Of a stretch of DNA of 64,000 nucleotides, positions 1 through 64,000 are shown one piece after another. Location: NCBI RefSeq assembly GCF_032401055.1, contig NZ_CP135529.1:3408501-3472500 (forward strand). Reading direction: 5' to 3'. The stretch comes from Tardiphaga sp. 709. Its GTDB lineage: Bacteria; Pseudomonadota; Alphaproteobacteria; Rhizobiales; Xanthobacteraceae. Under the pieces are notes generated by a model. The model did not search any database, was not told the DNA's origin, and saw only the letters and a program-made list of their open reading frames with translations. The translations under genes and the position numbers were made by a program. How positions within the stretch are numbered: the first letter of the stretch is position 1; the number at the start of each line of letters is the position of its first letter.

Positions 1-21
1 CCGCGCGGTCGCCGATGGCAC
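1..21 (-). CDS. Possible start of a divergent gene (partial)
   Basis: On the minus strand a purine-rich GGGAGG (complement of 27-32) is followed after five bases by a GTG codon at 21-19 and an open frame that runs off the left edge. Only seven codons are visible, so no function can be given. It would be transcribed away from the acyl-CoA ligase. The only support is the ribosome-binding site and its spacing. Confidence 0.25.
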
Positions 22-99
22 AACATCCTCCCTAAAAACAAGAATAAGAAAGCCGCCCCCGCGTAAGCGGTCGCTCCGGCGGCTTTCGACGGAGGATGC

Positions 100-1692
100 A
101 TGCCCTACCCCGCGACGAATCCCGCCATGATTCCCGGCTCGATCGGCCCGTTCGACGGCATGGACGTGCCGTGGCTGCTGCGCATGCGCGCCGAGACGCG
201 TCGCGATCACCCTTTCATCATCTGGTCGCCATTCGATGCGCCAGCGCGGCCATGGACTTATGGCGAGTTTCACGAGCGCGTCGGGGCACTTTCCGCAGGC
301 CTCGCCAGACGCGGCATCGTTCAGGGCGACTATGTGCTGATCCATCTCGATAACTGCGTCGAGATGCTGCTGGCCTGGTTCGCCTGTGTCGAACTCGGCG
401 CCATCGCGGTCACCACGAATACCCGTTCGTCGGCCAGCGAGATCGAATATTTCGCGGATCACTGCGGCGCGGTCGCGGCGATCACGCAACCATCCTATGC
501 CGAGCTCGTCGCCGCCAATTGCCGGAAGCTGCGCTGGATCGCTGTGACCTCGCACAATGCCGGCGCATCGGCCGACGGCCATGCGATCGGCAAGGCTGAG
601 CGGTTCGAATCCCTGTTCGCCGACAGCGCCGACCGTCCGCGCCGCCCTGTCGATCCTTGGGCACATTGCAGCGTGCAATATACGTCGGGCACTACGTCGC
701 GGCCCAAAGCCGTACTGTGGACCCACGCCAATGCCTTATGGGGCGGCAAGGTGAACGCCGCGCATCAAGACCTGCATGCGTTCGATACGCATATGACTTA
801 TCTGCCGCTGTTTCATACCAATGCGCTGGCCTATTCGATGCTGGCGACGTTGTGGGTCGGTGCCTCCCTAGTGCTTCAGCCGCGTTTTTCCGCGCGCCGG
901 TTCTGGGACGTGGCGCTCGAACATCGCGCCACCTGGCTTTCGACGATCCCATTCTGCATGAAGGCGCTGCTCGAGCACGACGTACCGAAGCATCATTTCC
1001 GGCTGTGGGGTGCGTCGTTCTGCGATCCGCCGGCCTTCGCCAAATTCGGCGTCAAGATCATCGGCTGGTGGGGCATGACCGAAACCATTACTCACGGCAT
1101 CATCGGCGAGGTCGATCAGCCTAACACGCCGATGGCCATCGGCCGCGCCGCAACCGAATATGGCATCCGCGTCACCAATGACGACGGCACGCCGACCGCC
1201 GTGGGTGAGACTGGCAATCTCACGATCAAGGGCATTCCCGGCCTGTCGCTGTTCAAGGAGTATCTGCACAACGAGGCCGCGACTTCAGACAGCTTCGACG
1301 CGAACGGCTTCTTCATCACCGGCGACCGCGTCACGCTGCTGGAGCGCGGCCATATCAAGTTCGGTGATCGCGCCAAGGACATGCTGAAGGTCGGCGGCGA
1401 GAACGTGGCAGCGTCCGAGATCGAGCAGGTGGTCATCACCGTGCCCGGCGTTCGCGAGGCGGCCGTCGTCGGCAAGAAGCATCCGATGCTGGATGAAGTG
1501 CCGGTGGTTTTCATTATCCCCCATGCCGGCGTGGCGCAGACGCCACCGGCGCTGCATGACAATGTCATGGCGGCTTGCAAGAGCGGGCTGGCGGATTTCA
1601 AGGTGCCGCACGAAATCCACTTCGTGGACGAGATGCCGCGTTCGACGCTTGAAAAAGTGGCCAAGGCGGAATTGCGCAAGCTGCTGGCCTGA
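100..1692 (+). CDS. AMP-forming acyl-CoA ligase (ANL superfamily)
   Basis: A 530-residue adenylate-forming enzyme that would activate a carboxylic acid with ATP and CoA in the cytoplasm. The P-loop-like motif YTSGTTSRPK lies near residues 193-202, the GWWGMTET motif near 321, and the hinge GDRAKDMLKVGGEN near 420-433. The C-terminal lysine region reads STLEKVAKAEL, with Glu where Gly is usual. Length fits the CaiC/fatty-acyl-CoA ligase branch; substrate cannot be told. The ATG at 100 follows GGAGG (91-95) closely; a second in-frame ATG at 127 is possible. Its 3' end faces the HD-GYP gene 12 bp away. It stands alone, with no partner acyl-CoA dehydrogenase or thioesterase beside it. Confidence 0.88.
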   Translation: MPYPATNPAMIPGSIGPFDGMDVPWLLRMRAETRRDHPFIIWSPFDAPARPWTYGEFHERVGALSAGLARRGIVQGDYVLIHLDNCVEMLLAWFACVELGAIAVTTNTRSSASEIEYFADHCGAVAAITQPSYAELVAANCRKLRWIAVTSHNAGASADGHAIGKAERFESLFADSADRPRRPVDPWAHCSVQYTSGTTSRPKAVLWTHANALWGGKVNAAHQDLHAFDTHMTYLPLFHTNALAYSMLATLWVGASLVLQPRFSARRFWDVALEHRATWLSTIPFCMKALLEHDVPKHHFRLWGASFCDPPAFAKFGVKIIGWWGMTETITHGIIGEVDQPNTPMAIGRAATEYGIRVTNDDGTPTAVGETGNLTIKGIPGLSLFKEYLHNEAATSDSFDANGFFITGDRVTLLERGHIKFGDRAKDMLKVGGENVAASEIEQVVITVPGVREAAVVGKKHPMLDEVPVVFIIPHAGVAQTPPALHDNVMAACKSGLADFKVPHEIHFVDEMPRSTLEKVAKAELRKLLA

Positions 1693-1704
1693 GGCGAACG
1701 GCGC

Positions 1705-2799
1705 TTACGCGCCGAGCGCCACCGGGCGGAACACCTGTAGCAGTTGCTGGTCGATCTTGTCGCCCATCTGCTCCATGATTTCGAACGCCTTGGCATGCGT
1801 GAAGGCCATGCGATAGGCACGCCGCTCCACCAGAGCTGCGTGGATGTCGACGATGGTCATCAAGCGAACGATGTCGCTGATCTGGTCGCCGGCCAGCGCA
1901 TCGGGGTAGCCGCTGCCATCTAGGAATTCGTGGTGATGCAGCACCACGTCGAGCATCTCGCGCGGAAAACTGCCCTGCGCCACCAGTGCTTCGAAGCCGA
2001 GACGTGGATGTTTGCGCATCTCGAGCGTCTCGTCCTCGGTGAGCTTGCCCGGCTTGTCCAGGATCGAGACCGGGATGAAGGCCTTGCCCACATCATGGAC
2101 GAGGGCTGCGCGCGTGAGGCGGCGCTGATCTTCGTCGCGCATGCCCAGATGCTGCGCAAAGGCCACCGCGAACCCCGTCACGAACAGGCAGTGACGATAG
2201 CTGTGATTATGATGACGGCCGACGGCGGCCAGCCATTCGCGCAGTGACGTGCGCTTGATGGCCTTCAGAATCTGGTTCTCGGCCTGCATCACGTCGTTGA
2301 AAGTGAGCGGAACGCCGGCGGGCAGCTTCTCGAAGATCTTGACCATCACCGCATGCGCCGCCTCGACGCCGCGATTCAGCGCCTTGCCGCGCGCGGAGAA
2401 GTCCTCGTCATGCGGGTTTGGAAATGCCGCGCGAATGCGCTGCATGATGCCACGTGCATCGAACGGCCGCGCGATCGTATCGGTGGCGCCGAGCGCCCAG
2501 GCCTGCATGGATCCGTGATGCAGCGAGTCGGCTAGCACGAACAGGCGCGGTATCGCTTCATAGGATTTGTGGCGCAGTTTGTTGCGCACGCGCTGCACGG
2601 CCTCTGCCGAGCGCAGATTGATATCGACCACGATACCCGACAGCTCGCTGGGCGGCGTCTCCGGAATGTCTGACGTTGGGACAACATCCACTTCGCCGAC
2701 CTTCTGCAGGATGTCGACGAGTTCGCTGCTGCTATCGCTGCGGTCCGATGCCAGAAGCAGTCGGCGGCGCGCCGGCGATTGTTTGACTGAAGCGGTCAT
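1705..2799 (-). CDS. HD-GYP domain response regulator
   Basis: A 364-residue protein with an N-terminal receiver-like domain (about residues 10-125) and a C-terminal HD-GYP domain, the fold of cyclic-di-GMP phosphodiesterases. The HD pair falls at about residue 235 (VHDVGKAF), followed by HHHE near 285 and DGSGYPD just after it, so the metal-binding core looks complete. The later DIHAALVERRAYR segment matches the usual D-x-x-D/A-(M)T-x-R-x-Y-R region. The receiver is divergent: a DIN triplet lies near the expected phospho-acceptor but the acidic pocket is not obvious. It probably lowers cyclic di-GMP and so affects motility or biofilm, which is inference. It is monocistronic and convergent with the ligase. 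Confidence 0.87.
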   Translation of the reverse strand: MTASVKQSPARRRLLLASDRSDSSSELVDILQKVGEVDVVPTSDIPETPPSELSGIVVDINLRSAEAVQRVRNKLRHKSYEAIPRLFVLADSLHHGSMQAWALGATDTIARPFDARGIMQRIRAAFPNPHDEDFSARGKALNRGVEAAHAVMVKIFEKLPAGVPLTFNDVMQAENQILKAIKRTSLREWLAAVGRHHNHSYRHCLFVTGFAVAFAQHLGMRDEDQRRLTRAALVHDVGKAFIPVSILDKPGKLTEDETLEMRKHPRLGFEALVAQGSFPREMLDVVLHHHEFLDGSGYPDALAGDQISDIVRLMTIVDIHAALVERRAYRMAFTHAKAFEIMEQMGDKIDQQLLQVFRPVALGA

Positions 2800-3013
2800 A
2801 TGCCCTCGATCTATTGCGGCGAACGGGCCGCAAGCAGGACATACATACCTTGGAACAGGGTTCCTGAAGCTTAATGGGTATTGTTAATGCTTCCTGATCG
2901 GCCCGCGGAAGGTTTCATTCCGGCGGATAGCACTATCGGCTGGTTAGGGACTTCGGGAAAACTTTAAGCAATCCCGCCTTGCACCGGTATCCGATCCGGA
3001 AAACAATCGCGCT

Positions 3014-3355
3014 ATGAAGACCATCAGGTTCATCCTCGGCGTCGCGAGCGCCCTCGCCATCACGGTTCCAGCCCACGGGCAGCCCGCCGGAACGACGCCC
3101 GATCTGCCATTCACGGCAACCCTTTCGAACGCCACGCCGCTGGCCTTCGGCATGGCAACGGATGATGCCGCCCGCGCTTTGGGTACGCCACTGACCTATA
3201 TCAGCCGCCGGGCGGGGCATGAGATCTATCTGGCGATCCGCACCTTCGGCGGGAGCGGCTTCTTCGACCGCCGCGACCGCCTCTATCTCCAGTTTCGCAA
3301 GGGACGCCTGACCGGCTGGAAGGGCGACTGGAGCCGAAACTGGATGTGGCAGTAG
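3014..3355 (+). CDS. Small secreted protein of unknown function
   Basis: 113 residues with a clear Sec signal peptide (Lys-Arg n-region, hydrophobic stretch to about residue 20, AHG cleavage-like site). The mature part contains FGMATDDAARALGTPLTYI, which resembles the short helix-turn segment of SmpA/BamE-like domains, and ends in a basic-aromatic tail (GWKGDWSRNWMWQ). I do not recognise a named family. It probably acts in the periplasm. It precedes the dienelactone-hydrolase gene by 63 bp on the same strand and may share its transcript. Confidence 0.7.
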   Translation: MKTIRFILGVASALAITVPAHGQPAGTTPDLPFTATLSNATPLAFGMATDDAARALGTPLTYISRRAGHEIYLAIRTFGGSGFFDRRDRLYLQFRKGRLTGWKGDWSRNWMWQ

Positions 3356-3418
3356 CCGCTTTGTGAGTAGACCACTGCTGCCGTCCGCGCCAAACAGACC
3401 TCACCCTTCAACAACGAT

Positions 3419-4102
3419 ATGGAATACCTCGTGGGACAAGACATCACGCTGACCGCATCTGACGGCTTCAAGCTCGGCGCCTACCGCACCCAGCCTGAGG
3501 GCAAGCCCAAGGGCGCCGTGGTTGTGATCCAGGAGATCTTCGGCGTAAACGACCACATCCGCACGGTCTGCGATCGCTTCGCCGTGCAAGGCTATGTGGC
3601 GGTGGCGCCGTCGATCTTCGATCGCACCGAGCCCAATTTCCAGTCCGGTTATTCGCCCGAGGAAATCGCCATCGCGCGCAAGTTCGTTACTAGTCCGGAT
3701 TGGCCCGCGATGCTGCGCGATACCCAGGCCGCGATCGATTCCGTTGGGGATATCGGCAATGTCGGCATCATCGGCTTTTGCCTTGGCGGCAGCGTCGCCT
3801 TTGCCGCCGCCACGAAATTGACGGGCCTCAGCGCCGCCATCGGCTATTACGGCGGCGCCGTGGTGCGCTTTGCCGACGACAAGCCGACCGTGCCGACACA
3901 GCTGCATTTTGGCGAAAAGGATCACGGCATTCCGCTCTCGGACGTCGAGACCATTCGCGCTAAGCGGCCGGATGTGGAGATTTTCGTCTACGACGGAGCC
4001 GAGCACGGTTTCAATTGCGATCAGCGCGCCAGCTATAACAAGGCCAGCGCGGATGTTGCGAGAGAACGGAGCCTCGCGTTCCTCGCGAAGCATCTGAAGT
4101 AA
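3419..4102 (+). CDS. Dienelactone hydrolase family protein
   Basis: A 227-residue alpha/beta hydrolase of the dienelactone hydrolase (DLH) family, cytoplasmic. The nucleophile elbow reads GFCLGGS (about residues 119-125), with cysteine in the nucleophile position as in classical DLH. EIFGVNDHIR near residue 40 and the late DGAEHGFN with its histidine complete the expected triad region. Full family length. Known members open carboxymethylenebutenolide rings in chloroaromatic degradation, but many relatives act on other esters, so the substrate is open. A GTG at 3431 is an alternative start; neither has a strong ribosome-binding site. Confidence 0.88.
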   Translation: MEYLVGQDITLTASDGFKLGAYRTQPEGKPKGAVVVIQEIFGVNDHIRTVCDRFAVQGYVAVAPSIFDRTEPNFQSGYSPEEIAIARKFVTSPDWPAMLRDTQAAIDSVGDIGNVGIIGFCLGGSVAFAAATKLTGLSAAIGYYGGAVVRFADDKPTVPTQLHFGEKDHGIPLSDVETIRAKRPDVEIFVYDGAEHGFNCDQRASYNKASADVARERSLAFLAKHLK

Positions 4103-4121
4103 GCCGCCGCCCTCTCCACGC

Positions 4122-4206
4122 ATTGCCGGGCTTGACCCGGCAATCCACCTTTGCGGCACCAACAAGCGCTTGGGCAAAGCTGGATACCCGGGTCAAGCCC
4201 GGGTAT
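4122..4206. repeat. Paired palindromic intergenic repeat
   Basis: Two hairpins lie in the gap between the DLH and Bug genes. The first has arms ATTGCCGGG (4122-4130) and CCCGGCAAT (4136-4144) around CTTGA. The second has arms ATACCCGGG (4184-4192) and CCCGGGTAT (4198-4206) around TCAAG. The loops are reverse complements of one another (CTTGA/TCAAG), so the two hairpins are inverted variants of one unit. This matches the short palindromic repeats frequent in Bradyrhizobium-type genomes. It may also end transcription of the convergent genes. Confidence 0.7.
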
Positions 4207-4263
4207 GACGACTGAGAGGGAGCAGCCTCGATCTTTCCCTGCCAATCGGGAGAGATTGGAACA

Positions 4264-5262
4264 TCACTCGCCCTTCACGCCCGCTGTCTTTGCCACCGTT
4301 GCCCAGCGCTCAAAGTCGCGACGCAGGCTTTTCTCGAAAGATTCGGGGCTATCACCGACCGGAACGAGATTGACCGCCTGCAGGCCGGCGGTCCCTTCCG
4401 GTGAATTGATGATGCGGCCGAGCTCGGCCGACAGCTTGTTCACAATGTCCTTCGGCGTCGCCGCCGGTACGAACACGCCGACCCAGCCTTCAGCCTCGAA
4501 ACCGGGATAGCCGAGTTCAGCCATGGTCTGCACGTTCGGCAGCTTGGGCTTGCGTTTCTCGCCGCCCACTGCGAGCGGACGGATCTTGCCGGCTTCGAGC
4601 TGCGGACCGGCGGTGGTGAAGTCGAGGAAGGCCGCAGTAACCTGATTGCCGAGCAGATCGTTCAGCAACGGCGCGGCGCCACGATACGGCACATGGGTCA
4701 TATCAATGCCGGTGTTCTTCTTCAGAAGCTCGCCATAAAGATGCGACGTGGTGGCATTGCCGAAAGTGCCGTACGGATATTTTCCGGGACTGGATTTGGC
4801 AAGATCGACCAGTTCCTTCACGGACTTCATCGGCTGCGCTTCGGGCACGACGAGCACGATCGGCGAGATCGCGACCTGCGTGACGGGCGTGAGATCCTTG
4901 AACGCATCGTAGGGCAATTTCGACATCAGGCTCGGCGCCTGGATGATCTGCGTGATTGCGATCAGCACCGTGTAGCCATCGCCCGGAGCCTTGGCAGCGA
5001 AATCGTTGCCGATCACGCCACCGGCGCCCGGCTTGTTCTCCACGGTGACGGTCTGCTTCCAGGATTCCTGCAGCCTCTGCGCCAGCAGGCGCGCGGCGAC
5101 GTCAGTGGCACCACCGGGCGCATAGGGCACGACAAAGGTGATGCGCCGATCGGGATAGGATTGCGCCGTCTGCGCGGATGCTCGCGACGACACCGCTCCC
5201 AACGCCACCATGACTGCCAGAGTGACACCGCGCATGGCCTTGATCGACGGACTCGTCTTCAT
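4264..5262 (-). CDS. Bug-type (TctC) tripartite tricarboxylate transporter binding protein
   Basis: 332 residues with a Sec signal peptide cut near ASA-QTAQSYPDRRI, then the Bug family pattern: PDRRITFVVPYAPGGATDVAARLLAQ, VENKPGAGGVIGNDF, and HVPYRGAAPLLNDLLGNQV. It would bind a small organic acid in the periplasm. The TctA/TctB membrane partners are not nearby, as is usual for the many orphan Bug proteins of this group, so the ligand and even a transport role are uncertain. It is alone on the minus strand. Confidence 0.88.
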   Translation of the reverse strand: MKTSPSIKAMRGVTLAVMVALGAVSSRASAQTAQSYPDRRITFVVPYAPGGATDVAARLLAQRLQESWKQTVTVENKPGAGGVIGNDFAAKAPGDGYTVLIAITQIIQAPSLMSKLPYDAFKDLTPVTQVAISPIVLVVPEAQPMKSVKELVDLAKSSPGKYPYGTFGNATTSHLYGELLKKNTGIDMTHVPYRGAAPLLNDLLGNQVTAAFLDFTTAGPQLEAGKIRPLAVGGEKRKPKLPNVQTMAELGYPGFEAEGWVGVFVPAATPKDIVNKLSAELGRIINSPEGTAGLQAVNLVPVGDSPESFEKSLRRDFERWATVAKTAGVKGE

Positions 5263-5489
5263 CTATTCCCCCCTGAAATCTGGTTGCACCGACATAGCGG
5301 CGCTTCGACGAGTTGGCCTCGCTTGACCATTGCTTACAGTGCGAAAGACGATTCTGATACAGCGCAACGCGCGTCCTGACGCCGATGCGCCCATACATCG
5401 CAGCCTTTAATTATCGGGAGTACGCCGTTCTATTTCCGCAAAGCGGAGAAAATCACGCTTGGGGCGACGACGGCGCTTGATGCGCGCGA

Positions 5490-6146
5490 TCAGAACCAGC
5501 GTTCGCTGACCAACACCGTATCGCCGGGATTGATCGGCGTACCCAACGGCACTACGGCGCGATACGAGCCCTCGATGGTGGTGTGGGTCAGCGTGACTTC
5601 ATCACGCTTGGCGCGCGGCGAAAAACCACCGGCAATGGCGATCGCGCTTTCGACGCTCATATTGGGCACGTAGGGATACTGTCCGGGAGCGGCAACTTCA
5701 CCGAGAATGAAGAACGGACGGTAGGCTTCGATTTCGACAGCCACCGACGGCTCGCGAATGAAGCCATTGCGCAGGCGGCCGGTGATGCTCGCAGCCAGGG
5801 CAGCGGGCGTCATGCCACGCGCGGGCACGCGGCCGATCAGCGGCATGGTGATCGCGCCACCGGCATCGATGGCGTAGGAATTGGTGAGACCTTCCTGGCC
5901 GTAGACCACGACGCGCAGCTTGTCGCCGGCATCGAGCTTGTACTGCGCATCGTAGGTCGAGACGGGGGGAGCATAAGCGACCGGCATTGCTGCCGGGCCG
6001 TAACCCGGGCGACCATAAGCTAGCGTGTCGAGATCAGCAGCCGGCGCAACCACTGCAACAGGACCCGGTCTCCGCATGCAGCCGGACAAAGCCAGCGCGG
6101 CAACCGCGACAATCATGGGCAGACGAAACGCGCGGGCAGACGACAC
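5490..6146 (-). CDS. Polysaccharide biosynthesis/export lipoprotein (Wza-like)
   Basis: 218 residues. The N-terminus carries a lipoprotein signal with lipobox LSGC (Cys about residue 22). A proline/alanine-rich linker is followed by a poly-export domain (YKLDAGDKLRVVVYGQEGLTNSYAIDAGG region) and a soluble beta-grasp segment (FFILGEVAAPGQYPY). Family members form the outer-membrane portion of capsule or exopolysaccharide exporters. It is shorter than Wza (about 380 residues), having one beta-grasp repeat, like many rhizobial export proteins. No exopolysaccharide genes lie next to it. Confidence 0.87.
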   Translation of the reverse strand: MSSARAFRLPMIVAVAALALSGCMRRPGPVAVVAPAADLDTLAYGRPGYGPAAMPVAYAPPVSTYDAQYKLDAGDKLRVVVYGQEGLTNSYAIDAGGAITMPLIGRVPARGMTPAALAASITGRLRNGFIREPSVAVEIEAYRPFFILGEVAAPGQYPYVPNMSVESAIAIAGGFSPRAKRDEVTLTHTTIEGSYRAVVPLGTPINPGDTVLVSERWF

Positions 6147-6228
6147 TGGACATATCCCTCATAGAGGCAGCCTCGGTTTTGGCCTCTTATGGTTAAAATT
6201 CCGTTGTCATGGCCTTCCATCAGACAGC

Positions 6229-6267
6229 AAAAAGCCCGCCTTCGGGAGCTCCGAAAGCGGGCTTTTG
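6229..6267 (-). terminator. Rho-independent terminator of msrA
   Basis: Inverted repeat AAAAGCCCGC (6230-6239) and GCGGGCTTTT (6257-6266) with an inner pairing CTTCGG/CCGAAAG. On the minus strand it ends in TTTTT. It sits 33 bases past the msrA stop codon. Confidence 0.85.
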
Positions 6268-6299
6268 ACGTTGTTTATCTACACTTAGCCGTAGTCAGC

Positions 6300-6956
6300 T
6301 CAGGCCGTGACGCCGACCCCGATCGGGCACGACACACCGGTGCCGCCGAGACCGCAATAGCCGCCGGGATTCTTTGCCAGATACTGCTGGTGATAGTCCT
6401 CGGCGAAGTAGAACTTCCCGGCCGGCGCAATCTCGGTGGTGATGGTGCCGAGGCCCTTCGCGGACAGTGCCTTCTGATACGCCGCCTTCGACGCTGCGAC
6501 GGCATCGCGCTGTGCATCGCTGAAGGTGTAGATTGCCGAGCGATATTGCGAGCCGATGTCGTTGCCCTGACGCATGCCCTGGGTCGGATCGTGGCTCTCC
6601 CAGAACGTCTTCAGCAACTGCTCGTACGAAATCTTCTTCGGATCGAACACCACCAGCACCGCTTCGGTGTGACCGGTGCGGCCCGAGCAGGTCTCTTCAT
6701 AGGTCGGGTTCGGCGTGAGGCCGCCGGCGTAACCGACCGCGGTCGTATAGATGCCGTCGCCGAGCTCCCAGAACTTGCGCTCTGCGCCCCAGAAACAGCC
6801 AAGCCCGAACACCGCCTGCTCAACTCCTTCCGGATAGGGCGGCTGGATGTTGCTGCCATTGACGAAGTGATGCTTGGTAGTTGGGATCGGCGTATCGCGA
6901 CCGGGCAGCGCTTCGGCCGCGGTCGGCAATGCAGCAGTCTTGCGCATGAATAGCAT
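6300..6956 (-). CDS. msrA: Peptide-methionine (S)-S-oxide reductase
   Basis: 218 residues. MsrA reduces the S-epimer of methionine sulfoxide in proteins, repairing oxidative damage in the cytoplasm. The catalytic GCFWGAER motif places Cys at residue 54, and the downstream [16 protein letters not shown] and EDYHQQYL blocks are all present. Cys201 and Cys210 near the C-terminus ([13 protein letters not shown]) fit the resolving cysteines of the three-Cys class. The N-terminus has about 45 residues before the domain, typical of alphaproteobacterial MsrA. A terminator follows. Confidence 0.96.
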
Positions 6957-7140
6957 GAGTCATCTCCCGGCGCGCTCGCGAACGAAGTGGACTCCGGTTC
7001 GCTGGACGAATGCGCAGATTTGGGGGCCAACAGCACCCGCGAGGCAGAACCGGATTCACTCCTGCCGCGCGGCGTATCTCAGGTGGCAATATAGGTATCT
7101 ACGAGGGAAACGGCAGGTGTGTTACGTCGCCGAGCACCGT

Positions 7141-7455
7141 TCAATTCCGCGAATAGCCGATCAACGGCTTGCTTGGCCGAAACAACAGCATCAGCACGAT
7201 GCCGAGCACGCCCATGACGGCCCAGGCCGGCTGGTTGAGCAGCAGTTTGAGAAGCCCGCTGAGGAACGGCGCATTGGCATCGACCATCGCCTGGAAGGAA
7301 CGCTGGCTGGCCTGGTTGATGTCGTTCCAGAACTCCCCGAGCCGGGTCAGCCGCAGCGCCTGATCGGCAATCGAGCGCGCCCCATCATAGACCAGGAACA
7401 CGAACCCACCGGCCAGCAGTAACAGCCCTATCAGGCGGAAAAACCCGCGGATCAT
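7141..7455 (-). CDS. Small two-helix membrane protein, unknown function
   Basis: 104 residues with two strong hydrophobic segments: about 7-25 (RLIGLLLLAGGFVFLVYDGA) and about 73-92 (WAVMGVLGIVLMLLF). Between them is an amphipathic region with LGEFWNDINQASQRSFQAMVDAN. It is probably an inner-membrane protein with both ends on one side. I do not recognise a function. It diverges from rpsT across a 354-bp gap. Confidence 0.75.
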   Translation of the reverse strand: MIRGFFRLIGLLLLAGGFVFLVYDGARSIADQALRLTRLGEFWNDINQASQRSFQAMVDANAPFLSGLLKLLLNQPAWAVMGVLGIVLMLLFRPSKPLIGYSRN

Positions 7456-7809
7456 CCGAATCCCCTCATCGCTCTCCCCCCGGCAATACCGGGCAAACCC
7501 GAGAAATTCAACCTCATCAGCAACTTAACCGCCAGCCTGCGGCTGTTTTTCGTCTAAAGGCACAGCCGGAAGGCGTTGACGGTGGAAATCGGGCACTCTA
7601 TAAGGAGCGCCAATGGCGGTGGGCGCAATCCCGCCGCCGCTGTTCTTTGAGCGGCGCGCCCCGTGAGTTTCGAAACGCGTGAGCTTTGCCGCTCCGGGGA
7701 TAGCATTTTCAGGAACACCCCGGAAACAGATCAGCGTTGGCCGCAGTCGAGCGGCAGACGTCAATCAGCCCGGCGCCCGAGACGGGACGCTGCTGAAGGA
7801 TAGTGAGAT
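7456..7809. other. Intergenic region upstream of rpsT
   Basis: A divergent promoter region between the small membrane protein and rpsT. I see no convincing gene in it. The rpsT leader probably lies in its right-hand part. No box was clear enough to name. Confidence 0.4.
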
Positions 7810-8076
7810 ATGGCCAATACGACCTCCGCCAAGAAGGCGACGCGCAAGATTGCCCGCCGCACCATCGTCAACAAGTCCCGCCGCACCCAGATGCGCGGTG
7901 CCGTCCGCACCGTCGAGGCGGCGATCAAGAGCGGCGACCGCGAAGCGGCGCTAAAGGCGATGAAGCTCGCCGAGCCCGAACTGATGAAGGCCGCTCAGCG
8001 CAACCTCGTTCACAAGAATCTCGCAAGCCGCAAGGTCTCGCGTCTCGTCCATCAGATCGCGAAGCTCGCGCAGTAA
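7810..8076 (+). CDS. rpsT: 30S ribosomal protein S20
   Basis: 88 residues, lysine/arginine/alanine-rich and of normal S20 length: [18 protein letters not shown] at the N-terminus, the [16 protein letters not shown] helix, and a C-terminal [12 protein letters not shown] helix. S20 binds 16S rRNA early in small-subunit assembly. The ATG at 7810 gives the standard MANT start. rpsT directly upstream of dnaA is a conserved alphaproteobacterial arrangement. Confidence 0.98.
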
Positions 8077-8098
8077 TCTGACGACAACATTCTTTCCA

Positions 8099-8127
8099 AA
8101 AAGCCCGGCTTCACGCCGGGCTTTTTT
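8099..8127 (+). terminator. Rho-independent terminator of rpsT
   Basis: AAAGCCCGGC, a TTCAC loop, then GCCGGGC and TTTTTT, ending 51 bases past the rpsT stop. A textbook terminator that separates rpsT from the dnaA leader. Confidence 0.93.
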
Positions 8128-9311
8128 ATGCCGCAATGCGTTCGCGCTATCGCGTCACAAATTCTGATGAAGCGCAAAGACCGCCGCGCGCTTGCGCGAT
8201 GCGCGTCTCGTCATGTCTCTTCAACGGCACAGCCGGAACGCACAACACATCACACCGAGTGCCAATCCGCGTTATCGCTTGCGTCAGCGTGATTCTGAAA
8301 AAGCAACAGCGCCACGCCGCCAGCGCGAGTCCGATGTCTAGGGTTACCCTGACTCAACGCACAGAAAAAAACGCGCGGCTCTAATCACTTATCGGCATAG
8401 CGAAGCGGACCAGTTTGAAAACGCGGACTCCGCCCCTTCATTCGTAAATGAATTATGAATTTCTTTTTTCGCTGGATCGAATCTGCAACGGCACTGTCAC
8501 ATTACGATTCAGCGCGTTGATTCAAAACGTTGACGCATCGTCAAAAAAATCACGACGTGTTCCGGGCTGCCCAAGTGAGGCTTTTGCGGGGCACCTGAAA
8601 AATGATTCCGTTGCGAGAAACCGGGCGTGCTGTATTTCTTTAATCACTCGCGGCGCCCGCGGTTCTTTAGATCAGAGCGATTTAAGAACCAGGACGGACC
8701 TTAGGATCAGCGACGGTCTTCAGGTTAGCGACACCTTCCAAGCTTTGATCGGATCGCAGCCCATAGCAATATGGGAAGGGTTGTTCTGTGTCGAAATTTC
8801 TCGGGTATCCATTCGGATGCTTTGAAAAGAAATGCGCACCGGCCAATCGCAACCAGCAAAGCGGACGGTGCGGAAGTAAGCGGGCAGGCGAGCGGGCAAG
8901 ACGACGATACGGGAATGCGACTGAACGAGTTTCGATGTTCAGCGTTGCGGACTAACTTTGAACCACATGTGAACTGACATCTTGCCGCGAGCGACCGCGG
9001 CGAGCGGGGAGGACTTATGCGCAAATCGACCACGACAGCATTCCTGCGACTGCGATCTGCGTTTCATTCAGATATGGCAGCACATGCGGCGACCCGGACC
9101 TCCGCCCACGCTCCCGACAGACCCTCCAGTACGCGCTGACCTCGCGACGAGGTCCTCTTCGACATCACTGATCTGACCTCGGCCAGATGGCCGTTGGCGG
9201 AGCTGTGCCCGAAGACGACGCGTCACACGAGGTCGCACCGCGTCTCCATACGCGGACATTCATCGGCAGCGTTGTGCCGGACACTCACTCTATCTGAAAA
9301 GTTCTCTGACA
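8128..9311. other. Long rpsT-dnaA intergenic region
   Basis: About 1.2 kb without a well-supported gene except a possible 40-codon ORF (9017-9139). The 8380-8660 part is less GC-rich than the surroundings and includes an AT-rich imperfect palindrome at 8440-8460 (8 of 10 arm positions pair). I looked for DnaA boxes (TTATNCACA and its complement) and found none that match well, so I cannot call an origin. It most likely carries the dnaA promoter and a long 5' leader. Confidence 0.5.
9017..9139 (+). CDS. Possible 40-residue leader ORF upstream of dnaA
   Basis: An ATG at 9017 preceded by a very strong Shine-Dalgarno sequence, GGGGAGGA (9006-9013), three bases away, opens a frame of 40 codons ending in TGA at 9137-9139. 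The product is Arg/Thr/Ala/Ser-rich (starts MRKSTTTAFLRLRS), with no signal peptide or membrane helix. The ribosome-binding site is stronger than that of dnaA, which starts 172 bases downstream. It could be a leader peptide or chance; I know of no named homologue. Confidence 0.3.
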   Translation: MRKSTTTAFLRLRSAFHSDMAAHAATRTSAHAPDRPSSTR

Positions 9312-10745
9312 ATGGCTAATATGGAACAGGATCACTGGTCTCGCGTGAAAGGTCGGCTGCGGTCGACCGTTGGTGAAGACGTTTACTCCAGCTGGTTCGC
9401 GCGGATGGATCTCGAAAGCGTGCAGGACGACAGCGTCCATCTTTCGGTACCCACCCGATTCCTGAAGAGCTGGATCCAGGCCCACTATGCCGAGCGCGTG
9501 CTGAACGCCTGGCAGGCCGAGATGCCGCAAGTTCATCGCGTCGATCTCACCGTGCGTTCGGCAATGCGCAACGTGGCGCCCGCCAACAAGGAAGCCGCCG
9601 CACCAGCCGAAGCGCGCCGCACCGAGACGTCCAACAACCGTCACGCGCCCGAACTCCGCGCCACAGCCACCGCGCCGGTGTCCGCCAGCCATGAAGCACT
9701 CGGCGGCTCGCCGCTCGATCCGCGCCTGACTTTTGCGAGCTTCGTGCTCGGCCGCGCCAACACGCTGGCCCATGCTGCCGCGCGTCAGGTCGCCGAAGGT
9801 CGCCGCGGCGATCCGGTGATGTTCAACCCGCTTTACATCCATGCCGGCGTCGGCCTCGGCAAAACCCATCTGTTGCAGGCCGTAACCTGGGCCGGCAATT
9901 CCGGCCCCGACCGCAAGGTGCTGTATCTCACCGCCGAGAAGTTCATGTACGGCTTCGTCGCTGCGCTGAAGACGCAGACGGCGCTCGCCTTCAAGGAAGC
10001 GCTACGCGGCATCGACGTGCTGGTGATCGACGACATGCAGTTCCTGCAGGGCAAGACCACGCAGGCTGAATTCTGTCACACACTGAATGCGCTGATCGAT
10101 GCCGGCCGCCAGGTGGTGATCGCAGCCGATCGCCCGCCGTCGGATCTGGAAAGCCTCGACGAACGCGTGCGTTCGCGCCTCGCCGGCGGTCTCGTCGTCG
10201 AAATGAGCTCGCTCGGCGAAGAGCTGCGCCTGGGCATCCTGAAATCGCGCGTTGCCGCCGCGCGTGCACATCACGCCTCGTTCGAGGTGCCGGAGCCGGT
10301 GCTGGACTATCTGGCCCGCACCATCACCCATAACGGCCGCGACCTCGAAGGCGCAATCAACCGCCTGCTGGCGCATTCGAAGCTGAACGCCACGCCGGTC
10401 ACGCTGGAAATGGCCGAGCGCGAAGTGCGCGACCTGATCCGCCCGCAGGAGCCGAAGCGCATCAAGATCGAGGACATCCAGCGTGTCGTCGCGCGTCAGT
10501 ACAATGTCAGCCGGTCCGACCTCCTGTCGTCGCGCCGCACCGCCAATGTCGTGCGCCCCCGTCAGGTTGCGATGTATCTGGCCAAGACCCTGACGCTACG
10601 CTCGCTGCCGGAAATCGGCCGCCGCTTCGGTGGCCGCGATCACACCACGGTTCTGCATGCCGTACGCAAGATCGAGGCGCTGGTCGGCAAGGACGTGGCC
10701 CTGCAGGATGAGGTCGAAACGCTGAAGCGCCAACTCCAGGAGTAA
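9312..10745 (+). CDS. dnaA: Chromosomal replication initiator protein DnaA
   Basis: 477 residues. DnaA is the ATP-dependent initiator that opens the replication origin. Domain I (about 1-85) has the [21 protein letters not shown] pattern, followed by a low-complexity domain II (Ala/Glu-rich, about 90-135). The AAA+ core has Walker [11 protein letters not shown] near residue 178 and Walker [11 protein letters not shown] near 236. The C-terminal DNA-binding domain has the signature [11 protein letters not shown] near 440. Length is usual for the group. The ATG at 9312 gives MANMEQDHW; there is no strong Shine-Dalgarno. It heads the dnaA-dnaN-recF set. Confidence 0.98.
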
Positions 10746-10817
10746 AGCGTCCCCACCCCCGGTGCGCCAAAGCGTGCGCCGGGGCAGGACGAGGGTGTTA
10801 ACCGTCAAAACATTGGG

Positions 10818-10851
10818 GGCCGGAAGCGCATCTCTCTTGCGCTTCCCGGCC
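10818..10851. other. Strong hairpin in the dnaA-dnaN spacer
   Basis: GGCCGGAAGCGC (10818-10829) pairs with GCGCTTCCCGGCC (10839-10851) around a nine-base loop, a 12-bp stem with one bulged C. There is no U-tract after it, so it is not a standard terminator. It could shape or stabilise the dnaA-dnaN messenger or mark the dnaN leader. Confidence 0.6.
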
Positions 10852-10987
10852 ATCCACGCCACCTTGCGGTCCCCCGCGGGATTGAGCAAAATCCACTGAT
10901 CGAGCTCGCGGGTGTCATCGCCGCGGCGCCCGTTCGGGCCGCCAGGCATTTCCACACGACACCGGATTGAATCGGGCGGGTTTTGTT

Positions 10988-12106
10988 ATGAAGGTCACCG
11001 TCGAACGCGCGCAACTCCTGAAGTCGCTGAGCCACGTGCATCGCGTGGTCGAGCGCCGCAACACGATTCCGATCCTGGGCAACGTGCTGATCCGCGCCGA
11101 AAATGCCCGGCTGTCGCTAAAGGCCACCGACCTGGACCTTGAAGTCACGGAAACCCTGGCCGCCGAAGTCGGCACCGCCGGTTCCACCACCGTGCCTGCC
11201 CATATGTTCTACGACATCGTCCGCAAACTGCCGGACGGCTCCCAGATCGTGCTCGAAGCCGATGGCGACCGCTCGGTGATGGCGATCCGCGCCGGCCGGT
11301 CGCGCTTCACGCTGCAGACGCTGCCGGAGAATGATTTCCCGGATCTCGCCGCCGGCGAAATGACGCACTCGTTTGCGCTGCCCGCCTCCGACGTGAAGCG
11401 CCTGATCGACCGCACGCAGTTTGCGATCTCCACCGAAGAGACCCGCTATTATCTCAACGGCATCTATCTCCACGCCGCCGGCACTGCGACTGCGGCAACC
11501 TTGCGCGCCGTCGCCACCGACGGTCATCGTCTGGCACAGATTGACCTCAAGCTGCCCAAGGGCGCCGACGGCATGCCGGGCGTCATCGTGCCGCGCAAGA
11601 CGGTCGGTGAAGTGCAGCGTCTGATCGAGGACCTCGAAGCCGAGATCACCATCGAACTGTCGCAGGGCAAGATCCGCTTCACGCTCGGCAATGTGGTTCT
11701 GACCTCGAAACTGATCGACGGCACCTTCCCCGACTATGGCCGCGTGATCCCGCAGAACAACGACAAGGAACTGGTGATCGACAAGAAGGATTTCGAGAAC
11801 GCAGTCGACCGCGTCTCGACGATTTCCAGCGAACGCGGCCGCGCCGTGAAACTCGCGCTGTCGGCGGGCAAGCTCGTGCTGTCGGTGACAAATCCGGATT
11901 CCGGCAGCGCGACGGAAGAGCTCGAGGTCGAATACGCCTCCGACGCGCTCGATATCGGCTTCAACTCGCGCTATCTGCTCGACATCGCCGCCCAGATCGA
12001 AGGCGAAGTTGCCGTGCTGCGCCTTGCCGATCCCGGCTCGCCGACGCTGGTGCAGGACAAGGACGCCAAGGGCGCCCTGTATGTGCTGATGCCGATGCGG
12101 GTGTGA
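10988..12106 (+). CDS. dnaN: DNA polymerase III subunit beta (sliding clamp)
   Basis: 372 residues. The ring-shaped clamp that tethers DNA polymerase III and docks many repair proteins. The canonical N-terminus MKVTVERAQLLKSLSHV starts at 10988; a TTG at 10967 in the same frame is too far upstream to fit the family. The RRNTIPILGNVLI segment, the EETRYYLNGIYLH core and the C-terminal YVLMPMRV ending are all in place. It lies 242 bp behind dnaA and 231 bp before recF, a looser spacing than in compact dnaAN operons. Confidence 0.98.
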   Translation: MKVTVERAQLLKSLSHVHRVVERRNTIPILGNVLIRAENARLSLKATDLDLEVTETLAAEVGTAGSTTVPAHMFYDIVRKLPDGSQIVLEADGDRSVMAIRAGRSRFTLQTLPENDFPDLAAGEMTHSFALPASDVKRLIDRTQFAISTEETRYYLNGIYLHAAGTATAATLRAVATDGHRLAQIDLKLPKGADGMPGVIVPRKTVGEVQRLIEDLEAEITIELSQGKIRFTLGNVVLTSKLIDGTFPDYGRVIPQNNDKELVIDKKDFENAVDRVSTISSERGRAVKLALSAGKLVLSVTNPDSGSATEELEVEYASDALDIGFNSRYLLDIAAQIEGEVAVLRLADPGSPTLVQDKDAKGALYVLMPMRV

Positions 12107-12124
12107 GTTCCTTCAGGTATCGCC

Positions 12125-12277
12125 CCCGCCTAGCGCGCCAAAGGCGCGCGCGGAGCGGGGACCCATAGCCGCCGAAGAACTAGTTGCAGCTAGGTAGCCA
12201 CGACTCTGCCGTTTTGATTGTGCCGGGCCGTGGTTATGGATCCCCGCCCCGCATGCGCCTTCGGCGCACTAGGCGGG
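12125..12277. repeat. Inverted-repeat element between dnaN and recF
   Basis: Two arms of about 43 bases are reverse complements with a few differences: CCCGCCTAGCGCGCC at 12125 faces GGCGCACTAGGCGGG ending at 12277 (14 of 15 match), and GCGGGGACCCATA (to about 12167) faces TTATGGATCCCCGC (from 12234). Each arm also holds its own small GC hairpin. This fits the intergenic palindromic repeats seen elsewhere in the window, here sitting inside a housekeeping gene cluster. Confidence 0.7.
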
Positions 12278-12337
12278 ATGACAACGGAGATTGGCGCGGC
12301 CCGTTGCGACGACTTTAGCTGAGTCCCATATTCACGA

Positions 12338-13486
12338 ATGACCGCCTCCCGCATCCATCGCCTGTCGCTCACCAATTTCCGCAGCTATCGCGCGGCGTCG
12401 CTGGAGGCGTCGGCGGACATGGTCGCCCTCGTCGGCCCGAACGGCGCCGGCAAAACAAATTGCATCGAAGCGATCTCGTTTCTGTCGCCAGGCCGCGGCC
12501 TGCGCCGCGCGACGCTCGAAGACGTTGCGAATAACGAAGGCGACGGCTCCTGGGCCGTGTCGGCGACTGTCGAGGGTGAGGTTGGTCTCGCCACACTCGG
12601 CACCGGCATCGATGCCCCCGCGGCAGAAGGTGCGTCCACCAGCCGTCGCTGTCGTATCGACCGGGAGCCTGTCGGTTCTGCCGCGGCATTCGGCGATCAC
12701 CTGCGCATGGTGTGGCTGACGCCCGCGATGGACCAGTTGTTCATGGGCGCCGCCTCCGAACGCCGGCGCTTCTTCGACCGCCTCGTGCTGGCCATCGACA
12801 AGGATCACTCCGGTCGCGTCTCCGCGCTCGAGCGAAGCCTGCGTTCGCGCAACCGCTTGCTCGAAGACCGGAACAGCGACGCCCACTGGCTCGATGCCAT
12901 CGAGCGCGAGACCGCCGAACTCGCGGTCGCCGTCGCCGCGACGCGCGGCCAGACGGCGATGCGGCTCGCAGAGATGCTGCGCGTGCGCGGCGAAGCCTCG
13001 GCCTTTCCATCCGCACTCATCATGCTCGACGGCTGGATGGAAAATGCGCTGGTCAATGAACCGGCCACAGCGGTCGAAGATCGCTATCGCCAGATCTTGC
13101 GCGATGGTCGCCCGCGTGATGCCGCCGCCGGCCGCACGCTCGACGGCCCGCATCTCACCGATCTGCAGGTGATCTATGCGCCGAAAAACATGCCGGCGCG
13201 CGATGCCTCCACCGGCGAACAGAAGGCCCTGTTGATCGGGCTCATCCTCGCCCACGCCACGCTGGTCGCGGAGATGACCGGCATCACGCCGCTCCTGTTA
13301 CTTGACGAAGTCGTCGCCCATCTCGACCCTGATCGACGCAAGTCGCTGTTCGGCGAACTCTCGAAATTGGGCGCCCAGGTCTGGATGACCGGCGCCGATC
13401 CTGTTGCTTTCGCAGATATCGGCCCATCCGGCGAGATTTTCGACGTCGCCAATGGGCGTATCGCGCGGCGCCAGCCGACCGGTTGA
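12338..13486 (+). CDS. recF: DNA replication and repair protein RecF
   Basis: 382 residues, an SMC/ABC-type ATPase that helps load RecA at gaps. N-terminal ITNF-like segment LSLTNFRSYRAASLEA, Walker A GPNGAGKTN near residue 33, ABC-type signature DASTGEQKALLIG near 288, and Walker B LLLLDEVVAHLD near 319 are all present. Length is normal. The ATG at 12338 is preceded by the repeat element rather than a tight operon junction, so recF probably has its own promoter. Confidence 0.97.
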   Translation: MTASRIHRLSLTNFRSYRAASLEASADMVALVGPNGAGKTNCIEAISFLSPGRGLRRATLEDVANNEGDGSWAVSATVEGEVGLATLGTGIDAPAAEGASTSRRCRIDREPVGSAAAFGDHLRMVWLTPAMDQLFMGAASERRRFFDRLVLAIDKDHSGRVSALERSLRSRNRLLEDRNSDAHWLDAIERETAELAVAVAATRGQTAMRLAEMLRVRGEASAFPSALIMLDGWMENALVNEPATAVEDRYRQILRDGRPRDAAAGRTLDGPHLTDLQVIYAPKNMPARDASTGEQKALLIGLILAHATLVAEMTGITPLLLLDEVVAHLDPDRRKSLFGELSKLGAQVWMTGADPVAFADIGPSGEIFDVANGRIARRQPTG

Positions 13487-13598
13487 ACCAAAGCAACACC
13501 TCCTACAACTCACTCTAAGTGCCCCGCGCAAATAATGTCGCTGCCCTTGTGGGCAGCGCTTTTGCATGCACGCAAGCAAACGCCGGAGGCTTTCTGTA

Positions 13599-15764
13599 AT
13601 GTTTTCAAGCAAACGCGGGATGCAGCTCCCGGCCAGACGCTGCCTGTTGGCCCTGCTCGTCAGCACCGCCATCGCCGGCGGCTCGCTGGCCTGCCGCGCC
13701 GAAGACGGCTTGGTGGATGTGAGAACGCTGCCATACATCGAAGGCGCTACGGCCCGGCCGGAAGCCACCAAATATCCCAACCTCAGCGCCAGCTATTTTG
13801 GCGCGGGCACTGTCGCGGACACCATTGCGAGTACCGGCAGACTACTCGCCGCCGACGGCTGGATCGCCTACACACCGCCATTCGAAGCCTCGAATCGCAG
13901 TCGCTGGTACAAGAAGGGCGCGCAGGGCGTGTTGGCATCCTTCATGACCGACGGCAGCCGAACGGACCGGTCGGGTGTCAGCTACAGCTCACAGCGCCTG
14001 GAAGTGAACCTGCCCTTCCCTGAACGTGCAACCGACATCGTCTATGACGAGCGGCGACCGTATCTTGGATGCATGACCACCGAAACGATCGACGCAACGC
14101 TGGCTTTCTTTCAGAAAGAACTCGCTGCGTTGGGCTGGTCGCCGCTGGCCGTGAGCGCTGCGGAGACCCGCTGGCCGGACGCGAAGATCGACGAGACGAG
14201 CACGAATGGCGTGCGTGTCTATTTTACCCGCGACGGTAACACGCGACAGTTGCCGGTGATGCTGACATTGCAGCGAGGCACCGACAGCAGGACCAGCGTC
14301 GAAATTCGCGTCGCGCCCTTCGCGCTTCCGCAAGATCTCGCTGCGGGTCCTGAATCCGCAGGTCTGCCGCGGCCGGAACGCATCAAATCTGCCGGAACCA
14401 CCGGCAGCGCAGATTCCGTCAAGCGCGAAGCACATGCGCTGATCCCGGCCGAGCTCGGCCCCGTGCTCGCCTTCTATCGCCGCGAACTCGGCAAGAAGGG
14501 CTGGATCGAACAGAGCAAGGACACCGTCGTCACCGCCGATCGCGCCTCGCTCGCATTCACCTCGCCGGAAGAGACGGCAACGCTGCAGATCGGTCGCAAA
14601 TACGATCTGACCACCGTGCAGATCGACGTACAAATTCTGCCATCTGTGATCGCAGCGCGCGCGAAGGCCAAAAAGGATGCCGACGACCGCTTTATCAAGG
14701 ATGCACTCGCGTTCGGGCAAGCAGCTATTGCCGAAGCGGATGCGAAGCGCGCCGCGGCACAAGCCGCGCGTGGGCCGGAAACTGCGTTGCGCGCGATGGA
14801 CGGTTCGAGCACACCGATTCCCGTCCCCGACACCGCCAGCGAGATCGACTTCGACGGCGCCGATGGCAGGCTCGCATTCACCAGCTCATCAAGCGTCAGC
14901 GCGCTGGCGGATTTTTACCGCAGCGGAATGAAGACGCTCGGCTGGAAGAGCACGCCGTCAGTCATCAACAATCCCAATATGGTGGTGTTGAATTTCAGCA
15001 AGGCCAAGCAGAGCATCTCAATGACGGCGATGCAGATGGGCCCGAAGGTCAATGTCACGGCGACAGGCTCGGGCCTGAAGGGCGTGCCGGTCGCGGCCGT
15101 TGCCAACACCACCACCACGGGCAACGCCAAGAGCGCCGAACAGGTTCTCGAGTCCGATGGCGACACCGATTATCCCACACCGAAGCAGCGGACGTTGCGA
15201 TCGCTGGGTACTTCAGGGCTGCCAGGCGGCGCGCCGTTCAGACATGAGTTGAGTGCATCTGTGCCTTCGGGACTGGACTCGGTTCTGGCGTTCTACCGAC
15301 GCGAACTCACGCAGCGACAGTGGCAGGAAGACACGAAGAGCGCTGTCATCAAGCCGGACAGCGCCACGCTCGCCTTCAAGGCCCCCGATGGGCCGGCCAT
15401 GCTGAAGCTGGAACGTCGCAACGACGAGACCACGGTTAGTCTGGTGGTGCGCCATCCCGCAGAAGCGACGAGGGCGGGTATCCTGCCTGCACTGGGCAAG
15501 GTTCGGCTGCTCTTCGGCAATATGGGTGACGCGGAAGTGTCGGTCAGCGTCAATAACAAGACAATCAAGGTCGCGCCCGGCGTGGGCGGACCGCAAAATC
15601 CGAACGGGCCGACGATGGAACTGCCGCCCGGCGCCTACAAGGTCACGATCAAGGCCGCGGGCAAGCCCGCACATGACAGTACGATCAAGGTGGTGGCCAA
15701 CGATAGCTGGGGCCTGATGGTTGGCCCTGACGGTCGGGATATCCTCCCGCTGCAGCTCTACTGA
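13599..15764 (+). CDS. Secreted multi-repeat protein of unknown function
   Basis: 721 residues from the ATG at 13599, which has GGAGG at 13585-13589; an upstream ATG at 13566 lacks this. A Sec signal peptide ends near CRAEDG. The body has about five copies of a module marked by a helix ending in Gly-Trp or Gln-Trp: IASTGRLLAADGW, LAFFQKELAALGW, LAFYRRELGKKGW, LADFYRSGMKTLGW and LAFYRRELTQRQW, each followed by beta-rich sequence. An Ala/Lys-rich coiled segment (AKKDADDRFIKDALAF) splits copies three and four, and the C-terminus resembles a PEGA-like beta domain (ELPPGAYKVTIKAAG). I do not recognise the family. It is probably periplasmic or surface-bound and lies between recF and gyrB. Confidence 0.75.
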   Translation: MFSSKRGMQLPARRCLLALLVSTAIAGGSLACRAEDGLVDVRTLPYIEGATARPEATKYPNLSASYFGAGTVADTIASTGRLLAADGWIAYTPPFEASNRSRWYKKGAQGVLASFMTDGSRTDRSGVSYSSQRLEVNLPFPERATDIVYDERRPYLGCMTTETIDATLAFFQKELAALGWSPLAVSAAETRWPDAKIDETSTNGVRVYFTRDGNTRQLPVMLTLQRGTDSRTSVEIRVAPFALPQDLAAGPESAGLPRPERIKSAGTTGSADSVKREAHALIPAELGPVLAFYRRELGKKGWIEQSKDTVVTADRASLAFTSPEETATLQIGRKYDLTTVQIDVQILPSVIAARAKAKKDADDRFIKDALAFGQAAIAEADAKRAAAQAARGPETALRAMDGSSTPIPVPDTASEIDFDGADGRLAFTSSSSVSALADFYRSGMKTLGWKSTPSVINNPNMVVLNFSKAKQSISMTAMQMGPKVNVTATGSGLKGVPVAAVANTTTTGNAKSAEQVLESDGDTDYPTPKQRTLRSLGTSGLPGGAPFRHELSASVPSGLDSVLAFYRRELTQRQWQEDTKSAVIKPDSATLAFKAPDGPAMLKLERRNDETTVSLVVRHPAEATRAGILPALGKVRLLFGNMGDAEVSVSVNNKTIKVAPGVGGPQNPNGPTMELPPGAYKVTIKAAGKPAHDSTIKVVANDSWGLMVGPDGRDILPLQLY

Positions 15765-15865
15765 GGACAAAGCTTGCAAGCGCGCCAGCGCGCGCGTCCG
15801 CCACTGCATTGGGCCATGAAGAATCGTCTGTTGTAGACCACGTTCGACAGCATAAATATCTGGCC

Positions 15866-17017
15866 ATGCTGGTATTTTTGGCCATTCATCTGTCGCGGAT
15901 CGCGCGCGCGTTCGGAACCGAAATGCGTTCGCTTCCGATTCCCGGACCGCGCATGATCGACGAGGCCGAATGCATCTGTTCGGTGCTGCTGGCAATCGTC
16001 TTGTCGCACGCCATCGGCGCGGAGAATGTCGGCTGGGCCGCGTTCTCCGGATACATGGTAATGCGCTCGCATGTCGCCGAAAGTTTTACGCGCGGCATCC
16101 TCCGCGTGATTGGGACGCTTGCTGGCGCAGGACTCGCGCTTGTCGCTGCGCCTTTGCTGCTGCGCCAGCCGGTGCTGCTGAGTCTCGGTCTTCTGATCGG
16201 TGGCGGCATCACCCTTTATTTCGCCATCGTCGGCCGCCGCGCCTATGCCTGGCTGTTCACCGGCCTCACTTTCCTGATGGTGCTGATCGAAGGCATGGAG
16301 CATGCGCGAGAGCCGATCCTGCGCTTTGCCTCGACGCGTGTGCTCGAAGTGCTGGCCGGTACCACCGCCTGCGTCATCGTCAGTGCGATCTCGACCTGGA
16401 CAGTGCGGCGCGCGCTACCGAATCCGGACAACAATCTGCGCGCCAAGCCGGTCGACCAGCCGACGCGGCAATGGCACACCACGGTGGCGCGTCACGCCTT
16501 GGTCGGCGGCATTGCATTGGCGCTGATCCCGTGGACCTGGCAGTGGCTCGGCATCCCCTCGCTCAGCCAATCCAGCATCACGATCTTCGCGGTCATGCTG
16601 GTGCCGGCGGCATCGTTAGCGGACGGCATGCTCAGCCCGGTTTCCTCGCGCATGATGAACCGGCTGGTCGGCTGTCTCGCGGGCGGCCTGCTGGCCAGCG
16701 CAATCCTGCTGGTCAGCCAACATTCGCCCGTCGTGATGACCATTGGACTTGCGCTCGGCGTCATGATCGGCCGTCACATCGAAAATGGCCCGCCCTCCAT
16801 GAGTTATGCGGGTCTGCAATTCACTTTGGCCTTCCTCGTGGTGCTGGTGCCTGACAACTACGCCAATGCCGCCCTGGAGCCCGGCTATGACCGCCTGTTT
16901 GGCATTCTGTTCGGGATGGTGTTGCTGGAGCCGGTCGTGCTGGCCGTGCATTTAATCGCCCGGCGCGGCCTGAAGGGGACCCCCGCCAAACCGGCTGTGG
17001 GATTGGCCGAAAAATAG
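15866..17017 (+). CDS. FUSC family inner-membrane protein
   Basis: About 383 residues with two blocks of transmembrane helices (about 30-140 and 225-340) separated by a soluble loop, the FUSC/aromatic-acid-exporter layout. The stretches VGWAAFSGYMVMRSHVAESF and GRHIENGPPSMSYAGLQF are typical. Relatives export fusaric acid, p-hydroxybenzoate or similar compounds. The start is uncertain: ATG 15866 gives a short amphipathic lead, a TTG at 15809 extends it, and ATG 15923 would shorten it. A GC hairpin (17037-17056) follows the stop. No membrane-fusion partner gene is adjacent. Confidence 0.8.
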   Translation: MLVFLAIHLSRIARAFGTEMRSLPIPGPRMIDEAECICSVLLAIVLSHAIGAENVGWAAFSGYMVMRSHVAESFTRGILRVIGTLAGAGLALVAAPLLLRQPVLLSLGLLIGGGITLYFAIVGRRAYAWLFTGLTFLMVLIEGMEHAREPILRFASTRVLEVLAGTTACVIVSAISTWTVRRALPNPDNNLRAKPVDQPTRQWHTTVARHALVGGIALALIPWTWQWLGIPSLSQSSITIFAVMLVPAASLADGMLSPVSSRMMNRLVGCLAGGLLASAILLVSQHSPVVMTIGLALGVMIGRHIENGPPSMSYAGLQFTLAFLVVLVPDNYANAALEPGYDRLFGILFGMVLLEPVVLAVHLIARRGLKGTPAKPAVGLAEK

Positions 17018-17159
17018 CCTCTCGGATGCACGCAAGCCGGGCATTTCGACGCCCGGAACAGGCGCGAAATCAGGCTACGAAAACGGCCTCAAATCGGCTT
17101 GAAACGGCGCCAAAAAAACCTATTTATTCAATAACTTGCTGCGCGTTACTTTGCGCTAG

Positions 17160-19685
<2,526 letters not shown>

Positions 19686-19711
19686 GCCGATCGTACCCGG
19701 AGATAAGATTG

Positions 19712-19742
19712 AAAAGGCCCGCCATTCTTGGCGGGCCTTTTT
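19712..19742. terminator. Terminator of gyrB, possibly bidirectional
   Basis: AAAAGGCCCGCC and GGCGGGCCTTTTT enclose a six-base loop. It lies 26 bases past gyrB and 10 bases past the convergent binding-protein gene, with T-runs on both strands, so it may serve both. Confidence 0.92.
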
Positions 19743-19751
19743 GCGTTTATC

Positions 19752-20981
19752 CTACTTTTTTACCAGCGGGCAGCGCGACTGCTCCAACGGCTGGAAGGCC
19801 TGATCTGCGGGGATCGTGGCGAGCAGCTTGTAGTAATCCCAGGGCGCCTTGGACTCGTTCGGCTTCTTCACCTCGAACAGATACATGTCGTGGACCATAC
19901 GACCGTCTTCGCGGATCTTGCCGTTCTTGTAGAACACGTCATCGACGGGCAGTTCACGCATCTTCTTCATCACCTCTTCGGTGCTGTCGGTGCCGGCGGC
20001 CTGAACGGCCTTCAGATAATGCAGTACCGATGAATATGTGCCGGTCTGAAGCATGTTCGGCATGGCGTTCACCTTCCCGTAGAAGCGCTTCGACCACTTC
20101 CGCGTCTCGTCGTTCATGTCCCAATACGACGCTTCGGTGATCGTCAGCCCCTGGGCCTCCTTCAGCCCGAGACCGTGAACGTCGTTGATAAATCCGGCCA
20201 GTGCCGAGAGCTTCTGGCCGCCTGCCGTCAAGCCGAACTCTGCCGCCTGCTTGATCGAATTGATGGTGTCCCCGCCGGCATTGGCGAGCGCCACCACCTT
20301 GGCCTTGGACGACTGTGCCTGCAGCAGGACGGAGGCGAAATCCGCGGTCCCGACCGGGTGTTTCGTCGCACCGGCGACCTTGCCGCCCGATGCCTTGACG
20401 ACATCGCCGGTGTCCTTCTCGAGGCCTTGACCGAACGCATAGTCCGCCGTCACGAAATACCAGGTATCGAAACCCTGGCTGACAAGCGCTTTACCGGTGC
20501 TGTTCGCGATCGCGAATGTGTCGTAGGCCCAATGAACCACATAGGGTCCACACACCTCATTCGTGATCCGGGTCGACCCCGGCGAGCTCAGCGTGATGAT
20601 CTTCTTCTTCTCCTTGGCGATCTCGAGCACAGCCAAGGCAGGCGACGACGACGCAACGTCGAGAATGGCATCAACCTTGTCGGTATCGAACCATTTGCGT
20701 GCAGCGTTGGCAGCAATATCGGGCTTGTTCTGGTGATCTGCGAATACGACTTCGATCGGCATGCCGAGGACCTTGCCGCCGAAATCCTCCACCGCCATCT
20801 GCGCCGCAGTTACGGCACCCTTGCCGGTAATGTCGGCATAGACGCCCGACATATCCTCGATCACGCCGACACGGACGACGCCATCCGAGACCTGTGCGTT
20901 CTGCGCCGAAGCAGAGGCGGTGCAAAGAAAAACGCTGGCAATCACCGTCGTAAAGCACGCACCCAGTTCAGATCGTTTCAT
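19752..20981 (-). CDS. ABC transporter substrate-binding protein, branched-chain amino acid type
   Basis: 409 residues from the ATG at 20981, which has GGGG eight bases upstream; a GTG at 20990 is possible. A Sec signal peptide ends near ASA-QNAQVSDG. The Peripla_BP_6 fold is seen in VRVGVIEDMSGVYADITGKGAVTAAQMAVEDFGG and IEVVFADHQNKPDIAANAARKWFD. The usual permease and ATPase genes (liv) are absent, so it is an orphan or uses a distant exporter/importer set. It is the last gene of a minus-strand group with an enoyl-CoA hydratase (76 bp upstream) and a CoA-transferase, suggesting its ligand feeds that acyl-CoA pathway; this is inference. Confidence 0.88.
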   Translation of the reverse strand: MKRSELGACFTTVIASVFLCTASASAQNAQVSDGVVRVGVIEDMSGVYADITGKGAVTAAQMAVEDFGGKVLGMPIEVVFADHQNKPDIAANAARKWFDTDKVDAILDVASSSPALAVLEIAKEKKKIITLSSPGSTRITNEVCGPYVVHWAYDTFAIANSTGKALVSQGFDTWYFVTADYAFGQGLEKDTGDVVKASGGKVAGATKHPVGTADFASVLLQAQSSKAKVVALANAGGDTINSIKQAAEFGLTAGGQKLSALAGFINDVHGLGLKEAQGLTITEASYWDMNDETRKWSKRFYGKVNAMPNMLQTGTYSSVLHYLKAVQAAGTDSTEEVMKKMRELPVDDVFYKNGKIREDGRMVHDMYLFEVKKPNESKAPWDYYKLLATIPADQAFQPLEQSRCPLVKK

Positions 20982-21057
20982 ATCATCCACCCCTTTTACG
21001 TTTTTGATTTTTCAATACGCCTGCGACGCGCGATCTCTCCAGGGACCTATCGCATCG

Positions 21058-21816
21058 TCACTTCTCGTTTCCTCTGTTCGCAAACGCAGCCAGACCACGC
21101 TTGGCATCCGCACTTGTGAAGGTGCGCTGACCGAGCGCGGCCTCCACGCGAAATGCTTCTGCGAGCGGCAGATCCTGAAGCGTCAGCGCCGCTTCCTTGA
21201 TGGTCTGGATGGCGATCGGACTCAGTGCCGCAATCCTGGCTGCCATCTCATAGGCCAGCAGTTCGACTTGATCGGAATCGACAACCCGGTTGACGACGCC
21301 TTTGGCAAGCATGTCATCCGCGGAAAAGCGCTCCGCCGTCAGCATGATCTCCATGGCATGCGCGTAGCCGATCTGCCGGACCAGGCGCACGAGCGTGCCT
21401 CCCGCCGGTACGAAACCGTGCTTCGGTTCGGGCAGTTGAAAGACAGCGTCGCGCGCCGCGATCCGGATGTCCGTCGCCAGCATGATCTCGAACCCGCCGC
21501 CCATGCACATGCCGCGAATGGCGCTGATGACCGGCTTATAGAATCCGCGAAACTTGATATGGGCCGGATCCCAGGCCGAGATGTCGATCGTGTCCGCGGC
21601 GAGTGCAGGAATAGACTCCCGGAGGTCAGCACCGACGCAGAAGGCGCGATCGCCCGCACCGGTCAGCACCACGGCCCGGATCTCATCGTCATCCTTGATG
21701 GCGTGGAATGCCCGGCCGAGGTCATCATACATGGCGAGCGTCAGCGCATTCATCTTGTCCGGCCGGTTGATCCGGACCGTTGCGACGTGACTGTCCTTGG
21801 TGAAATCAATCGCCAT
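21058..21816 (-). CDS. Enoyl-CoA hydratase/isomerase family protein
   Basis: 252 residues of the crotonase fold. The oxyanion-hole segments GDRAFCVGADLRE (near 64-76) and ISAIRGMCMGGGFEIMLATDIRIA (near 100-120) are present. The first catalytic Glu position of crotonase falls in the PEPKHGFVPAGGT stretch, where the sequence is not the typical hydratase one, so isomerase, lyase or hydrolase activity is equally possible. The start MAIDFTKD at 21816 overlaps the stop of the upstream CoA-transferase as TGATG, which implies translational coupling. Longer open sequence upstream is the other frame of the CoA-transferase gene. Confidence 0.9.
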   Translation of the reverse strand: MAIDFTKDSHVATVRINRPDKMNALTLAMYDDLGRAFHAIKDDDEIRAVVLTGAGDRAFCVGADLRESIPALAADTIDISAWDPAHIKFRGFYKPVISAIRGMCMGGGFEIMLATDIRIAARDAVFQLPEPKHGFVPAGGTLVRLVRQIGYAHAMEIMLTAERFSADDMLAKGVVNRVVDSDQVELLAYEMAARIAALSPIAIQTIKEAALTLQDLPLAEAFRVEAALGQRTFTSADAKRGLAAFANRGNEK

Positions 21817-23054
21817 CAGATCGCTCCCGACGCCTTGAGACGCGCCAGTTCGGTCGCCGTGACATCCGCCAACCGGGAGAGAACCTCTGCATTGTCCTCG
21901 CCAGGCAGCGGCGCTTTTTCGAACGACATCTGCCCCGCACCGGATAGCTTGATCGGCAGACCGAACATGCCGATCAGCTTTCCGGCGATCGGAACGTCGA
22001 CGATCATGTTGCGTGCGGCGATATGCGGATCTTCGACGACCTCGGCGATGGTCTTGATGGCGCTGAGCGGGATCTTGTCGCCCGCCATCTCCTCGAGTTC
22101 GGCCTTGGTGTAGTTCGCGAACCAGCGTTCCAGCAGCGGCTTGACCCTGGTCTCTGCCACCGCGTGATCGAACCGCTTCTCCATCGTATCGATGGCCGGA
22201 TCTTTGGCCTGTTCCGGCTCGCCGAACAGCGCGCAGGTAATCGCCCAGAACTTGTCGGTGTAACCGCCGAAGAAAACGTAGCCGTCCTTGCAGGGAAACT
22301 GGCCATAGGGCCGAACGAACGGATGATCGTTGCCCAGTGGCGAAGCTATCTCTTTCTGCGCGGTGTAACGGACCACGGCGTTCTCGGTCAGTGTCAGCAC
22401 GGAGTCTTGCTGAGACACATCGACCACCTGACCGACGCCGGTCTTCTCTGCTTCTCGCAATGCTGCGAGCGTTCCGATAGCCGCATAGAGGGAAGCGGCG
22501 AGGTCGCCGATGATCGTGCCGACGCGAACGGGCGGCATGTCGGCATAGCCATTCATCGACCACAGCCCGCCGGCCGCCTGCCCCGTATTGTCATAGGCCG
22601 GCTTGGATGAATTTGGACCTGTGCGGCCGAAGCCACTGATCGCGGTGTAGACGAGCCTGGGATTGATCTCGCGCAGCACCTCGTAGCTGAGGCCAAGCTT
22701 GTCCATTGTGCCAGGGCGGAAGTTCTCGACGAGGATGTCGGCCTTCTGCACCAGTTTCTTCAGCAGGGCCTTGCCATCATCGGATTTGAGATTGAGCGTG
22801 ATGCCCCTCTTGTTGCGGTTGAACTGTGTGAAGAAGGCGCTGAGTTGCTCATCGTCGTTGCCGACGAAGGGTGGAAAGGTCCGCGCATAATCCGGCTCTC
22901 CGGGATGCTCCACCTTGATCACGGTGGCACCCAGGTCTGCGAACAACATCGAGCAGAATGGACCTGCGACAACACGTGTGATGTCAAGCACCGTCACGCC
23001 CTTGAGAGGACCGCTGCGCTCCTTGAGCCCATCTATCTTTTCTGCTGTGTTCAC
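21816..23054 (-). CDS. CaiB/BaiF (class III) CoA-transferase
   Basis: 412 residues. Moves CoA between acyl-CoA and free acid. The N-terminus GPLKGVTVLDITRVVAGPFCSMLFADLGATVIKVEHPG and the middle YTAISGFGRTGP and PPVRVGTIIGD are classic. I chose the GTG at 23054 because GGAGG (complement of 23060-23064) lies five bases upstream; an ATG at 23099 has no such site and adds unaligned residues. It is coupled to the hydratase by a one-base overlap. The substrate is unknown; relatives act on succinate, glutarate, hydroxymethylglutarate, itaconate and others. Confidence 0.92.
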   Translation of the reverse strand: MNTAEKIDGLKERSGPLKGVTVLDITRVVAGPFCSMLFADLGATVIKVEHPGEPDYARTFPPFVGNDDEQLSAFFTQFNRNKRGITLNLKSDDGKALLKKLVQKADILVENFRPGTMDKLGLSYEVLREINPRLVYTAISGFGRTGPNSSKPAYDNTGQAAGGLWSMNGYADMPPVRVGTIIGDLAASLYAAIGTLAALREAEKTGVGQVVDVSQQDSVLTLTENAVVRYTAQKEIASPLGNDHPFVRPYGQFPCKDGYVFFGGYTDKFWAITCALFGEPEQAKDPAIDTMEKRFDHAVAETRVKPLLERWFANYTKAELEEMAGDKIPLSAIKTIAEVVEDPHIAARNMIVDVPIAGKLIGMFGLPIKLSGAGQMSFEKAPLPGEDNAEVLSRLADVTATELARLKASGAI

Positions 23055-23124
23055 ATCATCCTCCCAGTCCATACGAATGTCCGCCGACAACATCGGCACG
23101 CATGATTTTCGTACAAGAGCATGA

Positions 23125-23220
23125 GTATCGAAGATACATTTTCATACCCGGCGGCCGTGCAGGCCGTGACGCCTGCACGAAGTTGCGTTGCACAAAGTGG
23201 CGTTAAAACGCCTCCACTTT
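23125..23220. promoter_or_regulatory. Hairpin-rich spacer between HMG-CoA reductase and CoA-transferase genes
   Basis: Three inverted repeats lie in this 166-bp gap. GTATC-GAA-GATAC is at 23125-23137. CGTGCAGG (23156-23163) pairs perfectly with CCTGCACG (23172-23179). An imperfect hairpin with arms AAAGTGG..CGTT and AACG..CCACTTT spans 23194-23220 just past the reductase stop. The last may attenuate or stabilise reductase messenger, the first two may be operators for the CoA-transferase gene. Function is inferred from position only. Confidence 0.45.
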
Positions 23221-24531
<1,311 letters not shown>

Positions 24532-24726
24532 TGCGGCGCCTCCCATACAGGGTCTTCTGTTGGCGGCACGTTAGGCATCCGCGGATGCCGTCCGAAAGAG
24601 ACAGTTCTGAAATATTGTCCTAGACTGTACCCATGGCGATTTGACCTCTCTATTCGCCGATGCAGCATCCTTCCGCGCAAATGGAGCGCAGACCAGGTTC
24701 ATCTGCGCGAAGACATGAGACTGGAC

Positions 24727-24740
24727 GATTGAATTCAATC
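24727..24740. promoter_or_regulatory. Candidate operator upstream of the MocR-type gene
   Basis: GATTGAATTCAATC is a perfect 14-base palindrome in the divergent promoter between the HMG-CoA reductase and the MocR gene. A second inverted repeat, ACGGT-8-ACCGT, lies at 24762-24779, and ACAGT/ACTGT pairs flank 24600-24640. A palindrome of this length is expected a few times by chance in 64 kb, so position is the main argument. Confidence 0.35.
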
Positions 24741-24804
24741 TTGTCGCTCTTGGAGAAAGGTACGGTTCCGATGGACCGTCCAGCACTGCACCTGGAGGCA
24801 TTGC

Positions 24805-26199
24805 TTGACCACTTCTCGTGAGCCGTCCGATCGCAGCACAACGCTGGCCGAGACTTTGGCCAGCCGGTTGCGTGTACGAATCCTCTCCGGCGCATTGCCG
24901 GAAGGCAACCGCCTGCCCTCGATCAGAAAGGCCGCGGGGGAATTTGGCGTGTCGAAGAACACCGTGGTCGAAGCCTATGACCGACTGGTGCTTGGCAATC
25001 TCGTCGCGGCAAAGGCAGGCTCCGGTTTCGTGGTCATCTACCGCGGCGATGATGGCGGGCGACCGAAACACGTGAGCGAAGCCGTCGACATCGCATCGCT
25101 GCTGAGCGCCCAGCTCTCGCAGAATTTCGAGATCCGCGTCGGCGACGGACGGCCGCCGGCTTCGTGGACGGAGCAATCGGAGATCAAGCGCCATCTGAGC
25201 GGGACCGGACGGATCCTGCCGGTCGCCGCTGACGCCTATGGCTCCGCACTCGGATTCCTGCCGCTCCGACAACAGATTGCATTGCGGCTGCAAGCCCAGC
25301 AAATCGCGGTGAAGGAAGACGGGCTTCTGCTCACATTCGGAGCCAATCACGCGCTCGACTTGATCATCCGCGCGATGCTGTCGCCTGGCGATACGGTGCT
25401 GGTGGACGAGCCCGGCTATTATCCTCTGTTCGCAAAGCTCACGCTGGCGCAGGTTCGCATCGTCGGCGTTCGCCGCCTGGCGGATGGGCCGGATGTCGAC
25501 GACCTCGCCGCAAAGATCCAGTCGGAGCGGCCGAAGCTGTTTTTCACGCAGTCGCTTGGCCACAACCCGACCGGAGGATCGATCACGCTGCCCGTGGCGC
25601 ATGCGGTGCTTCAGACGGCGATGCGATCGAACCTCGTGATCGTCGAGGACGACCCGTTTGCCGATCTGCCTATCGCGGTGAACAGCCGGCTGGCGACGCT
25701 CGATCAGTTGAACAATGTGATCTCGATCGGGACCTTTTCGAAGACACTGTCGGCGAGCCTGCGATCGGGCTTCATTGCGGCCCGCAGCGACCGCATCGCG
25801 ACGCTGGCCGAACTGAAGATGCTCACCACCGTCAACAGTTCCGGCCATGTGGAGCGGCTGCTGCACCGGCTGCTCGCGGACGGCCACTATGAGCGGCACC
25901 TGAAGCGGCTGGGACAGCGGAGTGAAGCCGCCATGGGTCAGGTGCGCGCCAATCTCGTGCGCGGCGGACATCATCTCTATGCCGACGCACGCACGGGCTA
26001 TTACCTGTATCTGCTGCTGCCGGACGGAATCGACGACATGGCGCTGGCGCGCGAAGGCGCGAAGGACAGCATCTTCATCGCGCCGGGAAGCCTGTTCTGC
26101 CTCGACAAGAACAGCCCGCTGGCGCGGGCGATCAGGATCAATGTGTCGCGGGCGGATAATCCGAAATTCTACGAATTTCTGCTGCGCCGGCTGCAATAG
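24805..26199 (+). CDS. MocR-type regulator (GntR HTH plus aminotransferase domain)
   Basis: 464 residues. The N-terminal GntR winged helix (about 10-75) shows LRVRILSGALPEGNRLPSIRKAAGEFGVSKNTVVEAYDRL; the rest is a fold-type-I PLP aminotransferase domain, with TFSKTLSASLRSGF carrying the PLP lysine and SLGHNPTGGS the substrate-side loop. MocR proteins use PLP to sense amino compounds and control adjacent genes. The start is a TTG at 24805, supported by GGAGG (24794-24798) six bases away. Its divergence from the reductase-CoA-transferase-hydratase group suggests that it controls that group. Confidence 0.92.
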   Translation: MTTSREPSDRSTTLAETLASRLRVRILSGALPEGNRLPSIRKAAGEFGVSKNTVVEAYDRLVLGNLVAAKAGSGFVVIYRGDDGGRPKHVSEAVDIASLLSAQLSQNFEIRVGDGRPPASWTEQSEIKRHLSGTGRILPVAADAYGSALGFLPLRQQIALRLQAQQIAVKEDGLLLTFGANHALDLIIRAMLSPGDTVLVDEPGYYPLFAKLTLAQVRIVGVRRLADGPDVDDLAAKIQSERPKLFFTQSLGHNPTGGSITLPVAHAVLQTAMRSNLVIVEDDPFADLPIAVNSRLATLDQLNNVISIGTFSKTLSASLRSGFIAARSDRIATLAELKMLTTVNSSGHVERLLHRLLADGHYERHLKRLGQRSEAAMGQVRANLVRGGHHLYADARTGYYLYLLLPDGIDDMALAREGAKDSIFIAPGSLFCLDKNSPLARAIRINVSRADNPKFYEFLLRRLQ

Positions 26200-26213
26200 A
26201 CGCCGCGACGCCT

Positions 26214-26915
26214 TCAGGTCGCTTCCTCGGTATAGGGAGCCAGCACATCCAGCAGATCCCGGCCCCGCGCCGGGGTCGGCTCCACCAGCGCGCGGTTGGC
26301 GACCGAGTCCAGATGCGAATGCATCAGCGACATCGCCTTGTTGGCATCGCCCTCCTGCAGCGCTTCGATGATCGCGATATGCTCGCTGATGCCGCATTCC
26401 GACGAATGCGGCCGGCTGAACAGCGACAGTGTCAGACAGCAGCGATAGGCGATCTCGCTGACATAACGGACCAGCACCGGGCTGTTGGTCATCGACGCCA
26501 GCATGATGTGAAATTCAGTCGCCAGGCGAATAGACACGGCGTTCGGCCCGTCATGCGCCTCGCGCTCCGCCTCGACATGCGCCTTGAGGCGCGCGATCTG
26601 GCTGCTGCTGAGCTTGCCGGCGATCTTGCGGACGATCAGCCGTTCGAGATCCATCCGGATGTCGAAGATGTCCCGCGCATCCTGCCAACTCGGCGTCACC
26701 ACCACCGCGATGCGGTTACGTCGCAGCTCCACAAGCCCCTCGGACGCCAGTTGCCCGAGTGCATAGCGCGCAATGGTGCGGCTAACGCCGAAGCGCTCAC
26801 CCAGAGAGTCCTCGGGAAGCTTGGCGCCGGGTTCCAGAGCCTGCTCGATGATCGCCCGCCGCAGCGCGCGGCAGATCATCCCAACCTTGTCTTTTGAATT
26901 CGGCGCTTCTGGCAT
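26214..26915 (-). CDS. GntR family regulator, FCD (FadR) subfamily
   Basis: 233 residues: an N-terminal winged helix (LEPGAKLPEDSLGERFGVSRTIARYALGQLASEGLVEL) and an all-helical FCD ligand domain with the metal/ligand-type residues D and H in IFDIRMDLERLIV, ATEFHIMLA, SEHIAIIEAL and HSHLDSV. It is divergent from the ABC importer operon. Its stop is 14 bp from the convergent MocR gene. A matched pair of TGCATGCA-centred sites lies in the shared promoter, so it most likely represses itself and the importer until a ligand binds. Confidence 0.92.
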   Translation of the reverse strand: MPEAPNSKDKVGMICRALRRAIIEQALEPGAKLPEDSLGERFGVSRTIARYALGQLASEGLVELRRNRIAVVVTPSWQDARDIFDIRMDLERLIVRKIAGKLSSSQIARLKAHVEAEREAHDGPNAVSIRLATEFHIMLASMTNSPVLVRYVSEIAYRCCLTLSLFSRPHSSECGISEHIAIIEALQEGDANKAMSLMHSHLDSVANRALVEPTPARGRDLLDVLAPYTEEAT

Positions 26916-26957
26916 TCAGTCAGACCTATCGTGATCGCTGCACGTGAGCTTTGCCCG

Positions 26958-26970
26958 AAGTGCATGCAAT
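26958..26970 (+). promoter_or_regulatory. Operator half of a matched pair (site 1)
   Basis: AAGTGCATGCAAT, 43 bases upstream of the GntR/FCD start. It is the exact reverse complement of site 2 at 27060-27072. The core TGCATGCA is itself palindromic, as expected for a dimeric GntR-type binding site. Confidence 0.7.
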
Positions 26971-27059
26971 CTAAGAGAGTAGATGCCCAATAATTCCGCA
27001 TGGAATGGCGAGCGAACGTAAAATGACAACGTTTCGCCCCGGACTCAAGTGGCACCCCA

Positions 27060-27072
27060 ATTGCATGCACTT
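27060..27072 (-). promoter_or_regulatory. Operator half of a matched pair (site 2)
   Basis: ATTGCATGCACTT, seven bases before the likely ATG of the ABC ATPase gene. Centres of the two sites are 102 bp apart. Such a pair could allow looping, with site 2 blocking transcription or translation start of the importer and site 1 giving autoregulation. Confidence 0.7.
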
Positions 27073-27078
27073 ATTGCT

Positions 27079-27933
27079 ATGACAAGTATGCAAGAAAATG
27101 GGCCCGCCGAGGGCCAACGCAGACCGACCGCCGTTGAGCTGTCCGCAACCTCCGTAACGTTCGGCCGCGGCCCGACCGCCACGCCGGCGCTCGCCGAGAC
27201 CAACCTTAGCATTCCCGATGGCGAATTCCTTGCCCTTGTCGGCCCCTCCGGCTGCGGCAAGTCGACGATCCTCAAGCTCGTCAGCAATCTGCTCCGCCCC
27301 ACCACCGGCGTCGTCATCGTCGGCGGCCGCGAGGTCGCTGCCAAGGCGCTGCGGATCGGCATGGCGTTCCAGAACCCGACCATGCTGCCCTGGCTGACCA
27401 TTGAGCGGAACATCATGCTTCCGCTCAAGATCGTGGAGCCGTTCCGGTCCGAGTATCGGCAGAAGCGCAAAGGCGAATTTCGCGACAAGGCCCATGCATT
27501 GCTGGCCCAGGTCGGCCTCAAGGATTTCGGCAACAAATATCCCTGGCAGTTGTCCGGCGGCATGCTGCAGCGAGCCAATCTGTGCCGCGCGCTGATTCAT
27601 GAGCCGCGCATGCTGCTGCTGGACGAACCGTTCGGCGCACTCGACCAGTTCACCAAGGAAGAGCTCTGGTCGATCCTCCAGAGCCTCTGGCTGCAACACA
27701 AACCAACAGTGCTGCTCGTAACGCACGATCTCCGCGAGGCCGGCTTCCTCGCCAGCCGCATCTGCGTGATGAGCGCGCGCCCAGGCCGTATCCTCGACGA
27801 CAGCGCGGTGGACTTTCCGCGCCCGCGCACCATCCCGATGACCTTCGAGCCCGACTTCGTTGCGCTGAACCAGCGTCTGCGCGACCTCATCGTCAATGCG
27901 CGGAGCAATGCTCCGGCCACGCAAGAGGCATAA
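27079..27933 (+). CDS. ABC transporter ATP-binding protein, NitT/TauT family
   Basis: About 284 residues. Walker A GPSGCGKST, Q-loop MAFQNPTMLPWLTI, signature LSGGMLQRANL, Walker B LLLLDEPFGALD and the switch His in LLVTHDLREAGFL are all intact. It energises the permease that follows directly (TAA-ATG abut at 27933/27934). The start is uncertain: ATG 27079 or 27088 lie just after operator site 2, and a GTG at 27049 would place the operator inside the gene. No clear Shine-Dalgarno is visible. Confidence 0.93.
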   Translation: MTSMQENGPAEGQRRPTAVELSATSVTFGRGPTATPALAETNLSIPDGEFLALVGPSGCGKSTILKLVSNLLRPTTGVVIVGGREVAAKALRIGMAFQNPTMLPWLTIERNIMLPLKIVEPFRSEYRQKRKGEFRDKAHALLAQVGLKDFGNKYPWQLSGGMLQRANLCRALIHEPRMLLLDEPFGALDQFTKEELWSILQSLWLQHKPTVLLVTHDLREAGFLASRICVMSARPGRILDDSAVDFPRPRTIPMTFEPDFVALNQRLRDLIVNARSNAPATQEA

Positions 27934-28707
27934 ATGAATCTCGGCCTCCGTCAGAAACTCTGGTCGTTCGGACTAATCGTCGCATTCTTCGCGGGATGGC
28001 AGCTGTTCTGCATCGTCTCGGGCATGTCCGATCTGATCCTGCCACGCCCGACCGATGTTCTCGCGACACTGATCGCGCGCCTCCCGGTGTTGTGGCCGCA
28101 TATCATCCAGACCCTCAGCACCACCATGGCCGGCTTCGCGCTCGGCGTCGGCCTCGGCGTGGTGCTCGGTGCAATCATCGGCGTCTCGAAAGTCGCCTAT
28201 GACACCGCCTATCCGCTGCTGGTCGGCTTCTCGTCGATCCCGAAAGTCGCCGTCGTGCCGATCTTCGTTCTGTGGTTCGGCTCCGGCTCCGTGCCTGCGA
28301 TTCTGACTGCACTGTCGATCTGCTTCTTCCCCATCGTCGTCAACATCGCGACCGGTCTCGCCACCACCGAGCCGGAACTCGAGGACGTGCTGAAGGCCCT
28401 TGGCGCAAGCAAGATGGACATTCTGTGGAATGTCGGCCTGCCGCGCACCATGCCGTTCTTCTTCGCCTCGCTCAAAGTCGCTGTCAGCTACGCCTTCGTT
28501 GGCGCCGTTCTGGCAGAAACTGTCGCGTCCAATCGCGGCATCGGCAATGTGATGATGAGCGCATCGTCGAACTTCAACGTCCCGCTCGTCTTCGCTTGCC
28601 TGTTCATTCTCGCGATCCTTGGCGTGGCGCTCTACGTCATTTTCTCTCTGATCGAGGCGCGCGTGACCGGCTGGGCCACGCGCAAGAACGATCTCGTTGC
28701 GACCTAA
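27934..28707 (+). CDS. ABC transporter permease, NitT/TauT family
   Basis: 257 residues with about six transmembrane helices of the SsuC/TauC/NrtB type. The EAA-like cytoplasmic loop EDVLKALGASKMDILWNVGLPRTMPFFFASLKVAVSYAF contains the conserved Gly. It starts immediately after the ATPase stop and is followed 27 bp later by the binding protein gene, giving a complete importer. Confidence 0.94.
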   Translation: MNLGLRQKLWSFGLIVAFFAGWQLFCIVSGMSDLILPRPTDVLATLIARLPVLWPHIIQTLSTTMAGFALGVGLGVVLGAIIGVSKVAYDTAYPLLVGFSSIPKVAVVPIFVLWFGSGSVPAILTALSICFFPIVVNIATGLATTEPELEDVLKALGASKMDILWNVGLPRTMPFFFASLKVAVSYAFVGAVLAETVASNRGIGNVMMSASSNFNVPLVFACLFILAILGVALYVIFSLIEARVTGWATRKNDLVAT

Positions 28708-28734
28708 TCACCTCTCACCAACCAGGAGAACGTC

Positions 28735-29760
28735 ATGTTGAAGAGATTGACCGCCCTCGCCGTGGGCAGCGTCCTGCTCACAGGCTCCGCCTTCGCTCAG
28801 GAGACGACCATCAAGTTCACGCTGGGCTGGAAGACCCAGGGCGCCGACGCCGCCTTCCTCTATGCGAAGGAGAAGGGCTTCTTCAAGGAAGAGGGCCTCA
28901 ACGTGGTGATCGACCAGGGCGAAGGCTCCGGCGCGACGGTGACGCGCATTATGTCCGGCGCCTGGGATGCCGGCTTCGGCGACGTCAATGCCATTATCCA
29001 GAACGCCTCGACGCGTCCGCAGGATTCGCCGGTGATGGTGTATCAGATGTGGAACCAGCCACCCTTCGCCATCGTGACCAAGAACACCAGCGGCATCAAT
29101 AGCATCAAGGATTTCGAAGGCCGCACGCTGGGCGGCGCGCAGGGCACGCCGACGACCCGCCTGCTGCCGGTCTTCATCCAGAAGAACGGCCTCGCTGGCG
29201 ACAAGATCAAAGTATCGAACATGGCGCCCAATCTGCAGGAGCCGATGCTGATCAAGGGCGACATCGACGCCGCCCTCGTCTTCAATATCACCAGTTACTT
29301 CAACCTAGTGCTGAACCGTCAGGATCCGGAGAAGGACTTCAAGTGGTTCACCTTCGGTGACTACGGCCTCGACCTGTATTCCAACGGCGTGATGGTGTCG
29401 AAGAAGCTGCTGAAGGAGAATCCGAAGGCCGTTGCCGGCCTCGTGCGCGCCATCAACAAGGGGCATCTCGCGGTCGCCAAGGACCAAAACGAAGCCCTCA
29501 AGGCGATCGCCACCTTTGATAACCTCATCGACATCCCTGTCGAAAAGCGCCGCCTGCAATATGCCTTCGAGAAGCTGATCGTCACGCCGGAGATGAAGGA
29601 AATCGGCACCGGCGACATCAAGGACGATCGCATGGCCCGCGCCATCGGCATGGTTGTGGAGGGCTACGGCCTCAGCCGCACGCCGACCCCACAGGAAATC
29701 TTCTCCCGCGAATTCCTGCCGCCGCGCGCCGAGCGCGAGCTCATCTATACGAAGAACTGA
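28735..29760 (+). CDS. ABC transporter substrate-binding protein, NMT1/THI5-like
   Basis: 341 residues with a Sec signal peptide cut near AFA-QETTIKF and the NMT1/SsuA-like pattern: FTLGWKTQGADAAFLYAKEKGFFKEEGLNVVI, GEGSGATVTRIMSGAWDAGFGD, and LGGAQGTPTTRLLPVF. Related proteins bind pyrimidine precursors, riboflavin, sulfonates or similar ring compounds. The AGGAGAA Shine-Dalgarno at about 28723-28730 supports the ATG at 28735. It precedes the amidohydrolase gene by eight bases, suggesting that the imported compound is that enzyme's substrate. Confidence 0.93.
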   Translation: MLKRLTALAVGSVLLTGSAFAQETTIKFTLGWKTQGADAAFLYAKEKGFFKEEGLNVVIDQGEGSGATVTRIMSGAWDAGFGDVNAIIQNASTRPQDSPVMVYQMWNQPPFAIVTKNTSGINSIKDFEGRTLGGAQGTPTTRLLPVFIQKNGLAGDKIKVSNMAPNLQEPMLIKGDIDAALVFNITSYFNLVLNRQDPEKDFKWFTFGDYGLDLYSNGVMVSKKLLKENPKAVAGLVRAINKGHLAVAKDQNEALKAIATFDNLIDIPVEKRRLQYAFEKLIVTPEMKEIGTGDIKDDRMARAIGMVVEGYGLSRTPTPQEIFSREFLPPRAERELIYTKN

Positions 29761-29768
29761 TTACGTCC

Positions 29769-31208
29769 ATGACTGAGGTTCTGTCTGCGGCTCATATCTT
29801 CACCGGCATAGATCGGGGTCTCGTGCCTCAGGCCAGCATCCATCATGCGGATGGCCTGATCACGAGTATCTCAACCGGTGCAAGCATTTCGCCGCAGACG
29901 AACCACCTGATCATTCCCGCACTGGTCAATGCCCACGACCACGCACGACCGTCCATGACGTCCTTCGGCGCGTCAAATATGCCGCTGGAATCATGGATCG
30001 CACGGTCAGCCTTCGGCACACCGCCCGATCCCTATCTCGCCGCCGCCGTATCGCTCGCCCGTTCGGCGCGAGCAGGCTGCGGCGGAGCGATGATTCATTA
30101 CACCCGCCCGAGCGGCAAAATGCCGATCCTCGACGAGTCGATCGCGATCGCAAAAGCCGCCAGCGATGTTGGCATCCGGCTAGCCTTCGCGCTGGCCGTG
30201 CGCGACCAGAATCCAATCGTCTATGGCGACGGCACAGACGTGCTTGCCGCACTGCCCGAGAACGATCGCAGCACCATCCAGGAACTGTTCGTCCGCCCGA
30301 GCCCGACACCATCAGAATATCTCGACCGCGTCGAAGCCATTCAGGCCGCCATTGCCGGGCCGATGATCGATGTGCAATTCGGCCCGGCCGGCGTCCAGTG
30401 GTGCTCGCCTGCCTTGCTCGAAGCGATTGCCGAACGCTCTGCCACCACGGGCCGGCGCGTCCATATGCATCTGCTCGAGACCATCTATCAACGGCAATGG
30501 GCGGACCGGGCATTTCCCGGCGGCGTGGTGCGCTTTCTCAAGGAGATCGGCCTGCTGTCGAACCGACTGACGCTGGCGCATTGCATTCATGCCCGTCCGG
30601 ACGAACTCGACATGATCGCCGAGTCCGGCACGACCATCGTGACGAACTTCAGCTCCAATCTCCATTTGCATTCCGGTCTTGCGCCGATTGCTGATGCCCA
30701 TCGCCGCGGCTGCCCGATTGCTGTGGGCATCGACGGCGTTGCCCTCGACGAGGACGACGATGCGATCCGCGAGATGCGCCTCGTGCAGATGGCGCATGAC
30801 GGCCTCGGCTTCGACCGCACTTGGAGCCGGGCGGAGTTTCTCGCGCTCGCCATCCGCAACGGCCGCAAGTCGATCGGCGCACCAGGCCCTGGCACACTCG
30901 CGGCCGGAGAAGTCGCGGATTTCGTGACGCTCGACATCGGCCAGCTCGACCGCGATGCCATCATGCCGGGCGATCCGATCGACATGCTGTTTGCCCGCGG
31001 CAATTCGAGTTGCGTCCGCGATGTCGTCGTGAATGGCCGCATCATCAGCCGCGATGGCAAGCCAACCGGCGTCGATCTGGAGGCTATGGAGACCGAGTTG
31101 CGCGGGCTCTATCGCAAGAGCGTGCCGCAGTTCAAGGCTTTCGAACGTGCCTGGGCGCCGTTCGAAAGCGCCGTATCGCACTGGTTCCGGCAACAGGGGT
31201 GTTGCTAG
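29769..31208 (+). CDS. Amidohydrolase family protein (cytosine deaminase/TrzN-like)
   Basis: 479 residues, metal-dependent TIM-barrel hydrolase, cytoplasmic (no signal peptide). Metal ligands are visible: HDH in PALVNAHDHARPS (near 56-58), His in RRVHMHLLET, His in TLAHCIHA, and Asp in VGIDGVALDEDDD. The C-terminal ADFVTLDIGQLD/VVVNGRIISRDG strands form the usual beta domain. This subtype deaminates or dechlorinates heterocycles such as cytosine, guanine or s-triazines, so substrate is open. It is the last gene of the importer operon and the likely first catabolic step. Confidence 0.9.
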   Translation: MTEVLSAAHIFTGIDRGLVPQASIHHADGLITSISTGASISPQTNHLIIPALVNAHDHARPSMTSFGASNMPLESWIARSAFGTPPDPYLAAAVSLARSARAGCGGAMIHYTRPSGKMPILDESIAIAKAASDVGIRLAFALAVRDQNPIVYGDGTDVLAALPENDRSTIQELFVRPSPTPSEYLDRVEAIQAAIAGPMIDVQFGPAGVQWCSPALLEAIAERSATTGRRVHMHLLETIYQRQWADRAFPGGVVRFLKEIGLLSNRLTLAHCIHARPDELDMIAESGTTIVTNFSSNLHLHSGLAPIADAHRRGCPIAVGIDGVALDEDDDAIREMRLVQMAHDGLGFDRTWSRAEFLALAIRNGRKSIGAPGPGTLAAGEVADFVTLDIGQLDRDAIMPGDPIDMLFARGNSSCVRDVVVNGRIISRDGKPTGVDLEAMETELRGLYRKSVPQFKAFERAWAPFESAVSHWFRQQGCC

Positions 31209-31226
31209 CAGCAAGGATGCTACCAG

Positions 31227-31247
31227 CCCACTGAACAGTGGGATCTT
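31227..31247 (+). terminator. Weak terminator-like hairpin after the amidohydrolase gene
   Basis: CCCACTG-AA-CAGTGGG followed by ATCTTTC, between the convergent amidohydrolase and response-regulator genes. The two-base loop and short T-run make it a weak candidate. Confidence 0.45.
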
Positions 31248-31781
31248 TCAATTCACCTGACGCTTTTCAAGCTTTCGCGCCAACGTGCGGCGATGCATGC
31301 CGAGACGACGCGCGGTCTCCGAAATATTAAAGTCGCTTTCCACCAGCGTCTGGTGAATGCGCTCCCATTCCAGCGTCTTGATAGAGGTCGGGCGCTCCGT
31401 GAGCGCCACCTGCACATCGCCGGTCGCTTTCTGGAAGGCTTCCTCGATGTCGTCGGTGTTCGAGGGCTTGGCAAGGTAATGACACGCACCGAGCTTGATC
31501 GCCTCCACAGCCGTGGCGATGCTGGCATAGCCTGTGAGCACGACGACCAGCATCTCCGGACTGAGCGCATGCAACACCTCGACGCAGGCGAGGCCCGAGG
31601 CGCCCGCGAGCTTGAGATCGACCACCGCATAGCCCGGTCTCTTGTCGCCAAGAACCTCGGTCAACGTCTCGAAGCCGGCGGCATGCAGCACGGTATAGCC
31701 GCGGCGCTCGAACGAGCGCTTCAGCGTACGCGCGAAACCCTCGTCATCCTCGACAATGATCAGCAGACGTTCATCCGACAT
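31248..31781 (-). CDS. regA: Redox response regulator, RegA/ActR/PrrA family
   Basis: 177 residues from the ATG at 31781, which follows GGAG by nine bases; an ATG at 31796 adds five residues. The receiver has the acidic pair in IIVEDDEGFA and the phospho-acceptor Asp in YAVVDLKLAG, plus LTGYASIATAVEAIKLGACHYLAKP. The Fis-type C-terminal helix-turn-helix, DFNISETARRLGMHRRTLARKL, is nearly invariant in this family. RegA (RegR in Bradyrhizobium) controls respiration, nitrogen and carbon fixation genes in response to redox. It overlaps the kinase gene by 11 bp. Confidence 0.95.
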   Translation of the reverse strand: MSDERLLIIVEDDEGFARTLKRSFERRGYTVLHAAGFETLTEVLGDKRPGYAVVDLKLAGASGLACVEVLHALSPEMLVVVLTGYASIATAVEAIKLGACHYLAKPSNTDDIEEAFQKATGDVQVALTERPTSIKTLEWERIHQTLVESDFNISETARRLGMHRRTLARKLEKRQVN

Positions 31782-33171
31782 GTTTACGCGCTCCAATCGC
31801 GAGGGCGGACAGTGGTAGCGACAACGACACGAGGGCGCCGCCTACGGGACGATTCTCCGCCACCACTGCACCGCCCAGTTTGCGGACGGCATTGACCACC
31901 AGAAACAGACCGAGTCCCCGCCCGGACTGACCCTTGCTTGAATTGTAGGGTTTTCCGAGATTCGCCAGCATCTCCTTGGCGAAACCCGGTCCCATGTCGC
32001 TGACCTTCAGCGCCAGTTGGTCTTCATCCCGCTCGATGGCAAGACGAATCCAGAGCGGCGATACTTCATTCGCATTGTCGAGTACGTTGAAGATCATCTG
32101 CTTCAACGCGGAATCCGAAACGATCGGCATATCTTCGCCAAACCGGTTCTCATAAACCAGAGTTCTGCTCGAGCGCGCGATGCGCCATTCCTCGACCAGC
32201 TCACTGAAGAAATCGTGCACGGATGTAACTGCAGGCGCTTCACCGCGCATGTCGCCCGCAGACATCAGGATGCCGGTGACGATCGATTTGCAGCGCTGCA
32301 CATCGGCCTGCATTTCAGCGATCTCTTCCATCAGCTCGGGATCTTTGGCGAGCGCCGGCATGCGGCGCCAGTCGCTGAGGATGACCGACAGCGACGCCAA
32401 CGGCGTACCGAGTTCATGCGCGGCACCAGAGGCGAGCAGGCCCATGCGCACGATATGATCTTCCTCCGCGGCTTGCTGGCGCAGCGCTGCGAGACCCTCG
32501 TCCCGCTCGCGCAGGTTTTTTGCGATGCGCGTCATGAAAACGACGATGAGCGCCGCATCCAGCACGAAACAGATCAGCATGCCTATAATGTGCAACTGGA
32601 ACAGGTTGTCACGCAGCGTGTCCGGTAGCTCCAACGGGCGATGAAAGACAATCAGTCCGGCGAAACACAGACAGGCGACAACGACCACAACCCAGGTCGA
32701 GCGACCGTTCAACAGCATTGCTCCGAGCGTCACCTGCAGCAGATAGAGCGATACGAATGGATTTGTCGCACCACCGCTCAGATAGAGCTGCATCGTCAGC
32801 GCCGCCACGTCGAGCAGCAGGAGCAGAAGTAGTTCGCGGTCACGCGCGTCGGTCTGCTGGCGCAGCCACTCCTGGCTGATGACATTGAGGAATACCGAGC
32901 CACACAGCACCGCCACCATGGCCATCCACGGCAACGCAATTCCCATCACCAGATGCACGAAGCCGATAGTCAGAACCTGCCCGACCACTGCGATCCAGCG
33001 CAACTGGATCAGCAGATTGATGTTCTTGATATTGGTGGTCTCGTCGAGCGGCAGAGCCGCGACTGCAACGGGTGTGGTGACACCCGTCGCGTCGACTGGT
33101 GACGCGGCAACCGCACTGACGCCAGTGACGTCTGGTGTGCCCACCTTGCTCTCTGCTCCCAAACCCGGCAT
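31771..33171 (-). CDS. regB: Redox-sensing histidine kinase, RegB/ActS/PrrB family
   Basis: 466 residues. Six transmembrane helices (about 50-215) contain the quinone-sensing GGATNPF motif near residue 132. The H-box is AAHELGTPLAS, with His near 252, and the redox-active Cys lies in QRCKSIV near 295, the position used for disulfide sensing in RegB. The HATPase part has DNANEVSPL, DMGPGF and GRGLGLFLV. About 50 Ala/Val/Thr-rich residues precede the first helix. It is co-transcribed downstream of cyoABCD-surf1, a useful context: the sensor lies in one unit with an oxidase that sets quinone redox state. Confidence 0.95.
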   Translation of the reverse strand: MPGLGAESKVGTPDVTGVSAVAASPVDATGVTTPVAVAALPLDETTNIKNINLLIQLRWIAVVGQVLTIGFVHLVMGIALPWMAMVAVLCGSVFLNVISQEWLRQQTDARDRELLLLLLLDVAALTMQLYLSGGATNPFVSLYLLQVTLGAMLLNGRSTWVVVVVACLCFAGLIVFHRPLELPDTLRDNLFQLHIIGMLICFVLDAALIVVFMTRIAKNLRERDEGLAALRQQAAEEDHIVRMGLLASGAAHELGTPLASLSVILSDWRRMPALAKDPELMEEIAEMQADVQRCKSIVTGILMSAGDMRGEAPAVTSVHDFFSELVEEWRIARSSRTLVYENRFGEDMPIVSDSALKQMIFNVLDNANEVSPLWIRLAIERDEDQLALKVSDMGPGFAKEMLANLGKPYNSSKGQSGRGLGLFLVVNAVRKLGGAVVAENRPVGGALVSLSLPLSALAIGARKHVG

Positions 33172-33228
33172 CGCGCCCCGTCAGCTCGATCGGCCGGCCT
33201 CAATCGAGCCGGCGCGCCATCCATGACG

Positions 33229-34050
33229 TCATACGCGAGGTAGTGATTTTTTCCGAATCCGCCACTCGTCGCGGGCGACGAACAGCGCAGCGCCGGCCAG
33301 CATCAAAGCGAGGCCGAACCAGGTGATGGCATAGACCACGTGGTTGTTCGGGAAGGCGATCACAGTCAGGCCGCCATGGGGCTGACCCGGTGCGTCCAGT
33401 GCGGCATTGGCATCGATGAAGTAGGGTGCGACGGCGCCGAGCTTTTGGCTGTCGGCAATAGCCTCGACATCGCGGGAATACCAGCGCTGGGCAGCGGGAT
33501 CATTTGAGCGCAGGAACCCGCCCTTCTGTTCGGTGACGCGCAGCAGTCCGGTTACCGACACCGGCGTCGCGGGCGCCGCGAATGCGCCGGCTTTGCGCTC
33601 ATCCGGGCTGACGAAACCCCGGTTCACCAGTACGGTGTAGCCGGCTTCGGCGCGCAACGGGGTCAACACCCAGAAGCCGGCGCCGAGATCCGAGACCGCC
33701 TGCACCAGAGTATCGGCACTCGGTATGAACCGCCCGGTGACGCTGACGCGGCGATATTCATCGTCACTGCGATTGATCGCAGGCCACGCCGCAGGCCCGG
33801 GTGCAGCTTCGGGCGCGGCGTGGCTGCGCTGATCGACACGTGCGATCAGATCCCGTTTCCAGGCGCGGCGTTCGACCTGCCAGATGCCCAGCGCGGTCAA
33901 TCCCGCGATGCCGAGCAGTGCCAGCAGACCCAGCACCGTGAGCGTCGTCGCGCGACGCGGCGACCGCCCAGACTCAACTTTCGATTCAGACGACTCCTGT
34001 CTGGCCGGGCGGCCCACGACGATCCCGTCGTTGGCACGCACCATGGCCAT
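33229..34050 (-). CDS. SURF1 family cytochrome oxidase biogenesis protein
   Basis: 273 residues with an N-terminal helix (about 38-60, GLLALLGIAGLTALGIWQVERRAWK) and a C-terminal helix (about 240-260, YAITWFGLALMLAGAALF), the two-helix SURF1 layout. The family motifs LGIWQVERRAWK, VLVNRGFVSPDER and NNHVVYAITWFGLA are present. SURF1 assists heme insertion into oxidase subunit I. Its start overlaps the cyoD stop by one base (TGATG), so it is the fifth gene of the cyo operon. Confidence 0.94.
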   Translation of the reverse strand: MAMVRANDGIVVGRPARQESSESKVESGRSPRRATTLTVLGLLALLGIAGLTALGIWQVERRAWKRDLIARVDQRSHAAPEAAPGPAAWPAINRSDDEYRRVSVTGRFIPSADTLVQAVSDLGAGFWVLTPLRAEAGYTVLVNRGFVSPDERKAGAFAAPATPVSVTGLLRVTEQKGGFLRSNDPAAQRWYSRDVEAIADSQKLGAVAPYFIDANAALDAPGQPHGGLTVIAFPNNHVVYAITWFGLALMLAGAALFVARDEWRIRKKSLPRV

Positions 34051-34439
34051 CAGGGCATATTCCTCATGTCGTGAACCGGCATCATGTTGACGTTGAGATG
34101 ATACATCACCCAGAGCGAACCGCTCAGCGCAATCACGACGATGATGATCGTGAAGATCAGCGCCATCATGGTCCAGCCGGCATCCGACGTCGCGTTCATG
34201 TGCAGGAAGTAGATCATGTGAACCACGATCTGCACCACAGCGAACGCAACGATGATCGCGATGGTCCAGTTCTTGTTCCCGATCGCACCCGTCATCACCA
34301 GCCAGAACGGAATGGCGGTAAGGATGACCGAGAGGACGAAGCCGGTCATATACGACCTGAACGAACCATGGTCGCGGCCGTCATCGTGGCCGTGGTCATC
34401 GTGACCATGTCCGTGCGCGGCATGTGCATCGGCGCTCAT
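34050..34439 (-). CDS. cyoD: Cytochrome o ubiquinol oxidase subunit IV
   Basis: 129 residues starting at [10 protein letters not shown] (34439), where the ATG overlaps the cyoC stop by four bases. Three transmembrane helices in the COX4/CyoD pattern (GFVLSVILTAIPFWLVM, AIIVAFAVVQIVVHMIYFLHM, MALIFTIIIVVIALSGSLWVMYHL). The N-terminus has a His/Asp-rich stretch (HGHGHDDHGHDDGRDHG) that could bind metal but may only be a linker. Subunit IV stabilises the bo3 complex. Confidence 0.95.
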   Translation of the reverse strand: MSADAHAAHGHGHDDHGHDDGRDHGSFRSYMTGFVLSVILTAIPFWLVMTGAIGNKNWTIAIIVAFAVVQIVVHMIYFLHMNATSDAGWTMMALIFTIIIVVIALSGSLWVMYHLNVNMMPVHDMRNMP

Positions 34440-35068
34440 CGCAGCACTCCCAGCAGATAAACAAAGGTGAAGACGCCGATCCAGACGACGTCGAGGAAAT
34501 GCCAGAACATGCTCAGGCACATCAGCCGGCGTTGGTTCGCCTCGATCAGGCCAAAGCGAGCGACCTGCACCATCAGCGTGACCAGCCAGATGATGCCGAA
34601 GGTGACGTGCAGACCGTGGGTGCCGACCAGCGTGAAGAAGGACGACAGGAAGGCGCTCCGCCAAGGGCCAGCACCTTCATGGATCATGTGATGGAACTCA
34701 TAGAGTTCGATGCACAGGAATGCGAGACCGAACAGGCCGGTGATGCCGAGCCACATCTGGGTCGACTTCACTCTGCCCTTCATCATCTCCAGCATCGCGA
34801 AGCCGTAAGTGATCGATGAGAACAGCAGCATCGCGGTGTTAAGCGCGACCAGGTTGAGGTCGAACAGATCCTTCGGCCCGGGTCCCGCCGCATAGCTGCC
34901 ACCGAGTACGCCGAAAGTGGCGAACAGCATCGCGAAGATGAGGCAATCGCTCATCAGGTAGAGCCAGAAGCCCAGCATGGTGCTGGAGCCGGCCGGATGA
35001 TCGTGTTCGTCGACGACGTAGAAGACAGGGACTTCGGTGCCGTTTATCGTTTGAGTCGTTACGTTCAT
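34436..35068 (-). CDS. cyoC: Cytochrome o ubiquinol oxidase subunit III
   Basis: 210 residues with five transmembrane helices. [38 protein letters not shown] and [18 protein letters not shown] are family-typical. The start overlaps the cyoB stop and the stop overlaps the cyoD start, each by four bases (ATGA), showing tight translational coupling. Confidence 0.97.
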
Positions 35069-37089
35069 GACGCGGCCTGTACTGCGAGAAGTTTCGTACG
35101 CTCGCCTTCGGTACGGATGACGTCCTCCACCGGGATGTGGAAGTCACGGTTGTAGTTGAAGGTGTGGAAAATCGCGACGCCTACGATGGCAATAAAGCTC
35201 AAGGCCGCGAGCCACCACATGTACCAGATCAGAGCGAAGCCCATCGCGGTGGCCAGGACAGAGAGGATCACGCCGGTACCGGTGTTCTTCGGCATGTGGA
35301 TGGGCCTGAAGCCTTCCAGCGGACGCGTATAGCCGCGGCGCTTCATGTCCCACCACGAGTCATTGTCGTGAATGACCGGGGTGAAAGCGAAGTTATAATC
35401 CGGCGGCGGCGACGAGGTTGCCCATTCCAGCGTACGCCCGTTCCAGGGATCTCCCGTGGTGTCGCGCAGCTTCTCGCGATTCCAGATGCTGACGGCGATC
35501 TGGACGAGGAAAGCACCGATGCCAATGGCGATCAGAACCGCACCAAAAGCGGCGATGACGAACCAGATCTGCAGCGACGGATCGTCGAAGGTGCGCAGGC
35601 GGCGCGTGACGCCCATCAGACCAAGCACATAGAGCGGCATGAAGGCGAAGTAGAAGCCGAGGACCCAGCCCCAGAAAGATACCTTGCCCCAGAACTGATC
35701 GAGCTTGAAGCCGAAGGCCTTCGGAAACCAGAAATTGATGGCCGCGAAGATACCGAACACCACACCGCCGATGATCACGTTGTGGAAGTGAGCGATCAGA
35801 AACAGGCTGTTATGCAGCACGAAGTCGGCCGGGGGCACTGCGAGCAGAACGCCGGTCATGCCGCCAATCACAAAGGTCAGCATGAACGCGATTGTCCACA
35901 TCATCGGCAGTTCGAACCGGATGCGGCCGCGATACATCGTGAAAAGCCAGTTGAATATCTTCGCTCCCGTGGGGATCGAGATGATCATGGTCGTGATGCC
36001 GAAGAAGGAATTCACGCTGGCGCCCGAGCCCATGGTGAAGAAGTGGTGCAACCAGACGAGATAGGACAGGATCGTGATGACCAGCGTGGCGTAAACCATC
36101 GAAGTGTAGCCGAACAGCTTCTTGCCCGAGAAGGTCGAGGTCACTTCCGAGAACACGCCGAACAGCGGCAAGATCAGGATGTAGACTTCCGGATGGCCCC
36201 AGATCCAGATCAGGTTCACGTACATCATCGGGTTGCCGCCGAGATCGTTCGTGAAGAAGTTGGTGCCGACGTAACGATCCAGCGACAGCAGCGCGAGTAC
36301 GGCGGTCAGGATCGGGAAGGACGCGACGATCAGGACGTTGGTGCAGAGCGAGGTCCAGGTGAAGATCGGCATCTTCATCATGGTCATGCCGGGCGCGCGC
36401 ATCTTCACGATGGTCGCGATCAGGTTGATGCCCGATAGTGTCGTGCCGACACCGGCGACCTGTAGCGCCCAGATGTAATAGTCGACGCCGACATCCGGAC
36501 TGTAGCCGATATTCGACAGCGGCGGATAAGCCAGCCAGCCGGTCTTGGCGAATTCACCGACAAACAGCGACATCATGACGAGGATGGCGCCGCCGGTGGT
36601 CATCCAGAAGCTGAAATTGTTCAGGAACGGGAACGACACGTCGCGTGCGCCGATCTGCAGCGGCACGATGTAGTTCATCAGGCCGGTGACCAGTGGCATC
36701 GCCACGAAGAAGATCATGATCACGCCATGCGCCGTGAACACTTGATCGTAGTGATGGGCGGGCAGGAAACCGTCGGAGCCATTGAAGGCCATGGCCTGCT
36801 GGGCGCGCATCATGATGGCGTCGGCGAAACCGCGCAGCAACATGATGATGCCGAGCACCATATACATGATGCCGATCTTCTTGTGGTCCACGCTGGTGAA
36901 CCACTCCTTCCAGAGATAGCCCCACAGCTTGAAATAGGTCAGCGCAGCCAGCAGCACGATGCCGCCGAGTGCGACCATCGCGAAAGTCGCGACCAGAATC
37001 GGCTCATGATAAGGAAACGACTCAAGCGTCAGGCGGCCGAAGATGAACTTCGCAAGCCCGGTATTTGCCACTACGGCTGTATCAGACAT
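35065..37089 (-). CDS. cyoB: Cytochrome o ubiquinol oxidase subunit I
   Basis: 674 residues from [15 protein letters not shown] at 37089; further upstream open sequence belongs to another frame of cyoA. The heme-copper core is intact: [14 protein letters not shown] (low-spin heme His), [17 protein letters not shown] (CuB His and cross-linked Tyr), [11 protein letters not shown] (CuB His pair) and HFHNVIIGG (heme ligands). It is longer than aa3 subunit I because of the extra flanking helices of quinol oxidases. It reduces O2 to water with quinol electrons and pumps protons across the inner membrane. Confidence 0.97.
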
Positions 37090-37102
37090 TAGATCGACCC
37101 GA

Positions 37103-38281
37103 TCAGGTGTTAGAAGCGCGCCGCTCGGCAGGCGACGGCGCAGGCGTGAAATTGAACGGCGCGGGGGCGGCACCGGGGCGCGCGAGACCGGCACCGGTGA
37201 CCGGCGTCGGGTCGAGCGGAGTCGTCGTCGAGCGGTGATCGGCTGCTTCGCGTGCGGCTTCGGCAAGGGTACAGACGCTGGCGACGTAGTTCTTGGTCGA
37301 GCTTGTGCCGTCGAGCATCGAGATATTGTACTTCAGCGGCAGGATATTGCGGGCGCTGGCGAGGCCCAGACCACCCTTCGCATCCATCGCCATCATCTCG
37401 CTCATACACATCTTGCCGGGCTGGGCGCACATGTTGAGGATCGCCTTGTAGAGGTCAGGCGCGACTTCCTTGTAGAGACGAACCGGCACATTCTCGCTGG
37501 GCTTTTCGAGATCCAGATAGGCCTCGCGGCTCAGCGTCTCATTGCTCGCCTTGGCCTTGGCGATCCAGGCATCGAAGCCGGCCTGATCGACGCCATGGAA
37601 CTTGAAGCGCATGCCGGAGAAGCCAGCGCCGCTATAGTTCGCCGAGAAGCCGTCATAAACGCCAGCCTTGTTGATGACCGCGTGCAGCTTGGTTTCCATG
37701 CCGGGCATCGCATAGATCTGGCCGGCGAGCGCGGGGATATAGAAAGAGTTCATCACCGACGAAGCAGTGATCTTGAAGCGCACCGGACGATCGACCGGCG
37801 CGGCCAGTTCATTGACCGTAGCAATGCCGTATTCCGGGTAGAAGAACAGCCACTTCCAGTCGAGCGCGACGACTTCGACCTGCAGCGGCTCAAGAAGGCT
37901 CGCAGCATTGCCGGGCGCAATCCGGTCGAGCCGACGATACGGGTCTAACAGATGCGTGCTGGACCAGGTCACCGCGCCGAGACAGATGATGATGAGGAGG
38001 GGCATCGACCAGATGACGAGCTCGAGATGGGTCGAGTGATCCCAGTCCGGCTCGTATTTCGCGTCAGCATTCGACTGCCGGTACTTCCAGGCGAAGAACA
38101 CAATCAGGGCCATCACCGGCACGATGATCAGCAGCATCAACACCGTGGAAATGACCACGAGATCGCGTTGCTGCACTGCGATGTCGCCCGCAGGATTCAT
38201 CACGACGAAATTGCATCCGCCCAGCAAGGCAACCAAGGGCAGCAAAAGGAGTATCCGTAGGCGGCTCAAGGTGTTACCCAT
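37103..38281 (-). CDS. cyoA: Cytochrome o ubiquinol oxidase subunit II
   Basis: 392 residues from [11 protein letters not shown] (38281). A lipoprotein signal has lipobox LLGGC with Cys23. Two helices follow ([24 protein letters not shown] and [19 protein letters not shown]), then a cupredoxin domain with [18 protein letters not shown]. The CuA cysteine ligands of cytochrome-c oxidases are missing, so it is a quinol oxidase subunit. The C-terminus is extended by about 80 residues ending in a Pro/Ala-rich tail. First gene of the cyo-surf1-reg unit. Confidence 0.96.
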
Positions 38282-38331
38282 TCGATAATGTTCGTTCGCG
38301 CGCACGGTTAGGCGCATTTGCTGCAGGGCAA

Positions 38332-38352
38332 CATTGGACAATTTGTCCAATG
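38332..38352. promoter_or_regulatory. Perfect 21-base palindrome in the cyoA-MFS divergent promoter
   Basis: Arms CATTGGACAA and TTGTCCAATG surround a single central T. It lies 51 bases upstream of cyoA and 96 bases before the MFS start, the only long palindrome in this gap. A 10-bp-arm palindrome is expected well below once by chance in 64 kb. It does not match the FNR/FixK consensus. A dimeric regulator probably binds here and may control both directions. Confidence 0.65.
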
Positions 38353-38447
38353 GTCCGAAGACGCGGTTCGCGACAAATCGTCAACCTCGCGTCGCCCTTT
38401 GGGCGTCGATTGCATTACTTTCAACACACCACCGACGGATAGAGAAA

Positions 38448-39782
38448 ATGGCGCAGACGTCATCGACGATGGAACGGGACGCACGCCTTCTGCTCGCGGA
38501 TGGCCACGGCGAGGTCAACCCGGGCGAGATCGCCATCGGCGTGATCATCGGCCGAACTTCCGAGTTCTTCGATTTCTTCGTCTATGCGATCGCCTCGGTG
38601 CTGGTGTTTCCGAAGCTCGTCTTCCCCTATCTCGATCCTCTGACCGGCACTCTCTATTCCTTTGCGATCTTTTCGCTGGCGTTCATCGCCCGCCCGATCG
38701 GCACAATGATCTTCACAGCTATCGATCGCAGCCAGGGCAAGGGCGCCAAGCTGACCATCGCGCTGTTTCTGCTCGGCGTTGCCACCGTCGCCATCGCCTT
38801 CCTGCCCGGTCACGAATCCATCGGCGTCGCATCGGCCTGGCTGCTGGCTGCTGCACGTATCGGCCAGGGCATTTCCTGGGGCGGCACCTGGGACGGTCTT
38901 GCTTCGCTGCTGGCGCTGAATGCGCCGGAAGGCAAGAAGGGCTGGTACGCCATGATCCCGCAGCTCGGCGCCCCGATCGGCCTTCTGGTGGCGAGCGCGC
39001 TGTTCGCCTTCTTCGTCGACACACTGTCCGCTGATGACTTCCTCGACTGGGGCTGGCGCTATCCGTTCTTCGTTGCTTTCGCCATCAACGTCGTCGCCCT
39101 GTTCGCGCGCCTGCGCATGGTGGTGACGCCCGGCTACACCGAACTGTTCGAAGCCCGCGAACTCGAGCCGTCTTCGATCACCGAGACGATTGCCCAGCAG
39201 GGCCGCACCGTGGTCATCGGCGCCTTCGCACCGCTGGCGAGCTTCGCACTGTTTCACATGGTCACGGTGTTCCCGCTCTCATGGGTGTTTCTGTTCACCC
39301 GCGAAGCACCCGGCCGCTTCCTGATCGTCGAATGTATCGGCGCCGTGTTCGGCATCATCGCCATGATCGTGTCGGGCTATGTCGCCGACAAGGTCGGTCG
39401 CCGCACGCTGCTGACCGGTTCGGCGATTGCCATCGCCGTATTCAGCGGCTTCGCACCGCAGATGCTGGACGGCGGCATCGTCGGCGAACTGGCCTTCATG
39501 GTGACCGGCTTCATCCTGCTCGGCCTGTCGCTCGGTCAGTCGTCGGGCTCGGTCGCATCGAGCTTCTCGAAGCGTTTCCGCTACACCGGTTCGGCGCTCA
39601 CCACCGACCTTGCCTGGCTGTTCGGCGCCGGCTTCGCGCCATTCGTGGCGCTGGTGATGTCGAGCCGCTTCGGCCTGTCCTCGTCGGGCGTGTATCTGCT
39701 GTCGGGCGCCGTCGTGACCCTGCTTGCGATCTCGATCAACCGGCAGTTCGCCAGCCGCGACGCCTCGGCGATCCAGCCATAA
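38448..39782 (+). CDS. MFS transporter, metabolite:H+ symporter (MHS) type
   Basis: 444 residues with about 12 transmembrane helices. The start MAQTSSTMERD (38448) precedes the MHS pattern GRTSEFFDFFVYAIASVLVFPKLVF and LTGTLYSFAIFSLAFIARPIGTMIF. The loop 2-3 motif is modified (DRSQGKGAKLTIALFLLG), and helix 4-5 reads GQGISWGGTWDGLASLL. The later SGYVADKVGRRTLL loop is the second MFS signature. Relatives carry proline/betaine, citrate or shikimate; substrate unknown. It diverges from cyoA and ends at a strong bidirectional terminator. Confidence 0.9.
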   Translation: MAQTSSTMERDARLLLADGHGEVNPGEIAIGVIIGRTSEFFDFFVYAIASVLVFPKLVFPYLDPLTGTLYSFAIFSLAFIARPIGTMIFTAIDRSQGKGAKLTIALFLLGVATVAIAFLPGHESIGVASAWLLAAARIGQGISWGGTWDGLASLLALNAPEGKKGWYAMIPQLGAPIGLLVASALFAFFVDTLSADDFLDWGWRYPFFVAFAINVVALFARLRMVVTPGYTELFEARELEPSSITETIAQQGRTVVIGAFAPLASFALFHMVTVFPLSWVFLFTREAPGRFLIVECIGAVFGIIAMIVSGYVADKVGRRTLLTGSAIAIAVFSGFAPQMLDGGIVGELAFMVTGFILLGLSLGQSSGSVASSFSKRFRYTGSALTTDLAWLFGAGFAPFVALVMSSRFGLSSSGVYLLSGAVVTLLAISINRQFASRDASAIQP

Positions 39783-39797
39783 GCAACACTGCCGCTA

Positions 39798-39843
39798 AAG
39801 AAAGAGCCTCGGTTCTGAACAGAACCGGGGCTCTTTCTTTTTG
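39798..39843. terminator. Strong bidirectional terminator between the MFS gene and ccoS
   Basis: A 20-bp stem: AAAGAAAGAGCC-CGGTTCTG pairs with CAGAACCG-GGCTCTTTCTTT around a two-base loop, with one mismatch. T-rich tails are on both strands, so it serves the MFS gene (plus) and the cco cluster (minus). Confidence 0.93.
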
Positions 39844-39883
39844 TTCTGGCTCGTTTCCCTGACGCAAACCGGCATCTGCTTCG

Positions 39884-40039
39884 CTAATGCGACAGCGGCA
39901 CATCATCCTGGTGCAGGATGCGTTCGGCAGCGCCCTGCAGATCGTCATACTGACCTGACTTCAACGACCACAGGAACGCCGCGAGGCCGCACAGGCCAAG
40001 CCCGATGGCGATCGGGATCAGATAGAAATAATCCGTCAT
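39884..40039 (-). CDS. ccoS: cbb3-type oxidase assembly protein CcoS
   Basis: 51 residues: MTDYFYLIPIAIGLGLCGLA, then AFLWSLKSGQYDDLQGAAER and ILHQDDVPLSH. The single helix and the LKSGQYDDL-(x)-AA-RIL pattern are typical of CcoS/FixS. Its ATG overlaps the ccoI stop by four bases. CcoS is needed for cofactor insertion in cbb3 oxidase. Last gene of the cluster. Confidence 0.9.
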   Translation of the reverse strand: MTDYFYLIPIAIGLGLCGLAAFLWSLKSGQYDDLQGAAERILHQDDVPLSH

Positions 40040-42300
40040 TCCGCCGGCTCCATTCTGACTGACATACGCGGTGTTGATGCGCTTGTGCCCTGGGACTTGT
40101 CGGACTTGCCGCGGCCACGCAGCCGCAGCGCATTGGCGACCACCACGATGGACGAACCGGACATCGCAATCGCGGCGACCAGCGGCGTGACATGGCCCAT
40201 GATCGCGATCGGCACCGCAATGAGATTGTAGCCGACTGCCAGCGCGAGATTCTGCCGCACCAGATGCCCAGCCTCGCGCGAGACCGCGATGGCCTGAGAC
40301 ACGGCCGACAAATCCTCGCGCAGAAAGACGAGATCTGCGGCGTTGCGCCCGACATCGGCGGCCGATGCCGGCGCCATCGACGCATGCGCGGCCATCAGCG
40401 CCGGCGTGTCATTGAGGCCGTCGCCAACCATCAGCACCTTCTTGCCGGCGGATGCCAGCTTCGCCACATGCGCCGCCTTGCCGCCCGGCAGTACGCCGGC
40501 GAGATATGGCACGCCCATGCCTGCAGCGAGTGTCCGCACCGGCGTCTCGCGATCGCCCGAGACAACCTCGACGGCGAGCCCATCGTGCTTCAAGTTGCCG
40601 ACGGTTTCAGCCGCGCCCGCGCGCAACCGATCCTCGAAGCGGAAATCCGCCACGCATCGTCCGTCGCGCGACAGCACGACGGACGAGTCATCGAGATCCA
40701 TACCGCTGGTATCGGTGAGGGCCCATTCCGGCCGCCCGAGGCGCAGCACGCTGCCGCCGAAACGCGCTTCCATGCCGCAGCCCGGATGTTCGGAGACATC
40801 ATCGAGCGCAATCGGAGTCGTCGTTGTTGAAACGGTAGCAGCGAGTGCACGCGAATAGGGATGACGTGAATGCGCGGCGATCGCGCCGGCCAGCGCCAGC
40901 ATTGCGGGCGCGATCGTGCCCGCATTGACGACGCGGGGATTGCCGAGCGTTAGCGTACCCGTTTTGTCGAACACCACAGTATCGACCTCGGCGAGACGCT
41001 CCAGCGCGCCGCCATCCTTGATCATGATGCCGCTCTCAAACAGCCGCCGCGCAGCAACCACCTGCACCATCGGCACCGCGAGGCCGAGCGCGCAGGGACA
41101 GGTGATAATCAGCACCGCGACGGCAATCGTGATCGCGCGATGCACATCGCCGGACACGATGAGCCAGCCGACGAGTGTGATAGCCGCGGTGAGATGCACC
41201 ACCGGCGCATAAAGCCCGGCTGCACGATCCGCGATGCGGCGATAGACCGAACGACCCTGCTCTGCGGCTTCCATCATCCGCAGCATCTCGGCCAGGAACG
41301 ACTCGTTGGCAGAGGCCGTCGCGGTAATCGTCAGCGGCCCCGTCAGATTCAATGTGCCGGCGCGCAGGATCGACCCCGGCAGTGCCGGCTGCGGCACACT
41401 CTCGCCTGATACCAGCGAGACGTCGAGTTCCGACAGACCTTTGGTCACCTTGGAGTCGACCGGCACGCGCTCGCCGGCAGCGAGCATCATGGTCATACCC
41501 GGCGTGATTTCGCCGACCGGCAGATAGATCTGCGCACCGTCATTCTGCAGAACCAGCGCGCCGCGCGCCGCCAGACGCGCTAGCCCCTTGACTGCGACGC
41601 GTGCGCGCTCACGCATCATGTGATCGAGCGTGCGGCCAATCAGCAGGAAGAACAGCAGCGTCACCGACGCATCAAAATAGGCATGCGGACCATGAATCGC
41701 GGTCTCATACAGGCTCATGCCAAAGGCCAGCAACACGCCGAGCGAGATTGGCACATCCATATTGGTGCGACCGTGACGCAGCGCCTGCCAGGCCGAGCGA
41801 AAGAATACCCGGCCGGAATAGATCAGCGTCGGCAACGCGATCAGCGCAGAGATGCCGTGGAACAGATCGCGCGTCGCAGGCTCGGCACCGGACCACACCG
41901 ACACCGACAACAGCATGATATTGCTCGCCGCAAAGCCCGACACCGCGAGCGCACGGATCAATTCCGACAGCGTCGTATCCGTGGCGTCGCCATCGACTTC
42001 GAATAGATGCGCTTCATAGCCGACTTTGCGCAGCGTTTCGATGAAAGGCGGCGGTGCGACATCGGCGCGCCATTTGATGGTGACGCGCTTCGTCGAGAGA
42101 TTCACCCGCGCCCATGTCACGCCGTCAAGCGCACCGAGCGCTTGTTCGACCGTGCGAATACAGGCGCCGCAATGAATGTCCGGCACCGAGAGATCGGTCT
42201 GCCTCAAACCGCCGGCAATGATACGGCTGACCAGCAGCACTTCGCGCGGGTTCGGCGCCGCCAGCATGGCCAATTCTGCTCCTGAGCCACAGCAACTCAT
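40036..42300 (-). CDS. ccoI: Copper-type P1B ATPase of cbb3 assembly (CcoI/FixI)
   Basis: 754 residues. An N-terminal heavy-metal domain has CxxC (Cys44 and Cys47 in HCGACI), and two more Cys at residues 3-4. The ion-pathway motif ITCPCALGLAVP, phosphorylation motif DKTGTLT and hinge GDGLNDTPALMAAH are complete. About eight helices. CcoI exports copper to the periplasm for the CuB centre of CcoN. It starts 70 bp after the DUF2189 gene, the gap holding an intergenic repeat. Confidence 0.95.
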   Translation of the reverse strand: MSCCGSGAELAMLAAPNPREVLLVSRIIAGGLRQTDLSVPDIHCGACIRTVEQALGALDGVTWARVNLSTKRVTIKWRADVAPPPFIETLRKVGYEAHLFEVDGDATDTTLSELIRALAVSGFAASNIMLLSVSVWSGAEPATRDLFHGISALIALPTLIYSGRVFFRSAWQALRHGRTNMDVPISLGVLLAFGMSLYETAIHGPHAYFDASVTLLFFLLIGRTLDHMMRERARVAVKGLARLAARGALVLQNDGAQIYLPVGEITPGMTMMLAAGERVPVDSKVTKGLSELDVSLVSGESVPQPALPGSILRAGTLNLTGPLTITATASANESFLAEMLRMMEAAEQGRSVYRRIADRAAGLYAPVVHLTAAITLVGWLIVSGDVHRAITIAVAVLIITCPCALGLAVPMVQVVAARRLFESGIMIKDGGALERLAEVDTVVFDKTGTLTLGNPRVVNAGTIAPAMLALAGAIAAHSRHPYSRALAATVSTTTTPIALDDVSEHPGCGMEARFGGSVLRLGRPEWALTDTSGMDLDDSSVVLSRDGRCVADFRFEDRLRAGAAETVGNLKHDGLAVEVVSGDRETPVRTLAAGMGVPYLAGVLPGGKAAHVAKLASAGKKVLMVGDGLNDTPALMAAHASMAPASAADVGRNAADLVFLREDLSAVSQAIAVSREAGHLVRQNLALAVGYNLIAVPIAIMGHVTPLVAAIAMSGSSIVVVANALRLRGRGKSDKSQGTSASTPRMSVRMEPAE

Positions 42301-42324
42301 CGGAGACCTCGCTTCTCACTTTGC

Positions 42325-42369
42325 GCATGATCCTTTCGGAAAACCGGTTCCCACTTTTCCGGATCATGC
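42325..42369. repeat. Palindromic repeat inside the cco cluster
   Basis: GCATGATCC (42325-42333) and GGATCATGC (42361-42369) are perfect arms enclosing an inner CGGAAAA-CCGGTTCCC-TTTTCCG hairpin. From memory this 45-base element is widespread in Bradyrhizobium-like genomes. It lies between the DUF2189 gene and ccoI, in the middle of an apparent transcription unit. Confidence 0.75.
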
Positions 42370-42370
42370 T

Positions 42371-43171
42371 CTAGCCAGTCACCTCGACACCCGGCTTCAT
42401 CGCCACATAGGCGTGCCATGTCCCGTGACCGAGCACGGGAAACACGACGATCATACCGAGCAGGCCGGTCATGACATTGATCAAGAACAAAGCCAGCGCG
42501 ATTCCCGCCCAAGTCAGCATGACCGGCAGATTGGCCCAGACCATCCCCATGCTGGTGCCCATGGCAGTGAGCGCATCGACGCGCTCGTTGAGCAGCATGG
42601 GAATGGCGAACACGCTGATTGCAAAGGAGAATGCCGCAAAGATGCCGCCGACTGCAGTGCCGGCGATCAGCATCGCCCAGCCAACGGGCGTGGTGAACAG
42701 CATGGCTGCGACGCCATCGAGGCCGGGAAACGGGTTCATGCCGAAAAACAGCGCATAGATGATCACCGCGGCGCGGATCCAGACCAGCATTAGCGAGCAC
42801 AACAAGAGGCCCGCGAACAGCAGCTGCCCGCCCGACTTCGGCCGGACGAGGATCATCTGCAACAGCGAGACACGCTCATGCGCGGCGATCCGGCGACTCT
42901 TCTCATAGAGTCCGATGGCGAACACCGGCCCGACCACCATGAAGCCGGCAAAGGCCGGAAACAGGATGTAGTCCCAGCCGAAGGCGAACAATCCACCCAC
43001 CAGGACAACCGAGACCGCGAAAACCAGCACGCCATAGCTGAGGCTCGCCGACGGGATAATCATCAGATCGCGCCAGCCCGCTTTGAGCCAGTCAAAGGCG
43101 ACGGATGGCGCGACATGGCGATCCCATGACACCGAGGGTGGCAGCGGAGGAGCAACGGCTGGAAGATTCAT
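42371..43171 (-). CDS. DUF2189 family membrane protein
   Basis: 266 residues from MNLPAVAPPLPPSV (43171), with about six transmembrane helices. AFDWLKAGWRDLMIIPSASLSYGVLVFAVSVV and LGHGTWHAYVAMKPG at the C-terminus are typical of DUF2189 proteins, which often sit beside cbb3 oxidase genes. Function is not established. Its position between ccoP and ccoI, where ccoG/ccoH usually lie, suggests a role in oxidase assembly. Confidence 0.88.
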   Translation of the reverse strand: MNLPAVAPPLPPSVSWDRHVAPSVAFDWLKAGWRDLMIIPSASLSYGVLVFAVSVVLVGGLFAFGWDYILFPAFAGFMVVGPVFAIGLYEKSRRIAAHERVSLLQMILVRPKSGGQLLFAGLLLCSLMLVWIRAAVIIYALFFGMNPFPGLDGVAAMLFTTPVGWAMLIAGTAVGGIFAAFSFAISVFAIPMLLNERVDALTAMGTSMGMVWANLPVMLTWAGIALALFLINVMTGLLGMIVVFPVLGHGTWHAYVAMKPGVEVTG

Positions 43172-43187
43172 CTTCGACCTCGCAATC

Positions 43188-43403
43188 TCAATGACGCGGC
43201 GTGCATGACGAGGACGCCGCACTGAATTTGCCGGCTTCCGCGACACTGGCGCCGCGCTTGACGTGATCGATACAGTCGGGCTGCGACGAGAACGCCACAT
43301 AGACCATGTGCGCATTGGCCATCAGCACCAGTAGCAGACCGGCAGTAATCGCCATCCAGACCCAGACCTTCGCGTTGACGTGCTTCATCGCTGCTACATT
43401 CAT
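43188..43403 (-). CDS. Small single-helix membrane protein in the cco cluster
   Basis: 71 residues with one transmembrane helix (about 12-37, VWVWMAITAGLLLVLMANAHMVYVAF) and a short C-terminal tail with two Cys (PDCIDHVK and SSSCTPRH). The ATG at 43403 overlaps the ccoP stop by four bases; an ATG at 43388 is possible. The two Cys would lie in the periplasm if the N-terminus is inside and could form a disulfide or bind copper. I do not recognise a named family. Confidence 0.75.
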   Translation of the reverse strand: MNVAAMKHVNAKVWVWMAITAGLLLVLMANAHMVYVAFSSQPDCIDHVKRGASVAEAGKFSAASSSCTPRH

Positions 43404-44281
43404 GGCCCGGCAGCCCTGAGGTTGACGAGATAGAGCGCGAGGATCTTGCGATCGAGCGCCGACAGCCGGGAATCCCAGCTCGGCATGTGACCTTGCCGGC
43501 CACCCCAGACAGTGGTGAAGACCGACTGGGCGTCGCCGCTATAGATCCAGAAATTGTCGCGCAGGTTCGGCGCACCGAGTTCGATATTGCCGGTCGCGTT
43601 CTCGCCATGGCAGGCGACGCAATTGTCGGTGAACACCGCCTTGCCGCTGGCAAGTTTCGCAGGCGCGATCGCCTTCGCTACTGCGGGATTCGACAGGCTG
43701 CGGACATAGTCGACAACATCGTCGATCTGCTCGCGCTTCAGCATCCCGTCGCGGCCGAAAGCCGGCATCTGCGACGTCCGCGAATCCTTGTGCGGCGAAT
43801 TGATACCAACGCGGATCGTCTCGGCGATCGCATCGGGCGTACCGCCCCACAGAAAGGCCTGCGACACCAGCGTCGGAAAGCCGTTGCCGCCCTCGGCGGT
43901 GCGGCCATGACAGGCCGCGCAATTGTCGCCGAACAACGTCGCGCCGGTCTGCTTCACGATCTTCATCAACTTCGGATCGGCCTGGATAGCTTCGAAGCTT
44001 TCGGCTTCGACCAGCTTGCTCCACTTGGCGCGGTCCGAGGCCGCGTCCTTGATCTGCTCGGCCACGATGTTGCGCTGGTCGATCCCGAGCAGGCCCTTGG
44101 TATAGGTCACGCCCAGCGGCCAGGCCGGCATCAGGATCCAGTACACGACCGAATAGAGAAAGGTCGCCCAAAGAAAGAAGACCACCGCACGCGGCACCGG
44201 CGTGTTCAGCTCCTTGATGCCGTTCCACTCGTGGCCGGTGGTGAGATAGCCGGAGACGGGATCGCGTTCCTCTACTGCCAT
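43400..44281 (-). CDS. ccoP: cbb3-type cytochrome c oxidase subunit III, diheme
   Basis: 293 residues. An N-terminal helix (VVFFLWATFLYSVVYWILMPAWP) follows the cytosolic lead; two cytochrome c domains carry CAACH and CVACH heme sites, with Met ligands in SQMPAFG and GHMPSW. It shuttles electrons to CcoN and faces the periplasm. Its start overlaps ccoQ by 10 bp. Confidence 0.97.
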   Translation of the reverse strand: MAVEERDPVSGYLTTGHEWNGIKELNTPVPRAVVFFLWATFLYSVVYWILMPAWPLGVTYTKGLLGIDQRNIVAEQIKDAASDRAKWSKLVEAESFEAIQADPKLMKIVKQTGATLFGDNCAACHGRTAEGGNGFPTLVSQAFLWGGTPDAIAETIRVGINSPHKDSRTSQMPAFGRDGMLKREQIDDVVDYVRSLSNPAVAKAIAPAKLASGKAVFTDNCVACHGENATGNIELGAPNLRDNFWIYSGDAQSVFTTVWGGRQGHMPSWDSRLSALDRKILALYLVNLRAAGP

Positions 44282-44463
44282 CGCTTCGCCTCATACGGCT
44301 TGTCCTCAACAGAGGGGTCGAGAATCGATTGCGCGGCAGAGTCGAACGACGTCTTGTTCTTCGGCCAATAGGCATAGACCACCACGCCGACCGACATGGC
44401 GATCAGGTAGAACAGTCCGAAGGATTTCGCGAACCAGACGGTGGTCTCATGCTCCATCGTCAT
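44272..44463 (-). CDS. ccoQ: cbb3-type cytochrome oxidase subunit IV (CcoQ)
   Basis: 63 residues with one helix (FGLFYLIAMSVGVVVYAYWP) and the conserved aromatic end of the helix followed by a polar tail. It overlaps ccoO by four bases (ATGA). CcoQ stabilises the core complex. Confidence 0.93.
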   Translation of the reverse strand: MTMEHETTVWFAKSFGLFYLIAMSVGVVVYAYWPKNKTSFDSAAQSILDPSVEDKPYEAKRWQ

Positions 44464-45200
44464 TCTCCCACCGCAGCCGTTTTGGCCTTGTGAGCCGCAT
44501 CGGTCAGCTTGCCCAATATCTGCAAGTAAGCGACCAGCGCATCCATCTCCGTCGGCTCGCCGGGCTGACCGTCAAAGGCGCGCACATTGGTTGCCTCGCC
44601 ATAGCGCTTGGTGACGCCTTCGGCGAAGGGCGTATCCGGCGAGGTCTGGCCATAGGCATCGTTGGATGCGTTGGCGATCATCTCGTCCGTATACGGCACG
44701 CCGACCTTGCGCAGCGCGGCCAGATGCAGACCGAGATCGTCGATCCGCGCCTTGGCGCGCGTGAGATAGGCATAAGGTGGCATCACGGATTCCGGCACCA
44801 CGTCACGTGGATTGATTAGATGCTTGACGTGCCATTCGTCGGAATATTTGCCGCCGAGGCGCGCGATATCCGGTCCGGTACGCTTCGAGCCCCACAGCAT
44901 CGGATGGTCGTATTTGGATTCAACCGCGAGCGAATATGGCCCGTAACGCTCGACCTCATCGCGCAATGTGCGGATCATCTGCGAATGACAGGCGTAGCAG
45001 CCCTCGCGGATGTAGATGTTGCGGCCGGCGATTTCGAGCGGCGTATAGACGCGCATATCCGGCGCATCCTCCACCGTCTGATGGATCGTGAACAGTGGCA
45101 CGATCTCGATGAGGCCACCGATGCTGGCGGCAACGATAATGCCGATGGCAAGACTCATCGTCTTGCGTTCGAGCTTGTAGTGCAGACCGAGGAAACCCAT
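44460..45200 (-). CDS. ccoO: cbb3-type cytochrome c oxidase subunit II, monoheme
   Basis: 246 residues. A single N-terminal helix (LAIGIIVAASIGGLIEIVPLF) is followed by a cytochrome c domain with CYACHSQM. The conserved YTPLEIAGRNIYIREGCYACH, RTGPDIARLGGKYSDEWH and PESVMPPYAYL blocks are present. It starts two bases past the ccoN stop. Confidence 0.97.
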   Translation of the reverse strand: MGFLGLHYKLERKTMSLAIGIIVAASIGGLIEIVPLFTIHQTVEDAPDMRVYTPLEIAGRNIYIREGCYACHSQMIRTLRDEVERYGPYSLAVESKYDHPMLWGSKRTGPDIARLGGKYSDEWHVKHLINPRDVVPESVMPPYAYLTRAKARIDDLGLHLAALRKVGVPYTDEMIANASNDAYGQTSPDTPFAEGVTKRYGEATNVRAFDGQPGEPTEMDALVAYLQILGKLTDAAHKAKTAAVGE

Positions 45201-45202
45201 CG

Positions 45203-46861
45203 CTATTCTCCCGGCTGCAGCGCTGGCACGCCAGCGGGCTGTGCCACCGGACGATCTGCGGCGCGTTCATCGGCCGGCTGACCAGCAGTGCGGATGGTCA
45301 TGACGATGTTGTAGAGACCGATCACCGCGCCAGCGAGGAAGAAGAACCCGCCGACCGCGCGCGCAACGTAATAAGGCTTCATCGCGATCACTGTCTCGAT
45401 GAAGGAATAAGACAGCGTGCCGTTACTATTATAGGTGCGCCACATCAAGCCCTGGATGATACCTGAATTCCACATCGCGAAGACGTATGTGAAGAGGCCG
45501 GCGACAGCGAGCCAGAAGTGCCATTCGACGAGCGCCGGCGAATACATCCGCTCGCGCTTCCACAGCCACGGCACCGACGCATAGATCGAGCCGAAGGTGA
45601 TCATGGCCACCCAGCCGAGCGCGCCGGCATGGACATGACCGACGGTCCAATCCGTGTAGTGCGACAGCGAATTCACCGAGCGAATCGCCATGAACGATCC
45701 CTCGAACGTGGTGAGGCCGTAGAACACCGCAGCCACCATCATGAAACGCAGCGTCGCATCGTCGCGCACCTTGTACCATGCGCCGTTCAGCGTAAGCAGG
45801 GCATTGCCGGCGGAGCCCCAAGACGGAATCAGCAGCATCAGCGAGAAAGTCATGCCGAGCGTCTGCACCCATTGCGGCAGCGCCGTGTAATGCAGGTGAT
45901 GGGAGCCCACCCACATATACATGAAGGTGATGCCCCAGAACGAGATGATCGACATCCGGTAGGAATAGATCGGCCGACCCGCGCGCACCGGCAGATAGTA
46001 ATACATCATGCCGAGGAAACCGGAGGTGAGGAAAAAGGCGACGGCGTTGTGGCCATACCACCATTGGGTCATCGCATCCTGCACGCCGGAAAAGGCCGAA
46101 TAGCTCTTGGCGTGACCGAACGAGACCGGCATCGCCAGATTATTGACGGTGTGCAGAATCGCCACCACCAAGATGAAGGCCATGTAGTACCAGTTGGCGA
46201 CGTAGATATGCGGCTCCTTCCGCCGTGCCAGCGTCCGCATATAGATGACGAAATAGACGATCCAGACGATTTCCAGCAGAAGGTCGGCATACCATTCCGG
46301 CTCGGCATATTCCTTCGACTGGGTGACACCCATCAGATAGCCGGTGGCGGCGAGCAGGCAGAACAGATTGTAACCGAGCAGCACGAACCACGGGCTGATC
46401 TGATCCGGCAATCGCGCGCGCGAGGTGCGCTGGAGCACATAGAGCGAGGTGCCGATCAGCCCATTGCCGCCAAAGCCGAAGATCACTGCACTGGTATGCG
46501 CGGGGCGGATGCGGCCGAAGCTCGACCAGCCGGCATCGAACGTCAGATTGGGAAACACCAGCTGCCAAGCAACCCAGTCGCCGATAAACATGCCGATCAC
46601 GGCCCAAATCATTGCCAGGATGATCGCAAGTTTGGTGGGGTCATCGTAATACAGCGCCAGCCGGGCCTCGTCCGGCTCCGGCTCGTAATAGACATAGATG
46701 ACACCGAAGATGCCGGCGATCCCAGCCAGCATGACAATCGCACCATGGACGCCGAGCGGGTCCTGACGGCCGGCGATCGCCATCGCGAGACCGCAAGTCG
46801 TAAAGACCAGCAGGATGATCAGCGCAAGCTGCCGCTCCGATTTGGTCAATTGCGCGATCAT
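45203..46861 (-). CDS. ccoN: cbb3-type cytochrome c oxidase subunit I
   Basis: 552 residues with about 12 helices. The heme-copper ligands appear in RPAHTSAVIFGFGGNGLIG (low-spin heme His), WWYGHNAVAFFLT (CuB His), GSHHLHYTALP (CuB His pair) and WTVGHVHAGALGW (heme b3 and b ligands). cbb3 oxidases have high O2 affinity and serve microaerobic growth. The ATG at 46861 is 112 bases after an FNR/FixK box. It heads ccoNOQP and the assembly genes. Confidence 0.97.
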   Translation of the reverse strand: MIAQLTKSERQLALIILLVFTTCGLAMAIAGRQDPLGVHGAIVMLAGIAGIFGVIYVYYEPEPDEARLALYYDDPTKLAIILAMIWAVIGMFIGDWVAWQLVFPNLTFDAGWSSFGRIRPAHTSAVIFGFGGNGLIGTSLYVLQRTSRARLPDQISPWFVLLGYNLFCLLAATGYLMGVTQSKEYAEPEWYADLLLEIVWIVYFVIYMRTLARRKEPHIYVANWYYMAFILVVAILHTVNNLAMPVSFGHAKSYSAFSGVQDAMTQWWYGHNAVAFFLTSGFLGMMYYYLPVRAGRPIYSYRMSIISFWGITFMYMWVGSHHLHYTALPQWVQTLGMTFSLMLLIPSWGSAGNALLTLNGAWYKVRDDATLRFMMVAAVFYGLTTFEGSFMAIRSVNSLSHYTDWTVGHVHAGALGWVAMITFGSIYASVPWLWKRERMYSPALVEWHFWLAVAGLFTYVFAMWNSGIIQGLMWRTYNSNGTLSYSFIETVIAMKPYYVARAVGGFFFLAGAVIGLYNIVMTIRTAGQPADERAADRPVAQPAGVPALQPGE

Positions 46862-46973
46862 CCGGTCATCCCCTGCTCGTCTCGCGGCGGCTCGTCAGGC
46901 AAGACGCGCAGCGCCCGATCGGCACAGAGCATCCCCACACCATCAAGAGTAGCTCACTCCGCCGCCACAGCGA

Positions 46974-46987
46974 TTGACTTAGGTCAA
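46974..46987. promoter_or_regulatory. FNR/FixK box upstream of ccoN
   Basis: TTGAC-TTAG-GTCAA, a perfect match to the TTGAY-N4-RTCAA consensus. Its centre is about 119 bases before the ccoN ATG. With activation from -41.5 the transcript would start near 46939. In this group, FixK2 (via FixLJ) or FnrN activates ccoNOQP at low oxygen. Confidence 0.88.
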
Positions 46988-47101
46988 GCCCGCGAACGGA
47001 TTCCGACCGGGATCAATCGCAATTTTTGATACTTCTAATCAACGTCGCGCAACCGAACCTGGCTCGCTGCGTCTGCAGGAGCAGGCAGGATACCCGCGCT
47101 G

Positions 47102-47476
47102 TTAGTCCTTCACGTCGTAACGATAGGATTTCGAGACGATCTGCCAGCCATCAGCCAGCTTCATCGCGATCAGGTAATCGGTGAAGTAACGCGGCGGCAG
47201 CTGGCAGCGCACCTTGATAAAGGCTGTCTTGTCATCGGAGCGATCGACCGTGACGATAAAGTCCTCGCGCGACTTGCCCTCGACCTTGCCCGAATTGCGC
47301 TTGCGGACCATGGCCATCCAGTCAGGCATGGCCAGCACCTTCAGCTCGCCATTCTCCACCCAGCGCAGATCTGCACTCGGATGAAAGATCGCGCCAAGCT
47401 TCTCGGCATCAGCCTCGTAGAGGCCATCGAAATAATGCTGGATGACCGCTTCAACGGTCGAACGATCGTAAGCCAA
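47102..47476 (-). CDS. NTF2-like/lumazine-binding family protein
   Basis: 124 residues of the NTF2/SnoaL-like cone fold (VEAVIQHYFDGLYEADAEKLGAIFHPSADL and DYLIAMKLADGWQIVSKSY). The start is a TTG at 47476 with GGGGGA five bases upstream. Such proteins can be enzymes or binding modules; no role is apparent here. It lies upstream of the ccoN promoter on the same strand, probably as its own unit. Confidence 0.85.
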   Translation of the reverse strand: MAYDRSTVEAVIQHYFDGLYEADAEKLGAIFHPSADLRWVENGELKVLAMPDWMAMVRKRNSGKVEGKSREDFIVTVDRSDDKTAFIKVRCQLPPRYFTDYLIAMKLADGWQIVSKSYRYDVKD

Positions 47477-47569
47477 CGCATTCCCCCACCGGTAGCCGCA
47501 CTGGAACCCTTATAACATCAAAGCGATGACGGCCATACTGTACCGTTGCATAGGTCATCCGACTTTGAA

Positions 47570-48529
47570 TCACTTGCTGTCACCAAGCATCTTCCGAAAC
47601 CGCTCGATCTCCTGCGGCACGAAGGCCGTGAGATAGGCCGGCGCCATTTCAGCGTCGCCGGCGGGCATGGAACCGAGATCGTCGAGCCGCCTCTGATAAT
47701 CGGGATTGGCAACTGCAGCGCGCATCGCGGCATTGAGCTTCCCGATGATCGGCGCGGGCGTGCCCTTCGGCGCGAACAGCGCATACCAACCGGATATTTC
47801 AAATTGCGGCAATCCGGCCTCGCTGGCAGTCGGAACGTCAGGCAAATGCGGCAGACGCGTTCTGGATGCCAGCGCGATGGCGCGAATGAGACCGCCCTGG
47901 ATGGCCGGGGTCACGGAGGCCGAGGAATCGCAGATGCCGTCGATCTGCCCGCCGATCAGATCGTTCAATGCCGGACCGCCGCCGCGATAGCCGACCAGCG
48001 TGACGTCGATACCCGCGGCCTGGGCGAAAGCCTTGCAGAACAGATAGTTCTGCGAGCCTACGCCGGAGTGACCGATATTCAGCTTGCCGGGATTCTGCTT
48101 CGCATGGGCAATGAATTGCGCGAGATTCTCCGCCGGAAAATTGCGCCGGATAGCGACCATCGCCGAGCTCTTGTTGAACATGCCAATGCCTGCAAAATCC
48201 GACGGCGCGAATTTCACATCAGGCGTGAACAGATAAACTGCGGTATTGGTGCCGCTATTACCCTGCACGATGGTGTAGCCGTCTGGCGGAGCCTGCGCGA
48301 CGCGGGCGAGCGCCACGGCCCCGCCCGCGCCGCCAATATTTTCGATCACGATGGGCTGACCGAGATGCCGGCCCATCTGCTCGGCAATCAGCCGTGCATT
48401 GACGTCGGAACTGCCGCCAGCGGCAAATGGCACGACGAGTGTGATGGGGCGAGTGGGATAGTCCTGCGCAGATGCGGAGAGTGGCGCGAACAGCGCCAGA
48501 CAGAGCGGAGCAAGCCTGAGCCAAGCCAT
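47570..48529 (-). CDS. Bug-type (TctC) tripartite tricarboxylate transporter binding protein
   Basis: 319 residues from MAWLRLAPLCLALF (48529), with a signal peptide cut near ASA-QDYPTRPI. PTRPITLVVPFAAGGSSDVNARLIAEQ, IENIGGAGGAVALARVAQAPPDGY and LVGYRGGGPALNDLIGGQ are typical. This is the second orphan Bug protein of the window and has no TctAB partners. It diverges from the DUF2867 gene. Confidence 0.88.
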   Translation of the reverse strand: MAWLRLAPLCLALFAPLSASAQDYPTRPITLVVPFAAGGSSDVNARLIAEQMGRHLGQPIVIENIGGAGGAVALARVAQAPPDGYTIVQGNSGTNTAVYLFTPDVKFAPSDFAGIGMFNKSSAMVAIRRNFPAENLAQFIAHAKQNPGKLNIGHSGVGSQNYLFCKAFAQAAGIDVTLVGYRGGGPALNDLIGGQIDGICDSSASVTPAIQGGLIRAIALASRTRLPHLPDVPTASEAGLPQFEISGWYALFAPKGTPAPIIGKLNAAMRAAVANPDYQRRLDDLGSMPAGDAEMAPAYLTAFVPQEIERFRKMLGDSK

Positions 48530-48700
48530 CCCGAATCTCCCCGACCAAGTGTTGCTAAGCCAGTCTTGCCTAAACAAGTCTTGCCTGATTTTTCCGTGAT
48601 CTTAGGGAGTATCGGGCGCCGGACGCAAAGACATGTTATGCTGCAGAGCGGCGTAACCGACGGCGCGCGGTGCCGCTTTTTGACGTCTACGGAGGTCCTG

Positions 48701-49174
48701 ATGACCATCTCCATGGTTCACCCGACAATCGACACTCACAGCCTGCTGACCGGCGCGCAATTCGCCGATGCATTCAGCATCTCCACCGAGACGACAGACC
48801 TGACCGCCCGCGACGCCGCCACCCGCATGTTCAGCCGTTCCCCGCGCTGGGTGGACGCCTTGATGCGGCTGCGGGATCTGATCGTTGCGCCCTTCGGGCT
48901 GAAGACGGCGCAATCCGCGCGTCACTCGGATGTCGACAAGGTCGGCTTCTTCCCGGTGCTCAACGAGACGCCGCAGCGCCTTGTCGCAGGCTTCAACGAC
49001 AGCCATCTCGATTTCCGCGTCGTGATCGACGTCGCAGCAGACGGCGTTGGCCAGCGCGTTACGGCAACGACGGTAGTGCTGATGCACAACTGGCTCGGAC
49101 GTATCTATCTGACGGTCATCAAGCCGTTTCACCGGATGGTGGTCCGCTCCATGCTGCGGCAGGTCACGCGCTGA
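48701..49174 (+). CDS. DUF2867 family protein
   Basis: 157 residues starting at 48701, with GGAGG at 48691-48695. The DUF2867 pattern is seen in DAATRMFSRSPRWVDALMRLRDLIVAPFGL and LLMHNWLGRIYLTVIKPFHRMVVRSML-like sequence. The fold is lipid- or ligand-binding in related proteins, but no function is proven. It diverges from the Bug gene. Confidence 0.88.
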   Translation: MTISMVHPTIDTHSLLTGAQFADAFSISTETTDLTARDAATRMFSRSPRWVDALMRLRDLIVAPFGLKTAQSARHSDVDKVGFFPVLNETPQRLVAGFNDSHLDFRVVIDVAADGVGQRVTATTVVLMHNWLGRIYLTVIKPFHRMVVRSMLRQVTR

Positions 49175-49225
49175 ATTTGCCGCGGTGGCCGTGGGAACCT
49201 GGGTCATCGCAGCCCGTTAGCTCAT

Positions 49226-49723
49226 ATGCCATTTACCGAGATTGATCCGCAGAACGACGAGTTGAAAGTCACGCTGGCACACGCGTTTGATGCCGCTTGG
49301 CAGCCCTTTGTGACGCATGAAGGCGAGTCCGCAGACACGCCAGAGAACCGCCGCCGCCTTGCCGCGCGGATTGTCGCCGTGGCGCGGTCAGGACAGACCG
49401 ATGAAGAGGCGCTCAGCGAGGCCGGATTGATCTACCTACGTGTGCTAGCCGAGGCGGCGCGGCTGTCGGCACGCATTCGGGACGTTGCGTCTCCCGATCT
49501 GGCACCTCAGGCTGACGATCCGCGAAACCAGGCGTTCGGCCCGGAGATGGTGACCGCGATGTCAACGGCGCTGGATCGCTGCCTCGACGAATTGCCGCTG
49601 CGGATTTCATCGGATGCGGTGCAGTTGCTCTCGAGCAGCATTCTCGATGAAGCGTCGCGCGGCGAGCGCGACCCGGAAAAGCTTCAGCTCCACGCCTTGG
49701 CATTGCTCAAGTCACGTCAGTAG
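49226..49723 (+). CDS. Helical protein of unknown function
   Basis: 165 residues, mostly predicted helical and acidic, with no signal peptide or membrane helix. RRRLAARIVAVARSGQTDEEALSEAGLIYLRVL is a pattern found in small rhizobial proteins of unknown role. No function is recognised. Its last 17 bases overlap the end of the convergent FUSC gene. Confidence 0.65.
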   Translation: MPFTEIDPQNDELKVTLAHAFDAAWQPFVTHEGESADTPENRRRLAARIVAVARSGQTDEEALSEAGLIYLRVLAEAARLSARIRDVASPDLAPQADDPRNQAFGPEMVTAMSTALDRCLDELPLRISSDAVQLLSSSILDEASRGERDPEKLQLHALALLKSRQ

Positions 49724-50852
49724 GTTCCTTGCTGACCGGGTCAGCGTCCGCGGCCGCCCATTCGGCGACGCAACGTTCGAGATCCTTCAGGTTCTGCCGC
49801 ATCTGCTCCAGCGAAAAGCCGATGGCAAAAAAGCGTTCGGCGACATCGCCGGGCAATCCGCGCGTCAGACCTTCCTGACGAAGCGCCGCGACCTCTCCCG
49901 CATAGGCCTGTAGTGCCGTCTGCACCGGCCAGATCGCCGGCGCGCCGGTGCCGCTGCGCAGTGCCACGGCCGTCGAATGCAAAAACGTCGTCATGGCATC
50001 GCTCACGCGCGAGAGTGGGCCCGCAAGACGAACCTGAAGCGCAGATGGCAAGGGCACCACGGTCGAGCGGCCGATCATCACCAGGTCATGCCGCAGCCGC
50101 AGCGTCGTACGCAGCAACGGACCTGTATCGGGTCCGCGGGACAAATGCGCCGCACGCTCTCGCTCGGCTTCGGCTCCAATCGCCTGCAGACTTGTAAGAG
50201 CGTGACCGATGCCGTCCTGCAACCGGTGCAGTGCCTCATTGTCGCGCCCGCGCGTCAGCGACGCCAGCAGCTCCGTTAGCGCCGTCGCGATCAGATCGAG
50301 CGCCTCTGCCGAACTGGCCCGAACCTGGCTATGCGCCCGCGACGGCAGCACGAGGAACGACACTAACAAGCCGGTGATCGCACCCACGGTCACTTCGAGC
50401 ACGCGGTCGATGGCGGATTCCAGTGGTGTGTTGTGATTCATCATCGGCAGCAGCAGCACGATGATCGCTGTCACCGTTGCAACATTGAGGCTGGGATTGA
50501 TCGCCGCGATGAAGGCCAGCGGCGCCACCGCCAACACCAGAACGGCGAGCAGCGCGCCTTCATTGGAATGCGGGATCAGGATCGCGACCGCGCCGCCGTA
50601 AATGGCACCGCCGATGGTCCCGACCAGATAATCGCGCGTTGCCTTCAACGACCGCCCGACACTCATCTGGGTGACAATGATCGCCGTCAGCACGGCCCAG
50701 AGCGGCAGTTTCAGCCCGACGGTCAGGGCTATGATCAGCGCCGCAAGCGCCGCTGTGGTCACCCGGACGCCGAGGCCGAGTTCGACCTTTCGCGCCCGAA
50801 AGAAAGCAACCACCCGTTTCAGGAAGCCGAGAATTCGCTTCGATGCGGACAT
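49707..50852 (-). CDS. FUSC family protein (aromatic acid exporter-like)
   Basis: About 381 residues from MSASKRILGFLK (50852); an ATG at 50888 adds 12 residues. Six helices in the N-terminal half (about 25-165; VTTAALAALIIALTVGLKLPLWAVLTAIIVTQM) are followed by a long helical cytoplasmic half with an Arg-rich region (RLRHDLVMIGRSTVVPL). It resembles one half of FUSC exporters and differs from the FUSC protein at 15.9 kb, which has two membrane blocks. Substrate unknown. Confidence 0.85.
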   Translation of the reverse strand: MSASKRILGFLKRVVAFFRARKVELGLGVRVTTAALAALIIALTVGLKLPLWAVLTAIIVTQMSVGRSLKATRDYLVGTIGGAIYGGAVAILIPHSNEGALLAVLVLAVAPLAFIAAINPSLNVATVTAIIVLLLPMMNHNTPLESAIDRVLEVTVGAITGLLVSFLVLPSRAHSQVRASSAEALDLIATALTELLASLTRGRDNEALHRLQDGIGHALTSLQAIGAEAERERAAHLSRGPDTGPLLRTTLRLRHDLVMIGRSTVVPLPSALQVRLAGPLSRVSDAMTTFLHSTAVALRSGTGAPAIWPVQTALQAYAGEVAALRQEGLTRGLPGDVAERFFAIGFSLEQMRQNLKDLERCVAEWAAADADPVSKEPTDVT

Positions 50853-50902
50853 GTCACAAATTGATCCCTGAAATGAATTTTGGTCCACCGGCTTCGGCGA
50901 GA

Positions 50903-50941
50903 CTGTTTAAAGCAAGTCTGTTTAAAGCAAGTCTGTTTAAA
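50903..50941. repeat. Short 15-bp tandem repeat upstream of the MmgE/PrpD gene
   Basis: CTGTTTAAAGCAAGT occurs twice head to tail (50903-50917, 50918-50932) and a third partial copy (CTGTTTAAA) follows. It lies in the divergent promoter between the FUSC and MmgE/PrpD genes. It may tune the promoters or be a slippage product. Confidence 0.75.
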
Positions 50942-51026
50942 CATGGCTGATCCACGCGTCGCCATGGCCGCTTGAAACGCCGATTTGGTCCGCCTAAGGC
51001 TATTTCAACAAGAGTGAGGAAACACA

Positions 51027-52391
51027 ATGGCCAATGAGACTGCAACGCTTGCCGCCTATGTCGCGGACCTGAAGTTCGACGCCATTCCGCGGGACGTGCT
51101 GGAGCGCGCCAAGGTCCTCACCCTCGACTATCTCGGCAGCACCATCCGTGCCCGCAGCGAGGCTGAATCCACCCCCTCACTGCTGAAGATGCTGGAAGCC
51201 CTGTCGCTGGACGGCAAGGGCGAATCCACCGTGTTCGGCGACAGCAAGACCTGGACGCCAGCTGTGGCCGCTCTGCTCAACGGCGCGCTCGGCCACTCGC
51301 TCGATTTCGACGACACCCATGCCGATTCCTCGCTGCATCCCAGCGCGCCGGTGGTTCCGGCCGCCTTCGCCGTCGGCGAAATGGTCGGCGCATCGGGCAA
51401 GCAGGTGCTCACAGCCATCGTCGCCGGCTATGAAGTCTGCTGCCGGCTCGGCAACGCCCTCGACCCGACCTCGCATTATGCCAAGGGCTTCCACCCCACC
51501 GCGACGGCCGGCACCTATGGTGCTGCGGCTGCAGCCGGCAAGTTGTTCGGGCTCTCAAAGGATCAGCTGATTTCAGCCTTCGGCGTGTCGGGTAGCCAGG
51601 CCGCGGGCTCGCTGCAATTCCTTGTCAACGGCGCCTGGAACAAGCGCTACCAGGTCGGCGCCGCCGCCATGAACGGCGTGATCGCCGCGACTCTGGCGCG
51701 CAACGAATTCATCGGCGCGACCGAATCCGTCGAAGGCAAGCACGGCCTCCTGGTTGGCTATAGCGATAATGCGCATCCGGAGAGGGCCGTGGCCGATCTC
51801 GGCTCGGTCTATGAGACCATGAAGATCGGCATCAAACCCTATCCGAGCTGCCGCTATACACATGCGGCCATCGACGCATTGGTGGCGATGCGGCGCGAGC
51901 ACAATCTGACGCCCGAGCAGGTCAAGCGCGTCGAGATCGGCCTGCATCGCAACGGCATCACGCTGACCGGCGACGCCGCCACCAAGCGTCACCCGACCTC
52001 CATCGTTGGCGGCCAGTTCTCGATGTTCTTCACCGGCGCGCTCGCGCTCGACCAGGGCAGCTTCGGCTGGGACGACTACAAGCGCCTCGGCGACAGCGCG
52101 ATCAACACGCTGGCCGACCGCTTCGACGTGGTTCAGGACGAACGCCTCGAAGGCAAGCGCCACCCGTTCGGCGCACGGGTCAGCATCACCACCGAGGACG
52201 GCGTGCATGAGCGCATCTATGCCGATCCCTCGGGCGAGCCGACATCGTTTCCCGATGCCGCCGCCATGCAGCAGAAGTTCCTGCAGCTCGCGCGCCCCGT
52301 GCTGAGCAATCGCGCCGAGAAATTTGCGGATGCGATCCTCTCGCTCGAGACTTTCGACCGCGTGGCAACGGCGACGGCACTGGGCCGGTAA
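51027..52391 (+). CDS. MmgE/PrpD family protein
   Basis: 454 residues. The family includes 2-methylcitrate dehydratase (PrpD) and cis-aconitate decarboxylase. LDYLGSTIRARSEAE, LGHSLDFDDTHADSSLHPSAPVVPAAFA, and GFHPTATAGTYGAAAAAGKLFGLS are canonical. KPYPSCRYTHAAIDAL is the later conserved block. The ATG at 51027 follows GAGGAAA. No prpBC genes are near, so 2-methylcitrate cycle membership is not implied. Many such genes in this group act in uncharacterised acid catabolism. Confidence 0.93.
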   Translation: MANETATLAAYVADLKFDAIPRDVLERAKVLTLDYLGSTIRARSEAESTPSLLKMLEALSLDGKGESTVFGDSKTWTPAVAALLNGALGHSLDFDDTHADSSLHPSAPVVPAAFAVGEMVGASGKQVLTAIVAGYEVCCRLGNALDPTSHYAKGFHPTATAGTYGAAAAAGKLFGLSKDQLISAFGVSGSQAAGSLQFLVNGAWNKRYQVGAAAMNGVIAATLARNEFIGATESVEGKHGLLVGYSDNAHPERAVADLGSVYETMKIGIKPYPSCRYTHAAIDALVAMRREHNLTPEQVKRVEIGLHRNGITLTGDAATKRHPTSIVGGQFSMFFTGALALDQGSFGWDDYKRLGDSAINTLADRFDVVQDERLEGKRHPFGARVSITTEDGVHERIYADPSGEPTSFPDAAAMQQKFLQLARPVLSNRAEKFADAILSLETFDRVATATALGR

Positions 52392-52397
52392 CGGACA

Positions 52398-53021
52398 TCA
52401 GGCGCCGTCGATGATGATAAAATCGGCCTCGGCGTATTTTTGCCGGATAGATCTGGCGGCTTCGTATTCCGGGCTACGGTAGCAGGCCGTTGCGGTCGCG
52501 CGGTCGGCGAATTCCACCACCACATTGCGATCACGGGCGTCGCCTTCCATGGTTTCGAAGGCGCCGCCGCGCACGATGAACCGTGCGCCGAACTTGTCGA
52601 ACGCCGGCTTGGCCGCGGCGAGATATTCCGGATAACGGCTCTCGTCGCGCACCGAGACGCGGACAATCCAGTAGGCTTTCAACATCATAGCTCTCCAGTT
52701 TTGATGTGATCGTTGTGGCGCGTCCTGCGTCGCATCGTCGTTGCCGTGGTGGGTCACGGCATCAATGGCGGCGCGGGTCACGCCGATATCGCGCAATTCG
52801 TAGTCGCTCATGGAGCGTAGTTGGTCTCGCGCCTGTTGCCGCTCGCGCAGGCAGCGCCAGCCGCGGCGGAGGGCTGCGACGGCGGCGATCGCGATCGAAC
52901 GCAACATCCGGCCGCGCTCGACATGGATGCCCCGGACGATGGATCGCTTCAGCGCGGTCCATTGCAGCGGCGTCAGGTAGCGCGAATCGTGCGCGTGCGG
53001 TTCGGGTTCATTGTCGATCAT
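52398..53021 (-). CDS. DUF1127-DUF1330 open reading frame (fusion or two overlapping genes)
   Basis: 207 codons without a stop. Residues 1-110 contain a DUF1127 motif, ARDQLRSMSDYELRDIGVTRAAI, preceded by an Arg-rich helix; DUF1127 proteins are small and affect phosphate or carbon regulation and RNA in some alphaproteobacteria. Residues 112-207 are a full DUF1330 domain (MLKAYWIVRVSVRDESRYPEYLAAA, then RFIVRGGAFETMEG and NVVVEF). An internal ATG-ATG at 52688/52685 has its own GGAG. So either the frame is a true fusion or DUF1330 is made separately and the DUF1127 tail simply runs into it. It diverges from the LysR gene. Confidence 0.7.
   Translation of the reverse strand: MIDNEPEPHAHDSRYLTPLQWTALKRSIVRGIHVERGRMLRSIAIAAVAALRRGWRCLRERQQARDQLRSMSDYELRDIGVTRAAIDAVTHHGNDDATQDAPQRSHQNWRAMMLKAYWIVRVSVRDESRYPEYLAAAKPAFDKFGARFIVRGGAFETMEGDARDRNVVVEFADRATATACYRSPEYEAARSIRQKYAEADFIIIDGA
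52683..52697 (-). promoter_or_regulatory. Internal start and Shine-Dalgarno for the DUF1330 domain
   Basis: On the minus strand GGAGAGCT is directly followed by ATG-ATG (52688 and 52685), giving a 95-residue product that matches a complete stand-alone DUF1330 protein. This makes separate translation of the domain likely. Confidence 0.65.
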
Positions 53022-53101
53022 GTCCGCCCCTTTCCGCTTATGGGTGCCGTTGGCCGTGATGGGTTTACCCGGCGCATTTCATCCCATAAAATGAATAATC
53101 A

Positions 53102-53116
53102 AGATCATTTTGATCT
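53102..53116. promoter_or_regulatory. Candidate operator upstream of the LysR gene
   Basis: AGATCA-TTT-TGATCT, an inverted repeat 13 bases before the LysR ATG and about 80 bases upstream of the divergent DUF1127 gene. LysR proteins often bind such sites in divergent promoters. This is inferred from position. Confidence 0.45.
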
Positions 53117-53129
53117 CACGGAGAGATGC

Positions 53130-54050
53130 ATGGATCTGTCCGAGCTGCGCATCTTCCGCGCCGTTGTGCGCGAAGGCGGTGTGACGCGCGCCGCGGAGCG
53201 GTTGCATCGCGTGCAGTCCAATGTGACGACGCGGGTACGTCAGCTCGAAGACGATCTCGGCACGGCGCTGTTCGTGCGCGAAGGCAAGCGCCTGCATCTG
53301 ACGCCCGCGGGCCAGACGCTGCTCGGCTATGCCGACCGGCTGCTGGCGCTGGCCGACGAGGCCCGCGACGCGGTGCAGGACCCGCGGCCGCGCGGCGTCT
53401 TCCGCCTTGGCGCCATGGAGAGCACCGCGGCGGTGCGGTTGCCTGGACCGCTCCATGAATTTCACCGCCGCTATCCCGACGTGCAGCTTGAAATGCGCAT
53501 CGGCAACCCGGAGACCCTCGCGAAGGGCATCCTCGCCGGCGACCTCGATGCCGCCTTCGTGGCCGAGCCGATTGCCGCCGCACAGTTCGACCGTATGCAT
53601 GCGTTCGACGAGGAGCCGGTGATCGTGTCGTCGCCACGCCATCCGCCGATCGGCCGCAAGGACAGCGCGCCGCGCTCGGTACTGGTGTTCGAGAACGGCT
53701 GCCCGCATCGCAAGCGGCTGGAAGACTGGTATGCGAAACGCGGCGAGATGCCCGAGCGCACCATCGAACTCGGCTCCTATCACGCCATGCTCGGCTGCGT
53801 AGTCGCGGGTATGGGCATCGCGCTGCTGCCGGAAAGCGTGTTGTCGACATTCCCGGAGGGCAAGCGGCTTACCGTGCATCGCCTGCCGCGCGGCGAGAAT
53901 CACGCCGAGACCGTGCTGATCTGGCGCAAGGGCGCAGCTTCGCCGAACGTCCAGGCGATGCAAAAAGTGCTGCTGGACGAACGAACGACCCGCAGCCCTG
54001 CAGCTAAGCGCAAGACATCAAGCGTTAGCGCACCGCACAATGTGAAGTAG
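53130..54050 (+). CDS. LysR family transcriptional regulator
   Basis: 306 residues from MDLSELRIFRAVVREGG (53130); GGAGAGA precedes it. The N-terminal helix-turn-helix (VTRAAERLHRVQSNVTTRVRQLEDDLGTALFVR) and the periplasmic-binding-like effector domain (FRLGAMESTAAVRLPGPLHEFHRRYPDVQL) are intact. The AVVAGMGIALLPESV-like block appears near the C-terminus. It likely controls itself and the divergent DUF1127/DUF1330 frame. A longer open frame extends upstream of the true start but opposes the divergent gene. Confidence 0.93.
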   Translation: MDLSELRIFRAVVREGGVTRAAERLHRVQSNVTTRVRQLEDDLGTALFVREGKRLHLTPAGQTLLGYADRLLALADEARDAVQDPRPRGVFRLGAMESTAAVRLPGPLHEFHRRYPDVQLEMRIGNPETLAKGILAGDLDAAFVAEPIAAAQFDRMHAFDEEPVIVSSPRHPPIGRKDSAPRSVLVFENGCPHRKRLEDWYAKRGEMPERTIELGSYHAMLGCVVAGMGIALLPESVLSTFPEGKRLTVHRLPRGENHAETVLIWRKGAASPNVQAMQKVLLDERTTRSPAAKRKTSSVSAPHNVK

Positions 54051-54115
54051 ATTTACAACCCCATTCTCCCGTGGCTAACGTTGCGCCAATAAAAAGCAAA
54101 CGGGAGGAGACCTTT

Positions 54116-54718
54116 ATGTTGCGCGTTACAGCGATTGCGGCCGGATTCGTTATCGGCGTTGCGGCTCTTACGACAATCCAGCCTGCCATGAGCCAGTCTG
54201 ACGGCTGGGTCACGCTGGTCGACAGCACCAAGATGGGTGACTGGGATAAGGTTGGCGACGCCAATTGGGAGATGAAGGACGGCGCGCTCGCCGCCGACAA
54301 GCTGCTCTCCGGCAAGGATCTCGCTTATCTCGTCAGCAAGACGCCCTACAAGGATTTCCAGATCAAGGCCGAGTTCTGGACCGATGCCGAAGCCAATAGC
54401 GGCATCTTCATCCGCTGCGATAACCCGAAGGTGATCGACGGCAAGACCTGCTACGAGGTCAACATCTTCGACAAGCGGCCCGACCCGTCCTATGGCACCG
54501 GCGCCATCGTCGATGTGGCCAAGGTCAATCCGATGCCCAAGGCGGCGGACAAGTGGAACACCTACGAGATCACCGCCAAGGGCCCGAAGCTCACCGTGAT
54601 CCTGAACGGCGAAAAGACCGTCGACGTCGAGGACACCAAGCACGCCGCCGGCCCGATCGCCCTGCAATACGGCTCCGGCGTGGTGAAATTCCGCAAGGTC
54701 CAGATCAAGCCCCTGTAA
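54116..54718 (+). CDS. Secreted DUF1080 family protein (3-keto-disaccharide hydrolase domain)
   Basis: 200 residues from the ATG at 54116, with GGGAGGA at 54102-54108. A Sec signal peptide ends near AMS-QSDGW. The DUF1080 lectin/hydrolase-like jelly roll is seen in DGWVTLVDSTKMGDWDKVGDANWEMKDGAL, YKDFQIKAEFWTDAEANSGIFIRC and PIALQYGSGVVKFRKVQIK. Some members hydrolyse 3-keto-disaccharides; activity here is unknown. It stands alone with its own terminator. Confidence 0.9.
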   Translation: MLRVTAIAAGFVIGVAALTTIQPAMSQSDGWVTLVDSTKMGDWDKVGDANWEMKDGALAADKLLSGKDLAYLVSKTPYKDFQIKAEFWTDAEANSGIFIRCDNPKVIDGKTCYEVNIFDKRPDPSYGTGAIVDVAKVNPMPKAADKWNTYEITAKGPKLTVILNGEKTVDVEDTKHAAGPIALQYGSGVVKFRKVQIKPL

Positions 54719-54729
54719 GCACAGCCATT

Positions 54730-54773
54730 CCTCAGTCCGGACGGAGCGATCCATCCGGGCTGAGGCCCTTTTA
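54730..54773 (+). terminator. Rho-independent terminator after the DUF1080 gene
   Basis: CCTCAGTCCGGA (54730-54741) pairs with TCCGGGCTGAGG (54754-54765) with one mismatch, followed by CCCTTTT. Confidence 0.8.
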
Positions 54774-54822
54774 CCCGCCCCGCCAAATGCTGCTATGATG
54801 GACCCAACCCTACGGAGCCCTC

Positions 54823-55740
54823 ATGAGCTGGCAACCATCTGAAGATCCGATCCTCGGCGACGCGCAGACCTGCGACGCGTTGGAGCTCGTGATCGTGCCG
54901 CGCACCCGCGATCTTGGCGACGGCTTCCTCGTCCGCCGCGCCCTCCCCCATGGCAAGCGGCAGATGGTCGGCCCGTTCATTTTCTTCGACCATTTCGGCC
55001 CGATGCAGTTTATCTCCGGCAAGGGCATGGACGTGCGGCCGCATCCGCATATCGGCCTGGCCACCGTCACCTATCTGTTCGACGGCGCCATCATGCATCG
55101 CGACAGCGAAGGCAATGTCCGCGAGATCCAGCCGGGCGCCATGAATCTGATGACTGCCGGAAAGGGCATCGCCCATTCCGAGCGCACTCCGGACGTGCAG
55201 CGCCGCGACGGCCAGAAGATGCTGGGCCTCCAGAGCTGGATCGCGCTGCCCAAGGGCTCCGAGGAAATCGCGCCGTCGTTCCAGCATTATGCCGCAGACA
55301 GCCTGCCAACCATCACTGACACCGGCTTCACCGCGCGGGTGATCGCCGGCAAGGCGTTTGGCAAAGCTTCGCCGGTGTCGATGGTGTCGCCATGGTTCTA
55401 TGCCGAAGTGGCCGTCGAGGCCGGCACTAGTGTGCCGCTCGATCCCGACCATGAGGAACGTGCAGTCTATGTGGTCGATGGCGAGGTCGAGATCGCGGGC
55501 GACCGCCATGAGGGGCCGCAACTGCTGATCTTCCGGCCCGGCGACGCGATCACCATCAAGGCGACGCGCAATACCCGCATGATGTTCCTCGGGGGCGACG
55601 CGCTGGAAGGGCCGAGGCATCTGTGGTGGAATTTCGTGTCCTCCAGCAAGGAGCGCATCGAGCAGGCGAAAGAGGACTGGAAGACCGGCCGCTTCGCCCA
55701 TGTGCCCAACGAACACGAGTTCATCCCGCTGCCGGAATAG
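54823..55740 (+). CDS. Pirin family protein
   Basis: 305 residues, bicupin. The N-terminal cupin has the pirin motif GPFIFFDHFGPMQF and the metal-binding HPHIGLATVTYLFDGAIMHRDSEGN with conserved His and Glu; GKGIAHSERTPD carries another His. The C-terminal cupin has YVVDGEVEIAGDRHEG. Some pirins are quercetin dioxygenases, others redox co-regulators; the role here is not defined. The ATG at 54823 follows GGAG. Confidence 0.92.
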   Translation: MSWQPSEDPILGDAQTCDALELVIVPRTRDLGDGFLVRRALPHGKRQMVGPFIFFDHFGPMQFISGKGMDVRPHPHIGLATVTYLFDGAIMHRDSEGNVREIQPGAMNLMTAGKGIAHSERTPDVQRRDGQKMLGLQSWIALPKGSEEIAPSFQHYAADSLPTITDTGFTARVIAGKAFGKASPVSMVSPWFYAEVAVEAGTSVPLDPDHEERAVYVVDGEVEIAGDRHEGPQLLIFRPGDAITIKATRNTRMMFLGGDALEGPRHLWWNFVSSSKERIEQAKEDWKTGRFAHVPNEHEFIPLPE

Positions 55741-55806
55741 GCTCACTCCTTCATCACGCCGCCGCCGGCCAGACGCCGGACGACTCTGCTTTCGAAAGAC
55801 CCTGAC

Positions 55807-56724
55807 ATGACCACGATGGCCACCAGCGACCTGCCCCTCCCCAAGATCGGTCGCGGCAAGGTGCGCGATATCTATTCCGTCGGCGACGACCGCGTGCTGC
55901 TGCTGACCACCGATCGCATCAGCGCCTTCGACGTAGTCATGAACGAGACCATCCCGATGAAGGGCGCGGTGCTGACCCAGATCAGCGCCTGGTGGTTCAA
56001 CCAGCTTGGCGGCGTGGTCCCGCATCACATGATCTCGGCCGATGCCGACGAGATCATCAGGCAGGTCCCTGCCCTTGAAGGTCACCGCGCAGCGCTGGCC
56101 GGTCGGGCCATGCTGTGCCGGCGCACCACCGTGTTTCCGATCGAGTGCGTGATTCGCGGTTACATTTCGGGTTCGGCCTGGAAGGAATATGCCGCGTCAG
56201 GCACGCTGGCCGATGAGAAGCTCGATGCCGGGCTGCTCGAAAGTCAGAAATTCGCCGAGCCGGTGTTCAGCCCGGCCACCAAGGCCGAGACCGGCCATGA
56301 CGAAAACATCACCATCGCCCGGATGCGCGAGATTATCGGCGAGGAGGATGCCTTCACCCTCGAGAGCATGACCCGCGCCGTCTACACCCAGGGGGAAGAG
56401 ATCGCCCGCGAGGCCGGCATTATCATCGGCGACACCAAGTTCGAATTCGGCAGGGAAGGCAATGGCCGCATCATCCTGATCGACGAGGTGATGACCCCGG
56501 ACAGTTCCCGTTTCTGGGCCGCCGACGTCTATAAACCGGGCCAGCCGCAGCCGAGCTTCGACAAGCAGCCGCTGCGCGACTATCTCGACATCGAGCGCCG
56601 CGCCGGCCGCTGGAACGGCGAAGCCCCGCCGCCGCCGCTGCCCCCTGAGGTGATCGACGCCACCAGCAAGCGCTATTTGGAGGCCTATCGCCGCCTAACC
56701 GGCACGGAGCTGGTCATCAACTAA
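55807..56724 (+). CDS. purC: Phosphoribosylaminoimidazole-succinocarboxamide synthase
   Basis: 305 residues, the long fungal-like SAICAR synthase form. It joins CAIR and aspartate with ATP in purine synthesis. [41 protein letters not shown], and [29 protein letters not shown] are diagnostic. The last includes the substrate-binding and catalytic Asp-Glu segment. It stands outside any pur operon here. The ATG at 55807 is the best start; a second ATG lies four codons on. Confidence 0.96.
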
Positions 56725-56898
56725 CAAACTGACTGTCTTTCCCGCGGACTGTCATAAAAATAGTCTTGTCCGTGCATCTCACCGTCGTCTACCAGAGACG
56801 GCGGCGGTTGCGCCTGTCGCGCAGCGCTCCTACAGGTTCGCGCGTGACATACTTCCGGCCCGCCCCCCTCATCGCCGTCATTGCGAAGGTAGCCGCCC

Positions 56899-59089
56899 AT
56901 GACTGACACCCTTGTCAGCCCGGACGTGTTGCGCGCCTGGCGCAACGACGTGTTCGGCGGCCTGATCGCCAGCGTCCTCACCATCAGCTTCGGTCTGTCC
57001 TATTCGGTGCTGATCTTCACCGGGCCGCTCGCCTCGCTGCTGCCCTACGGCATCGCCGCGACCTTCATCTCTGCAAGCGTCATCGCCGCCGTGGTCGCGC
57101 TCGGCAGTTCGTTCCCCTTCGCGGTCGCTGGCCCCGAGAGCTCCACCGCAGCCGTCACCGCCATCCTGGCGGCGGCCCTGGTCGAGCACATCGTCACGGC
57201 CGATGCGCCGTCTGCCTTGCTCGGCCCGGTACTTATCACTCTGTCCTCGGCCACGATCATCACCGGCATCGTGCTGTGCGGCTTCGGCGTTACCCGCATG
57301 GGACGCGCGATCCGCTATGTGCCCTATCCGGTCATCGGCGGATTTTTGGGCGCCACCGCCTGCCTGATCGTCGCCGGCGCGATTCAGGTGATCACCGGCT
57401 ACAAGCTGCAATGGGCGAACCTGACAAAACTCGCCAATCCGATGACGCTTTACGAGTTGCTGGCCGCGGCAGCCGTGGCACTGACCATCTATACGACCTG
57501 GCATCGGTCCCGTAACCCACTAGGCCTGCCGATGATTCTCCTCGGGAGCGTCATAGCGGCGCATCTCGCCTTCCGTATCTCAGGCGTGTCGGTAATCGAG
57601 GCCCAGGCAATCGGCTGGACTTTCGCATCGCCGCCGAAAGCCAGCCTGACCCTGCCCTGGGCGTTCTTCAGCGACGGCTACCCATGGCAGGCGCTGCCCG
57701 GACTCATCGGCAATTTCATTGCCGTGATCTTCGTGACCGCCGTAAGCACCCTATTCAATACGACGGGCCTCGAAGTCGCCGCACATCGGGAAGCCGATAT
57801 CGAACGCGAGCTCAATGCGACCGGGGCGGCCAATATCCTGGCCGGTGTGCTCGGAGGCTATGCCGGCTGCATCTCGATCAGCCGTTCGCTCCTGAATCGC
57901 AACAGCGGTGCCACAGGACGGCTTTCGGGACTCACCGTCGCCGCGGCAGCTGCGCTGATGCTCGTCGTACCCCGCGCTGCTGGCCTATATGCCGCGCTTC
58001 GTGCTCGGTGGCCTGCTGCTGTATCTTGGCCTCGAACAACTTCATCGCTGGATCGTCGACTCCCGCAAGCGGCTTTCGCTGCTCGACTACCTGTCGCTGC
58101 TGGCGATCATCGTTATCATTCTCACATGGGGTTTCGTGGCCGGCGTGCTGATCGGCATCGTGATCGGCTGCGCCACCTTTGCGCTCAGTGTGTCGCGGGT
58201 GTCCTCGATCAAATACAGTTTCGATGGCTCGGAATATCGCAGTTCGCTCGATCGGTCGCTTGAGGATCAGCGCACGCTGGCGGCGCATGGCCGCGAAATC
58301 CAGGGCCTCAATCTGCAGAGCTATCTGTTCTTCGGCTCGGCCAACCGACTGTATCTGCACGTCAAGGCGCTGCTGCGCCGCCATCCCGAATGCCGCTATC
58401 TGGTGTTCGACTTCAAGTTGGTAACGGGCATCGACTCGTCGGCCGCCCACAGCTTCGCCCAGATCAAGCGCATCGCCGAAGGCCACGGCACCACGCTGGT
58501 CCTCGCCAACCTGCACCCGTCAGCCAATCGCAATTTGCGCGCCAGCCTGTTCATCGATGACGCCGTCAAGGTCATGGGTGAACTCGATCACGCGCTGGAA
58601 TGGTGCGAGAACGAGGTGATCGTGAGGCATCGCGGGCTCGCCGAAGAAGAAGCCAACTTGCGCGACTGGTTCACCAAGATCCTACGCACCGCCGACGATT
58701 CCGAAGAACTGATGCGACGCTGCCAGCGCGTCGAGGTCGTTGCCGGCGAGATCATCGTTCAGGCCGGCGACGCTGCCGATTCCATGCACTTCATTCTGGA
58801 CGGCCGACTCGGCATCATGGTGCCGGCGGGCGATGGCAAGCTGACCCGGGTGCGCAGCCTCGGGCGTTACACGACGGTGGGCGAAATGGGCCTCGTCGCT
58901 TATGCCCCCCGCAGCGCTACCATCCAGGCAGAGATCGCCAGCGTGCTGTATCTGCTGCGCGCCGACGCCTTCGAAGACATCAAGCAAAATCATCCGGCAT
59001 TGAGCCAGAAGCTGCTGACCTATTTCGTGTCTGTGATGGCGGAGAGGCTGGCTTTTGCCAGCCGGATGATCGCGGTGCTGCGAAGATAA
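56899..59089 (+). pseudogene. SulP anion transporter with STAS and cyclic-nucleotide domains, frameshifted
   Basis: If read with one base removed, this would be one gene of about 729 residues. Frame 1 (from ATG 56899) encodes most of the SulP membrane part (VFGGLIASVLTISFGLSYSVL, FPFAVAGPESSTAAVTAI, NTTGLEVAAHREADIERELNATG). In the CCCC run at 57970-57973 it loses frame: after ALMLVVP it should continue with ALLAYMPRFVLGGLLLYLGL, which is in frame 2 (57989 on). Frame 2 goes on with the last helices, a STAS domain (LVFDFKLVTGIDSSAAHSF) and a cNMP-binding domain (GEIIVQAGDAADSMHF, GEMGLVAYAPRSATI). The run of four C makes a one-base sequencing error plausible; otherwise the gene is broken. Confidence 0.82.
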
Positions 59090-59131
59090 GAATAGCCGAC
59101 ACGACGCATCTGAAACGGACATCACGATCGT

Positions 59132-62100
59132 CTACGAGTTGGGGCCCCCGGCACCGACGGTTGAATTGGCGGGTTTCGCTGCCTTGCGGCTGGCGCGCCA
59201 GTTCTCCCACCTCTGGACGACGACAAAAAAGGTCGGAACGAACAGGACGGCAAGGCAGGTCGAGGCGAGCATGCCCGAGAACACCGTGATGCCGATCGAC
59301 TTGCGGGCGTTGGCGCCGGCGCCGGTCGCGAGCACCAGCGGCAGAACGCCGAGAATGAAGGCGAAGGACGTCATCAGGATCGGACGAAAGCGCGCACGCG
59401 CCGCTGCGACCGCCGACTCCAGCAGTGGTTTGCGATCATGCACATGCAGCTCGATCGCCACCTCGACGATCAGGATCGCGTTCTTCGCCGAAAGCGCGAT
59501 CAAAAGGATGATGCCGATCTGCGTGTAGAGGTTATTCTCGATCCGCAGCGCAGTGAGTACCGCCATCGGGCCAAGCAGTGACAGCGGCACGGCCAGGATC
59601 ACCGAAATCGGCGCGTACCAGCTCTCATACTGCCCCGCGAGCACCAGATAGACGAGCAGCAGCGCGAGACCGAACACATAATACAATTGATTACCGACGA
59701 TCTTTTCCTGATACGACATCGCCGTCCACTCAAAGCCCGTTCCCGGAGGCAGAGTCTTCGCCGCAATCTGCTCCATCAATGCCATCGACTGCCCGGAACT
59801 GTAACCCTGTGCTGGCAGGCCTATCACCGTCGCCGTCGGATAGAGATTATAGAGACTGATCAGCGACGGCCCCACGGCGGGCGTAATCTTTGCCACGGTG
59901 CCAAGCGGGACCATGTTGCCCTGCTGGTTGCGGACCATCAGGTTCTCGATATCCTGGGCAGTCAGCCGGAATTTGGCATCTGCCTGTGTGTAGACCTGAA
60001 AGGTGCGGCCAAACTTGTTGAACTGGTTGACGAAGGACGAGCCCAGATAGGACGACAGGGTTGAGAACACCTGATCCGTCGTGACATGCAGGGTCTGGGT
60101 CTTGATACGGTCGATTTCGATATCGAATTGCGGCACCATTGAGCGGAACGGCGAACTGACGCGCTGCAAAGCACTCTGCGTCTCTGCATTAGCTACAATC
60201 GCCCCGGTGATCGCCTGCAGCTTGCTGTAATCGGCATTGCCATCGCGCAGTTCGATCTGCATGGCGAAGCCCGCCGCGTTGCCGATGCCTTGAATGGGCG
60301 GCGGCGGGATCACTAGAATGCGCGCCTCTGGAATCACCGACAGGCTCTCGTTCAATCCAACGAACAGCGAACGAAGATCCTGTCCCGGTCCGCGCTCGCT
60401 CCATTCTTTCAGGATCAGATAGGCAACACCGGCATTGGCCAGGCTGGAGCTGCTGTCGAGCGCGGAGATGCCGGCGATGGTAACCACCTGTTCCACCGCT
60501 GGCGTCTTCGCGGCCAATTCACTGACCCGATCGAGTACACGCTGAGTCCGATCCAGCGCGGCACCATCGGGCAACTGGACTGCGACCAGCAGATAACCTT
60601 GATCCTCGATCGGGATGAAGCCGGTGGGAATCCGGGATAGGCCGTAACCGCCAATACTGATCAGGATCAATGCTAGGACAACCGAGAGATTGCTGTGCGC
60701 GACCATGCGACCGATCAGAGCGGCATAGCCCCGTTCGAGCCGGTCGTAGACCCTGTTGAACCCACGATAGAAAAAATTGCGCTTCTCCGGCGGCACCGGG
60801 CGGCGCAGCCACAATGCGCATTGTGTCGGCTTCAGCGTGGCCGCATTGACGGCGCTGAGCAGCGCCGTGGCCGCGATAACCAGTGCAAATTGCGCATACA
60901 TGCGCCCCGTCAGCCCGGGCAGGAATGCCGCCGGCAAGAACACAGAGATCAGCACCAGCGTGATGCCGATGATCGGGGCGAACAGCTTGTCCATCGCGCT
61001 GATCGCCGCGTCGTGGCCGGACATGCCCTGCTCGATATTGTACGCCGCGCCTTCGACAACCACGATGGCATCGTCGACGACAATGCCGATCGCCAGCACA
61101 ATGGCAAACAGGGTCGACAGATTGATGGTGAAACCGAGCGCCGCCATCGCCGCGAAGGCGCCGATGATCGTCACCGGCACAGTGGTCGCCGGCACCAGCA
61201 TCGCGCGCCAGTCCTGAAGGAAGATCAGGATCACCACCAGCACTAGCAAACCTGCTTCGAGGAGCGTCTTGTAGACCTCGTTGATCGATGCCTGGACGAA
61301 TTTCGTGGTGTCGAACGGCGTGTCGTATTTGATGTCGTCGGGAAATTGCGTGGCCAGCGCCGCCATCTTCTTCTCGACAGCCTTCTCCACCTCGAGCGCA
61401 TTGGCGCCTGGCGACTGGAACACGCCGATGCCGACGGCCGGCTTCTGGTTGAGCGAAAAGATCTGGCTGTAGGTCTGCGCACCCAATTCGACGCGTCCGA
61501 CGTCACGGACCCGCGTGACATCGCCATTGTCGCCGGTCTTGACGATGATGTCCTCGAATTCACCGGGATCATCCAGCCGCCCGTTGATGTTCAGCGTGTA
61601 CTGGAAGGCCTGTCCCGCGGGTGTCGGCGGCATGCCGATTTGCCCCGCAGAAACCTGCTGGCTCTGCTGCTGGATGGACTGGATGATATCCTGCGGCATC
61701 AGCCCGCGCACTTGCAGCTTGCTCGGATCCAGCCATATCCGCATCGAATACTGGCCGGCGCCGAACACCGTCACATTGCCGACCCCCGACAGACGCGACA
61801 GCTCGTCCCGGATGTTGATCGTGGCGTAATTGCTCAGAAACAGGCTGTCATAGGTCGATTTGGGCGACGTCAGTGTCACGAACAACAGGATTGCCGTCGA
61901 TTTCTTCTGAACGGTCACGCCCTGATTCTGCACGGCGGTCGGCAGCGACGACAGCGCGCTCGATACGCGGTTCTGCACTAACACCTGCGCAAAATTCAGA
62001 TCGGTACCGATCTTGAACGTGACCGTAAGTGAATAGGTACCATCGGCTGCGCTGTAGGACTGCATATAGAGCATGTCCTCGACGCCATTCACCTGCTGCT

Positions 62101-62299
62101 CGATCGGCAGCGCCACCGTGTCGACGATGGTCTTGGCGCTGGCGCCGGGATAGCGCGTCGTCACCTGGACGGTCGGCGGCACCACGTCCGGATATTGTGC
62201 GACTGCGAGGCCATAGAGCGAGACGCCGCCGATCAGGATCATCAGCAACGCGATGACATTGGACAGGACCGGCCGCTCGATGAAGAACTTCGAAATCAT
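59132..62299 (-). CDS. RND efflux pump permease, HAE1 family
   Basis: 1055 residues with 12 predicted helices and two large periplasmic loops, the AcrB/MexF architecture. Helix 1 reads FFIERPVLSNVIALLMILIGG; the helix 4 proton relay segment GIVVDDAIVVVEG has the two Asp residues, and the helix 10 Lys position is in IIGL-ISAKNAILIVE. It pumps hydrophobic or amphiphilic compounds using proton force. No outer-membrane channel gene is next to it. It starts eight bases after the adaptor gene stop. Confidence 0.95.
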   Translation of the reverse strand: MISKFFIERPVLSNVIALLMILIGGVSLYGLAVAQYPDVVPPTVQVTTRYPGASAKTIVDTVALPIEQQVNGVEDMLYMQSYSAADGTYSLTVTFKIGTDLNFAQVLVQNRVSSALSSLPTAVQNQGVTVQKKSTAILLFVTLTSPKSTYDSLFLSNYATINIRDELSRLSGVGNVTVFGAGQYSMRIWLDPSKLQVRGLMPQDIIQSIQQQSQQVSAGQIGMPPTPAGQAFQYTLNINGRLDDPGEFEDIIVKTGDNGDVTRVRDVGRVELGAQTYSQIFSLNQKPAVGIGVFQSPGANALEVEKAVEKKMAALATQFPDDIKYDTPFDTTKFVQASINEVYKTLLEAGLLVLVVILIFLQDWRAMLVPATTVPVTIIGAFAAMAALGFTINLSTLFAIVLAIGIVVDDAIVVVEGAAYNIEQGMSGHDAAISAMDKLFAPIIGITLVLISVFLPAAFLPGLTGRMYAQFALVIAATALLSAVNAATLKPTQCALWLRRPVPPEKRNFFYRGFNRVYDRLERGYAALIGRMVAHSNLSVVLALILISIGGYGLSRIPTGFIPIEDQGYLLVAVQLPDGAALDRTQRVLDRVSELAAKTPAVEQVVTIAGISALDSSSSLANAGVAYLILKEWSERGPGQDLRSLFVGLNESLSVIPEARILVIPPPPIQGIGNAAGFAMQIELRDGNADYSKLQAITGAIVANAETQSALQRVSSPFRSMVPQFDIEIDRIKTQTLHVTTDQVFSTLSSYLGSSFVNQFNKFGRTFQVYTQADAKFRLTAQDIENLMVRNQQGNMVPLGTVAKITPAVGPSLISLYNLYPTATVIGLPAQGYSSGQSMALMEQIAAKTLPPGTGFEWTAMSYQEKIVGNQLYYVFGLALLLVYLVLAGQYESWYAPISVILAVPLSLLGPMAVLTALRIENNLYTQIGIILLIALSAKNAILIVEVAIELHVHDRKPLLESAVAAARARFRPILMTSFAFILGVLPLVLATGAGANARKSIGITVFSGMLASTCLAVLFVPTFFVVVQRWENWRASRKAAKPANSTVGAGGPNS

Positions 62300-62307
62300 G
62301 GCCTGTC

Positions 62308-63507
62308 CTATTTGGTCGGGGTCGGCGCTTCGATCTTTCTCAGTTGCGGATCGACCTTCTGCCCCGGAATGGCACGCAGCAGGCCTGCAATGACGACGCG
62401 ATCATCCGGCTTCAGACCGCTTTCAATTACGCGAAGCTCACCTTCCAGCGGGCCGGTGACGACCTTGCGCTGCTCGATGACATTGTCGCCATTAACGACC
62501 AGCACATAACGCCCGGCCTGATCGCTGCCGAGCGATACATCCGGCACCAGCAGGGCGTTGTCCTGCTGTTCGATAGGCACGCGCACGCGAACATAAAAAC
62601 CCGGCAACAGGATGCGATCCGGATTTGGCAGAACACCTCGCACCGGCAGCGTACCCGTCGACTGGTTGATGGTCGGCGAGATGTAGTCGATCTGGCCCTT
62701 GTGCGGAAAACCATTCTCGGTCTGCAGTCCGATCTCGATCGGCAGCTGCCTGAGATCGTTCACCGTCAGCCCGCGTCGCCGGGCTTCATCCCGGATGCGC
62801 AGAACGTCCTGTTCGTTGACGTTGAAATTCACATAAATCGGATCGAGCTGCACGATCGTCGCAAGCTGGGTCGGCGACGCCACACCGACCAGTTCGCCAA
62901 CCGACACCAGATGTGCGCTGACGATGCCGTCAAACGGCGCAATGACATTCGTATAGCCGTAATTGACGGCCGCGATCTTGGTGTTGACTTGCGCCTGCTG
63001 CAGATTGGCTTGTGAATTCTCTCGTGTCGCCGTCGACTGCTCGAGCGTTGACTGCGCAACAACCTGGCGGGATACGAGGTCCGACTGGCGTTTGAAATCC
63101 GCTTCCGCCTGCTTTGCAGACGCCTGCGCACCGGCTTCCGCAGCCTGCGCCTGTTCCAGCTTCAACTGGTATGTCTCCGGCTCGATCGTGAACAGCGTGG
63201 TGCCTTGCTTGACGAAGGAGCCATCCTGATAGTTGATCGACTGCAGAACGCCCTGAACGCGCGCCACGAGATCGACATTCTTGATCGGTGCTGTATTGCC
63301 TGTCGCTTCGAGAAAGCGCGTGATGCCGCGCTGCACAGGGACCGCCACCTCAACTTTCGGCGGCGGTGGCTGCACGAAAGTGTTTTGCTCGCAGGCACTT
63401 AAAAAGAGACTCGCCAGCGCGATGCTTGAAACACGCATGACCGTGACATGCTGCAGCTGCTCAATGCGGGTTTTCGGTCCAGATGAACAGGCGCGCACAA
63501 ATCGCAT
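62308..63507 (-). CDS. RND efflux pump periplasmic adaptor subunit
   Basis: 399 residues. Adaptor (membrane-fusion) protein with a lipobox LSAC at about residue 39; a coiled-coil hairpin (KLEQAQAAEAGAQASAKQAEADFKRQSDLV) and lipoyl halves (VARVQGVLQSINYQDGSFVKQGTTLFTIEP and VIAPFDGIVSAHLVSVGELV) follow. Two starts are possible: ATG 63507 with GAGG and AGGA upstream, or ATG 63438, which gives the short n-region typical of lipoproteins but lacks a clear Shine-Dalgarno. First gene of the efflux operon; no regulator is adjacent on the left. Confidence 0.93.
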   Translation of the reverse strand: MRFVRACSSGPKTRIEQLQHVTVMRVSSIALASLFLSACEQNTFVQPPPPKVEVAVPVQRGITRFLEATGNTAPIKNVDLVARVQGVLQSINYQDGSFVKQGTTLFTIEPETYQLKLEQAQAAEAGAQASAKQAEADFKRQSDLVSRQVVAQSTLEQSTATRENSQANLQQAQVNTKIAAVNYGYTNVIAPFDGIVSAHLVSVGELVGVASPTQLATIVQLDPIYVNFNVNEQDVLRIRDEARRRGLTVNDLRQLPIEIGLQTENGFPHKGQIDYISPTINQSTGTLPVRGVLPNPDRILLPGFYVRVRVPIEQQDNALLVPDVSLGSDQAGRYVLVVNGDNVIEQRKVVTGPLEGELRVIESGLKPDDRVVIAGLLRAIPGQKVDPQLRKIEAPTPTK

Positions 63508-63720
63508 TGTCCTGCCTCAATCAAAAGACTCTCAAAAAAATCCTTGGCCAAAAACGACAGCCGCCCGCATCAATAGCAACAATCCACTTGTAGTGAAACC
63601 GAAACCGTAAAATGATGTCGGACCGAAGTTGTTTTGCGAATGCCTTTCAGAACTCACGCTTCTTGAAGATTTTACGCAGTTGCCCTGAATAACCGGGCGG
63701 TAGCAACGAGGATTTCAGCG

Positions 63721-64000
63721 ATGAATTTCATGTTCGGCTTGGCCGCGCGATATCGCGTATCGATGGCTACTATCATTCTAATCGCAATCGCGAGCCCCAC
63801 CTTTGCGCAAGCGCCGAGCCAGGCGCAGCGTGACGCGATCAAGACGCAGTGTCGCTCGGATTACATCGCGCATTGCTCAAGCGTTCCTCCTGGTGGAGAA
63901 GCCTCGCTGCAATGCCTGCAAAAGAACATGGCTAGTCTTTCTGCGGGATGTGCGGGCGCGGTGCGCGCAGTTCAGGCGCCAACTGCGGCACCGAAGGCCA
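63721..64000 (+). CDS. Secreted cysteine-rich repeat protein (partial, 3' end beyond window)
   Basis: An ATG at 63721 opens a frame of 93 codons that continues past the window end. A signal peptide (MATIILIAIASPTFAQAPS) is followed by a Cys-rich unit, CRSDYIAHC, then CLQKNMASLSAGC, resembling the GLG1/cysteine-rich repeat found in small alphaproteobacterial periplasmic proteins. The remaining visible part is Ala/Pro-rich. It diverges from the efflux operon across about 210 bases. Function unknown. Confidence 0.72.
   Translation, partial: MNFMFGLAARYRVSMATIILIAIASPTFAQAPSQAQRDAIKTQCRSDYIAHCSSVPPGGEASLQCLQKNMASLSAGCAGAVRAVQAPTAAPKA

Follow-up and report, generated by a model that had tools for sequence, protein, structure and literature searches.

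A degradative HMG-CoA reductase cassette extended by a CoA-transferase and a hydratase in Tardiphaga sp. 709

The window, the whole 64,000-nucleotide stretch of Tardiphaga sp. 709 DNA analyzed here (contig NZ_CP135529.1), contains a cassette of five genes and 6.5 kb adjoining gyrB, whose end lies at 19685. The cassette encodes a degradative HMG-CoA reductase (HMGR, the only copy in the genome), a CaiB-type CoA-transferase, a crotonase-fold hydratase (ECH), a binding protein (ABP) and a MocR regulator (Table 1). An earlier note on this DNA had named these genes, and all its domain assignments, including that of the reductase to the degradative class II type, are borne out by Pfam and the "degradative" model TIGR00532. 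The TGATG overlap that it described is also present at 21818-21814, where the transferase stop (21818-21816) overlaps the ECH ATG (21816-21814). The true transferase start may lie about 45 bases inside the annotated one.

Table 1 Features of the cassette, in window positions
Feature	Position	Strand	Evidence
ABP, Peripla_BP_6 binding protein	19752..20990	-	Pfam PF13458, E 3.9e-112
ECH, crotonase-fold CoA hydratase	21058..21816	-	Pfam PF00378, E 3.6e-61
CaiB-type family III CoA-transferase	21816..23099	-	Pfam PF02515 (CoA_transf_3), E 4.1e-122
HMGR, degradative class II HMG-CoA reductase	23221..24546	-	TIGR00532, 440.6 bits (cut-off 259.95)
MocR regulator (GntR + aminotransferase domains), divergent from HMGR	24805..26199	+	Pfam
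Insertable cassette, whole extent	19688..26220	.	blastn, two HMGR-less congeners against the window

Two congeners lacking HMGR define the cassette borders by blastn against the window. In one of them (G001), window position 19687 is joined straight to 31247; in the other (G005), the site holds other DNA and the match resumes at 26221. The island is variable inside the genus, HMGR being found in 5 of 18 genomes with the window's own genome counted. Two loci of a family different from that of Tardiphaga sp. 709 possess the same five-gene set in the same order, with protein identities to the window of 79-84% (L111) and 52-85% (L110). This conservation, together with coordinates matching an insertable unit, confirms that the arrangement is more than chance. 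Moreover, the neighbourhood, with the transferase/hydratase pair and HMGR together, is conserved in related and unrelated bacteria, which the earlier note had made a condition of its pathway idea.

In the catabolic direction, HMGR converts mevalonate, CoA and 2 NAD into HMG-CoA, and in the mevalonate degradation of Pseudomonas mevalonii this enzyme (mvaA) is accompanied by HMG-CoA lyase (mvaB). The island holds no lyase, as stated previously, and thus is not by itself a complete mevalonate-catabolism operon. The lyase gene is present in trans at G000:C1:424428-425246 and passes the NCBIfam model NF004283 (394 bits, cut-off 246). The genes beside it are read as methylcrotonyl-CoA carboxylase subunits, and a nearby ORF considered as the host's own LiuC was rejected as sirtuin-like. 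All 17 clusters with the transferase also carry a hydratase and HMGR; a lyase lies within the examined DNA of nine, a count that depends on the roughly 16 to 29 kb examined per cluster, and elsewhere in the genome in 3 of 3 genomes checked. A route avoiding the lyase, as proposed earlier, is not supported by these observations.

The transferase belongs to the family III superfamily, having a CoA_transf_3 domain and an invariant aspartate. This residue, D173 in the first row of alignment A2, is conserved in 16 of 16 transferases and is aligned, in PDB profile alignments, with the aspartate of solved family III enzymes that we take to be catalytic. The best-scoring model is succinyl-CoA:mesaconate CoA-transferase (315 bits, cut-off 700); the glutarate model reaches 273 bits (cut-off 750) and carnitine CoA-transferase only 146.4 bits (cut-off 413). 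Among solved structures, SUGCT (succinate--hydroxymethylglutarate CoA-transferase) ranks with the nearest chains. In ECH, the two hydratase-site glutamates, E109 and E129 (numbered by the first row of alignment A1), are invariant in 14 of 14 orthologues, their role being that known from enoyl-CoA hydratase. Its best solved relative is 3rsi (202 bits). The structures 5jbw/5jbx, which we take to be LiuC, the leucine-type methylglutaconyl-CoA hydratase, rank 30th and 31st (156 bits), and fungal SidH (7oeq) ranks 40th (145 bits), dozens of other hydratases being as close. ECH scores 139.8 bits with the crotonobetainyl-CoA hydratase model, whose cut-off is 500. Neither protein groups with a family whose substrate is known and unrelated, an outcome by which the earlier note's pathway idea would have failed; both stay below every NCBIfam cut-off among the matches listed (for ECH, the best 25 of 73).

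Both proteins are separated from more distant relatives by a gap in identity. In plasmids, the values fall from 82% and 63% to at most 42.6% for the transferase (best 40 of 59 matches), and from 76% and 56% to at most 44.7% for ECH (best 30 of 63). Two contexts were examined among the 38-43% transferase relatives: a 41% relative, whose itaconate/mesaconate-like cluster also holds MaoC genes and a CoA ester lyase, and one unannotated record. The surroundings of a 45% ECH relative in Rhodococcus ruber showed neither a ligand nor an HMGR link.

In three clusters (L020, L027 and L109), two small MaoC-like proteins take the place of the crotonase. The best solved relative of those in L020 is itaconyl-CoA hydratase (N half E 0.004, C half E 8e-9), an enzyme that likewise forms a tertiary beta-methyl alcohol. 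The second protein has a solved-structure match over 45 residues (E 8e-9) and no Pfam match at 0.01, and NCBIfam gave nothing beyond weak dehydratase matches for both. Some genes overlooked by script ORF calling, such as the crotonase of L041, L112 and L113, were recovered by blastp of all ORFs.

The co-occurrence with HMGR was assessed through transferase-anchored searches, which were blind to HMGR and scored the 4 best of up to 36 candidates per genome in overlapping samples drawn from larger groups. Close transferase relatives were found in 7 of 397 order genomes (E<=1e-125), 5 of 398 phylum and 3 of 385 class genomes (E<=1e-110), and 2 of 72,556 plasmid records (E<=1e-100). Together these are 10 distinct genomes and two plasmid records, and HMGR lies within 10 kb in 12/12. 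They comprise Alphaproteobacteria, one genome of another class and Rhodococcus, and some are closely related to one another, two being from the window's genus and three from a second genus; the E threshold may also favour an HMGR-linked subfamily. In the same 397 order genomes HMGR was found in 38, so the 7/7 overlap has P 4e-8 with genomes taken as independent; at the genus level (4/4 genera, HMGR in 19 of 141), P is 2e-4 with genera taken as independent. The complementary HMGR scan covered the best 80 of 591 confirmed matches. Six of the 17 clusters were reached via HMGR and are therefore no independent proof of the link.

On the HMGR tree, built without five near-duplicate rows and L001, possession of the transferase requires seven changes (at least five by the starred branches), gain and loss being indistinguishable. 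The label is strongly clustered, with 0 of 500 shuffles as low, and hence inheritance explains much of its distribution. In the transferase tree, L108 groups with L041 and L110 with L111, while their HMGRs fall in different clades, indicating that the module has had more than one HMGR as partner. Overall, the HMGR next to the pair varies in lineage, and the accompanying regulator is of one of two types. The only annotations that the two protein families now bear are "CoA transferase" and "enoyl-CoA hydratase/isomerase family protein". The Rhodococcus operon also holds hydantoinase/oxoprolinase genes, which the scheme proposed below leaves unexplained.

ABP is an orphan periplasmic LIV-type binding protein with 72-82% relatives in 10 of 16 other transferase-bearing clusters. 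The island contains this protein only, and L041, a Neorhizobium locus, has two such proteins together with LIV-type genes. The surroundings of a 60% relative in Rhizobium revealed neither a ligand nor an HMGR link. A divergent arrangement of MocR and HMGR is seen in 34 of 41 loci, and 30 of the 34 lack the transferase, suggesting a widespread partnership between MocR and degradative HMGR; no paper on it was found in the open-access literature. The regulator had been read as a hint of an amino-group inducer. Because it accompanies HMGR so generally, it gives no such specific hint here; its use as proof of an amino substrate was rejected. The PLP lysine K313 is conserved in 43 of 43 readable sequences (one of 44 does not cover it), so that the regulator family as a whole may still bind an amine.

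We propose that the island serves mevalonate catabolism and has an entry module added to it, leading from anhydromevalonate through mevalonate to HMG-CoA, and we put the probability of this reading at roughly 0.43. Gene content, co-inheritance, the conserved catalytic-type residues, the lyase in trans and the exchange of hydratase and HMGR types are observed, whereas we infer which substrate is used, which way the flow runs and how the transferase cycles. The binding protein would deliver a mevalonate-like acid. The transferase would attach CoA to anhydromevalonate (5-hydroxy-3-methylpent-2-enoate), taking it first from succinyl-CoA and thereafter from recycled mevalonyl-CoA, the same donor logic by which CaiB recycles CoA in carnitine metabolism. 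The crotonase would hydrate anhydromevalonyl-CoA to mevalonyl-CoA, from which the transferase would free mevalonate; by analogy with carnitine metabolism, the pair is consistent with a CoA cycle in which an unsaturated acid with a beta-methyl group is hydrated. HMGR would then oxidize mevalonate to HMG-CoA, and HMG-CoA lyase, near the cluster or elsewhere as here, would yield acetoacetate and acetyl-CoA. In nature, the acid would come from fungal siderophores that bear an anhydromevalonyl group (triacetylfusarinine C, coprogen) and from dehydromevalonic acid lactone. The available text of PMC3709128 and PMC5742835 indicates that these proposed substrates do exist in nature.

The direction is suggested by the lyase, since its presence alongside makes feeding into mevalonate or HMG-CoA the more economical reading. 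The outflow from HMG-CoA to free HMG or to a dehydration product, suggested by the earlier note, thus appears less economical; free HMG as end product was rejected on account of the lyase found alongside in many clusters. A biosynthetic direction to anhydromevalonyl-CoA was also rejected, the lyase and putative uptake genes arguing for catabolism. What stands of that note is a degradative HMGR island with an apparently undescribed extension, whereas its lyase-free route, its HMG-CoA outflow and its MocR amine hint are not supported.

The cassette resembles four known systems. With P. mevalonii it shares a degradative class II HMGR, an HMG-CoA lyase, a regulator and putative uptake genes, but it adds the transferase and hydratase, has its lyase elsewhere in the genome and, in place of a full transporter, holds an orphan binding protein of the LIV type. 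CaiB-CaiD likewise combines a family III CoA-transferase with a crotonase hydratase, one CoA cycling between unsaturated and beta-hydroxy acids, whereas the island's enzymes fall below the carnitine-model cut-offs (146/413, 140/500) and are linked to HMGR. The itaconate/mesaconate route, composed of a CoA-transferase, a MaoC hydratase and citramalyl-CoA lyase, handles a methyl-branched unsaturated acid by the same three steps; the mesaconate model is also the best-scoring one for the transferase, and three related clusters have MaoC-like proteins. Here, however, the lyase is an HMG-CoA lyase and not of the CoA ester lyase type, HMGR is always present and the window's hydratase is a crotonase. 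Fungal siderophore biosynthesis by SidI/SidH proceeds, in the available text of PMC3709128, through mevalonyl-CoA and anhydromevalonyl-CoA, the same intermediates as proposed here, and uses a crotonase-fold hydratase. The fungi, in contrast, employ an ATP-dependent ligase, with anhydromevalonyl-CoA as the product of the sequence, and ECH is only distantly related to SidH.

The main rival is that the pair turns 3-methylglutaconate, the acyl group of ferrichrome A, or free HMG into 3-methylglutaconyl-CoA and HMG-CoA, entering at HMG-CoA in itaconate style. The transferase scores count against anhydromevalonate entry, being closest to dicarboxylate transferases, and could point to a dicarboxylate acceptor; SUGCT among the nearest solved chains, the 41% relative (one of the two contexts examined) and the stand-in resembling itaconyl-CoA hydratase argue in the same direction. 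By sequence score, ECH is also no nearer to SidH than to dozens of other hydratases, a further point against the main reading. HMGR would be dispensable in the rival route, yet accompanies the transferase in every anchored case; the lyase would be essential, yet is near about half of the clusters, though elsewhere in the genomes checked; and ECH does not group with 5jbw/5jbx. As HMGR is always present and a neighbouring lyase often absent, anhydromevalonate entry is favoured, and we consider the rival unlikely.

Alternatively, the pair may epimerize or activate mevalonate, with (S)-mevalonate made into mevalonyl-CoA, dehydrated and then rehydrated to give the (R) enantiomer that HMGR uses. The gene set and the HMGR dependence fit this as well as the main reading, and CaiB/CaiD logic is reversible, the carnitine CoA enzymes having once been called racemases. 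We regard it as improbable: we know of no natural (S)-mevalonate source, and the MaoC replacement would need to act on both faces as well. It is more improbable still that the crotonase acts as a CoA-dependent ammonia lyase on a beta-amino acid of the 3-amino-3-methyl type, with an amine as MocR inducer. A precedent is Pseudomonas SBV1, which degrades beta-valine by such a route with crotonase-type BvaB1/BvaB2 and an HMG-CoA lyase (PMC4619459, available text), and the conserved PLP lysine would agree with it. The cluster as listed in that text, however, has a CoA ligase and neither a family III transferase nor HMGR, MocR mostly accompanies HMGR without the pair, and an itaconyl-CoA-hydratase-like replacement would favour water over ammonia. 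Ordinary hitchhiking of unrelated genes near a mevalonate operon, which the variability within the genus might suggest, is already disfavoured and scarcely credible, because the co-occurrence spans classes and Rhodococcus with different HMGRs and regulators.

No description of a degradative HMGR island that carries a CoA-transferase and a hydratase as well was found in the open-access literature among the matches listed, nor any paper there on bacterial anhydromevalonate or methylglutaconate catabolism. Returning to anhydromevalonate entry, we suggest more tentatively that the cassette would be the first bacterial route to the use of dehydromevalonic acid lactone and of the anhydromevalonyl group carried by fungal hydroxamate siderophores. 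SidI/SidH would be reversed by a CoA-recycling transferase and hydratase, the product would be burnt via HMGR, and the hydratase step would have been solved twice by unrelated folds. If so, mevalonate catabolism would gain an entry step absent from the literature matches listed, and substrates would be assigned to two families now carrying general annotations. The cassette seems to let a soil bacterium grow on mevalonate, and the pair probably converts a related unsaturated acid, as in fungal iron-carriers, to mevalonate first, which would tie bacterial carbon use to fungal siderophore chemistry.

All five genes named by the earlier note are present in the island, namely those for the Peripla_BP_6 binding protein (ABP), the crotonase-fold hydratase (ECH), the CaiB-type CoA-transferase, the degradative HMG-CoA reductase (HMGR) and the divergent MocR regulator. 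Their domains are confirmed, as is the TGATG overlap described between transferase and hydratase. The HMGR exceeds the curated cut-off for the degradative class and is the only copy in the 6.36 Mb genome. Tardiphaga robiniae LMG 26467 (L001) contains the same region, the products of the five island genes being 98–99% identical, and HMGR occurs in 5/18 genomes of Tardiphaga, the window's own included. In G001, a congener without HMGR, gyrB (window 19687) runs straight on into window 31247, and in a second one, G005, ~3.5 kb of other DNA separates gyrB from sequence matching the window from 26221 on, which encodes the FCD regulator, NMT1-type ABC transporter and amidohydrolase. Because of these junctions, the mevalonate genes are one unit and the adjoining FCD/ABC/amidohydrolase block is a separate one. 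This neighbouring cassette is found in G005 without the mevalonate genes, and is absent from this site in G001.

Coordinates of the island unit, its neighbouring cassette and two loci from other records
Feature	Record	Position	Content
Mevalonate genes	window	19688-26220	
Neighbouring cassette	window	26214-31208	FCD-GntR regulator, NMT1-type ABC transporter, deaminase-type amidohydrolase
Rhodococcus cluster (L113)	NZ_CP070614.1	10990-15239	hydantoinase/oxoprolinase A and B directly before CoA-transferase
Haloarchaeal locus (L115)	NZ_CP144462.1	9001-11621	degradative HMGR overlapping AtuA-family gene

Searches with the transferase alone recovered 7/397 genomes of the window's order, 5/398 of the phylum and 3/385 of the class, which amount to 10 distinct genomes since the samples overlap, together with two of 72,556 plasmid records, one of them from Rhodococcus. 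HMGR is located within 10 kb of the transferase in all 12 cases (10 genomes and two plasmid records). HMGR is present in 38 of these same 397 order genomes, and the 7/7 overlap has a hypergeometric P of 4e-8 with genomes taken as independent; three of the seven share one genus, and another two belong to that of the window. At the genus level, the overlap is 4/4 genera among 19/141 (P = 2e-4, genera taken as independent). The ECH-anchored search yielded 4/398 genomes, all already found through the transferase. On plasmids, identities drop from 82 and 63% to at most 42.6% for the transferase (among 40 of 59 matches listed) and from 76 and 56% to at most 44.7% for ECH (among 30 of 63).

Seventeen clusters were compared (the window, L020, L027, L038, L041, L051, L060 and L104–L113), of which the six from L020 to L060 came from the HMGR search; L001, a near-copy of the window, was excluded. 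Hydratase and HMGR are each present in 17/17, ABP at a level of at least 72% in 11/17, and HMG-CoA lyase in 9/17 within the cluster DNA examined. A divergent MocR accompanies nine clusters, including the window, and a GAF-type protein seven, such as L051 (Pfam GAF plus PucR-type HTH_30) and Rhodococcus (30% identical); L038 has neither regulator. Three clusters (L020, L027 and L109) lack the crotonase and have a pair of small proteins in its position. The first of L020 matches FAS1_DH_region (E 3e-17). Both L020 proteins have itaconyl-CoA hydratase as their best solved relative, whose N half matches weakly (E 0.004) and whose C half matches over 45 residues (E 8e-9); those of L027 and L109 were assigned from 59–75% identity to the L020 pair. 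That either of two unrelated hydratase folds can fill this slot suggests that a CoA ester is hydrated or dehydrated in the step next to the CoA-transferase.

Neither enzyme can be assigned to a family of known substrate, as judged from models scoring below cut-off and the ranking of solved relatives. The transferase scores best with succinyl-CoA:mesaconate (315 bits, cut-off 700), followed by glutarate (273/750) and oxalate (272/522), and reaches 146 bits against 413 for carnitine; its nearest solved relatives are YfdE, formyl-CoA transferases, an unnamed CaiB/BaiF protein and SUGCT. ECH retains both glutamates in 14/14 orthologues. Its best model is EchA19 (236, cut-off 400), and its solved relatives are led by 3rsi, an unassigned hydratase, then 3-hydroxypropionyl-CoA dehydratase and EchA19, with LiuC 30th and SidH 40th.

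Chemistry suggests two candidate reactions, anhydromevalonyl-CoA to mevalonyl-CoA or 3-methylglutaconyl-CoA to HMG-CoA. We prefer the former, in which the hydratase would add water to anhydromevalonyl-CoA and, in a CaiB/CaiD-like cycle, CoA would pass from mevalonyl-CoA to the next anhydromevalonate (5-hydroxy-3-methylpent-2-enoate). HMGR is obligatory only if hydration yields mevalonyl-CoA, so its constancy (12/12 and 17/17), with a nearby lyase in 9/17, favours this route. Hydration of 3-methylglutaconyl-CoA, the less preferred reading, requires the lyase, not HMGR; the likeness of the transferase to dicarboxylate enzymes counts against an anhydromevalonyl substrate, but would also be explained by a dicarboxylate donor, succinyl-CoA. 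The logic of beta-valine degradation, with a CoA ligase, an ammonia lyase and crotonase-type genes adjoining HMG-CoA lyase (PMC4619459), might be a less likely alternative for the pair. No description of the transferase/hydratase module was found among the listed matches of searches in the open-access literature, nor is it mentioned in the retrieved passages of two recent articles dealing with HMGR and mevalonolactone (PMC13064465, PMC13370337).

The window genome encodes two PF00682 proteins. One we read as 2-isopropylmalate-synthase-like; the other is an HMG-CoA lyase (394 bits, cut-off 246), adjoined by two genes that we read as methylcrotonyl-CoA carboxylase subunits. Both further genomes checked, whose clusters have no lyase, encode one elsewhere.

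More generally, the best 80 of 591 confirmed HMGR loci comprise L001–L041, all proteobacterial by record title, and 39 mostly from Chloroflexi, archaea and Firmicutes, some on short contigs. Among the 41, a lyase match lies within the DNA examined around HMGR in 21 (one partial) and the transferase in five; the 39 add two transferases (L051 and L060, both proteobacterial). MocR is divergent from HMGR in 34/41, a general pattern in which a PLP-binding regulator is odd for a non-amino substrate. Uptake genes vary among TctA-like with a small partner, TRAP, and LIV-type or sugar-type ABC systems. Two congeners (L089 and L090) carry a different HMGR lineage (56–57%) with its own MocR and a 51–52% ABP directly downstream, and no transferase or hydratase match within the 15–20 kb examined. 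Besides the haloarchaeal locus, an AtuA-family gene is annotated under an HMGR match in Salinigranum; none was seen in five annotated bacterial regions.

On an HMGR tree (82 rows, 17 with transferase; quick method, several long rows), transferase presence requires seven changes, at least five by starred branches, compared with 15.7 for shuffled labels (0/500 as low), so inheritance along with HMGR explains part of the trait's distribution, but not all of it. The transferases of L108 and L041 (99/98) and of L110 and L111 (100/99) are joined, unlike their HMGRs, which fall in different clades. The module has thus been combined with more than one HMGR lineage, and simple common descent of a single island does not account for the link.

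SMP-30/strictosidine-synthase (lactonase-like) genes lie near HMGR in L002, L004 and L105 by Pfam, in L114 by annotation, and in L015 and L035 through clustering with L004; that of L105 is fused to an ABC permease. Such genes would suit lactone substrates and are candidate mevalonolactonases. In the Rhodococcus cluster, the oxoprolinase B part is nearest to caprolactamase beta (238 bits, cut-off 1000), and a lactam/lactone opener would fit a cyclic precursor. According to PMC3709128, triacetylfusarinine C and coprogen contain anhydromevalonyl groups, which fungi derive from mevalonate through SidI and SidH; dehydromevalonic acid lactone has been obtained from a fungus (PMC5742835). Anhydromevalonyl compounds or this lactone may be the real substrates.
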